Part shown: positions 1 to 29,722 of the stretch, one piece after another | Numbering within the stretch: the first letter of the stretch is position 1 | Layout: every line of letters begins with the position of its first letter | Origin: a virus | Virus record (IMG/VR): IMGVR_UViG_3300009093_000104 | Coordinates: 1 to 29,722 of that record | Direction: 5' to 3' (one strand) | Length of the DNA stretch: 29,722 nt | Translations under genes and position numbers: made by a program | The notes under the pieces: model-generated | Databases searched by the model: none | What the model was told of the DNA's origin: nothing | The model's input: only the letters and a program-made list of their open reading frames with translations

Positions 1-330
1 GTCGCTCAAGGGTCCGTTGGTCTGCACGGTGACGTCTTCCCCAATCGCAGCGGCATTGAGCGCCACGCCCGCGATCTCGGTTCCGTCCAGCGATTGCGTC
101 GGATCGGCGAGAAAGATGACTCCAGCAACAGCCTTGACGGCGCGATGCGCAAAAATCTGCTCGCCGGCCGGCATGACAATAGTCGGCACAACTCCCGTGC
201 CAGAATCGCCCTTCGGACCTTGCGGTCCAACCGGGCCACGAATTCCAGCAGCCTCGATCGCAACCTCGTCGTCCTCACGCTCGACAACGATCTCGTTGAC
301 AGTCAGCTCAACGACAACCTCATTGCTCAC
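1..330 (-). CDS. Partial virion protein with short collagen-like segment
   Basis: An open frame of 110 codons starts at a GTG at 330 and runs off the left edge with no stop. The GTG overlaps the stop of the upstream gene as GTGA. The N-terminus is acidic and beta-like (VSNEVVVELTVNEIVVERED). It is followed at about residues 35-43 by a Gly-X-Y run, GPVGPQGPKGDSG. The rest (AGVIFLADPTQSLDG, then IAGVALNAAAIGEDVTVQTNG) has the hydrophobic rhythm of a small beta-rich virion domain. Collagen-like Gly-X-Y linkers are common in tail fibres and head-surface proteins. The place directly after the head-completion genes fits a structural protein at the head-tail boundary. The C-terminus is outside the window, so family and length are unknown. 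The GTG start and the missing stop make it easy to overlook. Confidence 0.72.
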   Translation of the reverse strand, partial: MSNEVVVELTVNEIVVEREDDEVAIEAAGIRGPVGPQGPKGDSGTGVVPTIVMPAGEQIFAHRAVKAVAGVIFLADPTQSLDGTEIAGVALNAAAIGEDVTVQTNGPLSD

Positions 331-710
331 GGCGTGCGATCCGGAAGCGCGACGAGCGACCCTTGCACAAAGGGCGTGACCGCATTCGGGCTGACCGAAT
401 CGTCGTACAACTCGATATACAAACTGAGTTCGCGCCGCACATTCGATGGGGACAGCTGAGGCGTAACATCAGAGCCGACGCTGATCTTTACGCGGCCCTC
501 GCCTGTCGGGATTGACAGCGTCGCCGGGCTGGCAGTGCTGCTCAGAGCGAGCACAACATTTCCAGCATCATCCGTGATCGTGCCACGCGCTTTCAGGTCG
601 TCGATGACGATAGGCGTCTGCGTGGTCTTGTCGCGGTATAAAAACGACTGGTCCCACGTCGTACCGCAACGTACGTATAGCGGCACAGTGATGTTTCTTG
701 CGCAGCTCAT
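327..710 (-). CDS. Phage structural-region protein, unknown function (127 aa)
   Basis: The protein of 127 aa begins MSCARNITVPLYVRCG. I chose the ATG at 710 because it overlaps the stop of the FII-like gene as TGATG; an ATG 24 bases upstream also exists in frame. After the N-terminus comes a pattern of alternating short strands: TWDQSFLYRD, DDLKARGTITDDAG, a Gly-containing turn in GEGRVKISVG, and ELSLYIELYDD. This looks like an all-beta, immunoglobulin-like phage domain. It loosely recalls the N-terminal domain of baseplate BppU-type proteins, but I cannot assign a family. It lies between the head-tail connector and the collagen-like protein, so it is probably a virion component. No catalytic motif is visible. 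Confidence 0.75.
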   Translation of the reverse strand: MSCARNITVPLYVRCGTTWDQSFLYRDKTTQTPIVIDDLKARGTITDDAGNVVLALSSTASPATLSIPTGEGRVKISVGSDVTPQLSPSNVRRELSLYIELYDDSVSPNAVTPFVQGSLVALPDRTP

Positions 711-1030
711 CAGCAGCCATCCTTGATGATGCAAACCACGATCGATTCGTCTTTGTCGGCAATCGCATCCACCGTGAGCACGCGAGTTCCGACCGTGAAC
801 TTGTCGCCACGCGCCGGCACCGCGCCGATTTCCGCAAGCCGCGCGGTCACCGTCGTTTTGTCGTCCAATACTCGCGATTGGTCGCCGATCAACTGCACGC
901 CGTCATCGACCATGACCGTGCACGGCGTTGAAGTGATCCCGCTGATGAAGGTCGCCGCGTCGGCGATGCCGGCCGACTTGAACGTGGCGACGATGCGCGC
1001 GTCGAGCGCGGCGAATGCTGGGTTGCTCAC
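710..1030 (-). CDS. Head-tail joining protein, lambda FII-like
   Basis: The product is 106 aa, close to the 117 aa of lambda gpFII. It starts at a GTG at 1030 that overlaps the upstream stop as GTGA. The N-terminal helix (NPAFAALDARIVATF) is followed by a beta-rich part with VMVDDGVQLIGDQSRVLDD and a C-terminal strand set with GTRVLTVDAIADKDESIVVC. This is the layout of the gpFII/Phage_attach family. In lambda, gpFII joins the filled head to the tail tip. Position supports the call: two genes after the major capsid protein, exactly where FII lies in lambda (E-FI-FII). The assignment rests on size, strand pattern and synteny rather than on a diagnostic motif. Confidence 0.68.
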   Translation of the reverse strand: MSNPAFAALDARIVATFKSAGIADAATFISGITSTPCTVMVDDGVQLIGDQSRVLDDKTTVTARLAEIGAVPARGDKFTVGTRVLTVDAIADKDESIVVCIIKDGC

Positions 1031-1203
1031 TTGCCTAGGTATCCGACCAGCTTGCGCTGCAGATCGCGGCCGATTTCAACCTGCTCTTTCAGAAGGTCGC
1101 GAATCTCGGTAAGAACGGGCAGCGTCAGATCTTCGCGAACTTCAAGCGCAGCGAACGGCGCGGCCGATTGCTCGGCCGGCCGCTTGTTTTTCCAAATACC
1201 CAC
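1027..1203 (-). CDS. Small protein in the lambda FI position (58 aa)
   Basis: This short frame lies between the capsid gene and the FII-like gene. It starts with GTG at 1203, three bases after the capsid stop, and ends in a TGA that overlaps the next GTG start. The protein begins VGIWKNKRPAEQS and continues as one probable amphipathic helix rich in Leu, Arg and Glu (TEIRDLLKEQVEIGRDLQRK), ending LVGYLGK. No known motif is present. In lambda the gene here is FI, which helps terminase-prohead docking. This product is less than half the length of FI, so I give only the positional parallel. Frame filling and coupled overlaps on both sides make it a credible gene. Confidence 0.62.
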   Translation of the reverse strand: MGIWKNKRPAEQSAAPFAALEVREDLTLPVLTEIRDLLKEQVEIGRDLQRKLVGYLGK

Positions 1204-1206
1204 GGC

Positions 1207-2232
1207 TTACGTCAGCTTCGCGCGCTGGAGCATCAGCGGTTTCGTGCAGACGTAGAGCGGATACGAACGCACATCGATCTCGACGTATTCGTTGCGATCA
1301 TCGTCCGGGATCAGGCGAGCATATTCCGGCTGGCCCAGCGTATTCACCCAATCGAACGACTCGCCCGGTGACAGCGCACGCTTGAAAACGCCGGGTGCAT
1401 TGACCGGGAAGAACTTGCACTTGTCGGTGGGCACCGTGACTGTCGTGTTGTCGTCGGTGCCCTGATAGTTGACGAAGGTGATGCCGCCATACCGGAACTG
1501 CTGGTAAGCGGTGCCGGTGCGCAGATCCGCCGCAGCCACTTGGTTGAGGTAGGTCGCACGCACTTCGGTATTCGCGATCAGCGCATCCCAGAAAGTGTCG
1601 CTGCACAGACCCATCGCGTAGGTGCGCCCGTTGATCCACGCACCCTTCGCCGCACGGACCATTGCGCGGACCACGCCATCGCACGCCGTGCGGACGCCGG
1701 CGCCGCTGGTCGCATCGAGGTTGAAGTCGATCTCTGCGGCCTGCGAAACATTGAACCCGCTTGCCGAGAAGTAGTCGATGATCGTGCTGCCATCGGCGTC
1801 CTTGACGACGCCCATGATCGCGCCGAGGCGCATGTTCTCATGCGTCAACGCAATATCGTTGCGCAGCGCAAGCATGCGGCGCATTACTTCATCCTGTACC
1901 TGCATCAGCTCCGATTCGGAACCGAAGGCGCGGATGTTCTGGATTTCGGACGCCATCACGCGATCGTGATTGGCAATGCGCACGGTCGGGAAGTAGCGAA
2001 GATCGCGCTTGTCGTTCGTGCGCGTCTTCGGCGGCGCACCGCGTTTCGTGGTCTGCACGAGGTTGAGCGTGTTGTCGCGCTTTTCCACGGCGAAATATTC
2101 CGTGCGAACCGGTTCGTCCTCAAAAATCTTGAGGTCACCGAGGAAGCTCGGAAGGGAGGGAACATTGTTGAGCGCTTGCGTCAAACTGAAAGTGTTGAAC
2201 GCGTCGCCACGGAAGACGTCCATCGAAGCCAT
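1207..2232 (-). CDS. Major capsid protein, lambda gpE family
   Basis: This is a protein of 341 aa, the same length as lambda gpE. It starts MASMDVFRGDAFNTFSLTQA. The N-terminus is followed by an extended-loop region (EYFAVEKRDNTLNLVQTTKR) and the typical statement of a gpE capsomer: RNDIALTHENMRLGAIMGVV and later AYQQFRYGGITFVNYQGTDD, ending in QPEYARLIPDDDRNEYVEID. These segments match the phage major capsid protein E family, which builds the HK97-fold icosahedral shell. The ATG at 2232 has a good ribosome site (CTGGAGA, about 7 bases upstream). A hairpin lies between it and the decoration gene, which could help set the relative dose of the two shell proteins. Confidence 0.95.
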   Translation of the reverse strand: MASMDVFRGDAFNTFSLTQALNNVPSLPSFLGDLKIFEDEPVRTEYFAVEKRDNTLNLVQTTKRGAPPKTRTNDKRDLRYFPTVRIANHDRVMASEIQNIRAFGSESELMQVQDEVMRRMLALRNDIALTHENMRLGAIMGVVKDADGSTIIDYFSASGFNVSQAAEIDFNLDATSGAGVRTACDGVVRAMVRAAKGAWINGRTYAMGLCSDTFWDALIANTEVRATYLNQVAAADLRTGTAYQQFRYGGITFVNYQGTDDNTTVTVPTDKCKFFPVNAPGVFKRALSPGESFDWVNTLGQPEYARLIPDDDRNEYVEIDVRSYPLYVCTKPLMLQRAKLT

Positions 2233-2306
2233 TGCTGTGTCTCCAGAGAAGTGAGGGATGTCGCCTCGCGGCGAACTGGTAAAAAAGCGAGCGCCTGAAA
2301 CGACAA

Positions 2307-2324
2307 CGCCCCCTTTCGGGGGCG
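2307..2324 (-). terminator. Hairpin between decoration and capsid genes
   Basis: A perfect 7-bp stem (CGCCCCC / GGGGGCG) with a 4-base loop lies 27 bases past the decoration-protein stop and 75 bases before the capsid start. Read on the minus strand it is followed by a T-rich but interrupted tail (TTGTCGTTTC). It could be a weak intrinsic terminator, or a 3'-end stabiliser or processing hairpin. Full termination would silence the capsid gene, so a partial or antiterminated site is more likely. Confidence 0.55.
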
Positions 2325-2350
2325 CTGGTGAGAATCAGGGTGAAGCTGGG

Positions 2351-2995
2351 TTAGCGAAGGATGATGCGCAGGGCTGCGAGTTGTGCAGTTGCGGTTGCTT
2401 GCTGACCGGCAGTGATACCGGACGGCCACGTCAGTGCAGCGGAATTCACTTCAGCCGTACGGGTAATCGCTGCCGCAGGTGTATCGGCCGCCGACGCATC
2501 GCAGTAATCCCACAGGATGCCTGCGGCGACCTCGCTGCCGTCCGTTGCGGTCGGTGCAAGCTGCACATACTTGGTCGCGCTGACGGCAACGGTGACCAGG
2601 AACTTGTCGCCCACGACGAAGTCGGTCGCGTCTGCGATCGTGAAGCTCAGGCCGCCGCCGGTGAAGACAGCGCCGACGAGGCCGGTACCGACCATATTGC
2701 CGGCCGGGTCGAATACCTCGAAGTTGCCCTTGTCGGTCACGGCCTGCACGAACACGACGCGATAAATGCCGGCCTGCGCGCCGTCGGCAACCGTGATCGC
2801 GCCCATTGCGCCGGTGCCGGTATTGCCAGCGTGGGTTTCGGTCGCCGTCCCGGTGACGATCTTGCCGAGCACAGTGCCGGCATTGATCGCCGCCTGGCCG
2901 GATTTCATGGTGATGGCGTCGGCGGAAATATAGCCGGCGTCGAAATTGCCCGACAGCATGAAGCCACCGGCGTGGAGAGTTTCAGCGAGACTCAT
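2351..2995 (-). CDS. Head decoration protein, lambda gpD-like with N-terminal extension
   Basis: The start chosen is the ATG at 2995 (MSLAETLHAGGF), with GGAGAA placed 7 bases upstream. The longer upstream frame reads through the neighbour and is not protein-like. The product is 214 aa, nearly twice the 110 aa of lambda gpD. The C-terminal part (AAGILWDYCDA, then AAITRTAEVNSAALTWP and a closing AQLAALRIILR) is characteristic of the HDPD decoration family, which caps threefold axes of expanded capsids. The N-terminal half is Gly/Ala/Thr-rich and beta-like (GAMGAITVADGAQAG and GNFEVFDPAGN), probably an added surface domain. It sits between the scaffold-position gene and the capsid gene, as D does in lambda. 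Confidence 0.88.
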   Translation of the reverse strand: MSLAETLHAGGFMLSGNFDAGYISADAITMKSGQAAINAGTVLGKIVTGTATETHAGNTGTGAMGAITVADGAQAGIYRVVFVQAVTDKGNFEVFDPAGNMVGTGLVGAVFTGGGLSFTIADATDFVVGDKFLVTVAVSATKYVQLAPTATDGSEVAAGILWDYCDASAADTPAAAITRTAEVNSAALTWPSGITAGQQATATAQLAALRIILR

Positions 2996-3038
2996 TGGAT
3001 TTCTCCGAATTGTGAGGGGGTGGTTTTTGCTACGGGGG

Positions 3039-3524
3039 TTATGCCGCTTTCTTGCCGCCGTACTTGGCCGCGATCTTGTCCCAGCCGGACTTTGCTTCGG
3101 CAGCTGCAGCGGCGTCGGCAGGCGCATTCGCGTGCGGCGCGCCCTTTGAATCCTTGCGGATCGCGCCGAGCGTGATGCCACGATCCTTCGCTGCCTTCAT
3201 CTGCGCGAGCGCGAACTGCTCCGGCGTGTGACCGGCTTCGATCGCAGCCTTGTGCTCGGTCTCGAAACCGGGTTCGGCGATCTCGGCCAGCGCCGTCAGG
3301 CGCGCGCGCTCGGCCTTCTGTGCGTCGGCGACAAGCGTCTTGTTCGCCTCGCCCATCGAAGCCTTTGCCTCGGTCAGACCGGCGGCGTGACCTTCGGCGC
3401 GAGCCGCAGCGAGTGCGGCGGAGTTGTCGGGCTGCACGATCTCGATCTGGTCCTTGGTGTAACCGGCTTCGATCGCCGTGCGCAGATCGGCCGTGGTGGA
3501 AACCTTGACGGTCTTGTCGCTCAT
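3039..3524 (-). CDS. Probable capsid assembly/scaffold-position protein (161 aa)
   Basis: The protein of 161 aa starts MSDKTVKVSTTADLRTAIEA at an ATG overlapping the protease stop as ATGA, with GGAGG upstream. It is Ala-, Glu- and Lys-rich and predicted to be mostly helical. Two near-repeated segments are visible: TAIEAGYTKDQIEIVQ near residues 15-30 and AAIEAGHTPEQFALAQ near 95-110. In lambda the scaffold Nu3 is encoded inside the protease gene C; here a separate gene occupies the slot between protease and decoration protein. Helical, charged and low-complexity composition fits a scaffold, but no family motif proves it. The tail reads SGWDKIAAKYGGKKAA. The function is an inference from place and composition. 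Confidence 0.7.
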   Translation of the reverse strand: MSDKTVKVSTTADLRTAIEAGYTKDQIEIVQPDNSAALAAARAEGHAAGLTEAKASMGEANKTLVADAQKAERARLTALAEIAEPGFETEHKAAIEAGHTPEQFALAQMKAAKDRGITLGAIRKDSKGAPHANAPADAAAAAEAKSGWDKIAAKYGGKKAA

Positions 3525-4417
3525 TTGAAACCTCCGAATTGACGTGTTTTTGCAAGTGCGGCCGCGCGTGCGATCGTTGATTCGAGCGAGCCAATATGGT
3601 CGGCCATACCTGCCTTCACCGCGGCTTCGCCGACCAAGACGCCACCGCGGCCAAAATCTGACTTCACGACGTCCGTCGTCACACCGCGATACTTCGCGAC
3701 GGACGCGATGAACGTCGATTCGAGTTGATCGACAACAGCCTGGAACTGTGCGCGGCCGGCTTCGGTCGCGACGTTCGGTCGCTTGTTCGGTGCGTTGCTG
3801 CTGACGATCTCGTATGTGCGTTTGCCTGTCTTCGCGTCGCGTTCTGTCGTGTCCTCGACCGTGGCAACAACACCAATGGAACCGAGCACGCTTGTGCGAT
3901 CAACGGTGATTGCGTCAGGCCCAACTGCTGACATCAGCCAATAGCCGGCGCTCGCCGACGTGCCGCCTGCATAGGCGAGAATCGGCTTCGTGTTCTTTGC
4001 GACAGCGTCGGCAATGTGCGCTGCGCCTTCGTTGATGCCGCGTGCGTCGCCGCCAGGAGTATCGAAGTTCAGCACTATCGCGTTGACGCTCGGGTCGCTC
4101 ATCGTCGAAGCGAAGTCGCGCGCGAATACAGCGAGACTTTGAGCCCCACTGATCTCGGTCATCAGGTTCGAATACCGCATAATCGGCCCGACGACAGGAA
4201 CCACCGCAACGCCGTTCGAGCGTTTCTCCACCGTGCGCGTGCCGTCGAGCGGTGTGCCGCGCTGGGTTGCGAGCGCCTTGCGGTTCTCCCAATCCGCTCG
4301 AGCACGAATCAGCACATCAGCGTCGAAATCGCGGTTTGCAATAGCCAGAATCTTTTCGAGCGCCTCCGGCAAAATCAGCCAATGCTGAGCGCATGCGATG
4401 TCAAAGGCGTTGATCAT
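3521..4417 (-). CDS. Capsid maturation protease, S49 family (lambda gpC-like)
   Basis: This is a 298-aa serine peptidase of the S49/ClpP-like fold. Visible landmarks in order are VAVVPVVGPIM (residues 71-80), IVLNFDTPGGDARG (114-127, with the Gly-Gly oxyanion turn), AYAGGTSASAGYWL (148-161) with the likely nucleophile Ser156, and VLGSIGVVATVED. Lys212 in NAPNKRP is a candidate general base. In lambda, gpC processes portal and scaffold proteins inside the prohead; phage relatives without the C-terminal scaffold part are common. Here the protein ends after the protease domain, and a separate helical gene follows with an ATGA overlap, which is the usual split version of C/Nu3. The start at 4417 lies 9 bases past the portal stop. 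Confidence 0.93.
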   Translation of the reverse strand: MINAFDIACAQHWLILPEALEKILAIANRDFDADVLIRARADWENRKALATQRGTPLDGTRTVEKRSNGVAVVPVVGPIMRYSNLMTEISGAQSLAVFARDFASTMSDPSVNAIVLNFDTPGGDARGINEGAAHIADAVAKNTKPILAYAGGTSASAGYWLMSAVGPDAITVDRTSVLGSIGVVATVEDTTERDAKTGKRTYEIVSSNAPNKRPNVATEAGRAQFQAVVDQLESTFIASVAKYRGVTTDVVKSDFGRGGVLVGEAAVKAGMADHIGSLESTIARAAALAKTRQFGGFK

Positions 4418-4425
4418 TTTGGTCC

Positions 4426-6135
4426 TTAGTTGCCCGCATCCGGATCAACGTCAGATTCGGACGGATCACTCGGCGGAACTGGCTTCGCGTTCGGGTCCGT
4501 TGCCGGCGTGACACGTACCGTTCCGGTCGGGCGCAGTTCCCAAGTGCCGTCCGCCTTGCGCTGATTGATCTCGCGCACCTGCTGGTCGTACACCTGATCG
4601 CGAGATTCACCGGTCATTGCCGCGCATTCGATCGACTCATTGCTCACGCCGATCTCGATGCGCTTGGCAGCGGCCTGCGCTTCCTTCAATTCATCCATTG
4701 CGCCGCGTGCCGGGCCGATCCAGATCGCGTTCGACCAAGCGCGCCGACGAATCGGGTCGGCATAACCAGGCAGAGCAATGCGGCCGCTCGCAACTTCTTC
4801 GTCGAGCCATAGCCCGTAGATCGGCTGCGAGAACTGACCGCCGACACCGGCGCGGTGCACGAGATAGAACCGCCACGCCTGGAGCATGGCCGCGCGCGCC
4901 GCGGTATAGCTGCCGGCATACGTCAGCAAAAGCTCATCGCTCGGAATTTCGAGCGCTGCGCCGATCTGTTTCACGACCGCCACGAAGAACGGATCGAATT
5001 GTCCGTTCGGTCGTGCAGGATTAGCGAAACTCGCCTTCGTGCCATATGGTGCTTCAACAATCGCACCATTGCCCATCGCGACATTCGTCGCCTGCACCGG
5101 CGGCGCAAACGTCGTCGGGTCAGGCGATGTCGTGTCCGGGTTTGCCGTCGGCGTGCCACCAAACGGCGTTGCCTCGCTTCCGTCCAGCGCAAGGATTGGC
5201 GGCTGCGTCTGTTCGAGAAATACCGTGAACAGACTGGAGACGACGGCCGCCATCATCTCGTTTTCGGACCACTTCGAAATCTGCCGCAGCGGTTCGAGGA
5301 TCGGAGCAAGCCACGGAGCACCGCGCACCTGACCGGGGCGATCCTTGTCGCTCCACAAATGCATGACGCGGCGCCGACCTGTCATCTGGCCAAACACCGG
5401 AAAGTAATCCCACGTCGCCGGCTGCACCGCAGACATATCGTCGCCGGGGTGATTGCTGCGCACCCAGCAACCGAGCGGCATGCCAAGCCTGCTCAATACG
5501 ATGCCGTCGTGCAGTTCCGGATCAGCGTCGCTAATCCATGCGTGATTCGCCAGATTGTTCGGATTCTCGATCCGATCCGCTTCGATCAGCTGAACCTTCA
5601 AACCGGACACGCCACCCACGCGCTGTTCGAACGGCGTCAGCGCAAAGCAATCGCCGCTCATCAAAGCCGAAAGAAGTGCAAGGCTCTGCAAACCATAGAA
5701 ATCCAGCGTCGCCTCAGCATCACACTCAAGTGGATCCTCAGCCCAGCGTGCCCATGACGTGCGCAGCTGCGCGTTGATCGCTTCCGCTTCGTCAGGCGTG
5801 AGACCGAGCGTCTGATAATCGATCGCCGGTCGGCACATGAGGCCAGTACCGACGATGTTCGTACGTGCGCGCGTCAGCGCCGCGCGGGCGAGTGGATGAT
5901 TCCGAAACGCATCGCGCGAGCGAGCGCGCAGCGTGCGCGATTCGCCTGCATGTAGATCACTCTTCCCGCTGCCGATCGTTGCCCACCACGACGCAAGGCT
6001 GCGCACGACCTGAGAGGCGCCGAGCCACCGCGTGTTGAAGCGCGGCGAGGAATTCGGCGGCAATGAATCAGCCGTGATCTCCGCGACCGGCTTATCGAGT
6101 GTGCCTATGCCGCGAATGCGATCGAACAAACTCAT
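4426..6135 (-). CDS. Portal protein, lambda gpB family
   Basis: This is a 569-aa portal of the lambda family (gpB is 533 aa). I chose the ATG at 6135 (MSLFDRIRGIGTLDK), which overlaps the gpW stop as ATGA; the sequence further upstream is a shadow of gpW. Typical features are the Arg-rich segment RTLRARSRDAFRNHPLARAA near residue 80, IVGTGLMCRPAIDY, GLQSLALLSALMSGDCFAL, the block VQLIEADRIENP and, in the C-terminal half, YTAARAAMLQAWRFY. Portals form the dodecameric vertex through which terminase packages DNA. The C-terminal tail is Pro/Asp-rich (PVPPSDPSESDVDPDAGN) and probably disordered, and may be trimmed by the next gene's protease. Confidence 0.95.
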   Translation of the reverse strand: MSLFDRIRGIGTLDKPVAEITADSLPPNSSPRFNTRWLGASQVVRSLASWWATIGSGKSDLHAGESRTLRARSRDAFRNHPLARAALTRARTNIVGTGLMCRPAIDYQTLGLTPDEAEAINAQLRTSWARWAEDPLECDAEATLDFYGLQSLALLSALMSGDCFALTPFEQRVGGVSGLKVQLIEADRIENPNNLANHAWISDADPELHDGIVLSRLGMPLGCWVRSNHPGDDMSAVQPATWDYFPVFGQMTGRRRVMHLWSDKDRPGQVRGAPWLAPILEPLRQISKWSENEMMAAVVSSLFTVFLEQTQPPILALDGSEATPFGGTPTANPDTTSPDPTTFAPPVQATNVAMGNGAIVEAPYGTKASFANPARPNGQFDPFFVAVVKQIGAALEIPSDELLLTYAGSYTAARAAMLQAWRFYLVHRAGVGGQFSQPIYGLWLDEEVASGRIALPGYADPIRRRAWSNAIWIGPARGAMDELKEAQAAAKRIEIGVSNESIECAAMTGESRDQVYDQQVREINQRKADGTWELRPTGTVRVTPATDPNAKPVPPSDPSESDVDPDAGN

Positions 6136-6350
6136 CGCGGCGTCACGTAGGTCACGCCGAGTCGACCTCCGCCAGCAGATATCCGCGCTTCCTGCGCTGC
6201 GAGAGCCATGTAGGTCTTTTCGTCCGCGCACAGGGCGGCATAGTCGGCCATCGTGACCTGACGATCTTTGTACCGAACATTCTGGCCGCCGCCGCGCACA
6301 GCTACCTTCGCAGCTCGGATTGCCGCGAGTTCGTCAGCATAGATGCCCAT
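6132..6350 (-). CDS. Head-completion protein, lambda gpW-like
   Basis: This is a 72-aa protein, near the 68 aa of lambda gpW. It starts MGIYADELAAIRAAKVAVRG, with a TGATG overlap to the large terminase stop. It has the gpW pattern of helix, two short strands around QNVRYKDRQVTMADYAAL, and a second helix (DEKTYMALAAQEAR). In lambda, gpW binds the portal vertex after packaging and makes the platform for gpFII. The order A-W-B is the lambda order. The C-terminal tail GGGRLGVTYVTPR is flexible-looking, as in gpW homologues. Confidence 0.9.
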   Translation of the reverse strand: MGIYADELAAIRAAKVAVRGGGQNVRYKDRQVTMADYAALCADEKTYMALAAQEARISAGGGRLGVTYVTPR

Positions 6351-8350
6351 CAGTAAATGCTCACTCCAGATGATCGAACGACAGGCCGCTGAGGTGCGCG
6401 AATGACTGGCGCCTGTGCTGGCGCATCGAGCGGCAGCAGATCGCGCACACCGTTCGCATGCGCCAGAAACGCCTGCATTGCTTCGCAGTCCAGAAAATCG
6501 TGTTGCTTGTTGCCGCCAATCCAGATCGTGCGACCTGACGCCAAGCGCAATTGCTGCTCAGCAACCAATTGGCGGCAATACTCGGCGGCGTAATCCCACT
6601 CGCCTTCGGGGATATGGAACGCGCCAATTTCATCTTGCGGACGGTTCAGCCGACCGTGCACCCATGCCTTGAAGTGCTTGTCGGCGATCGTCCACAACGC
6701 GACCTTCGCGATCGTCTTGCTGCCGACGCGCGAGAACTCGATCTCGTTCTTGTTGAAAATCTTGCGCGGCGAGTCCATGCCCTTGATGGCAAACGCATTG
6801 GCGCCGTGCTTGAAGCACCAGTCGTAAACGACGTCGGTGCGAAAGCCCGAGTCGACGCCGACCACGTGAACCGGTATGCCGTTGTAGATGCGCATGCACA
6901 GCTTTTCGAGGCGGTCCCAGACGTCTCGCTGATCGGTTTCGCCGGCCCCGTACAACTCGCCGCATTCGATCAGCCATGTCTCGAAGCCGTAACCCCAACC
7001 GCGCACAACGAACGGCAAGCGATCCTTCTGCACGTCAACCGTGACGAAGATGCGCTGCACGCCCTTCGGCGCCGTGCCGTATGGATAAGGCGCTCCAAGC
7101 GACTCGCGCAGATCCTCCGGCTTCGCCGCATCGCCCTTGAGCGCATACAACTCACCGAAACCGGTGTTGATGATCGCGCGCACGCGCTCCTGGTCACCGC
7201 TGCGCACCGCGCGCACGTAAGACGCAGCACGTTGGCCGTATGTAAGCCACGGCGAGCACAGACCGGAAACCCAGAAGCTATAAACCTCCGTTTCCTCGAG
7301 CTGACCGACGACATCACCGTTGCCATCACCGGTCTGCAGTTCGCTGTTCGTCGGCGAACCCGGCCTGTTCGGGTCGTACCCGACCACGCTCTGGCCGGGC
7401 GCGAGAAACGTCGCGCCTGCATTCATCCGGTGCTTCGACTTCTCGTCGTGCAACGTGCCGCAGTTGGGGCACACCAGTCGCGCGGTCTTTCCTGCGTCGC
7501 GCGGCGTCGCCTTCTCGGACCATTTCAACAGCTTGAACCGCGGCACGAAGAACTGACCGCAGTCCGGGCAAGGCATTGCCCACTCGTGCCGCGTGCCTTC
7601 CTGCCACAGCTGCCAAATCTGTGACTGAACGTCTTCCGGCTTCGCCACCTTCCAGTGCTCAATGCCGGTGTCCGGATGCTTCTCGGTTTCCACGGTGCCT
7701 GCCGTTGGACTCGAAGCGCCGATCAGGCGCCCATCCGGGAACGTTGCGATGCGCGCCTCGGCGATGAATACTGGGTTGCCCTCGCCCTTGATCGCCTTCA
7801 TGCGATCGATCTCGTCGAGCAATACCGTGTGAATCGGCTCCGACGCCAGCTCGGTCGGCGAACCAGCCCACGCCATGCGCAGCGAGATGTCGCCAATCTC
7901 CTTGATCAACTTGCTCCGGCGCCCGGCCTTCGTCTTGGACCGCAGCGAAGCGCACTCGCGGATCATCTTCGCAATGCGCGGCTCGATCACGCTCGATACG
8001 TTCGACTTCGTCGGGCCGACGTACAGCATCGGCGCCGGATCGGTGTCGAACTTATGCCCGATGATGTTCAACAGGCCTTCGGTCTTGGAAACCTGCGAAC
8101 CTTCCGCCGCCCAAATCCTGCGCACCTTCGGATTGACCGCGGCGCGCATGATCGCGATCGACCACGGTGCGCGGGTCGCATCGAACGGCCCTGGCTCGGC
8201 ACTACCCTTCGGTAATTTCCTACTGTCCTTCGCCCATCGGTCCGGCGTCGTCGCTTTCGGCGCTGCGGTTGTTGGCGCCCACTTGAGCAGGCTCAGCTCG
8301 GAGAGCTGCGAGCGCTCCCGCCAAGCCCACCATGTGGCTGGCAACTGCAT
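6350..8350 (-). CDS. Terminase large subunit, lambda gpA family
   Basis: This is a 666-aa packaging motor and cos-cleaving nuclease of the GpA family (lambda gpA is 641 aa). It has a deviant Walker A, GSQVSKTE at residues 84-91, a Walker B, LLDEID at 177-182, and a coupling region IGASSPTAGTVETEK. A zinc-finger-like pair follows (C261/C264 and C294/C297), then the nuclease acidic motif GVDSGFRTDVVYDW. The C-terminus ends RSSGVSIY. In lambda the C-terminal part contacts the portal. The ATG at 8350 is the only good start and overlaps the small subunit gene by 131 bases, unusually long. The Shine-Dalgarno match there is weak, so translation may depend on coupling. Confidence 0.95.
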   Translation of the reverse strand: MQLPATWWAWRERSQLSELSLLKWAPTTAAPKATTPDRWAKDSRKLPKGSAEPGPFDATRAPWSIAIMRAAVNPKVRRIWAAEGSQVSKTEGLLNIIGHKFDTDPAPMLYVGPTKSNVSSVIEPRIAKMIRECASLRSKTKAGRRSKLIKEIGDISLRMAWAGSPTELASEPIHTVLLDEIDRMKAIKGEGNPVFIAEARIATFPDGRLIGASSPTAGTVETEKHPDTGIEHWKVAKPEDVQSQIWQLWQEGTRHEWAMPCPDCGQFFVPRFKLLKWSEKATPRDAGKTARLVCPNCGTLHDEKSKHRMNAGATFLAPGQSVVGYDPNRPGSPTNSELQTGDGNGDVVGQLEETEVYSFWVSGLCSPWLTYGQRAASYVRAVRSGDQERVRAIINTGFGELYALKGDAAKPEDLRESLGAPYPYGTAPKGVQRIFVTVDVQKDRLPFVVRGWGYGFETWLIECGELYGAGETDQRDVWDRLEKLCMRIYNGIPVHVVGVDSGFRTDVVYDWCFKHGANAFAIKGMDSPRKIFNKNEIEFSRVGSKTIAKVALWTIADKHFKAWVHGRLNRPQDEIGAFHIPEGEWDYAAEYCRQLVAEQQLRLASGRTIWIGGNKQHDFLDCEAMQAFLAHANGVRDLLPLDAPAQAPVIRAPQRPVVRSSGVSIY

Positions 8351-8762
8351 TGCGTACCCCGTTGCATTCTTCGATCATGCGGGCGCGAACCAGCGCCGGC
8401 TCGTTGATGCCAGCGAGCACGCCGGCGACCCGACCAGGAAGCGCAGACATTTGCTGTGCAATCTCGCCGGCCACGTGACCGATGACGGCGTCATGCGCCT
8501 CGGCCTTGATGTAATCACCCTGGCGCACCAGGTTTTCGAACTCCGCCTTCTCGGCCTGAGCGATGCGCAGGCGGTCGCTGGCAGATTGATCTGAGTCGTT
8601 TCTGTGAATCAGCCAGTCGATCGCTTCGGCCGAGTCAATCTCGTGTGCCGTGCCGTTCTCGCCACGTATACGCACTGGCATGTCGGCAGCGATCAGCTTG
8701 GAAACGTAAGCCGGCGATTTCCCAATGATTTCAGCGAACTGGGCGGCACTGACAATCGACAC
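8220..8762 (-). CDS. Terminase small subunit, lambda Nu1 family
   Basis: This protein of 180 aa (lambda Nu1 is 181) starts MSIVSAAQFAEIIGKSPAYV. The N-terminal winged helix-turn-helix (residues 7-45, AQFAEIIGKSPAYVSKLIA and then a MPV turn) binds cosB DNA in lambda. A helical stretch (RLRIAQAEKAEFENLVRQGD) follows, then VIGHVAGEIAQQMSALPGRV, which matches the Nu1 dimer and gpA-interaction part. The C-terminal tail is encoded in the overlap with the large subunit gene. It is the first gene after the cos candidate, as in lambda, and its DNA site should lie in the 60 bases upstream. Confidence 0.92.
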   Translation of the reverse strand: MSIVSAAQFAEIIGKSPAYVSKLIAADMPVRIRGENGTAHEIDSAEAIDWLIHRNDSDQSASDRLRIAQAEKAEFENLVRQGDYIKAEAHDAVIGHVAGEIAQQMSALPGRVAGVLAGINEPALVRARMIEECNGVRNAVASHMVGLAGALAALRAEPAQVGANNRSAESDDAGPMGEGQ

Positions 8763-8791
8763 TATGCGGCAACCCTTTACAAACTATTTCG

Positions 8792-8858
8792 GATCAAACA
8801 GTTACGATAAATGCGCCCGTCTTGACCCGCTATTCGCTCGAGTCTGCAGAAAGGACCC
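8792..8858 (-). other. Candidate cos site: cosQ, predicted cosN and IHF-like site
   Basis: The gap between the lysis genes and the terminase small subunit contains GGGTCCT (8852-8858, minus strand), identical to the lambda cosQ core as I recall it, with the shared TTTC start after it as GGGTCCTTTC. In lambda 23 bases separate cosQ from the first base of the left end, which starts GGG. Here exactly 23 bases follow, and then GGGTCAAGACGG (8817-8828). On the plus strand, 8792-8804 reads GATCAAACAGTTA, matching the IHF consensus WATCAANNNNTTR at all positions but the first. Lambda has an IHF site in cosB on this side. No R1-R3 repeats were recognised, and the nick positions are inferred by alignment only. 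Confidence 0.68.
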
Positions 8859-8888
8859 GCGATTGCCGATGAAAAAAATTCATGCGCA

Positions 8889-9182
8889 TCACTGAATCGC
8901 CTTGGCTGCCCTGGCTGCGTTGATGCAGTTCACGCACGCTTGACGATATTGGTCGCATTGCGCGTGCTCCACGTCGTGAGCATCGAACAGCGCGCTCAGT
9001 CGGTCGCCGTCCCGGTCGCCATCCCATGCGGTGAGTGAGTCGCACTGCTGGAAGCACAGCTGGTCGCAGTGAACGTCAATCGGCTTCGTGGGATTTGTCG
9101 TGTTGCATCCGGTGATTGCGCTGGCTATTGCGACCAGCGCGGCCATTCCAACACTCCAAACCACAGGGCTTTCGAATCTCAT
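8889..9182 (-). CDS. Rz1-like outer-membrane spanin lipoprotein
   Basis: This is a 97-aa lipoprotein. A hydrophobic signal (residues 8-25) ends in the lipobox ITGC, making Cys26 the likely lipidated residue. The mature part is Cys-rich (C39, C43, C47, C76, C83, C86), with HCDQLCFQQCD and QYRQACVNCINAARAAK. This differs from the Pro-rich lambda Rz1 but resembles Rz1 candidates of D3-type pseudomonad phages. It starts with an ATGA overlap to the i-spanin candidate, the usual Rz/Rz1 coupling. O-spanins join the inner-membrane Rz to disrupt the outer membrane at the last step of lysis. It is the last gene before the cos candidate, as Rz1 is in lambda. Confidence 0.75.
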   Translation of the reverse strand: MRFESPVVWSVGMAALVAIASAITGCNTTNPTKPIDVHCDQLCFQQCDSLTAWDGDRDGDRLSALFDAHDVEHAQCDQYRQACVNCINAARAAKAIQ

Positions 9183-9517
9183 GGTTTGAGCTTGCGCGTG
9201 TACGCGTATGGCGTGCAGTCTGCTGGCTTGGTCTTGTCGCCGTAGACTTGCAGGTATCCTGGCAATTGCTGAACCAGCGCAGCCACATCAGCGTGCAGTT
9301 TGTCGTTCGCTGCGGTCGAAACCTTATCGGCTCTCGCTTGCGCAGCGGCGTTCGCTTTCGCGTCCTCGGCTTTGGCCTCGTCGTATCCGACGTTGCGCTC
9401 ATGCACAACCGCCCAGAACGCGAATATCGCAATGCCGAGAATGCACGCGGCGTGGAATAGCTGCGTCGGCGAATGGCCGCGTATCCACGTCCATAGCATC
9501 GGCAGAATGCTGAGCAT
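9179..9517 (-). CDS. Rz-like inner-membrane spanin
   Basis: I chose the ATG at 9517 (MLSILPMLWTWIRGH), two bases after the upstream stop. The product is 112 aa. A single membrane segment lies at about residues 20-39 (LFHAACILGIAIFAFWAVVH), followed by a long Ala/Lys/Asp-rich helix (VGYDEAKAEDAKANAAAQAR) likely to form a periplasmic coiled coil, and a short Cys-containing tail (PADCTPYAYTRKLKP). This is the Rz design: N-in anchor and periplasmic coiled coil. It is coupled by ATGA to the lipoprotein gene that follows, which makes it half of a two-component spanin. The first part could also be read as a signal-anchor protein of other function, but the pair context is convincing. Confidence 0.78.
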   Translation of the reverse strand: MLSILPMLWTWIRGHSPTQLFHAACILGIAIFAFWAVVHERNVGYDEAKAEDAKANAAAQARADKVSTAANDKLHADVAALVQQLPGYLQVYGDKTKPADCTPYAYTRKLKP

Positions 9518-9519
9518 AG

Positions 9520-10263
9520 CTAATCCTGAAACTGCTCTTGTACCGAGACTACGCATGGCGTGATCTGGCAGCCCGTGAAGACGCTGTTGACCGCAATGCC
9601 AGGCGCCATGTTCAACCAATACTGCTTGCCTGGGTCGAGCACGCAGCCCACATTGGCACGGCCATTGGACGATGTGGTGAGGTTTGGATTGTGGCCAGCC
9701 GCACAGATCACGGTGGATCCGTTCTTGCGGCCATTGTTGAACAAGCCGGGCACGGTGCTGATCGAGAAGACGGCGTTGTTATCCGGCATGTACGTCGAGT
9801 TGACGAAGAACGATGTCGAATGACCTGGCGATGGGGTAAACGGAATCGATAGAGCCTGGTGCGTCTGAAGTTTGAATATCTCGTCGTCGGAGGCGTGATC
9901 CTTGCCCGGCCAAGGTCCGAACACATTGGCGAACGAGTACGGGCCGCTTACGGACGGACACGATCCTGATGCCAATGGGTTACAGGCTCCGTCATGCCGA
10001 ACGAATGAACCGGAACAGATCAACGTTACCCCGGGAAGGTCAGTCTTCGCGCCTGCGATGCACGTACTGCTGCTGATAGGTGGCGGAGGCAACGGAGTAC
10101 TCGGGCATTGCGCAGTCGCGCTCGTCGGCGGAGTGTTCAATGCGATGCTGGTCGCGCTGCAGGGAAGCTGGACCGTCACAGGCGCGGCATTGCTCAGTTC
10201 GCAGGTAACGAGCAGGCAAAGCAGTGCCGTCGCGCAGTAAAGCGCGATGCGAGATATTTTCAT
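9520..10263 (-). CDS. Secreted protein of unknown function in the lysis cassette (247 aa)
   Basis: The protein starts MKISRIALYCATALLCLLVT and has a signal peptide probably cut after SNAA near residue 27. The mature part is Cys-rich (about ten Cys), with a Pro-rich linker STPLPPPPISSST around residues 54-66. It is beta-like, with GVTLICSGSFVRHDGAC, GPYSFANVFGPW and a C-terminal block CVLDPGKQYWLNMAPGIAVN. Paired cysteines suggest disulfides formed in the periplasm. I do not recognise a family. It is translated immediately upstream of the spanin pair, so it is made late and exported. An envelope-active lysis helper, a superinfection or adhesion factor, or cargo are all possible. Confidence 0.72.
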   Translation of the reverse strand: MKISRIALYCATALLCLLVTCELSNAAPVTVQLPCSATSIALNTPPTSATAQCPSTPLPPPPISSSTCIAGAKTDLPGVTLICSGSFVRHDGACNPLASGSCPSVSGPYSFANVFGPWPGKDHASDDEIFKLQTHQALSIPFTPSPGHSTSFFVNSTYMPDNNAVFSISTVPGLFNNGRKNGSTVICAAGHNPNLTTSSNGRANVGCVLDPGKQYWLNMAPGIAVNSVFTGCQITPCVVSVQEQFQD

Positions 10264-10272
10264 GTGGTTTAC

Positions 10273-10479
10273 CTACGAAATAGATAGAACGACAAGCCGG
10301 ACCAGTAATTCGATCACGGCAACACCGAAGCCTAGGCCCATGAGCATCAGGCCAATGGCTTCGCCTGGACCGCGCACGTCGGCGCTACTATTTTGCTCGC
10401 TTGACTCGAAACCGATCCACATTCCAAGCATGACCAGGATCAGCGGAATGCCGACCGCAAGTAGCCTGAGCCAGAACAT
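10273..10479 (-). CDS. Small two-helix membrane protein (holin-like candidate)
   Basis: The start is the ATG at 10479 (MFWLRLLAVGIPLILVMLG), chosen for its TGATG overlap with the upstream stop; this gives 68 aa. Two hydrophobic segments at about residues 2-22 and 40-65 (AIGLMLMGLGFGVAVIELLV) are joined by a short charged loop (FESSEQNSSADVRGPGEA). Two-helix proteins of this size in lysis cassettes are often class II holins or antiholins. No sequence motif decides it, and the gene at 11014 with three helices competes for the holin role. Confidence 0.6.
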   Translation of the reverse strand: MFWLRLLAVGIPLILVMLGMWIGFESSEQNSSADVRGPGEAIGLMLMGLGFGVAVIELLVRLVVLSIS

Positions 10480-11030
10480 CAGCGCTGGCCGGCCGGAGTC
10501 GCGACCCATGGCGCATTACCGCTGCCGCCCATGTCGACGGCCTTGGCGTGCGCACGCTGGCGCTCCAGCGCCGTTTCCAGATTGCGCAGATGCACGCCGC
10601 GCGTTTCCGGCATGAAGCCGCCGTTGCTGAAACTGCCGGCCGTGCCGCCAAGCTCGTTGTGGAAATCCCAGTCGGCGCAACCGCGCAGCCCGAGCAGCAC
10701 GTTTGCGTTGCTGATGAACTGTCCGAGCGCGGTCTTCTGATGATCGGTGAGCTTGAACGCGTGCAAGGTGTCGTCGATTGCCCACAGCTTCGGAATGCTG
10801 TTGGCCCACGCCATGTAATTCGTGTCGCCCGATTCCAGTGCAGCGGCGCGATCGGTTTCGATCTGCGCCAACTGTACGAGCCCATTCGCGTCCGGCGCCG
10901 TCAGAAATCCAGCAGGCAACGATTGAACCGAAGGCGTCGGCGGCTGCCAGCCAGACGGCGGAGCAGCAAGCGCGCCGGACGCATCAAGCGGCGCGAGGAT
11001 CGCAAGCCATTGGTCAAGGACTTCGCTCAT
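10479..11030 (-). CDS. Unknown protein within the lysis region (183 aa)
   Basis: The ATG at 11030 (MSEVLDQWLAILAPLDASGA) has AGGAG upstream. The product is 183 aa and soluble-looking. A Pro-rich stretch (APPSGWQPPTPSVQSLP) around residues 25-42 is followed by helical parts (DDTLHAFKLTDHQKTALGQF) and a Gly-rich block (NELGGTAGSFSNGGFMPETR). No signal peptide and no membrane segment are visible, and I do not recognise the family. It overlaps the holin-candidate stop by 17 bases and is joined to the next membrane gene by TGATG, so it is produced with the lysis genes although nothing in it suggests a lysis enzyme. Confidence 0.7.
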   Translation of the reverse strand: MSEVLDQWLAILAPLDASGALAAPPSGWQPPTPSVQSLPAGFLTAPDANGLVQLAQIETDRAAALESGDTNYMAWANSIPKLWAIDDTLHAFKLTDHQKTALGQFISNANVLLGLRGCADWDFHNELGGTAGSFSNGGFMPETRGVHLRNLETALERQRAHAKAVDMGGSGNAPWVATPAGQR

Positions 11031-11376
11031 TTTGATCACACTCCTTAGACTGCTCACGGCCTTGGCCGCGATTGATGATGCCGAACGCTACCGGGCTACC
11101 GACGCATACCGCGAAGTAGCTCAGGAACATGAAATCCGAAAGTTTGTCGTGCAGCGTTTCGTACGTGACGATCCACGTGCCGATGAAGAATCCGCCGATG
11201 CCTGTCATCTTCGACCAGCTCGCCTTACCATCGGCGCCGAGCACCAGATCCACGAAGTCGACCTGATTCACCGACTTCTGCACGCGCCACAGGATGTAGA
11301 GCAGCATCAGCGTGCCAAAGAACAACACGAATGACAGTGGATCGAATCGACCGTATAGGCAATCGATGATCGTCAC
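11014..11376 (-). CDS. Three-helix membrane protein, class I holin candidate
   Basis: This is a 120-aa protein starting at a GTG that overlaps the endolysin stop as GTGA. Three membrane segments are clear: about residues 13-31 (LSFVLFFGTLMLLYILWRV), 57-75 (TGIGGFFIGTWIVTYETL) and 82-102 (FMFLSYFAVCVGSPVAFGII). The C-terminus is charged (NRGQGREQSKECDQNERSP). Size, three helices, charged tail and direct coupling to the endolysin gene fit a class I holin, although in lambda the holin precedes the endolysin. Phage membrane proteins of this outline are also annotated simply as unknown, so the role is inferred from context. Confidence 0.68.
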   Translation of the reverse strand: MTIIDCLYGRFDPLSFVLFFGTLMLLYILWRVQKSVNQVDFVDLVLGADGKASWSKMTGIGGFFIGTWIVTYETLHDKLSDFMFLSYFAVCVGSPVAFGIINRGQGREQSKECDQNERSP

Positions 11377-11861
11377 GACGCGAAATACTCACCGCCCGCG
11401 CGCTTGTACGATTCGATCAAGTCCGCCATGCGCTGTTCGTGCTGACCGTAGCCAGCTTCAGGAAGTGACGCCCAAACGTGCGCGCACTTCTGCACGACAC
11501 GCTCGAAATATCCGGCCGCTGCATCGGCAATCGCATCGCACTCGTGGATCAGCTCGATGCAGCCGTAGTCCTGGCTCAGTGGCGAGAAGTCGGGCAAGTG
11601 CAGCTTTTGGCTCAGCGCAAACCAGGTGCCGTAAAGGAACTGATAGCGCCCAGCGGCAGTTGAGCTCACCGCGCGATTCAGAATGCGCGGATGGTGGCTG
11701 TAATCGCCGAACGTCAGCGGGTGAGATGGAGTCGCGCCGACCAAGCAGTTGTAGCCGTCATCCGTGATGGCGAGTAGCGTTGGCCCTATTTCGCTCCAGG
11801 CAAATGCGTCCAGAACCGCCGCTACGTTCGCGCCGGCCTCGTCTCGACTAATTCGCGGCAC
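11373..11861 (-). CDS. Endolysin, lambda R-type lytic transglycosylase
   Basis: This is a 162-aa enzyme of the lambda R family (158 aa), which cleaves the MurNAc-GlcNAc bond of peptidoglycan to give the 1,6-anhydro product. The catalytic Glu is E24 in AFAWSEIGP, matching AWSE of lambda R. Further family landmarks are DDGYNCLVGA, LTFGDYSHHPRILN, STAAGRYQFLYGTWF, LPDFSPLSQDYGC and the C-terminal HVWASLPEAGYGQHEQRMAD. There is no signal sequence, so it depends on a holin for release. It starts with GTG at 11861, one base after the preceding small gene's stop. Its stop overlaps the GTG of the three-helix membrane protein. Confidence 0.95.
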   Translation of the reverse strand: MPRISRDEAGANVAAVLDAFAWSEIGPTLLAITDDGYNCLVGATPSHPLTFGDYSHHPRILNRAVSSTAAGRYQFLYGTWFALSQKLHLPDFSPLSQDYGCIELIHECDAIADAAAGYFERVVQKCAHVWASLPEAGYGQHEQRMADLIESYKRAGGEYFAS

Positions 11862-11862
11862 G

Positions 11863-11985
11863 TCATACGCCCCAGCCGGACGGATCGCTGTAATCGTCGC
11901 TCAGGCGCTTCTGGAATACCCAAATCAGCCCGCCGACAAACATTCCGATAGCGAATACGGAACAGAAAACATTGATGAACGTCAC
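11863..11985 (-). CDS. 40-aa single-span membrane protein
   Basis: This very short gene starts with GTG at 11985, overlapping the lipoprotein stop as GTGA, and ends one base before the endolysin start. It reads VTFINVFCSVFAIGMFVGGL and then a basic-acidic tail, FQKRLSDDYSDPSGWGV. One membrane helix spans about residues 3-24. Tight packing on both sides and a well-formed amphipathic protein support it as a real gene. A pinholin, antiholin or regulator role is possible; nothing in the sequence decides this. Confidence 0.6.
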   Translation of the reverse strand: MTFINVFCSVFAIGMFVGGLIWVFQKRLSDDYSDPSGWGV

Positions 11986-12209
11986 GGCGACTTGCCCCAT
12001 CCGCACAACTTCGCTCCGCGCTCGTCGTGCTCGAGTATCTGTTTCGCTGTGGCTGTGGTGAGCCTATCCAGCGGCGAAACGATGATCGGCTCGGCCTCGG
12101 CGCAAAACTCCGGTTTTGGCGGTGGTGCCGAATCGGCAGTCGTCACCGGCTGCAGTGGCGCGCAGCCTGCCAGCACAAGCACAGCGAACAGGTTCATTTC
12201 CTTGACCAT
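11982..12209 (-). CDS. Small phage lipoprotein (75 aa)
   Basis: The sequence MVKEMNLFAVLVLAGCAPLQ has a lipobox, LAGC, that predicts lipidation of Cys16. The mature part is Pro-rich at first (SAPPPKPEFC), then carries PIIVSPLDRLTTATAKQILE and ends KLCGWGKSP. I remember this PI-S-D-LT-TA-QI...CGW pattern from unassigned phage lipoproteins in lysis regions. The 16-base overlap with the membrane coiled-coil gene upstream imitates an Rz/Rz1 pair, so it is a second o-spanin candidate beside the pair at 8.9-9.5 kb. The ATG at 12209 has GGAG at suitable distance and is preferred to Met5. Confidence 0.72.
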   Translation of the reverse strand: MVKEMNLFAVLVLAGCAPLQPVTTADSAPPPKPEFCAEAEPIIVSPLDRLTTATAKQILEHDERGAKLCGWGKSP

Positions 12210-12529
12210 TGCTGTAGCTCCGGCGTGGTCTTGCGGCCGTTGATCGCGCTTTCGATGGCCGTGACGCGATTTTTCAATCCGTCGATCTGGCGGTTCGTCT
12301 CGGCCACGTCGCGTTGTGCGTCGGATGTGCGATACGTGGCGACGATCTGCGATTGCAGCGTCGTAATGCGCTCATCGATCTGGGCCAGATGGATATTTGC
12401 CGTCAGGACGGAGTTTCCTACCCAGAACATTGCCGCTAGTACGAATGCCAGCAGCAGGCTTTGGATGTGCCGTTCCAGCACCCGCGGAGCATCGGCACTG
12501 CGGCGATCGACTATATCGAAATCGGACAC
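12194..12529 (-). CDS. Membrane-anchored coiled-coil protein (111 aa)
   Basis: This protein starts at a GTG at 12529 (MSDFDIVDRRSADAPRV in translation). One membrane segment lies at about residues 23-43 (IQSLLLAFVLAAMFWVGNSV). A long heptad-rich helix follows (IDERITTLQSQIV ... AETNRQIDGLKNRVTAIESA), likely outside the cytoplasm. The plan is that of an i-spanin, and a lipoprotein gene follows with a 16-base overlap. Similar short proteins exist in phage tail and lysis regions with no proven role. The Shine-Dalgarno match is weak. I keep both readings open: an alternative Rz, or a structural anchor protein. Confidence 0.72.
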   Translation of the reverse strand: MSDFDIVDRRSADAPRVLERHIQSLLLAFVLAAMFWVGNSVLTANIHLAQIDERITTLQSQIVATYRTSDAQRDVAETNRQIDGLKNRVTAIESAINGRKTTPELQQWSRK

Positions 12530-12536
12530 TTTTCGA

Positions 12537-12659
12537 TCAGCCCTTGAACTTGGCGATCTCGGCGAGCAACTCCGCCTTCATCGCCGCTATGCTGATGTGC
12601 AACTTCCAGTGCGCATAGCAGAACGCAAGAACGCCCACGATTGCCAGAAAGGTAATCAT
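12537..12659 (-). CDS. 40-aa membrane protein, first gene of the late operon
   Basis: The ATG at 12659 has a good ribosome site (GGAGA, 7 bases upstream); the frame continues upstream without protein character. The product reads MITFLAIVGVLAFCYAHWKL and then HISIAAMKAELLAEIAKFKG: one membrane helix followed by a short amphipathic helix. It is the first gene after the late promoter region. Single-span peptides in this position can be pinholins or antiholins, but the sequence does not prove a role. Confidence 0.62.
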   Translation of the reverse strand: MITFLAIVGVLAFCYAHWKLHISIAAMKAELLAEIAKFKG

Positions 12660-12685
12660 GCCTGTATCTCCAGAATAAGGGCCCC

Positions 12686-12710
12686 GCCGCCGCTGTTGCG
12701 GAACGGCGGC
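12686..12710 (-). repeat. GC-rich hairpin in the late leader
   Basis: A perfect 7-bp inverted repeat (GCCGCCG / CGGCGGC) with an 11-base loop lies 27 bases upstream of the first late gene. No T-run follows in the minus direction, so it is not a plain terminator. It may be an RNA structure in the late leader. The remainder of the 12660-12900 stretch holds no gene that I can support. Confidence 0.4.
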
Positions 12711-12902
12711 AAACCATCCAACGTCCGAGGGGGAACGGAACATTCGAAGGCCGGGGCATTAAAGGTTGCGCAGCTGGCGAAAGTTCGAGCTTTGTCCTGG
12801 GTGGGGACCCGATGAAACTCTCTTGAGGCTCAGGCAAGCAGCGCGGCAATCACGCGGGGCTGCGGTCGTTCCGTCTAACCAACTGCGCAATTCAGAAACG
12901 AA

Positions 12903-12925
12903 AATGCCCGCGCGTGGCGGGCATT
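12903..12925 (-). terminator. Intrinsic terminator, tR'-like
   Basis: A perfect 9-bp stem (AATGCCCGC / GCGGGCATT) with a 5-base loop is followed on the minus strand by TTTCGTTTC. It lies about 70 bases past the Q-like gene stop and about 25 bases after the start expected from the late promoter candidate. In lambda-like phages the late transcript ends at such a site unless Q is present, so this is the natural target of antitermination. It may also end the early transcript. Confidence 0.75.
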
Positions 12926-12958
12926 GAGAATTCTGCGGTGACAAAACCGCTTGGGCGC

Positions 12959-12986
12959 ATTATTCGGAAAAACTGAGACATTGCAA
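12959..12986 (-). promoter_or_regulatory. Late promoter candidate (pR'-like)
   Basis: On the minus strand TTGCAA (12981-12986; 4 of 6 to the -35 consensus) and AATAAT (12959-12964; 5 of 6 to the -10 consensus) are 16 bases apart. The start point would be near 12951-12953. The place is just past the Q-like gene and just before a strong terminator, the layout of lambda pR'-tR'. The -35 box is the centre of a 16-bp palindrome. Confidence 0.55.
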
Positions 12987-12991
12987 TGTCT
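12976..12991. repeat. Perfect 16-bp palindrome AGACATTGCAATGTCT
   Basis: The palindrome begins four bases past the Q-like gene stop and contains the -35 box of the late promoter candidate. It could bind a dimeric regulator or the Q complex. As RNA it could form a 6-bp hairpin, flanked by A-runs and T-runs on both sides, so a weak bidirectional terminator is the alternative. Confidence 0.6.
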
Positions 12992-12994
12992 TTT

Positions 12995-13693
12995 TTACGC
13001 TGGCTCAGGTTCGCGTGCTACTGCGATCGCGAAAGCCAGCGCAGCACGCGTTTCCGCGTCGTGGATCAGGCTGTAGGCCCAATCGTAAACGGCGCCGACG
13101 CCGCGAAGATATTCCTTCTCCGGGATGCCAAGCTCGATAGCTCGCGCCTTCTTCGATTGTGGGCGCTTGCCGGTGCCTTCACATGCGTCGCACTGGCGCT
13201 TGAGCTGATTGGTTACGCGCTCGCCGCGACCGTTGCATTCCCAGCACAGGCGCGGGGATCGTATTTCCTTGATAATGGCGTCGAACATCCGGCAGTAGGC
13301 CATCGAGTTCCATTTCCAGCATCGCCCATTCGCGCGACTGACTACGATCTCGCAGTTGCGCAGGATTTCTCTGTCCGCCGGTGTGATGCGACCCTTCGCC
13401 GCGGCGGCGCATTGGGCGATGTTCAACTCCAGGCGCGCGGCAACCGCTTCCCGTTCGCGCCTGGCGTATTCGATGACGATCCGGTTCATGGCATCGCGCG
13501 CAACGTCCTGGTGCGTTCGGATTGCGCCGTCTGGCCACCAGCAAGCGCAGAACACATCCCGCGCAAAATGGTCTTGGATCATCCCCAGCGCGCCGGCGAT
13601 ATCGATGTTCGTCAGTTCTGGAACCCCGCCGCGCCCCATTTCGTAGCGCACGGCCGGCACGTTCAGACGTGCAATCAGCTCACGGACATTCAT
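12995..13693 (-). CDS. Late antiterminator, Q-like, with zinc motif
   Basis: This is a 232-aa protein starting MNVRELIARLNVPAVRYEMG. A helical N-terminal part (ITPADREILRNCEIVVSRAN near 103-122) precedes a DnaJ-like double zinc motif: C150-x2-C153 in CWECNGRG and C168-x2-C171 in CDACEGTG. Lambda Q has the same CxDCxGTG...CxRCxGxG signature and a similar helical C-terminus. Q joins RNA polymerase near pR' and makes it pass the late terminators, which turns on lysis and head genes. Here the gene is the last early minus-strand gene and lies directly before the promoter-terminator pair, as expected. Sequence similarity is confined to the zinc region, so the name rests on motif plus position. Confidence 0.8.
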   Translation of the reverse strand: MNVRELIARLNVPAVRYEMGRGGVPELTNIDIAGALGMIQDHFARDVFCACWWPDGAIRTHQDVARDAMNRIVIEYARREREAVAARLELNIAQCAAAAKGRITPADREILRNCEIVVSRANGRCWKWNSMAYCRMFDAIIKEIRSPRLCWECNGRGERVTNQLKRQCDACEGTGKRPQSKKARAIELGIPEKEYLRGVGAVYDWAYSLIHDAETRAALAFAIAVAREPEPA

Positions 13694-13913
13694 TCGCTTC
13701 CCCTATCGTCGCGTTGTCGAGTTTGAATGTCGGCTCGCGCATGTCGCGCGTGCACGTCCAGAAGTTGCGGCCTATGGCGCCGCTGCAGATGGCCTTGCCG
13801 AACACGACCGTCCGATTCGCGCAATGTGCGCACGGATCGCGCAGCACAATCGATCGGATGCGACCGCATATGCGGCGCTCGACCGATCGTTCCGGAGTCG
13901 TGTACTCGCTCAC
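13680..13913 (-). CDS. Small Cys-rich nin-region protein (77 aa)
   Basis: The gene starts with GTG at 13913, overlapping the resolvase stop as GTGA, and ends 14 bases inside the Q-like gene. The protein begins VSEYTTPERSVERRICGRIR and has a CAHC pair within DPCAHCANRTVVFGKAICSG, then NFWTCTRDMREPTFKLD. Four or five Cys arranged as C-C-x2-C-C could bind one zinc. I do not know the family. The coupling to both neighbours and the protein-like composition support it, while a longer upstream extension is only a shadow of the resolvase gene. Confidence 0.72.
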   Translation of the reverse strand: MSEYTTPERSVERRICGRIRSIVLRDPCAHCANRTVVFGKAICSGAIGRNFWTCTRDMREPTFKLDNATIGEANECP

Positions 13914-14413
13914 GCGGCGGCCTGCAGTGCGTTTAGGTTCGTCTCCGCTGCAGTGACCGCGACGGCGAGCGCCGGCCAGACGTGCGACTTGATGCCGTAT
14001 GTCGGACCTGGCGCTTTCTTCGTTCCGGCCGGCCCGAGCAGATCGATCAAGCGCTGGCGAATGTGCGGGTCTTTCGCGCGCGGCGAGCCGCAAAGATGCA
14101 GCTTCACGTCCTTGCGGTAGATCAGTCGGACGCTGCCGATGTAGTCCGGCGCTTCGATGGCCCATTGCTCGATGAATCGGCCAATCCAGACGCACGTTTC
14201 AAACACTTCCTTGCCCACCGGCATGCCATAGCTGGCGATCATCTCGATCGCGATCAGATCGCACAGCCTGCCGAATTCGCCGCCGCGCGATGCGACGGTC
14301 TCCAGCATTTCGCCGTTGGTGCTGATTCCGCTGGCGACTGGCTTGCCGTTTTCGAGGATGACCCACCCCGATTCGGTCGTGCCGGGATCGATCGCGAGAA
14401 TTCTTATGCCCAT
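13910..14413 (-). CDS. RuvC-like Holliday-junction resolvase
   Basis: I chose the ATG at 14413 (MGIRILAIDPGTTESGWVIL), giving 167 aa. The RNase H-like fold motifs are visible: D9 in LAIDPGTTESGW, E57 in LIAIEMIAS, and a C-terminal helix TYGIKSHVWPALAVAVTAAE where RuvC has its last acidic residues. Phage RuvC-like enzymes cut branched replication or recombination intermediates before packaging. In lambda-like nin regions this job is done by Rap/NinG or RusA; here a RuvC type takes the place. The order of catalytic acids at the C-terminus is not fully clear by eye, so activity is inferred. It overlaps the YbcO-like gene by 10 bases. Confidence 0.85.
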   Translation of the reverse strand: MGIRILAIDPGTTESGWVILENGKPVASGISTNGEMLETVASRGGEFGRLCDLIAIEMIASYGMPVGKEVFETCVWIGRFIEQWAIEAPDYIGSVRLIYRKDVKLHLCGSPRAKDPHIRQRLIDLLGPAGTKKAPGPTYGIKSHVWPALAVAVTAAETNLNALQAAA

Positions 14414-14781
14414 GGCCTCGGTACGATTTTGGATGACGTGAGCGCGGTGCCGCGGTGTTGCTTCACCTTCGGCCGGCTCGCCTGTACTTGCATCAGCGCC
14501 CGGAATAGGCGCGGCAGCGTTTTTATGTGCCCGCGTTCCCATGCTTCGAACTTTTCCTCGCGCGTGAGGTTTTTGCCTTGATCGATTTCGTAATGGCAGA
14601 AGGGACAGGCGTGAGCGATAAAGCAATCGTCGGCCTTTACGCTCTTGCCCTTGCCGTGCTTCGCCTGATTGCTGTGCGCGCTTACGCATGGGCCATGCTG
14701 GCAGCCGTCAAGCTCGATGGTGCACGTCTCGCCAGCGGCGAGCGCAAGCAGGTCTGGAGAGCGGAAGCGGTCGGCGCTCAT
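14404..14781 (-). CDS. YbcO-like putative nuclease (DUF1364 family)
   Basis: This 125-aa protein starts MSADRFRSPDLLALAAGETC. It has the YbcO pattern: TCTIELDGCQHGP, SAHSNQAKHGKGKSVKADDC, then a zinc-type CPFCHYEID and a helical end with EAWERGHIKTLPRLFRAL. YbcO of the DLP12 prophage has a beta-beta-metal (HNH-like) fold and is a predicted nuclease of lambdoid nin-like regions. The Cys/His positions needed for a zinc site are present. The C-terminus has a basic tail (QASRPKVKQHRG) that may bind DNA. The start overlaps the DUF1367 stop as ATGA. Confidence 0.83.
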   Translation of the reverse strand: MSADRFRSPDLLALAAGETCTIELDGCQHGPCVSAHSNQAKHGKGKSVKADDCFIAHACPFCHYEIDQGKNLTREEKFEAWERGHIKTLPRLFRALMQVQASRPKVKQHRGTALTSSKIVPRPWA

Positions 14782-15299
14782 GCGTGGCCGTCCTCAATCG
14801 AGGCGATGATTTCAGCCAGTTCGCTTTCTGGCACGCCGTTGCAGACCTTGCGGATGTGTGCGCACACATCGAGCACAAGTTTCTGGAACTCGCTTTGTTC
14901 CATTTCGTCAAACGCGATCGAGCGGGCCTGCTGCGCCTTCACCTTGCCGAGAGGCCCTAGGTCGATCTCGATTTCCTCGCAGCAGGTTCCGCATTCGCGT
15001 TGCATGCGTTTCAATGCGCTATGCGTGTCCTCGGTTTCGTATCCCTCGACGTGATCGACAATAAGCGCGCCGAGCGCGTGCGCCATCTTGTGAAACTTCA
15101 CGTTGCGGCGTTTCTTCAGTTCGCCGCGTAGCTCGCTGCCGACGTAGTATTTGCGGTCACGCATTGCCCTTTGGTCCCATTGCGTGAGCGGGACAAGCGC
15201 GCCGACTTCTTCACCAGTGCCGGGACGCACCAGCTTCTCGACGCGAAAATAAACAGGGCGACGCGGACGCTTGGCCTTCTTGGCGGCTGCGGCTGTCAT
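14778..15299 (-). CDS. DUF1367-like nin-region protein
   Basis: The start is the ATG at 15299 (MTAAAAKKAKRPRRPVYFRV), which overlaps the zinc-protein stop as ATGA; the protein is 173 aa. Recognisable DUF1367 features are the YYVGSELRGELKKRRNVKFH block, in which a phage NinX-like family has a GxxVRG...RN..FHRK pattern, and the closing ARSIAFDEMEQSEFQKLVLD. The central part carries two Cys pairs (RECGTCCEE). The family is common beside NinB/NinG/YbcO genes in lambdoid phages and has no proven role. Context suggests DNA recombination or repair. Confidence 0.72.
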   Translation of the reverse strand: MTAAAAKKAKRPRRPVYFRVEKLVRPGTGEEVGALVPLTQWDQRAMRDRKYYVGSELRGELKKRRNVKFHKMAHALGALIVDHVEGYETEDTHSALKRMQRECGTCCEEIEIDLGPLGKVKAQQARSIAFDEMEQSEFQKLVLDVCAHIRKVCNGVPESELAEIIASIEDGHA

Positions 15300-15487
15300 A
15301 GCGCGTCGAGGTCTCCAGCCAGGCGCGAGGCCAAACAAGCCTTGCAATATCGGCAATGCGCGCCGTTGTGAAGAATCGCAACCGGTTTGCCGCATTCGCA
15401 TCGCGCCGGAACCTGCTTGCGCCTCTGCGGCGCCTCTTGGCGCAGCTCTTCCTCGCGCTCTGTGGCTTGGTCGATCAAGTCGGACAC
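15296..15487 (-). CDS. TraR/DksA-type C4 zinc-finger protein
   Basis: This is a small protein of 63 aa, MSDLIDQATEREEELRQEAP, with an N-terminal helix and a C-terminal C4 finger: CECGKPVAI and CRYCKACLA. That is the C-x-C...C-x2-C-x2-C pattern of phage TraR/DksA-type proteins. Family members of about 70 aa, such as F TraR, bind the RNA polymerase secondary channel and change transcription without ppGpp. Phage versions are often found in nin-like regions. This one lacks the usual second Cys spacing of DksA (CxxC), so zinc binding may be variant. Overlaps on both sides are coupled. Confidence 0.72.
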   Translation of the reverse strand: MSDLIDQATEREEELRQEAPQRRKQVPARCECGKPVAILHNGAHCRYCKACLASRLAGDLDAL

Positions 15488-15663
15488 GCGACCGTCCTTT
15501 GCGCCTTGCGCGCGTGGTACAGCGCACGCATGCGCTCGCGAGCGGCAAGGCGTTCGCAGTCTTTGCAGGAGTGGTGGCGACCATCAGTTGAACGGCGCGG
15601 CCGGCGGTCGTGGTAGAACGCCGCGTCTGATTTCCAGATGCCGCATGTCGAGCAGGATTTCAT
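15475..15663 (-). CDS. Small zinc-ribbon protein (62 aa)
   Basis: The start is the ATG at 15663 (MKSCSTCGIWKSDAAFYHDR), overlapping the methyltransferase stop as ATGA. Two CxxC knuckles, CSTCG near residue 4 and CKDCE near residue 36, are separated by a basic stretch with DGRHHS, and a basic helix (RLAARERMRALYHARKAQR) follows. This is the zinc-ribbon part often found at the N-terminus of phage HNH/endonuclease VII-type enzymes, but the nuclease part is absent. It may bind nucleic acid as an independent small protein, or be the remnant of a longer HNH gene. Confidence 0.7.
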   Translation of the reverse strand: MKSCSTCGIWKSDAAFYHDRRPRRSTDGRHHSCKDCERLAARERMRALYHARKAQRTVACPT

Positions 15664-16544
15664 GCGGCTTGCTCCGCACCAAACATATCGGACTGATTCA
15701 GCGCAGCGCCAAGATTGAGAGCTGCCTGCCGGTAATAGCTGGCCTTCAATTCCACGCCGACAAATTTGCGGCCCATTTGTAACGAGACGTAACCCTCGGA
15801 GCCGATGCCGGCGAACGGACTCAGCACCACGTCGCCGGGATTCGTCCACAGGTCAACGCCGCGCCGAATTACTTCTAACTGCAACGGGCAGATATGGCGC
15901 TCGTCGTCATGCTCGCGTGCGCTACGGAATTGCAGCGTGTCGCTCGGGTCGATATCCATCCATACCGGAGAGGCGACCTGTTGCCACTTGTCTACCGGAT
16001 ACTGCGATGGATCGTGCGTCACGCGGTCGATCTGCTCGCCCGGCGTGCGTACCGTCACAAGGTAATCAGGGATGCCTTGACGTGACATTGCCGCATTGCC
16101 GCGCACGGTTTTGTGCAGCAGCCCTAGCGCCTTCGTGCGCTGCATGGCCGTTACCGGGTCTTTCCAGATGCATACTTCGCTGGCGTAGATGAAGCCCTTC
16201 GCCTGGAAGGAGCGAATCAGATCTCCGCGAAAATCTTTCAAGCCAATGTAGCCATCGCGCTCTTTGCTCGTCGGCATCAACATGCAGTGAAACGAGACAT
16301 TGCGGCCCGGCTTCATCACGCGGCGCAATTCCTCGATCAGATGGCCGAAGTGCTCGAAAAACTCGCCATCGTTGCGGCAGTTGCCCATGTCGCGTGGAGA
16401 GTTTGAATATGTATACAATGACGCAAATGGCGGACTGAATATAGAATAGTCCATGCTGCGCTCAGGCAATCCGCGCAGGGCTTCAACGCAGTCGCCGTGG
16501 ATGAGCGTCCAGCCTTCGCCGATCGATTGATCAAGGGAATTCAT
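15660..16544 (-). CDS. DNA methyltransferase, beta-class N4-cytosine/N6-adenine type
   Basis: I chose the ATG at 16544 (MNSLDQSIGEGWTLIHGDCV), which overlaps the helicase stop as ATGA; 294 aa. The catalytic motif IV is SPPF at residues 37-40, preceding the SAM-binding motif I (LSPFAGIGSEG, around 245), so the order is permuted as in beta-class enzymes. SPP[YF] is found in both N4mC and some N6mA enzymes, so the target base is not determined. The region between (YIGLKDFRGDLIRSF, CIWKDPVTAMQRTKALG) carries the target-recognition part. No restriction endonuclease lies beside it. Coupling to an SNF2-like helicase suggests a protective or counter-defence pair rather than ordinary restriction-modification. 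Confidence 0.92.
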   Translation of the reverse strand: MNSLDQSIGEGWTLIHGDCVEALRGLPERSMDYSIFSPPFASLYTYSNSPRDMGNCRNDGEFFEHFGHLIEELRRVMKPGRNVSFHCMLMPTSKERDGYIGLKDFRGDLIRSFQAKGFIYASEVCIWKDPVTAMQRTKALGLLHKTVRGNAAMSRQGIPDYLVTVRTPGEQIDRVTHDPSQYPVDKWQQVASPVWMDIDPSDTLQFRSAREHDDERHICPLQLEVIRRGVDLWTNPGDVVLSPFAGIGSEGYVSLQMGRKFVGVELKASYYRQAALNLGAALNQSDMFGAEQAA

Positions 16545-17929
16545 GCGGCCTCCGATTGAAGCCATGCCGGCGCAATGATTGGCTTGGCGGGAAGATATGG
16601 ATTCGTATCGCGCACCATGCCGAGCACGGATTGCTGGACGGATGCGAGCGTTTCGGCCGATAGCGCGTCGGCCATGACTTTGGCGTCGGCTTCCTTGCGC
16701 TTGAGGTTGGCGGCTATCGCGCCTTCCAACTCGCTGGCGAACAGATGGACGTGAACTTCGCGTTGCTGCCCAAAGCGCCAGCATCGGCGCACGGCCTGGT
16801 AATAGGATTCCCACGAGTCAGTCACGCCGACGAACGCGACGCGGGCGCAGTGCTGCCAGTTCAATCCCCAACCGGCGATTTTGCTTTTTGTGACCAGCAC
16901 GCAGATTTTGTCGTCAGCAAAATCGCGTAGCCGTTGCTCTTTGACTTCCGCATCATCGGAACCTGCCACTTGCACCGCTCCATCGATTGCCGCAGTCAGC
17001 GCGTCGCCCTCGTCGTTCAGATCGCACCAAACGATCCACGGCTGCTTATCGGCGTTGACCATCGCAGCACACGCTGCAACGCGATTGTTCATGCTGGCGC
17101 GGCGTGCGTCGCGGCGCTCGGACATGCTCGACGCCTCAAGCGCGAACAGCATGCCGTCAGACGCTTGCATTTCCGTTTCGACGTGATGCTCGGAAACCGT
17201 CAGGGGCGGCAGGATGTACGCACCGTCATCGAATCCGAGATCGGATGGCTTGCGCACCATTGCCGCCCACGAAGCCATCCATCGCCAGAACATCGCGCGG
17301 GCGTGACCCTTGAGTCGCCAGTCCTGCGTTTTGGCCGCGTCGTGAACGAAGTACTCGGCGAGCATTTCCGTCTGTGTGCAGATGCCGAGGAATTCGGCGT
17401 GCGTGCCCAGTTCGGTCCAGTCGTTTGGCGCTGGCGTCGCGGTCGCGCACAGTTTGAACGGCGTGTCGCGGAACGCCTCAAGCAACGCCTTAAGAGTCTT
17501 GGACGTGTGATGCTTGATGATGCTCGACTCGTCCAGAACTATCGCGCCAAACCGCGAGCAATCGAACTTGTGCAAGCGATCGTAGTTCGTGATGTTGATC
17601 CCTGATCGCACGTCGTCTGCCTCGCGGCAGTGAGTCACGCTCAGTCCCATCACATCGCCTTCGCGCACAGTCTGTGCGGCGACCGCCAGCGGGGCCAGAA
17701 TCAAAACATCATGCCCGGCGTGACGATGAATCGCGTCAGACCACGCCAGCTCAATTCGGGTTTTCCCTAGACCTGTGTCCGCGAACACTGCAGCGCGACC
17801 GCGACGCAAAGCCCACTCGACCAGCACACGCTGATGGTCGAACAGCACGCCGTCGATGATCGTGAACGTTTCCAGTCCGGTCGGCGGAACGGATGACAAC
17901 TTGCGCGCGATGAAGTCGTTGTAGCTCAC
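16541..17929 (-). CDS. SNF2-like superfamily 2 helicase/translocase
   Basis: This is a 462-aa SF2 protein starting with GTG at 17929. Motifs in order are Q-like LFDHQRVLVEWA; motif I ADTGLGKT (residues 50-57); Ia LILAPLAVAAQT; II VLDESS (131-136, DESx instead of DEAH); III CATATPAPNDW; IV around KQPWIVWCDLNDEG; V SKIAGWGLNWQ; and VI YYQAVRRCWRFGQ. The SNF2 subgroup uses ATP to move along double-stranded DNA and usually does not unwind it. Phage members often accompany a nuclease such as VRR-NUC; here the partner is the methyltransferase, coupled by ATGA. No nuclease domain is fused. Confidence 0.92.
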   Translation of the reverse strand: MSYNDFIARKLSSVPPTGLETFTIIDGVLFDHQRVLVEWALRRGRAAVFADTGLGKTRIELAWSDAIHRHAGHDVLILAPLAVAAQTVREGDVMGLSVTHCREADDVRSGINITNYDRLHKFDCSRFGAIVLDESSIIKHHTSKTLKALLEAFRDTPFKLCATATPAPNDWTELGTHAEFLGICTQTEMLAEYFVHDAAKTQDWRLKGHARAMFWRWMASWAAMVRKPSDLGFDDGAYILPPLTVSEHHVETEMQASDGMLFALEASSMSERRDARRASMNNRVAACAAMVNADKQPWIVWCDLNDEGDALTAAIDGAVQVAGSDDAEVKEQRLRDFADDKICVLVTKSKIAGWGLNWQHCARVAFVGVTDSWESYYQAVRRCWRFGQQREVHVHLFASELEGAIAANLKRKEADAKVMADALSAETLASVQQSVLGMVRDTNPYLPAKPIIAPAWLQSEAA

Positions 17930-18114
17930 GCGGCCAGCCTCCCCTGCTGCGGCTTGTTGCGCTCAGCCAGGTAGCGATTCCTGCACGATTGGACGCGGAA
18001 GTCGCGACTAGCATCGTGGCCGTATGTCACCGTCAGTGCGAAGTGCACGAAAACGAATTCCGCTGCGGCCTGTTCGCGCGGTGTGTCGACGTGGCGAGGG
18101 ATCGGCGTTCTCAA
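17926..18114 (-). CDS. Small unknown protein with TTG start (62 aa)
   Basis: The probable start is a TTG at 18114, overlapping the upstream stop as TTGA; the frame then reads LRTPIPRHVDTPREQAAAEF and ends before the helicase start with GTGA coupling. The product is 62 aa, basic, with a central helix (QAAAEFVFVHFALTVTYG) and a basic end (CRNRYLAERNKPQQGR). It is not recognised. A TTG start is unusual, but the four-base overlap is the same device used by its neighbours, and no other start in this frame is convincing. Confidence 0.6.
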   Translation of the reverse strand: MRTPIPRHVDTPREQAAAEFVFVHFALTVTYGHDASRDFRVQSCRNRYLAERNKPQQGRLAA

Positions 18115-18317
18115 GGCGCGAACTCCTCGATGATCGACTCGATTTCGTCCATCGCGCGCTCGCGATCCGCATCGTCCTTCGCTTTGAGAATCGCGTTCGC
18201 CCCTTCGCACGCGGCGAGCAGATAGAGTTCTCTCGCGAACCAGAAGGACGCTTCGCGCGGATGATCGCGTTCGAAGATTGCCCATGCTCCGCGGATCGTT
18301 GTAGCGCTGTCAGACAT
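18111..18317 (-). CDS. Small acidic helical protein (68 aa)
   Basis: The ATG at 18317 (MSDSATTIRGAWAIFERDHP) has a strong ribosome site, GGAGG, 4 bases upstream. The 68-aa product is acidic and mostly helical (EASFWFARELYLLAACEGAN and then DADRERAMDEIESIIEEFAP). No motif is recognised. Small acidic phage proteins of the early region can inhibit host DNA-binding enzymes, but that is only a possibility here. It overlaps both neighbours by a few bases in the replication operon. Confidence 0.65.
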   Translation of the reverse strand: MSDSATTIRGAWAIFERDHPREASFWFARELYLLAACEGANAILKAKDDADRERAMDEIESIIEEFAP

Positions 18318-18465
18318 CTCGCCTCCCGATCGACTTGCCACCTTCCGATGCATAGATCACGCGCGCGTTGAATGGAGGAAGGCCGTCGTTGAAGTCGCGA
18401 TTGAGCGAATCCATTGCGGCGGTCGCGAGCGGGAAGTCGCGGCGGTTGCGTTCGCGCGCACTCAT
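18310..18465 (-). CDS. Small unknown protein (51 aa)
   Basis: The ATG at 18465 (MSARERNRRDFPLATAAMDS) overlaps the primase-helicase stop as ATGA. The 51-aa product has a basic N-terminal helix and a strand-like end (FNARVIYASEGGKSIGRRDV). No family is recognised. It overlaps the next gene by 8 bases, which keeps translation continuous through the operon. Confidence 0.6.
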   Translation of the reverse strand: MSARERNRRDFPLATAAMDSLNRDFNDGLPPFNARVIYASEGGKSIGRRDV

Positions 18466-20288
18466 GCGCTCAGCCTCTGTGCTTCGGCGTCGAGGAGCGT
18501 GAACTCCGTCATCGGTCGCGGCCGGTGATTCGGCGCGCTCAAGAATTGCGTACTCGCAGGATCGAACCATAGGCGGATGACTGGCTCCTCACCGGTTGCG
18601 CGCTGCTTGCTCACGAGCAGCATCGTGTCCGCTTGGTCGCGGTATTTTTCCGGAAGTTCTTCGAGCGGCTGGCCGGCTTGCTGAAGCTTCGCGTTCGCTT
18701 CGGCGAGCGCCTTGATCGCGCGCTCGCGCGGCTTGTTTCGCCATACCTCGATGACCGTGTCGGCCATGTCGGTTATGCCGCCCGAACCCTTGACGCCCAT
18801 CTTGCCGGCTGGCCGATCCTCTCCTTCGCTCTTGCGCATGTGCGCGACGACCGCGATGTGCGTGTTCGTCTCGCGTGCGAAGTCGGTCAGATCCTCGACG
18901 AATTCCTTCTGGCCGGAATAGTCGTCGTCAGCGAAGCCGCACTTCGTCAGGTTGTCGATCAGGAACAGCTCGACCTGATAGCGCCGGCGCGCGTAGCGGA
19001 ACACCTCGAGGATGCGCTTGCCCTTCGCGCGCCCAGCGATATCGAACGCGAACATGCAGGCCGCAAGTTGGCGGTTGATGTGCCGCGCGAATGCCTCGGT
19101 CGGCTTCGCGACTCCGGCGATCTGCCGATTCATCCGCATCAGCCACATCGCCGTGCGGAACTCCATGCTGGCCACGCAACAACGCGTGCCCTGCACTGCC
19201 AGTGCGCCGATGATGTGCGACACCACTGCCGACTTGCCGTGCCCGCTAACGCCCGCCCAGATCGACGTCTCGCCTGGGCGCAGCCGGATCGTGTTGTGCG
19301 TCTTCGGCCACGGCAGCAGCAGGCCGACGTCGACGCGGCTGTATTCGGCAATCACTTCGTCTTCGAAATCACCGACGCTGCGCAGCTCGGCCGGGTCCAG
19401 CGTGCGCGCGCAGCGCATAGATTCGATGATCTCGGCGCGCGTAATGCCTTCCATGAGGCACGCGTTCGCGTCCTTGCGCGGCAGGTTCATCACCTTGCAC
19501 CGCTCGCGGCCTAGGCGCTCGACGAGTTCCGCGATCGCCCTGCGCCCTGCAGGGTCGCCGTCCATCGACAGGTAAATCGTGTCAAAGCGCTCCAGCCGTT
19601 CGTATTCGCGCTCAATCCAGCCGTGCGCGCCGGCGCCGGTCGGCACGCTCAGGCTCGGGAAGCCGTATGCGTGCATCGCAATTGCGTCGAGTTCGCCCTC
19701 GGTGATGCACACCGCGCGCGCGCTCGGCGTCAGCGCCTGCCAGCCGAAGAGGATCGGTTCGCAGTCCGCGTCCGCGCTGAACTGCTTGGGCAACTTGCGG
19801 TACTTCGCGAATACCAACTCATCGCCGACGAGGTACGGGAACATCAGGCGATCGCCGCGGCTCGCGAGCTTGTACGCGCCGATCGACTCGACCGGAATCT
19901 TGCGCACATCGACCAGCCAGCGCATGTGCTCGACGGAAAGCTGGTGCACGCCCCCGCGCGTCGGCTTCTTCCACGTCCGCTTTTCGCGGCTCTGCGGGCG
20001 CTCTTCGGCGATGCCGAGGAACGCCAGCGCTTCACGGCACGCGTCGACCAGCGGCAAATTGCGCACCGCCATCCACAACCCGATGAAGTCGCCCTTCTCG
20101 CTCGTGCTGAAATCGGACCAGACGCCGGCCTTGTCGCCGGTCAGGTGCACGCCTAGGGAATCGCCAGCCTCGCCGGTCAGGCTACCGCAGCGCCATTCGT
20201 GCCCGACGCGCTTGCCATGCGGCAGCAGCTCGCGAACGACGGCTTCCGCCTGGGCGCCGAGCAGCCGCGAGATGTCTGAGGCTCTCAC
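18462..20288 (-). CDS. Replicative primase-helicase (Toprim plus DnaB-like domain)
   Basis: This 608-aa protein joins a primase half to a hexameric helicase half, like T7 gp4. It starts with GTG at 20288, overlapping the O-like gene as GTGA. Residues 30-75 (GHEWRCGSLTGEAGDSLGVH, GVWSDFSTSEKGDFIGL) look like a reduced CHC2-type region, with the zinc residues mostly lost. The Toprim motifs are ITEGELDAIAMHAYG (195-209) and LSMDGDPAGRRA (240-251). The helicase part has Walker A GVSGHGKS (346-353), Walker B LFLIDN (441-446), and VVAHMRK plus KGSGGITDMAD beyond it. It replaces the lambda P/host DnaB route by supplying a helicase of its own. Confidence 0.92.
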   Translation of the reverse strand: MRASDISRLLGAQAEAVVRELLPHGKRVGHEWRCGSLTGEAGDSLGVHLTGDKAGVWSDFSTSEKGDFIGLWMAVRNLPLVDACREALAFLGIAEERPQSREKRTWKKPTRGGVHQLSVEHMRWLVDVRKIPVESIGAYKLASRGDRLMFPYLVGDELVFAKYRKLPKQFSADADCEPILFGWQALTPSARAVCITEGELDAIAMHAYGFPSLSVPTGAGAHGWIEREYERLERFDTIYLSMDGDPAGRRAIAELVERLGRERCKVMNLPRKDANACLMEGITRAEIIESMRCARTLDPAELRSVGDFEDEVIAEYSRVDVGLLLPWPKTHNTIRLRPGETSIWAGVSGHGKSAVVSHIIGALAVQGTRCCVASMEFRTAMWLMRMNRQIAGVAKPTEAFARHINRQLAACMFAFDIAGRAKGKRILEVFRYARRRYQVELFLIDNLTKCGFADDDYSGQKEFVEDLTDFARETNTHIAVVAHMRKSEGEDRPAGKMGVKGSGGITDMADTVIEVWRNKPRERAIKALAEANAKLQQAGQPLEELPEKYRDQADTMLLVSKQRATGEEPVIRLWFDPASTQFLSAPNHRPRPMTEFTLLDAEAQRLSA

Positions 20289-21157
20289 TTGCCCACCAAA
20301 TTCAGGTAGGCCATGTCGGTCGCGCCAGGCGCATCGGCGCCGCTACTGCGTTGCCCGCGCGCGCCGTTCGCCGGCGGGAGTCCGTCGTTCCATCGGTCCT
20401 GATTGATGTAGGTTTCGGGGTTAGGCACGAAGCCTTCGCGCCAGCGCCTGTCGTTTTCGAGCCGGCGCCGGACGTCCCAAATGATCTGGCTTGCTACATG
20501 GTCAAGCTTGCGAGACTTCCACTTTCCAGCGCACACCTTTTTCCCGGTCTTGTTTGGGTACAGCTGCCAGAACTCTTCGAACCGAGATGGCAAAACTTGC
20601 GCTTGTTCGGTGAATATCTCTTGCTCTTTTACTTCTGCTTCTGCTTCTGCTTCCGTAACGGTTCGGCGTAACGCGTCACTATCGTTACGCTCGTTCGCCG
20701 TAACACCACAACCGTTCGCCGTAACGTTCGCCGCAGCCTTCTTGCGCTCGCGGAGGAGTTTCATGCGTGTCGCAGCATTGCTGTCGTGATCGCGAAAGCG
20801 CATGTAATTCAGCACGATATAGCCGCCATTGACGCGCACTAGCCTGCGCCCTTCGAAGTCTGCGGTGCGGCTCCCAAGATCAGGCGAGCCGAGGGCCTCA
20901 AGAGCGTCCAGGCCTTGCTCAATCTCAAGCAACGCCCTGCGTACTATTCCAACTCCGGCGGCGTCGATGAATCCGTACCATCCAGGCGGAACGACAAAGC
21001 CAGTCGGCTCCAAATTGCGGACGTTGATCGCCGGCATCGGCTCAGTGATTTCCTGTGGCATGGCCATCAGCAACGCGGTGATGAACATCTCGCGTTGCGC
21101 TCGCTCGACCCACAAGGTTGATTCGAGAATGCGCGTGTCTAGCTTCACAAACGCCAT
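20285..21157 (-). CDS. Replication initiator, lambda O-like
   Basis: The ATG at 21157 (MAFVKLDTRILESTLWVERA) is coupled by TAATG to a 40-aa gene; the 225 bases of open frame upstream are a shadow. The product is 290 aa. An N-terminal winged-helix-like part (residues 1-150, with VPPGWYGFIDAAGVGIVRRA and NGGYIVLNYMRFRDHDSNAA) is followed by a low-complexity linker (TEAEAEAEVKEQE). The C-terminal part, FEEFWQLYPNKTGKK and VPNPETYINQDRWND, is the common end of phage O-like replication proteins, probably for loading the helicase. The linker DNA contains iterons and an asymmetric tract, as the lambda O gene does. The partner helicase follows directly. Confidence 0.85.
   Translation of the reverse strand: MAFVKLDTRILESTLWVERAQREMFITALLMAMPQEITEPMPAINVRNLEPTGFVVPPGWYGFIDAAGVGIVRRALLEIEQGLDALEALGSPDLGSRTADFEGRRLVRVNGGYIVLNYMRFRDHDSNAATRMKLLRERKKAAANVTANGCGVTANERNDSDALRRTVTEAEAEAEVKEQEIFTEQAQVLPSRFEEFWQLYPNKTGKKVCAGKWKSRKLDHVASQIIWDVRRRLENDRRWREGFVPNPETYINQDRWNDGLPPANGARGQRSSGADAPGATDMAYLNLVGK
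20611..20733. other. Candidate replication origin inside the O-like gene
   Basis: Within 80 bases the plus strand has GTTCGGCGTAAC (20661-20672), GTTCGCCGTAAC (20693-20704 and 20714-20725) and a partial GTTCGCCG (20726-20733). Two further CGTAAC cores occur, direct at 20654-20659 and inverted at 20684-20689. Immediately to the left lies a strand-asymmetric tract (20619-20652) of repeated CTTCTG with TTTTA, purine-rich on the minus strand. Lambda ori is also a set of O-binding iterons next to a purine-asymmetric, easily melted tract inside gene O. The repeats also shape the protein (VTANG/VTANE), so coding repetition is the alternative reading. Confidence 0.65.
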
Positions 21158-21279
21158 TACAGACTCCGAAGCTTCATAGCCGAGAACAGCAGCGCCACGA
21201 TCGGCGCCGGCAGAAATCCTCGGCAATACATTCCAATCGCGAGCAGCTTCACGAGCCTGCGCGCGCCAACGAATTTCAT
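21157..21279 (-). CDS. 40-aa basic hydrophobic protein
   Basis: This small frame is coupled on both sides: its ATG at 21279 overlaps the CII-position stop as ATGA, and its TAA overlaps the O-like start as TAATG. It reads MKFVGARRLVKLLAIGMYCR and continues GFLPAPIVALLFSAMKLRSL. The N-terminus is basic and the rest hydrophobic, compatible with a membrane or lipid-touching peptide. The perfect junctions suggest that at least its translation matters, if only to couple O to the upstream gene. Confidence 0.6.
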   Translation of the reverse strand: MKFVGARRLVKLLAIGMYCRGFLPAPIVALLFSAMKLRSL

Positions 21280-21692
21280 GCGGTTGTGCCTTCCAGAACC
21301 CGACGTAGCGCAGCGACTTCCTCGCGCAGTTCACGGTTTGATTTTTCGAGTTCGTTCTCGCGGAAGCGCAGGCTCGATACGTCATAGCCGCGGTCGTGTA
21401 CGAGCCACTGCAGCGGCGCTTCGTTGCCGCATAAATCCATCAGCGCGTGCAGCTTATTGACCGGGAAGTGAGCCTCGCCGCGCAGGATGCGTGACCAGTG
21501 GCCGGCATCAATGCCGAGTTCGGCATAGACCTCTTTTCCAGCTTCGAAACCTGCTGCACTGATGCACAGCTTGATTGCCGCGAGCATGGACGGCTGCGCA
21601 GTGATGAGACGAAGGTCGATGCGCTGATCGGTGCGGACCAAGCGCAATGGGCGCTGTGGATCGTCCAACACGGTCTGAGTTCGCGACTTCAC
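21276..21692 (-). CDS. DNA-binding regulator in the CII position
   Basis: This 138-aa protein starts with GTG at 21692 with GGAGG eight bases upstream. It has a helix-turn-helix-like middle (EVYAELGIDAGHWSRILRGE, residues 55-74, then NKLHALMDLCGNEAPLQWLV) and a C-terminal coiled coil (RFRENELEKSNRELREEVAA) likely to make it oligomeric. Lambda CII is also a small HTH protein that works as a tetramer through its C-terminus, and it lies between cro and O. Sequence likeness to CII itself is not evident, so the role is inferred from position, HTH and oligomer tail. Proteins of this type are common in pseudomonad and Burkholderia phages as 'phage regulatory protein'. Confidence 0.72.
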   Translation of the reverse strand: MKSRTQTVLDDPQRPLRLVRTDQRIDLRLITAQPSMLAAIKLCISAAGFEAGKEVYAELGIDAGHWSRILRGEAHFPVNKLHALMDLCGNEAPLQWLVHDRGYDVSSLRFRENELEKSNRELREEVAALRRVLEGTTA

Positions 21693-21750
21693 TTGACGGT
21701 CCTCCCCAGAGCAAACTTTTTACACAATGCGCACAAAGCAAAAAACTGGA

Positions 21751-21960
21751 TTAAGCTGCTTTCTTCTCGATTCCCGCGCGAAGGCTGCCATCCGCGTTGA
21801 ACGCATCCGGGCGTAGCACATGGCGAATCTTCAGCGCATGCACATCGGGGATGGGTTGGTCGTCGGGCCACATGTAAATCGCCTGCCGCGTCTTAAGGCC
21901 AAGGGCAAGGCGAAGCGCGTCGACGCTTCCGAAAATCGCGATTGCTTCATGTTTGAGCAT
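21751..21960 (-). CDS. Cro-like repressor
   Basis: The ATG at 21960 (MLKHEAIAIFGSVDALRLAL) gives 69 aa, the size of Cro proteins. The helix-turn-helix is GSVDALRLALGLKTRQAIYM (residues 11-30), followed by WPDDQPIPDVHALKIRHVLR, the typical W..xxxP..RA..I pattern of phage Cro/YdaS-type proteins. A longer upstream frame crosses the promoter and is rejected. The gene has no Shine-Dalgarno sequence, and the promoter's predicted start point is at or next to the ATG, so the mRNA is probably leaderless. It is the first gene of the leftward early transcript and faces the CI-like gene across the operators, as Cro does in lambda. Confidence 0.83.
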   Translation of the reverse strand: MLKHEAIAIFGSVDALRLALGLKTRQAIYMWPDDQPIPDVHALKIRHVLRPDAFNADGSLRAGIEKKAA

Positions 21961-21966
21961 TTGCGG

Positions 21967-21995
21967 AATGTAAACGCGTTGACTATTGATGTCAA
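21967..21995 (-). promoter_or_regulatory. Leftward early promoter (pR-like)
   Basis: On the minus strand a perfect -35 TTGACA (21990-21995) is 17 bases from TACATT (21967-21972; 4 of 6). The start point should be near 21960, the A of the Cro-like ATG, giving a leaderless message. Both operator sites overlap the promoter. Confidence 0.8.
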
Positions 21996-22004
21996 CACGT
22001 TTAC
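21970..22004. promoter_or_regulatory. Early operator pair (OR-like)
   Basis: Two related 14-bp sites, GTAAACGCGTTGAC (21970-21983) and GTCAACACGTTTAC (21991-22004), are separated by 7 bases and are inverted copies of each other at 13 of 14 positions. Each is also an imperfect palindrome built from a GTAAACG/GTCAACG half-site. They cover both divergent repressor promoters. A third relative is at 23496-23509. Confidence 0.75.
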
Positions 22005-22020
22005 CGCGCCCGCATGTAAT
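21992..22020 (+). promoter_or_regulatory. Repressor promoter candidate (pRM-like)
   Basis: TCAACA (21992-21997; 4 of 6 to the -35 consensus) and TGTAAT (22015-22020; 5 of 6 to the -10 consensus) are 17 bases apart. The start would fall at about 22027-22030, so the CI-like message would also be leaderless or nearly so, like lambda cI from pRM. The weak -35 box lies inside the second operator. Confidence 0.6.
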
Positions 22021-22029
22021 CTCAGTTAC

Positions 22030-22521
22030 ATGGCGCTCGGGGAACGCATCAAGAAATGGCGTAAGGAAGCCGGATTTGGCACTCAGCAAGAGCTGGCCAA
22101 CGCGGTCGGCTGCACGCGCGGCACGGTGGCGATGTGGGAAACCGACAAGGTTGATCGCGTGGGCGGCGAATATATCGGGCTTCTGTCGATCGCCCTCGGC
22201 AAGTCGCCGCAGATGATCCAGACCGGCCGCGAGGCGAAGCTAACCCGCGAAGGATCGACTGCACCGGCAAGCCCGCAACTTGAGGAATCGCGCGAGGGTA
22301 ATGCGATTCAATCTCTGCGCGCGTTCCTCGGTGCGATGATGACCGTTATGGCTTCGAGAAGACCAGACGAAGGTGAGGCCTTGCTCGCGCTTGTCCAGGC
22401 TGCGCCAGAGGCAGATGTATTTGTGAACCATGGGCTTGGTCCAGACCTCGTAAAGGCGATCCGGCAGGGCATCGCTTTGGCAAAGGCGCAGCCACCTTCT
22501 CGGCGGCGCGCAGAGCCTTGA
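22030..22521 (+). CDS. CI-like lysogeny repressor, short XRE type
   Basis: The ATG at 22030 (MALGERIKKWRKEAGFGTQQ) gives 163 aa. The N-terminal XRE helix-turn-helix covers residues 5-60 (TQQELANAVGCTRGTVAMWE, then GEYIGLLSIALGKSPQMI). The rest is helical (SLRAFLGAMMTVMASRRPDE, EALLALVQAAPEADVFV) and has no S24 peptidase Ser/Lys motif, so induction by RecA-stimulated self-cleavage is not expected. Induction may need an antirepressor or another signal. No Shine-Dalgarno precedes the start, in line with a leaderless message. It faces the Cro-like gene across the operators, and exported-protein genes follow downstream. Confidence 0.83.
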   Translation: MALGERIKKWRKEAGFGTQQELANAVGCTRGTVAMWETDKVDRVGGEYIGLLSIALGKSPQMIQTGREAKLTREGSTAPASPQLEESREGNAIQSLRAFLGAMMTVMASRRPDEGEALLALVQAAPEADVFVNHGLGPDLVKAIRQGIALAKAQPPSRRRAEP

Positions 22522-22567
22522 TCCCGGTCATGTATTCATTGAAGATGGCCTGCAGTTCTTCGTTCAT
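22346..22567 (-). CDS. Possible gene antisense to the repressor end (73 aa)
   Basis: On the strand opposite the repressor gene, an ATG at 22567 has a good ribosome site (GAGGAG, 8 bases upstream). The frame reads MNEELQAIFNEYMTGIKALR and continues to 22346. The first fifteen codons lie outside the repressor gene and look like a real helix; the later part (RGLDQAHGSQIHLPLAQPGQ) looks like antisense shadow. It may be a true convergent gene, a decayed one, or chance. No promoter was found for it. Confidence 0.3.
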   Translation of the reverse strand: MNEELQAIFNEYMTGIKALRAAEKVAAPLPKRCPAGSPLRGLDQAHGSQIHLPLAQPGQARARPHLRLVFSKP

Positions 22568-22595
22568 CGCGTTTCGCTCCTCTGTTCCGCGCAAT

Positions 22596-22625
22596 TTGAA
22601 CTGATTGTCGTCTCACCGATTTAGA
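22596..22625 (+). promoter_or_regulatory. Weak promoter candidate before the exported-protein genes
   Basis: TTGAAC (22596-22601; 4 of 6) and TTTAGA (22620-22625; 3 of 6) are 18 bases apart, and the next gene starts at 22650 behind a strong AGGAGG. It could give the two following genes expression of their own in the lysogen. The match is weak, and read-through from the repressor promoter is equally possible. Confidence 0.3.
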
Positions 22626-22649
22626 CTTCCCCAAAATCAGGAGGTTGCT

Positions 22650-22952
22650 GTGCAAATCAAAGCCATTGCCTTAGCCATCGCCGCGATCCTGTTGCCCGCG
22701 CTGGCGAATGCAGTCACTTATTCGCACGTCGAATCCGTGCGCGTCGGATCGAAGACCGTCGTGCCTGGCGATTCAGTGGACAAGATCGCTGACCAGGGTG
22801 AGCCGGATAGAAAGATCGACCTGATCAACGATTTCGGCGTCAAGAAAGGCGAGGAGTGGATCTTCATTCGTAGTGGCGGCCACAGCGCTACTGTGTTGCG
22901 CGTGAACAATTCCGGCACGGTCTTCATGGTGTTGGACATGCTCGGGCTTTAG
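22650..22952 (+). CDS. Small exported protein in the immunity region (100 aa)
   Basis: The start is a GTG at 22650 with a strong AGGAGG five bases upstream. The protein has a signal peptide, VQIKAIALAIAAILLPALAN, probably cut after ANA (residue 21). The mature part has a beta-like pattern with VGSKTVVPGDSVDKIADQGE, PDRKIDLINDFG and HSATVLRVNNSGTVFMVL. The piece GDSVDKIADQGEPD recalls the G-x-S...V...GEPD motif of DUF2845/SmpA-OmlA-type periplasmic proteins, which bind other envelope proteins. It lies between the repressor and the pL-like promoter, where lambda keeps rexAB, so it is a candidate lysogenic-conversion gene. Confidence 0.75.
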   Translation: MQIKAIALAIAAILLPALANAVTYSHVESVRVGSKTVVPGDSVDKIADQGEPDRKIDLINDFGVKKGEEWIFIRSGGHSATVLRVNNSGTVFMVLDMLGL

Positions 22953-22955
22953 CCC

Positions 22956-23426
22956 ATGCGCAGCTGGAAAACAGCTCTTTCGCTCGCGATGATTTGCGCC
23001 CTCGCCGGCTGCGGACGTTCGACCGATCAGCAGTCGGCCGACGACGAGCAATGGAAGGCATCTATCGCGAAGGCTGAGCAAGAGCGCGTCGCGCGCGAAA
23101 GCCAGATGGCCGCAGAGGCCGAGCATCGGCGCGAGGCCGAGGCTGCAGCGCAAGCGAAAATTGAGGATCAGGACCGATCCATCAAGCAAGACCAGCTCAC
23201 GCAGACGATCAAAAACGCCATGTACGATCCCGAATCGGCTCGCTTCCGCAATGTGCGCTTGAACCTCGTGGGCGACGCTCTGTGCGGCGAGATCAACGCG
23301 AAGAACAAGATGGGCGGATACGTCGGATTCAAGCGCTTCGTCGTCTTCCATGACGCCCCGCTCGTGGAAGCCGACGACACGCGCGCGCTATTCGACGCCG
23401 CATACAAAGCCGCAAACTGTCCGTAA
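22956..23426 (+). CDS. Lipoprotein with coiled coil and conserved C-terminal domain
   Basis: This 156-aa protein starts MRSWKTALSLAMICALAGCG; the lipobox LAGC predicts lipidation of Cys19. A charged coiled coil (about residues 30-75, ARESQMAAEAEHRREAEAAA) follows. The C-terminal domain has the pattern KNAMYDPESARFRNVRL, LCGEINAKNKMGGYVGFKRF, which I recognise from many unassigned exported proteins of bacteria and phages (…D P x S A x F R … C G x V N A K N … G G Y x G F). The gene is three bases after the previous one and likely co-transcribed. Together they look like envelope cargo made in the lysogen. The start at 22956 is the first in-frame ATG after the stop. Confidence 0.78.
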   Translation: MRSWKTALSLAMICALAGCGRSTDQQSADDEQWKASIAKAEQERVARESQMAAEAEHRREAEAAAQAKIEDQDRSIKQDQLTQTIKNAMYDPESARFRNVRLNLVGDALCGEINAKNKMGGYVGFKRFVVFHDAPLVEADDTRALFDAAYKAANCP

Positions 23427-23482
23427 AACCCAAGGCCGCGTAATGCCACTGCGGGACGTTTTTGCTCACGAATGTAAATTGC

Positions 23483-23512
23483 TTGACATTCTAAAGTAAG
23501 CGCGTTTACTAT
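23483..23512 (+). promoter_or_regulatory. Rightward early promoter (pL-like)
   Basis: A perfect -35 TTGACA (23483-23488) is 18 bases from TACTAT (23507-23512; 4 of 6). The start would be near 23519, giving a leader of about 30 bases before the first gene. A repressor-type operator fills the spacer. The motif GAATGTAAA also occurs here (23470-23478) and at the leftward promoter (21966-21974). Confidence 0.8.
23496..23509. promoter_or_regulatory. Operator GTAAGCGCGTTTAC (OL-like)
   Basis: This 14-bp imperfect palindrome (12 of 14 positions symmetric) is a close relative of the two sites at 21970-22004 and lies between the -35 and -10 boxes of the rightward promoter. A repressor bound here would block the early operon, as CI does at lambda OL. 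Confidence 0.72.
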
Positions 23513-23549
23513 TGTCCTCAGTCCACTCCTACCGGATACCGAGGGCACC

Positions 23550-23732
23550 ATGCATACCAGCAAGCCGCTTTCCCGCCACGTTCTTTCCGCGCCGCGCCTG
23601 GGCATCAGCGCGATTCACCTTGCCGTTCTACTGCTGCAGCTCGGTTTCGGCCTAGCGGTCGTTGCCGGCGGAGCGTGGGCGCTGTGGGTTGTGGTTGCCG
23701 CGCCGCTGATTGCTGCGGTGATGCCGTCGTGA
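23550..23732 (+). CDS. Small membrane protein, first gene of the rightward operon (60 aa)
   Basis: The ATG at 23550 (MHTSKPLSRHVLSAPRLGIS) gives 60 aa. A basic N-terminus is followed by a long hydrophobic part (residues 22-57, LAVLLLQLGFGLAVVAGGAW, ALWVVVAAPLIAAVM) that could span the membrane twice or form a hairpin. It is the promoter-proximal early gene, where lambda has N; nothing suggests an RNA-binding antiterminator. It couples to the next gene by GTGA. Confidence 0.65.
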   Translation: MHTSKPLSRHVLSAPRLGISAIHLAVLLLQLGFGLAVVAGGAWALWVVVAAPLIAAVMPS

Positions 23733-23860
23733 GCGCGCCTCGCCGGGAAAACATGCTGCTCGAAGTCGGCGGGCTGATCGTCGCCGCTGGTCTGGCCTTC
23801 GGCGCCTTCATCGCGTTGTGCTCGCTGGCCACTGTGGTCAAGGGCGTGTTGCTGCCGTGA
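23729..23860 (+). CDS. Small membrane protein (43 aa)
   Basis: The GTG at 23729 overlaps the previous stop as GTGA. The protein VSAPRRENMLLEVGGLIVAA continues GLAFGAFIALCSLATVVKGV and is one membrane helix with a basic N-terminus. Its start and stop junctions match those of the neighbours (the next start is again GTGA with the same VSA beginning). No function can be assigned. Confidence 0.6.
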   Translation: MSAPRRENMLLEVGGLIVAAGLAFGAFIALCSLATVVKGVLLP

Positions 23861-24056
23861 GCGCGCAGACGGCAGAACGTTGGCAGGCCGAGGATTTCGA
23901 TTACCTCGCCAAGGCCAGCGTTACCAGTTGGCGCAGAACAAGCGCCGCGTGGTCGAGATAGCCGACCGAATCATCCGCAACGCCACGCCGCGCAGCTCGG
24001 AAGAAATCGCGCGGATGTGGCCACACTTGAAGGAGACCATCAATGCTGCTGCATAG
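23857..24056 (+). pseudogene. Small early gene interrupted by an apparent -1 frameshift
   Basis: A frame starting at the GTG at 23857 reads VSAQTAERWQAEDFDYLAKA and then turns to low-quality sequence, ending at a TAG at 23959. From about 23915 the neighbouring frame reads RYQLAQNKRRVVEIADRIIR and ends KETINAAA at 24056, with no start of its own. Joined, the two parts make a plausible helical protein of about 66 aa. One base missing near AAGGCCAGCGTTACC would explain the break. It may be a real mutation, a sequencing or assembly error, or a programmed shift; no classic slippery heptamer is visible. Confidence 0.6.
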
Positions 24057-24237
24057 CTGGACAAACACGAAAGGCGCACTGCGCGTTGAGCTGCTGGAAG
24101 GCGACAACGTCGGACAGAGTTTCCGTCTATCCGACTCCGGCGAGATATCGGCTTTGATGACGCGCGCCGAGGCCGAAAGCCTGCGCGATCAACTGAACGC
24201 ACTTATCCCATCGCAGCGAATGAAGGAGGCCGCATAA
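24043..24237 (+). CDS. Small unknown early protein (64 aa)
   Basis: The ATG at 24043 has AGGAGA upstream and overlaps the end of the frameshifted gene. The protein starts MLLHSWTNTKGALRVELLEG and looks like a small beta sheet (GQSFRLSDSGEISALM) followed by a helix (AEAESLRDQLNALI). The size and sheet-helix plan resemble many small phage early proteins, none with known function that I can name. The stop directly abuts the next start. Confidence 0.65.
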   Translation: MLLHSWTNTKGALRVELLEGDNVGQSFRLSDSGEISALMTRAEAESLRDQLNALIPSQRMKEAA

Positions 24238-24543
24238 ATGAGCGCCCTATCCGTTTCCGAATTGCCGGTTTCCGAGCAACCGTCGAACGTCACCCCGCTG
24301 CGCCCGAGCAATCGCAAGATCGTTTCGGATGCGCTGATCGACTACTGCGATATGAAGCACATCGTCGGCCTGCAGCAGGGCGCTGTCGTTGAATTCGGGC
24401 TGACGATCCTTGCGAATGGCGCGAGCAACGCGAAGGCGATCGCTGAAGGCAAGATCACGGCTGATCGCATCCACGACAACATCCGTCAGATTCGCGCGCT
24501 GTCCGCTGCTACGCGTGGCGACGACGGCCCAAAGGCAGCCTAA
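24238..24543 (+). CDS. Unknown early protein (101 aa)
   Basis: The ATG at 24238 directly follows the previous stop and has AGGAGG upstream. The protein starts MSALSVSELPVSEQPSNVTP with a flexible Ser/Pro-rich stretch of about 25 residues. It continues as a helical part (NRKIVSDALIDYCDMKHIVG, GLTILANGASNAKAIAEGKI, HDNIRQIRALSAATRG). There is no membrane segment and no known motif. The high helical content and early position suggest a small regulatory or inhibitory protein, but this is open. Confidence 0.65.
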   Translation: MSALSVSELPVSEQPSNVTPLRPSNRKIVSDALIDYCDMKHIVGLQQGAVVEFGLTILANGASNAKAIAEGKITADRIHDNIRQIRALSAATRGDDGPKAA

Positions 24544-24546
24544 GTC

Positions 24547-24993
24547 ATGGGCATCCTCGCCTTCCTGCTCGAATCGCCGCATGAGGCTATGCCGCGTTCG
24601 TTCCGCGATCGGATGCGCAGCGTGCGCGGCTCCGTGATTCCGGCAGCGTCAGACGGCGATCCTGACTCCGACGCCGAGATCGGCAAGCGCTATGCGCGGC
24701 TCGGGGCCCGGCGTGTGCTTACCGAAGGGATGACCGGAGGAGGCAAGTTCGATCGCCTGCAGCGGCTTGCGGGATGGCGTGCACGGTTCACCGTCCTGAC
24801 CGGCGATGCGCACGATCGCATCCTCGAATCCGGTGTCGGTGTCCGCGACCACATGCTTGCCGAGATTCGCGATCGCGCTGAACGCAAGGCGCGCGCCGCT
24901 GAACTTGAGCGTGCACGGCTGGATCGGGCTTTCTTCGGCCTTGACGTTGTCGAGGTCATCCATAAACGACCGCGTCTGACTATGGCGCGCTGA
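24547..24993 (+). CDS. Unknown basic early protein (148 aa)
   Basis: The protein of 148 aa starts at an ATG three bases after the previous stop (MGILAFLLESPHEAMPRSFR). It is Arg-rich and helical, with RLQRLAGWRARFTVLTGDAH in the middle and a long charged helix at the end (IRDRAERKARAAELERARLD), finishing VVEVIHKRPRLTMAR. It is a likely nucleic-acid- or protein-binding early protein without known family. Long open frames on the opposite strand exist here, but operon order and spacing favour this one. Confidence 0.6.
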   Translation: MGILAFLLESPHEAMPRSFRDRMRSVRGSVIPAASDGDPDSDAEIGKRYARLGARRVLTEGMTGGGKFDRLQRLAGWRARFTVLTGDAHDRILESGVGVRDHMLAEIRDRAERKARAAELERARLDRAFFGLDVVEVIHKRPRLTMAR

Positions 24994-25047
24994 ATTCAAC
25001 TGCGGCGCGAAATGCGTCGCCTAAAACCAACCCATCAGGAGTGAGCA

Positions 25048-25326
25048 ATGGCAACTAAGAAAGCAAGCCGTCCCGTAATCGTCTGCACTGAGCATCGCGG
25101 CGTGTTCTACGGTCATGCGAGTGACACGAAGGGAACCGTGATCGACCTCACTGGGGCGCGCATGGCGATTCAGTTTGGCACCACACGCGGCGTGATGGAG
25201 CTGGTTGAAACTGGCCCGACCTCGCGCAGCAAAGTTTCCGCCCGCGCGGATATCGAAGTGCGCAAGATCACCGCAGTTTTCGAAGTGACGCCAGTCGCCG
25301 AAAAGGCATGGGAAGCCGCGCCGTGA
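25048..25326 (+). CDS. Small beta-rich early protein (92 aa)
   Basis: The ATG at 25048 has AGGAGTG upstream. The 92-aa protein starts MATKKASRPVIVCTEHRGVF and has repeated strands: YGHASDTKGTVIDLTGARMA, IQFGTTRGVMELVETGPTS, VRKITAVFEVTPVAE. This resembles a conserved small phage family (a DUF6948-like outline, from memory) found in early operons, with no known role. The stop is overlapped by the next GTG start as GTGA. The 54 bases before it hold no gene. Confidence 0.7.
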   Translation: MATKKASRPVIVCTEHRGVFYGHASDTKGTVIDLTGARMAIQFGTTRGVMELVETGPTSRSKVSARADIEVRKITAVFEVTPVAEKAWEAAP

Positions 25327-25577
25327 ATCCCATCGCGTACCGCGAACGAGTGACCGTCATCGACGTACTCGAAACCGGCGCGTGCTTTGAAGGCGTGAAG
25401 GCTTGGATTGAGCGAGTCGGCGTCATCGTTGTGAAGGCTGCTGATTACCTGCGCGAGCAATGGATACAGTACGCAGCAGTGATCTACGGCGACGGCTACG
25501 GCGACGGCTACGGCTACGGCGACGGCTACGGCTGCGGCTACGGCGACGGTTACGGCTACGGCGACGGCTACGGCTAA
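25323..25577 (+). CDS. Early protein with Tyr-Gly-Asp-Gly repeat tail (84 aa)
   Basis: The GTG at 25323 overlaps the previous stop as GTGA. The first 54 residues form a normal small domain (VNPIAYRERVTVIDVLETGA, CFEGVKAWIERVGVIVVKAA). The last thirty residues are only Tyr, Gly, Asp and one Cys, in YGDG/YG units, down to the stop. I recall Gly/Tyr/Asp-rich tails like this from other phage proteins of unknown role. The tail is probably disordered or adhesive. It is encoded by a 12-base direct repeat in which Gly is almost always GGC. Confidence 0.75.
   Translation: MNPIAYRERVTVIDVLETGACFEGVKAWIERVGVIVVKAADYLREQWIQYAAVIYGDGYGDGYGYGDGYGCGYGDGYGYGDGYG
25485..25574 (+). repeat. Coding direct repeat, GGCGACGGCTAC units
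   Basis: Ninety bases made of GGCGACGGCTAC and shorter GGCTAC units, in frame with the gene. One unit has TGC for TAC and one has GGT for GGC. Such a tract can change length by slippage, so the number of units may vary between related phages. Confidence 0.9.
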
Positions 25578-25589
25578 ATAATTTCCGCA

Positions 25590-25630
25590 CGCGCCGGCAC
25601 ACAGGGCAAACGGAGTTGGTTGCCGGCGCG
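25590..25630 (+). terminator. Long-loop hairpin before the recombination genes
   Basis: A perfect 10-bp stem (CGCGCCGGCA / TGCCGGCGCG) with a 21-base loop is followed by GTTTCTTTCTTCC. It lies in the 75-base gap between the repeat-tail gene and the coiled-coil gene. It could be a partial terminator, a processing site or a 5' structure that controls the recombination genes. The T-run is interrupted, so strong termination is doubtful. Confidence 0.5.
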
Positions 25631-25652
25631 GTTTCTTTCTTCCGAGGACTTT

Positions 25653-26636
25653 ATGACAACCGAAATCAAGGAATACACCAAAACCGAAGCCGCACTTGCG
25701 ACTCTGCGCGACAAGTACGCGACCGCCGTTTTCGACGTGACGACGACGAAAGGAATGGCGATTGCAAAAGAAGCACGCGCCGAACTTCGCGACTATCGCG
25801 TCTCGCTGGAAAAGATGCGGATTGAGATCAAGGCGCCAGCGCTTGAGCGTTGCCGGCTGATCGACACGGAAGCCAAGCGCATAACGGCCGAACTGTCGAA
25901 ACTCGAAGAACCGATCGACGCGATTATCAAAACTGAGGAAGGTCGCAAAGAAGCCGAGCGCGCAGCAAAGGTGAAGCCCGAGCAGGAACGCATCGCTGCC
26001 ATTGAGCGCGAGCGGCTTGCTGCGGAGAAGGCCGAGGCTGATCGCATTCAGCGTGAGAAGGAAGCGGCCATGGCTGCGGAGCGTGCCGAACTCGACCGGC
26101 AGCGCAAAGAACTGGAGGCCGATCGTGCCGCACAGCAACGTATCGTCGCCGAGCTCGCCGAGCGCGAACGCGTTGAACGAGAGCAGCGCGAAGCCGCAGA
26201 GGCCGCGCAGCGCGAGATATTGCGCAAGGAGCGCGCCGAGCACGAAGAGAAGCTTGCGGCTGAGCGCAAGCGCATCGCCGACGAACGCGAAGCACTGGAA
26301 CGCGCACAGGCCGAACAGCGCCGCATCGCGCAGGAAGAAGCTGACCGCAAGGCGAAGGCAGAACGCGAACGCCTGGACGCCGAAGCCAAGGCCGCGCGTG
26401 AGGCCCAGGCGCAGCGCGAGGCATATGCGCGTGCACAGGCTGAGCGTGAGCGTGAGGAAGCAGCAGCGAAGCGCTTGGCAACCCTCAAGGCCCGTGCACC
26501 GGCTTTGCGCGCGGCAGCAATCGATGCGCATGCGCTGCTGAGCGCCAACGGTCTCGCCGACCACGACGTAACGATCACCTTGGGCTTTGCTATCGAAAAC
26601 GATGCGAAGTCCGCCAAACCGAGGAAAGCCGCATGA
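25653..26636 (+). CDS. Long coiled-coil protein of the recombination operon (327 aa)
   Basis: The ATG at 25653 (MTTEIKEYTKTEAALATLRD) has GAGGA upstream. An N-terminal helical domain (residues 1-100, YATAVFDVTTTKGMAIAKEA and IEIKAPALERCRLIDTEAKR) recalls phage proteins of the DUF1351 kind that precede RecT/ERF genes. Residues 100-290 form an almost unbroken, highly charged coiled coil (Glu/Arg/Ala-rich, for example AERERVEREQREAAEAAQRE-like repeats). A short end (NGLADHDVTITLGFAIEN) closes the protein. Position directly before ERF suggests a partner in annealing or in exonuclease control. It is coupled to ERF by ATGA. Confidence 0.78.
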   Translation: MTTEIKEYTKTEAALATLRDKYATAVFDVTTTKGMAIAKEARAELRDYRVSLEKMRIEIKAPALERCRLIDTEAKRITAELSKLEEPIDAIIKTEEGRKEAERAAKVKPEQERIAAIERERLAAEKAEADRIQREKEAAMAAERAELDRQRKELEADRAAQQRIVAELAERERVEREQREAAEAAQREILRKERAEHEEKLAAERKRIADEREALERAQAEQRRIAQEEADRKAKAERERLDAEAKAAREAQAQREAYARAQAEREREEAAAKRLATLKARAPALRAAAIDAHALLSANGLADHDVTITLGFAIENDAKSAKPRKAA

Positions 26637-27442
26637 ACGCTATGGTCAAACCGCAGGCGGGCGAACTCGCCCCAATCAATCAGCCGCAGTCGGAAGACTC
26701 CCGCGTCCTGATGATGATCGTGCAGAAAATGTCCGAAGACCCGGACTTCGACATCGACAAAGTTAAGCAGATGATCGAGATCAAGGAGCGTCTCGACGCG
26801 ACTGCTGCGCGCAAAGCGTTCGCGGCCGATATGGCGGAGTTCAAGAAAGTCGCGCCGACGATCACGAAGGATCGTCGCGTGTTCTTCAAGGGCAAGGATG
26901 GCAAGCCGGACACCGACTACAACCATGCCTCCTTGGGCAATGTTGTCGAGACCGCGATCGCGTTGCTCGCCGAGTACGGCTTTTCGCACAACTGGACCAC
27001 GAAGAGAAACGGCGATCGAATAGAGGTCACATGCTGGCTCAAGCATCGGCTTGGCCATGTCGAATCCGAAATGCAGGATGGCCCGCTCGACACGACTGGC
27101 AACAAAAACAATCTGCAGGCAGCGGCGTCCACGCGCACATTCTTGGAACGCTATTCGTTCCTAGCGGTTGCCGGCTTGGCCACGAAGGAGCAGCTCGACG
27201 ACGACGGGCGCACCGGCGGCGGCGCTCCGGAGAAGTCCGAAGCTGAACTTGAGGCCGAACGCGCGGCAGCAGCCAAGCAGCAGGAATGGCTCGACGCGAT
27301 CGAGGCATGCACGAGCGATGTCGAGTTGTCCAAGCGCAAGAAGGAACTCGTCGCGGCGTGCGGTGGAAGTGACAAGGTGCCGCAGAATCTCGTCGCCGCT
27401 TGCGTGGCGAAGAAAGCCAGCCTGGCGAAGGCTGCGCAATGA
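26633..27442 (+). CDS. ERF-family single-strand annealing protein
   Basis: This 269-aa protein starts MNAMVKPQAGELAPINQPQS. The ERF core (about residues 55-180) is recognised by AADMAEFKKVAPTITKDRRV, YNHASLGNVVETAIALLAEY, GFSHNWTTKRNGDRIEVTCW, MQDGPLDTTGNKNNLQAAAS and TRTFLERYSFLAVAGLAT. ERF proteins anneal complementary strands, work with a phage exonuclease, and help circularise or recombine the genome. The C-terminal part is charged and helical (EAELEAERAAAAKQQEWLDA). It is overlapped by ATGA on both sides, with the coiled-coil gene before it and the exonuclease after it. Confidence 0.93.
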   Translation: MNAMVKPQAGELAPINQPQSEDSRVLMMIVQKMSEDPDFDIDKVKQMIEIKERLDATAARKAFAADMAEFKKVAPTITKDRRVFFKGKDGKPDTDYNHASLGNVVETAIALLAEYGFSHNWTTKRNGDRIEVTCWLKHRLGHVESEMQDGPLDTTGNKNNLQAAASTRTFLERYSFLAVAGLATKEQLDDDGRTGGGAPEKSEAELEAERAAAAKQQEWLDAIEACTSDVELSKRKKELVAACGGSDKVPQNLVAACVAKKASLAKAAQ

Positions 27443-28035
27443 CGCCGGAAGTCGCCAACGCGAGGCGCGGCAAACTGACGGCCTCGGTCGCGCCGATCAT
27501 CATGGGCGGCGATTCGACCGAGGGCCTGAAGAAGCTGATTCGCAAGCTGGCCGGCGAGCGCATCTATGGCGACTTGGGCGAGGAATCGTTCCAGTCGGCC
27601 AAGATGAAAGACGGCAACGAATGCGAACCGGAAGCGCTGGATTGGGCCGAGTTCACGTTCGATTGCATGCTGCGCCGCGGCGTCTGCATTCAGCACCCGA
27701 CCATGGACTATGTTGCCGGCACGCCTGACGCGTTGGGCGATAGCTTCGTGGTCGAGTGCAAGAGTCCTCTGTTTCACGTCTGGGCCGATACGCGCGAGCG
27801 CGGCGAGATCCCGAGCGAGTACCGCTGGCAGTGTCGTTGGCAGCTCTGGATTGCTAAGGAGCTATACGGCTGGACCGAGGGCAGGTTCGTCAGCTACCAC
27901 CGACGGCCGCGTGGGTTCGTCATTCCCTTCACTGTGACCAATCAAGAAATAGAGCAGATGAAACAGCGCGCGATGTACGTAAACGTTCGCATCCAGGAAT
28001 GCATGGAAGTCCTCAGCGAGCGGAGGGCCGCGTAA
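27439..28035 (+). CDS. YqaJ-family viral exonuclease (lambda Exo-like)
   Basis: The ATG at 27439 (MTPEVANARRGKLTASVAPI) overlaps the ERF stop as ATGA; 198 aa. The PD-(D/E)xK nuclease core has D97 in AGTPDALG and the ECK triad E106-x-K108 in VVECKSP, with an upstream Glu (E63 region, NECEPEALDWAE). The helix QCRWQLWIAKELYGW matches the family's Q-motif. Such exonucleases degrade the 5' strand of double-stranded ends to give 3' overhangs for ERF, as lambda Exo does for Beta. Both genes together form a Red-type system. No Gam-like host-nuclease inhibitor is seen in the window. Confidence 0.93.
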   Translation: MTPEVANARRGKLTASVAPIIMGGDSTEGLKKLIRKLAGERIYGDLGEESFQSAKMKDGNECEPEALDWAEFTFDCMLRRGVCIQHPTMDYVAGTPDALGDSFVVECKSPLFHVWADTRERGEIPSEYRWQCRWQLWIAKELYGWTEGRFVSYHRRPRGFVIPFTVTNQEIEQMKQRAMYVNVRIQECMEVLSERRAA

Positions 28036-28229
28036 TGGGCGACATGCGCGAACACTTCGATGCACTGCGCGAGCATCGCAAGGAACAGCGGCGTGCGCTC
28101 GGCGTACCGTGCCCGCACTGCTACAAAGCGCGCCCGAAGGCGCAGCCGTCGATTCTCATGCCCGGCCAGCGGTGCAAGGTCGATGGCTACGTTGACCAGC
28201 GTGTGCCTATTGGGAGCGCTCGCGCATGA
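28035..28229 (+). CDS. Small zinc-motif protein (64 aa)
   Basis: The ATG at 28035 overlaps the exonuclease stop as TAATG. The protein MGDMREHFDALREHRKEQRR has a helical, basic front and a Cys motif CPHCYKARPKAQPSILMPGQ followed by RCKVDGYVDQR. Two Cys as CxxC plus a later Cys and Asp/His could hold one metal. I remember this CPxC...P.ILLPGQRC...GY.D.R pattern from small phage proteins beside recombination genes, without known role. Confidence 0.72.
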   Translation: MGDMREHFDALREHRKEQRRALGVPCPHCYKARPKAQPSILMPGQRCKVDGYVDQRVPIGSARA

Positions 28230-28732
28230 GCCACGCTCCCGGCGCCACGCTGAAAGCCCTCGTCAAGCTCGGCCGCTCGCCTGGCGATTGCTGGCAATGG
28301 ATCGGGAAGATTGACCCGCTCGGTTGCGCGATCAAGCAGTTCGACGGCAAGCCCATCCCGGCACGTCGTTGGATGTGGTCGCAGCTGTTCGGTCCACTGC
28401 CGACCGGCCTTGTTGTCACGACCTCTTGCGGCAGCAAGCAGTGCGTGAACCCGCATCACCTTCTGTTGTGCACGCAGGCGGACGCTTGCCGCGCGACGGT
28501 CAGCACAACGCTCGTCGCGAGCGACATCGCTGAGATTCGCAGAGCGAAAACCGGCGGCGGCAATCAGATGGCAAAGATTCTCGCCGAGCGCTACGGCGTA
28601 TCGGCCGCAACGATTCGCGACATCTGGCGCCGCAAGTCATGGGCGCCTGCAAAACCGTTCTACGGTCCTGCAACACCGAAGCACAGCCGACAATTTCCGA
28701 AGCCATCAACCGAGGGAGAAACCCGTGTTTGA
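28226..28732 (+). CDS. HNH endonuclease
   Basis: The ATG at 28226 overlaps the previous stop as ATGA; 168 aa. The N-terminal part has CWQWIGKIDPLG (Cys22), ARRWMWSQLFGPLPTGLVVT, Cys68, and the core CVNPHHL (73-79), which is the HNH_3/AP2-HNH homing-type pattern: zinc knuckle, ββα-metal site with NPHH. The second half (AKILAERYGVSAATIRDIWR) is a helix-turn-helix for DNA binding. It may be a free-standing homing-like nuclease or help packaging or recombination. Its end overlaps the next gene by 8 bases. Confidence 0.88.
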   Translation: MSHAPGATLKALVKLGRSPGDCWQWIGKIDPLGCAIKQFDGKPIPARRWMWSQLFGPLPTGLVVTTSCGSKQCVNPHHLLLCTQADACRATVSTTLVASDIAEIRRAKTGGGNQMAKILAERYGVSAATIRDIWRRKSWAPAKPFYGPATPKHSRQFPKPSTEGETRV

Positions 28733-29261
28733 ATTCAAAAAGCAAGCGATGGTCGAGCACGTCAGCCAAACCAAAGGCAGCAATGACGATTCGCCGGTGC
28801 TCGTGCATATCAAGATTTCCGTCGAGGATTTGCCGGCGAAGGCCGCGGCGTTTGCGTTGCGTGCTGAGAGCGAGGCCGAAGTCATCGCGGCGTTCTTCAG
28901 CAACGATGCCGATCAAAACAAGCGCTTCCTCGGGCTGAACGAAATCCCGATCGACGAAGCATGGGAAGGCCGCCATCAGATCAAGGTGTCGAGCCTCGCG
29001 AAACTGCGCGTGACGAAGCTGTTCAACATCAAGCTCACGCCACGCGCGAAGGGCCTGTTCGATGCGGTGTTCACGGCCACGGTCGAAGACCCGCCGGAAA
29101 ACTACATCGACGCGGTTTCCAAGCGCATGCACTCGCTGACATCGGTGCTGCTGGAGCAGGAACCGGAACTCGACCTCAAGCAGCCGCCCAAGCCAGGCGA
29201 AGAAGACCGCAAGCCGGGCAAGGTGAAGAAGTCCGAACCGCAGCAACAGACGTTGCAGTAG
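28725..29261 (+). CDS. Unknown early protein (178 aa)
   Basis: It starts with a GTG at 28725 behind GAGGGAG (translated MFEFKKQAMVEHVSQTKGSN). The main part is beta-rich: SPVLVHIKISVEDLPAKAAA, IAAFFSNDADQNKRFLGLNE, and KLTPRAKGLFDAVFTATVED, with helices between. The C-terminus is Pro/Glu/Lys-rich and likely disordered (LDLKQPPKPGEEDRKPGKVK). I do not recognise the family with certainty; the early position among recombination genes suggests a DNA-metabolism accessory protein. Confidence 0.7.
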   Translation: MFEFKKQAMVEHVSQTKGSNDDSPVLVHIKISVEDLPAKAAAFALRAESEAEVIAAFFSNDADQNKRFLGLNEIPIDEAWEGRHQIKVSSLAKLRVTKLFNIKLTPRAKGLFDAVFTATVEDPPENYIDAVSKRMHSLTSVLLEQEPELDLKQPPKPGEEDRKPGKVKKSEPQQQTLQ

Positions 29262-29268
29262 CGCACCC

Positions 29269-29706
29269 GTGAAAGCGCTATCCATTCAGCAGCCATGGGC
29301 TCACGCCATCTTGCATTTTGGCAAGGACGTCGAGAATCGTTCGTGGGATACGAAGTTCCGCGGCGAGTTCCTGATTCATGCCGGCAAGAAATTCGACTTG
29401 GAAGGTTGGACATGGATCAAGCTGAACTGGATAGCGCTTGGATTGCCAGAGAACGACTTCGCGTCCTATGGCATGCGACCACAGGACTTTCAGATGGGCG
29501 GCATTGTCGGCAAAGCAACGCTCGATGAAGTGATCGTCGACGTCGGGCTTAACCGCGAGCACGGACGCTTGCTCATGCCGTGGTTCTTCGGGCCGAAAGG
29601 TTTTGTGTTGTCGAATGCGCAGCCAGTGCCGTTTCAACCGATGAGTGGCAAGCTCGGTTTCTTCGAAGTCGCACTAGATACGCACCCCCTCGCGTGTTCG
29701 GCGTAA
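29269..29706 (+). CDS. ASCH-domain protein
   Basis: A GTG at 29269 starts a protein of 145 aa: MKALSIQQPWAHAILHFGKD, then VENRSWDTKFRGEFLIHAGK. This is the signature opening of the ASCH/PUA-like fold (SIxQPWAxxIxxGxKxxENRxW...RGxxxIHAxK). Later parts are GGIVGKATLDEVI and GPKGFVLSNAQPVPFQPMSG, also typical. ASCH proteins bind RNA, and some are cytidine-derivative hydrolases; in phages the role is unknown. It is the last complete gene; 16 bases remain to the window end and show nothing more. Confidence 0.88.
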   Translation: MKALSIQQPWAHAILHFGKDVENRSWDTKFRGEFLIHAGKKFDLEGWTWIKLNWIALGLPENDFASYGMRPQDFQMGGIVGKATLDEVIVDVGLNREHGRLLMPWFFGPKGFVLSNAQPVPFQPMSGKLGFFEVALDTHPLACSA

Positions 29707-29722
29707 CGGCAACAAGGGCTAA

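Follow-up and report, generated by a model that had tools for sequence, protein, structure and literature searches.

A probable lambda-type cos site between the lysis and terminase genes of an uncultured phage

Results

Position and layout of the site. A short minus-strand stretch of a 29,722-base IMG/VR virus record, analyzed here in full (the window), is with high confidence the cos site of a phage organized like lambda, at which a concatemer would be cut into sticky-ended genome lengths for packaging. We read the stretch as a lambda-type cosQ plus cosN on the strength of its motifs, their spacing, their partial conservation, the ends of related genomes, and the gpA domains of the large terminase. 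The motifs, the spacing, the partial conservation, and the gpA domains were observed directly, as was a contig end at the homologous base of one relative. The coordinates of the site and of the neighboring genes are collected in Table 1.

Table 1. Features of the cos region and of the surrounding genes in the window
Feature	Coordinates	Strand	Basis
cosQ, GGGTCCT	8852-8858	-	Exact match; unchanged in L007 (96% identical), present in L009
Spacer from cosQ to the predicted top-strand cut, 24 bases ending in GCG	8828-8851	-	Site layout; 3 of 24 bases differ in L007
Putative cosN, predicted 12-base 5' cohesive end GGTCAAGACGGG between GCG and CGC	8816-8827	-	Likeness to the lambda, N15, and VP882 record ends; contig start of L084
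Presumed short cosB	8763-8815	-	Position only; 1 of 53 bases differs in L007
TerS (Nu1-like small terminase)	8220-8762	-	PHROG 57, E 4.8e-23; Pfam Phage_Nu1 25.8 bits, below the cut-off of 30
TerL (gpA-type large terminase, ATPase plus endonuclease)	6350-8350	-	Pfam GpA_ATPase (1-244 of 247) and GpA_nuclease (3-290 of 294); PHROG 15
Portal protein	4426-6231	-	PHROG 21, E 2.4e-103
Head maturation protease	3521-4417	-	PHROG 53, E 4e-66
Rz1-like lipoprotein ORF, upstream of cos	8889-9182	-	Lipobox-like N terminus by eye; weak match to PHROG 2425, function unknown
Endolysin, lysis region	11373-11861	-	PHROG 90, E 4.9e-38

On the minus strand, GGGTCCT occupies 8858-8852, with no second exact copy in the window. 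The earlier note had described it as followed, after exactly 23 bases, by a GGG start, and this count is correct: bases 8851-8829 separate it from GGGTCAAGACGGGCGC, and GGGTCAAGACGG begins there (8828-8817). In lambda, cosQ is the signal for the termination of packaging. Read 5' to 3' on the minus strand, the stretch comprises GGGTCCT, 24 bases ending in GCG, GGTCAAGACGGG (8827-8816), CGC, 50 further bases, and the TerS start at 8762. In this reading, CG precedes the cut on both strands, 12 bp apart (GCG^GGTCAAGACGGG^CGC), an arrangement absent when the overhang is placed at 8828-8817. The first base of GGTCAAGACGGG (8827) would thus be the left end of the mature genome, of which the TerS start codon is bp 66. 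Over the 21 sites compared, the spacer is 20 to 24 bases long; it is 23 in lambda and N15. In the window, a copy of AATmGCGGGTC lies at cosQ and another, 30 bp away, at cosN, and a similar repeat is present in lambda. The idea that cosQ is a half copy of cosN was rejected, since the flanks of cosQ and cosN in one phage did not clearly resemble each other more than those of different phages did (21 sites, p 0.08 to 0.23).

The candidate lies in a 126-bp gap between the Rz1-like ORF and the TerS gene, which bears out the earlier placement between lysis and terminase genes, as lambda cos lies before Nu1. The order of genes on the minus strand is that of lambda: a Q-like antiterminator, the endolysin with further lysis-region ORFs, the Rz1-like ORF, the gap, TerS, TerL, a head-tail adaptor, the portal, the head protease, and the major head protein. 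A gpA-type TerL with both ATPase and nuclease domains and a Nu1-type TerS are thus found beside the site. At E 1e-5, TerS matched only VP882 and phiHAP-1 in the phages collection. Elsewhere in the window, at 25484-25576, there is an array of the 6-base unit CTACGG (15.5 copies, 83% matches), which encodes a Gly-Tyr-Gly-Asp repeat at the end of an ORF (25308-25577).

Chance expectation and recurrence in relatives. The presence of GGGTCCT alone is unsurprising, since 1.36 copies are expected per window from shuffled windows and one was found. The strict layout, defined as GGGTCCT (or AGGTACT)-N16-23-CGGG-N9/10-CGC, occurs once in the window and was found twice in 300 simulated windows that matched it in dinucleotide composition, and 72 layout sites appeared in these 300 when one mismatch in GGGTCCT was permitted.

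Relatives were collected by TerL searches, which gave 156 loci from viral contigs (best 80) and bacterial genomes, and by further TerL searches (best 80 per search), which gave 148 additional locus ids on partly overlapping contigs. GGGTCCT in the sense orientation was present between -1300 and +100 of TerL in 25 of the 128 listed loci that extend 600 bases or more upstream, redundant loci included; the rest of these loci, with 32 copies in 1,324,379 bases, gives an expectation of about 4 for the 174,993 bases examined. Among the matches listed, 21 distinct upstream sites were found, of which 15 have CGGG 18 to 22 bases later and 6 do not, and no offset outside 18-22 has more than 3 of the 21.

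Upstream of a gpA-type TerL, the strict layout was found in 18 of the 107 distinct relatives among the matches listed, 11 of them with GGGTCCT and 7 with AGGTACT, against 0 of 107 in the antisense orientation and 0 of 107 downstream of TerL. With one mismatch permitted, the respective numbers, for the same 107 distinct loci among the matches listed, were 20, 1, and 0. AGGTACT entered the pattern once VP882 and phiHAP-1 had shown it, and the first sites likewise prompted the addition of CGGG and CGC, so the count of 18 is not a blind one; the main strength of the comparison is its zero controls. The strict layout is absent from the other 89 of the 107 distinct relatives among the matches listed, so that either it is confined to part of the family or it has drifted past the pattern elsewhere. 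In VPHZ6, the highest-ranking named phage in the TerL listing, GGGTCCT precedes TerS, but CGGG is missing there. The alignment with related phages that the earlier note had suggested as a check thus turns out in favor of the site for part of the relatives, in which both order and spacing are kept.

Order and spacing recur in L007 (96% DNA identity), in L009 (TerL 60% identical), and in more distant relatives. The window and L007 differ at 66 of 1,600 aligned bases; no differences fall in cosQ (0 of 7), in the 30 bases to its left, or in the flanking GCG and CGC, while GGTCAAGACGGG differs at 3 of 12 bases (bp 4, 11, and 12; 2 of 12 for the overhang at 8828-8817). The excess of substitutions in the overhang over the 66 in 1,600 has a Fisher p of 0.011, on small numbers, and would fit cohesive ends that need only match each other. 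In lambda-like phages, according to the text available from PMC4669245, variation falls mainly in overhang bp 7-12 and cosQ is highly conserved.

An earlier scan of viral contigs for GGGTCCTTTC-N17-25-GGGTCA, a pattern based solely on the window, found 48 contig stretches. In seven of them a gpA-type TerL ORF follows in the same orientation 454-671 bases downstream, and 21 or 24 bases separate GGG from GGGTCCT; the TerL lies further off in 3, and in 38, some of them too short, there is none in the available sequence. Five contig stretches (L010:2421, L022:264, L026:249, L035:4246, and L045:7300) share an identical 24-mer, GGGTCCTTTCGGCGGTGGGTTGAG; these have GGGTCA 26 or 27 bases after GGGTCCT and no gpA-type TerL match in the available sequence, two of them with fewer than 300 bases downstream.

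Were the site a chance match, with packaging by headful or from another end, the 1.36 copies of GGGTCCT expected per window and the scarcity of a nearby gpA-type TerL in the pattern scan (7 of 48) would be accounted for. This explanation is highly improbable in view of the recurring order and spacing in L007, L009, and distant relatives, the zero exact-layout matches in the controls, and the gpA type of TerL.

Ends of related genomes. In N15 the annotated end falls within the layout, as do the record ends of lambda and VP882. All three records start right after CG, at the same point of the layout, and the first 12 bases of the N15 record are annotated as a single-stranded 5' extension. For VP882, the accessible part of a qPCR study states that its cos site is not present in packaged form (PMC11315295).

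Contig ends were then counted. Of the 62 rows in which fewer than 2,380 bases precede TerL, L120, L202, and L203 do not start at a contig end, which left 59 distinct contigs ending upstream of TerL. Twelve of these start with GGT (p 2e-10 at the measured GGT rate), a pattern first noticed on a smaller set that is included in the larger one counted. The starts of L073, L137, and L300 look accidental, because they have matches inside other loci that are not preceded by a cos layout; 9 GGT starts are left after their removal (p 6e-7). The clearest case among the 9, L084, begins with GGTTCGTGGAGGCGCGC exactly at the predicted cut, and in L082 (the same contig as L245), identical to L084 over 300 bases, the cut base is internal and preceded by AGGTACTTCCGGGAGGGGGCCTCGTGCG. 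For the remaining eight, none of the loci contains an internal copy. Seven contigs whose starts are cos-like or lie nearby, five of them beginning with GGT and two not, do not have their opposite ends at cos, and GGGTCCT-N10-30-CGGG was absent from 15 such records, many of them short and perhaps fragments. The right-end results are neutral to slightly negative.

Position of the predicted cut. We place the predicted overhang, GGTCAAGACGGG, at 8827-8816, one base to the right of the earlier placement, and consider this shift probable from sequence comparison. The left end is taken to be that of GGTCAAGACGGG because the ends of lambda, N15, VP882, and L084 follow CG and the contig starts read GGT; in the 18 relatives with the full layout, CGGG is part of the search pattern itself. 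The CG flanking the cut is described as highly conserved in lambda-type cos sites in the text available from PMC4669245. GCG, 12 bases, and CGC are kept in L007 and L009. The distance from the CG cut to CGC is 12 in lambda, N15, the window, L007, L009, L069, L070, and L084; it is 11 in VP882, phiHAP-1, L075, L079, L158, L178, L181, and L196, and neither in L095, L130, L132, L143, L175, and L065. The two values may mark two classes of end length.

The same site could instead be cut to leave GGGTCAAGACGG (8828-8817), 23 bases after GGGTCCT as in lambda, a reading we regard as unlikely. Two-fold symmetry in the window speaks for it, with 5 of 8 pairs (10 of 16 bp) against 2 of 8 (4 of 16 bp) for the CG register, and lambda and N15 likewise have 5 of 8 in their true register; lambda cosN is given 10 of 16 bp of two-fold symmetry in the part of PMC9026076 at hand. 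Among 13 sequences, however, the CG register is the more symmetric in 6 (L009, L084, L069, L070, lambda, and N15), tied in 3 (L007, L075, and L178), and the less symmetric in 4 (the window, L079, phiHAP-1, and VP882), the last three by one pair; an 11-base center is best for L079, L178, phiHAP-1, and VP882. The lambda, N15, and VP882 records start after CG, the L084 contig starts with GGT after GCG, and GGGT begins none of the 62 contig or locus starts listed. Hence, of the earlier claim of cohesive ends near 8817-8828, the site stands and the register probably shifts by one base to GGTCAAGACGGG, although the symmetry of the window itself favors the former.

A cos site of the HK97 kind, with 3' overhangs produced together with an HNH partner, appears extremely improbable. 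The polarity of an overhang is unreadable from sequence, which leaves room for this scheme, but TerL is of the gpA type, no HNH family in PHROGs was matched by the 20 window proteins scanned (a subset of the ORFs), and the 140 bases around the HK97 record ends contain neither GGGTCCT nor CGGG. An end of the HK97 type was rejected as a model on this last ground as well.

The region between cosN and TerS. An IHF-like match with one mismatch is present at 8792-8804 on the plus strand. It carries no weight, because 17 such matches (at most one mismatch) occur in the window and 16.4 are expected; the IHF-like site that the earlier note had invoked in cosB exists at the level of chance and was dropped as evidence. 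The search for Nu1-type repeats (R sites) in 8763-8815, also suggested there, found none, nor were R-type repeats found in 8480-8900, a repeat of bp 37-70 in bp 71-420 of the predicted mature genome, or an inverted R copy in the window (there is one in L009). A complex cosB, with three R sites and the IHF site I1, was thus not found. The description of the site as a complete cos holds for a lambda-type cosQ and cosN, partly conserved, beside a gpA-type terminase, and is unsupported for the IHF and R sites.

R3 lies at bp 50-65 in lambda and at bp 48-60 in N15, and its distance to cosN is critical, according to the text available from PMC9026076. In the predicted mature genome, bp 48-65 correspond to 8780-8763 and adjoin the TerS start codon. 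With TerS at bp 66, a 53-bp gap, and no repeats, the layout therefore appears closer to the simple cosB of N15 than to the complex cosB of lambda. In L009, a lambda-R-like CGTTTCCCTTTCTT is present at 3471-3484 (bp 43-56 of the predicted genome) and an inverted CCCTTTCTT at 3595-3603 (bp 167, in TerS); together they resemble the R3/rR2 pair of N15. In VP882 (L002, NC_009016.1), GTCCTTTCT occurs at 68-76 (minus strand), 124-132 (plus), and 194-202 (plus), i.e., three times in the first 202 bases, with 0.04 copies expected in 3,000 bases. These copies are possible TerS-binding R sites of the VP882 cosB.

The window element GGGTCCTTTCT contains the same 9-mer, and VP882 is one of the two named phages that match TerS, so GGGTCCTTTCT might be a TerS-binding R-type repeat rather than cosQ. 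We consider this very unlikely: the part that recurs in relatives is GGGTCCT, 20 to 24 bases before the cut, and not TTTCT, VP882 has a separate AGGTACT at the cosQ position, and GTCCTTTCT occurs in the window once only, at cosQ.

Discussion

The site in the window resembles several known systems in different respects. With lambda it shares the order of lysis genes, cosQ, cosN, TerS, and TerL as well as an identical GGGTCCTTTC; it differs in that Nu1 starts at bp 191 in lambda, while in the window TerS is preceded by 53 bp that contain neither repeats nor a convincing IHF site. The lambda cosB is given as R3-I1-R2-R1 in the available part of PMC9026076. Compared with GGGCGGCGACCT, GGTCAAGACGGG shares the leading GG and scattered bases with no further identity; therefore the phage is not a "lambda-like phage" in the narrow sense and only has the same kind of site. 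N15, with its simple cosB, shares GGGTCCT, CG before the record start, CGC after 12 bases, and TerS near the left end (bp 89 in N15). Its 23-base spacer is also that of the window when counted to the GGG start; the window spacer is 24 in the CG register, with TerS starting at bp 66 and no recognized R3, and the N15 overhang is GGGCGGCGTCCG. A single R3 is described for N15 in the portions of PMC4669245 and PMC9026076 available, and a simple cosB of this type also has an inverted rR2 within TerS.

VP882 and phiHAP-1 (Hapunavirus) match in TerS and have AGGTACT, a 22-base spacer, CACG, GG..., and CGCGGG; their cosQ is thus AGGTACT, the distance to CGC is 11 instead of 12 bases, and VP882 carries the GTCCTTTCT repeats near its left end. 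The prophage of Rudaea sp. 3F27F6 (L141), whose cos region is identical to that of the IMG/VR contig L009/L064, has a TerL 60% identical to that of the window, GGGTCCTTTC, a 23-base spacer, GCG, 12 bases, and CGC; it differs in its overhang, GGAACGCAGAGC, and in having the R3-like CGTTTCCCTTTCTT at bp 43-56 and the inverted CCCTTTCTT at bp 167 in TerS.

By analogy with lambda, from which the roles of cosQ and cosB are taken, the site may work as follows. On the concatemer, TerS would bind just to the right of cosN, in the 53 bp between the overhang and its own gene and near bp 48-65, and would set two gpA-type TerL nucleases on cosN. These would nick the strands 12 bp apart, after GCG on each, to give predicted 5' overhangs with GGTCAAGACGGG on the top strand. 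TerL would then pump DNA from the TerS-proximal end, leftward in the window through the TerS, TerL, portal, and head genes, until packaging halts at the next cos, where GGGTCCT as cosQ would be needed for the final cut.

The site is of a known lambda-type kind and was previously unlabeled, in an uncharacterized environmental phage; judged by its sequence, it is very probably functional. An uncultured phage thereby gains a probable left end, which allows the genome to be opened at the right place and packaging to be put to the test. The cosQ motif and the cut flanked by CG recur beside gpA-type terminases whose identity to that of the window is only about 35-60%, despite changed overhang, spacer, and cosB. 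In the titles and abstract openings among the literature matches listed, a rule across gpA phages was not described; this coverage is partial and we make no claim to novelty. The chances are about even that a cosQ/cosN code, consisting of RGGTMCT, 20 to 24 bases, CG, the cut, GG, 11 or 12 bases, and CGC, is ancient and applies generally to gpA-type terminases well beyond the lambdoid phages, with two classes of end length (12 in lambda and the window phage; 11 in VP882, phiHAP-1, and prophages of the Pseudomonas group), so that the sequence would give the genome ends of many uncultured phages to single-base precision. If the recurrence holds more widely, genome ends would become predictable in metagenomic contigs.

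Follow-up and report, generated by a model that had tools for sequence, protein, structure and literature searches.

Divergent repressor genes and their flanking operons

The window, i.e., the whole 29,722-nucleotide stretch of viral DNA analysed here, carries a Cro-like and a CI-like gene that diverge from an intergenic region of about 70 bp. The two genes, described in the earlier note on this DNA as facing away from each other, are the ORFs at 21960..21751 (minus strand) and 22030..22521 (plus strand). Their products belong to HTH DNA-binding protein types, as expected of the divergent cI and cro genes of a lambdoid switch. Such a control region is where a bacterial virus chooses between dormancy and killing its host. 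The genes on both sides are as follows.

18462..21181, minus strand: replication genes of the cro operon, encoding an initiation protein (20285-21181) and a primase/helicase (18462-20288)
21276..21692, minus strand: gene for a CII-like regulator downstream of cro, whose PHROG match to CII-like proteins is weak (E 8e-4; phrog_2345 E 2e-5)
21751..21960, minus strand: Cro-like gene, 69 aa, weak P22_Cro/YdaS match
22030..22521, plus strand: CI-like repressor gene, 163 aa, HTH_3 match above cut-off, no S24 peptidase
22650..23426, plus strand: two genes with signal-peptide/lipoprotein-like products, lying between cI and pL in the place of lambda rexAB
23550..28732, plus strand: early operon behind oL, with small ORFs and genes for an Erf-like annealing protein (26633-27442), an exonuclease (27433-28035) and an HNH protein (28226-28732)

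A pR-type operon with replication genes and a pL-type operon with recombination genes are thus both present in the window, and their replication and Erf/exonuclease genes match the PR and PL operons of lambda. The gene order is that of lambda in mirror image, with cro and the replication genes on one arm and cI, extra genes in the rex position and the oL-controlled Erf/exonuclease operon on the other. No integrase was found in the 29.7-kb fragment, and we therefore judge temperance from the presence of cI. Rfam returned no RNA family and ARAGORN no tRNA in the window.

Small secreted or lipoprotein genes occupy the place between cI and pL also in the related records L006, L081, L115, and L116, and the two genes of the window (22650-23426) are possible exclusion or lysogenic-conversion genes. 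Within the oL operon, 15.5 copies of the 6-bp tandem repeat CTACGG (25484-25576) give one ORF a tail of GYGDGYG repeats. Other tandem-repeat proteins (AATNTGDQS and STVTAYNS) are encoded in what seems to be the same operon of L005 (2-688) and L006 (3517-4395). Late in the operon on the cro side, a helicase gene (16541-17929) adjoins a DNA methyltransferase gene (15660-16544); these genes may have an anti-restriction role.

Candidate operators over the early promoters

Both promoters described in the earlier note for the intergenic region could be located, the leftward one as TTGACA (21995-21990) and TACATT (21972-21967) with a 17-bp spacer (10/12), the rightward one as TCAACA (21992-21997) and TGTAAT (22015-22020), again 17 bp apart. 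Together with a promoter downstream of cI, they carry the candidate operators given below; the operators are listed without strand.

21967..21995, minus strand: cro promoter, TTGACA-17-TACATT, last base of the -10 element 6 nt from the cro ATG
21992..22020, plus strand: predicted cI promoter, TCAACA-17-TGTAAT (9/12), 9 nt from the cI ATG
23483..23512, plus strand: pL-like promoter, TTGACA-18-TACTAT
21970-21983: O1, GTAAACGCGTTGAC, overlapping the -10 element of the leftward cro promoter
21991-22004: O2, GTCAACACGTTTAC, overlapping the -35 element of the cro promoter and that of the predicted cI promoter
22016-22029: O3, GTAATCTCAGTTAC, weaker, over the -10 element and start of the predicted cI promoter and abutting the cI ATG
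23474-23487: oL2, GTAAATTGCTTGAC, overlapping the -35 element of the second early promoter
23496-23509: oL1, GTAAGCGCGTTTAC, overlapping the -10 element of the second early promoter

O1 and O2 are the two 14-mers that had been described as inverted copies at 13 of 14 positions, separated by 7 bp, and we recovered them as such. Each is by itself a near-palindrome of the form GTMAACR/YGTTKAC, which accounts for the inverted relation between them: O1 and O2 are two palindromic sites, not two arms of one dyad. Taken alone, the inverted pair is not significant across 29.7 kb, since a shuffled sequence of that length is expected to contain 0.57 inverted pairs that match at 13 of 14 positions and start 15-40 bp from each other. 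The same pair is expected about 0.001 times inside the ~70-bp intergenic region, a figure obtained by scaling the 29.7-kb shuffle value by length. The weight of the pair comes from its intergenic place and from its recurrence in relatives. We therefore considered it extremely improbable that chance or recognition by a host regulator explains the pair, and rejected this explanation: although at least one such pair occurred in 17 of 60 shuffles of the window, many phages carry the motif at these same promoters, and in two of them (L005 and L006, see below) it has altered jointly at oR and oL.

Beyond cI, about 1.5 kb away, lies a second control region that the earlier note had overlooked. It spans 23474-23509 over the TTGACA-18-TACTAT promoter and contains the same operators as a pair, oL2 and oL1; the third good copy in a motif scan of the window was GTAAGCGCGTTTAC, the oL1 site. 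We also scored the window with two position matrices. The first was trained on operator sites of the relatives only, with the window left out, and its best five among ~29,700 positions were 21991, 23496, 21970, 23474, and 22016. The second, whose training set was limited to O2 and O3 of L081, L082, L115, and L116, put the same five sites on top (16.1, 15.3, 14.0, 14.0, and 11.7, the next site scoring 10.6). The sites used for training were selected by eye with the motif of the window already known, so that the test is strong but not fully independent. O1, O2, and oL1 were found by both matrices, with O1 among the top four matches; oL2 ranked fourth in the whole window with one matrix and second with the other, and O3 was fifth. 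At the divergent promoters, O1 and O2 are thus clear copies of the operator, whereas O3 is weak.

Relatives and a probable third operator

Relatives were gathered by three queries, with the primase, Cro, and CI sequences. The window and four relatives (L081, L082, L115, and L116) share an identical geometry, in which O1 is followed after 21 bp by O2, after a further 25 bp by O3 and then by the cI ATG. In the window as in the four relatives, the last base of O3 directly precedes this ATG. The relatives also have the oL pair, with its sites 21-22 bp apart, downstream of cI and roughly 1.4-1.6 kb from oR.

The earlier note had proposed two instead of three operators at this side, and its interval (21967-22020) ends inside the third site. 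Seen by itself, that site is unimpressive: 4 of 7 dyad pairs are matched and, with the first matrix, about one site of this level is expected per shuffled window, so that its score is barely above background and the call of O3 rests on position. These values speak for a switch in which O1 and O2 alone matter at oR, with a chance dyad at 22016-22029. However, strong O3 dyads occupy precisely this position, at the same spacing, in the four relatives, and the dyad is kept while the spacer beside it is not; between the window and L082, 11 of 14 positions are identical in O2 and 12 of 14 in O3 but just 1 of 11 in the spacer between them. On the position and conservation of O3 in the four relatives, we rejected the two-operator reading, which we regard as improbable. 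O3 is most likely an operator copy too weak to be caught by a plain motif search. Because its spacing and position are those seen in the four relatives, the layout is probably three operators at oR plus two at oL. The lambda-type switch proposed earlier thus stands in so far as divergent cro and cI promoters share operator dyads, O1 and O2 being found by a matrix built from relatives, but its operator count does not.

More distant relatives extend this picture. L084 and L085 have three sites too, with slightly different spacings. In L005 and L006, which are more distant and whose repressors differ, another paired dyad, TTACGAAANNTCGTA, is present at both oR and oL; the operators therefore change in step, which would follow from a single repressor reading both places. 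L017 (7.6 kb) and L086 (39.9 kb) gave no HTH_3 or S24 match in their records, i.e., they have no detectable cI, and nevertheless carry cro next to a promoter bearing these operators. This suggests that Cro by itself may be enough to preserve the sites. The oL1 14-mer is identical at the corresponding promoter of L017, which was the only record found by an exact scan for the oL pattern. In three records (L017:620-830, L086:5890-6010, and L024:3080-3345), cro directly faces an oL-type promoter with no cI between them; these phages are possibly lytic derivatives.

Other searches gave little. The window CI alone retrieved no relatives from viral contigs, tblastn on phage records yielded HTH-level matches only, and neither Cro nor CI found anything useful among PDB sequences. 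In 398 genomes of the order to which the Dyella strain holding L008 belongs, all matches were of low identity and most of them fell in the HTH part (best E 2.6e-8, 36% identity).

Repressors and the proposed switch

The window Cro shares 59% identity with Cro of L017, 57% with that of L081 and 52% with that of L082, and the stretch GLKTR.A.YMWP is common to the window and L017 proteins. The CI proteins of the window, L081, and L082 have the recognition-helix stretch RGTVAMWE in common. A self-cleavage domain of the S24/LexA type is typical of lambda, though not every lambdoid switch has one. Such an S24 domain is present in four relatives, CI of L081 and L082 among them, whereas no S24 match was obtained in the CI-like protein of the window or elsewhere in the 29.7-kb record. 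We therefore do not expect cleavage of the classical, RecA-stimulated kind, and induction probably does not proceed by such self-cleavage. The C-terminal half of the CI-like protein had no match in any search made, and a single-sequence fold of the protein was all helical at low confidence (pLDDT 58).

The best NCBIfam match of the CI-like protein is DicA, a regulator of a cryptic prophage. This match, the missing peptidase and a weak, below cut-off match of the Cro-like protein to YdaS (E 0.011) would fit a self-contained regulatory or toxin-antitoxin-like module of the YdaS/PaaR2 type that survives in a decayed prophage with no working lysis-lysogeny switch. We consider this quite unlikely, as the same operators also stand 1.5 kb away at an early recombination operon that is intact, and the structural, replication, and lysis genes in the window are present and open. 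The region instead very likely determines the immunity of a lambdoid-type phage that is temperate or was so until recently, and CI and Cro would compete at oR and oL for a single family of 14-bp dyads.

From the sites, their ranking and conserved spacing, the gene context and the missing S24 match, we infer the following pattern of binding, affinity order and regulation. The CI-like and Cro-like proteins would compete for GTMAACR/YGTTKAC dyads at oR and, 1.5 kb off, at oL. At oR, O1 would act over the cro -10 element, O2 over both -35 boxes and the weak O3 over the cI start; at oL, oL2 would act over the -35 and oL1 over the -10 element of the recombination-operon promoter. CI bound to O1, O2, and oL would silence both lytic operons, Cro on O3 and O2 would shut off cI, and induction would probably follow a route other than RecA-stimulated self-cleavage. 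Since O2 (21991-22004) covers the -35 element of the cI promoter (21992-21997), which is itself only predicted and is not clearly retained in relatives, lambda-style activation of PRM from O2 appears unlikely. CI at O2 would thus probably repress its own promoter rather than activate it. In all nine phages examined, 6-7 nt separate the end of the cro -10 element from the ATG, so that a leaderless cro mRNA is predicted; the cI mRNA is probably nearly leaderless too. The cro transcript, and probably that of cI, would start on the AUG itself or no more than 3 nt from it.

Lambda has three operators at each side and a cleavable S24-type CI that activates PRM from OR2, and its cro mRNA has a leader. 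The window differs in that O2 overlaps the predicted cI -35 element and in that the CI-like protein is without S24. The immB region of N15 and phiKO2, with three OR and two OL sites, is similar to the window in having three operators between repressor and cro and two at a distant promoter (PMC4488713), but has another operator sequence, a telomere-phage backbone and its second site upstream of repA. Their relative PY54 retains only OR3, and its cI and cro mRNAs are both leaderless by RACE (PMC4488713). The switch of the Stx phage 933W has five repressor sites and no OL3 (PMC3317979); the three-plus-two count is alike, whereas its 15-bp operators have another sequence and are read by another repressor. 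In prophage CP-933P, the CI analogue PaaR2 is without a peptidase and unresponsive to mitomycin C, its partner is of the YdaS/Cro type, palindromes lie at PR and PL and the repressor mRNA is leaderless, as predicted for the window; CP-933P differs by a toxin-antitoxin operon, by YdaT and by 18-bp palindromes, GTTTAGTAA, four of which are at oR (PMC8630535).

Every distinguishing feature of the region thus has a precedent elsewhere. Except that its repressor is not of the S24 type and that O2 is placed differently, the region would work like the lambda switch; it would otherwise be an ordinary example. A further reading, which we advance tentatively and rate below even, is that operators, spacing, and Cro were kept within one phage family while the C-terminal half of the repressor was swapped, from S24 in the relatives to a probably helical one here, so that the same switch DNA would have an SOS-independent induction signal and both switch mRNAs would be leaderless.

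The analysis adds a comparatively supported three-plus-two operator switch from uncultured phages, and it brings together relatives without cI that keep cro and the operators and S24-bearing relatives with the same sites. With this set of phages, one could ask how cleavable and non-cleavable repressors read a single operator grammar.
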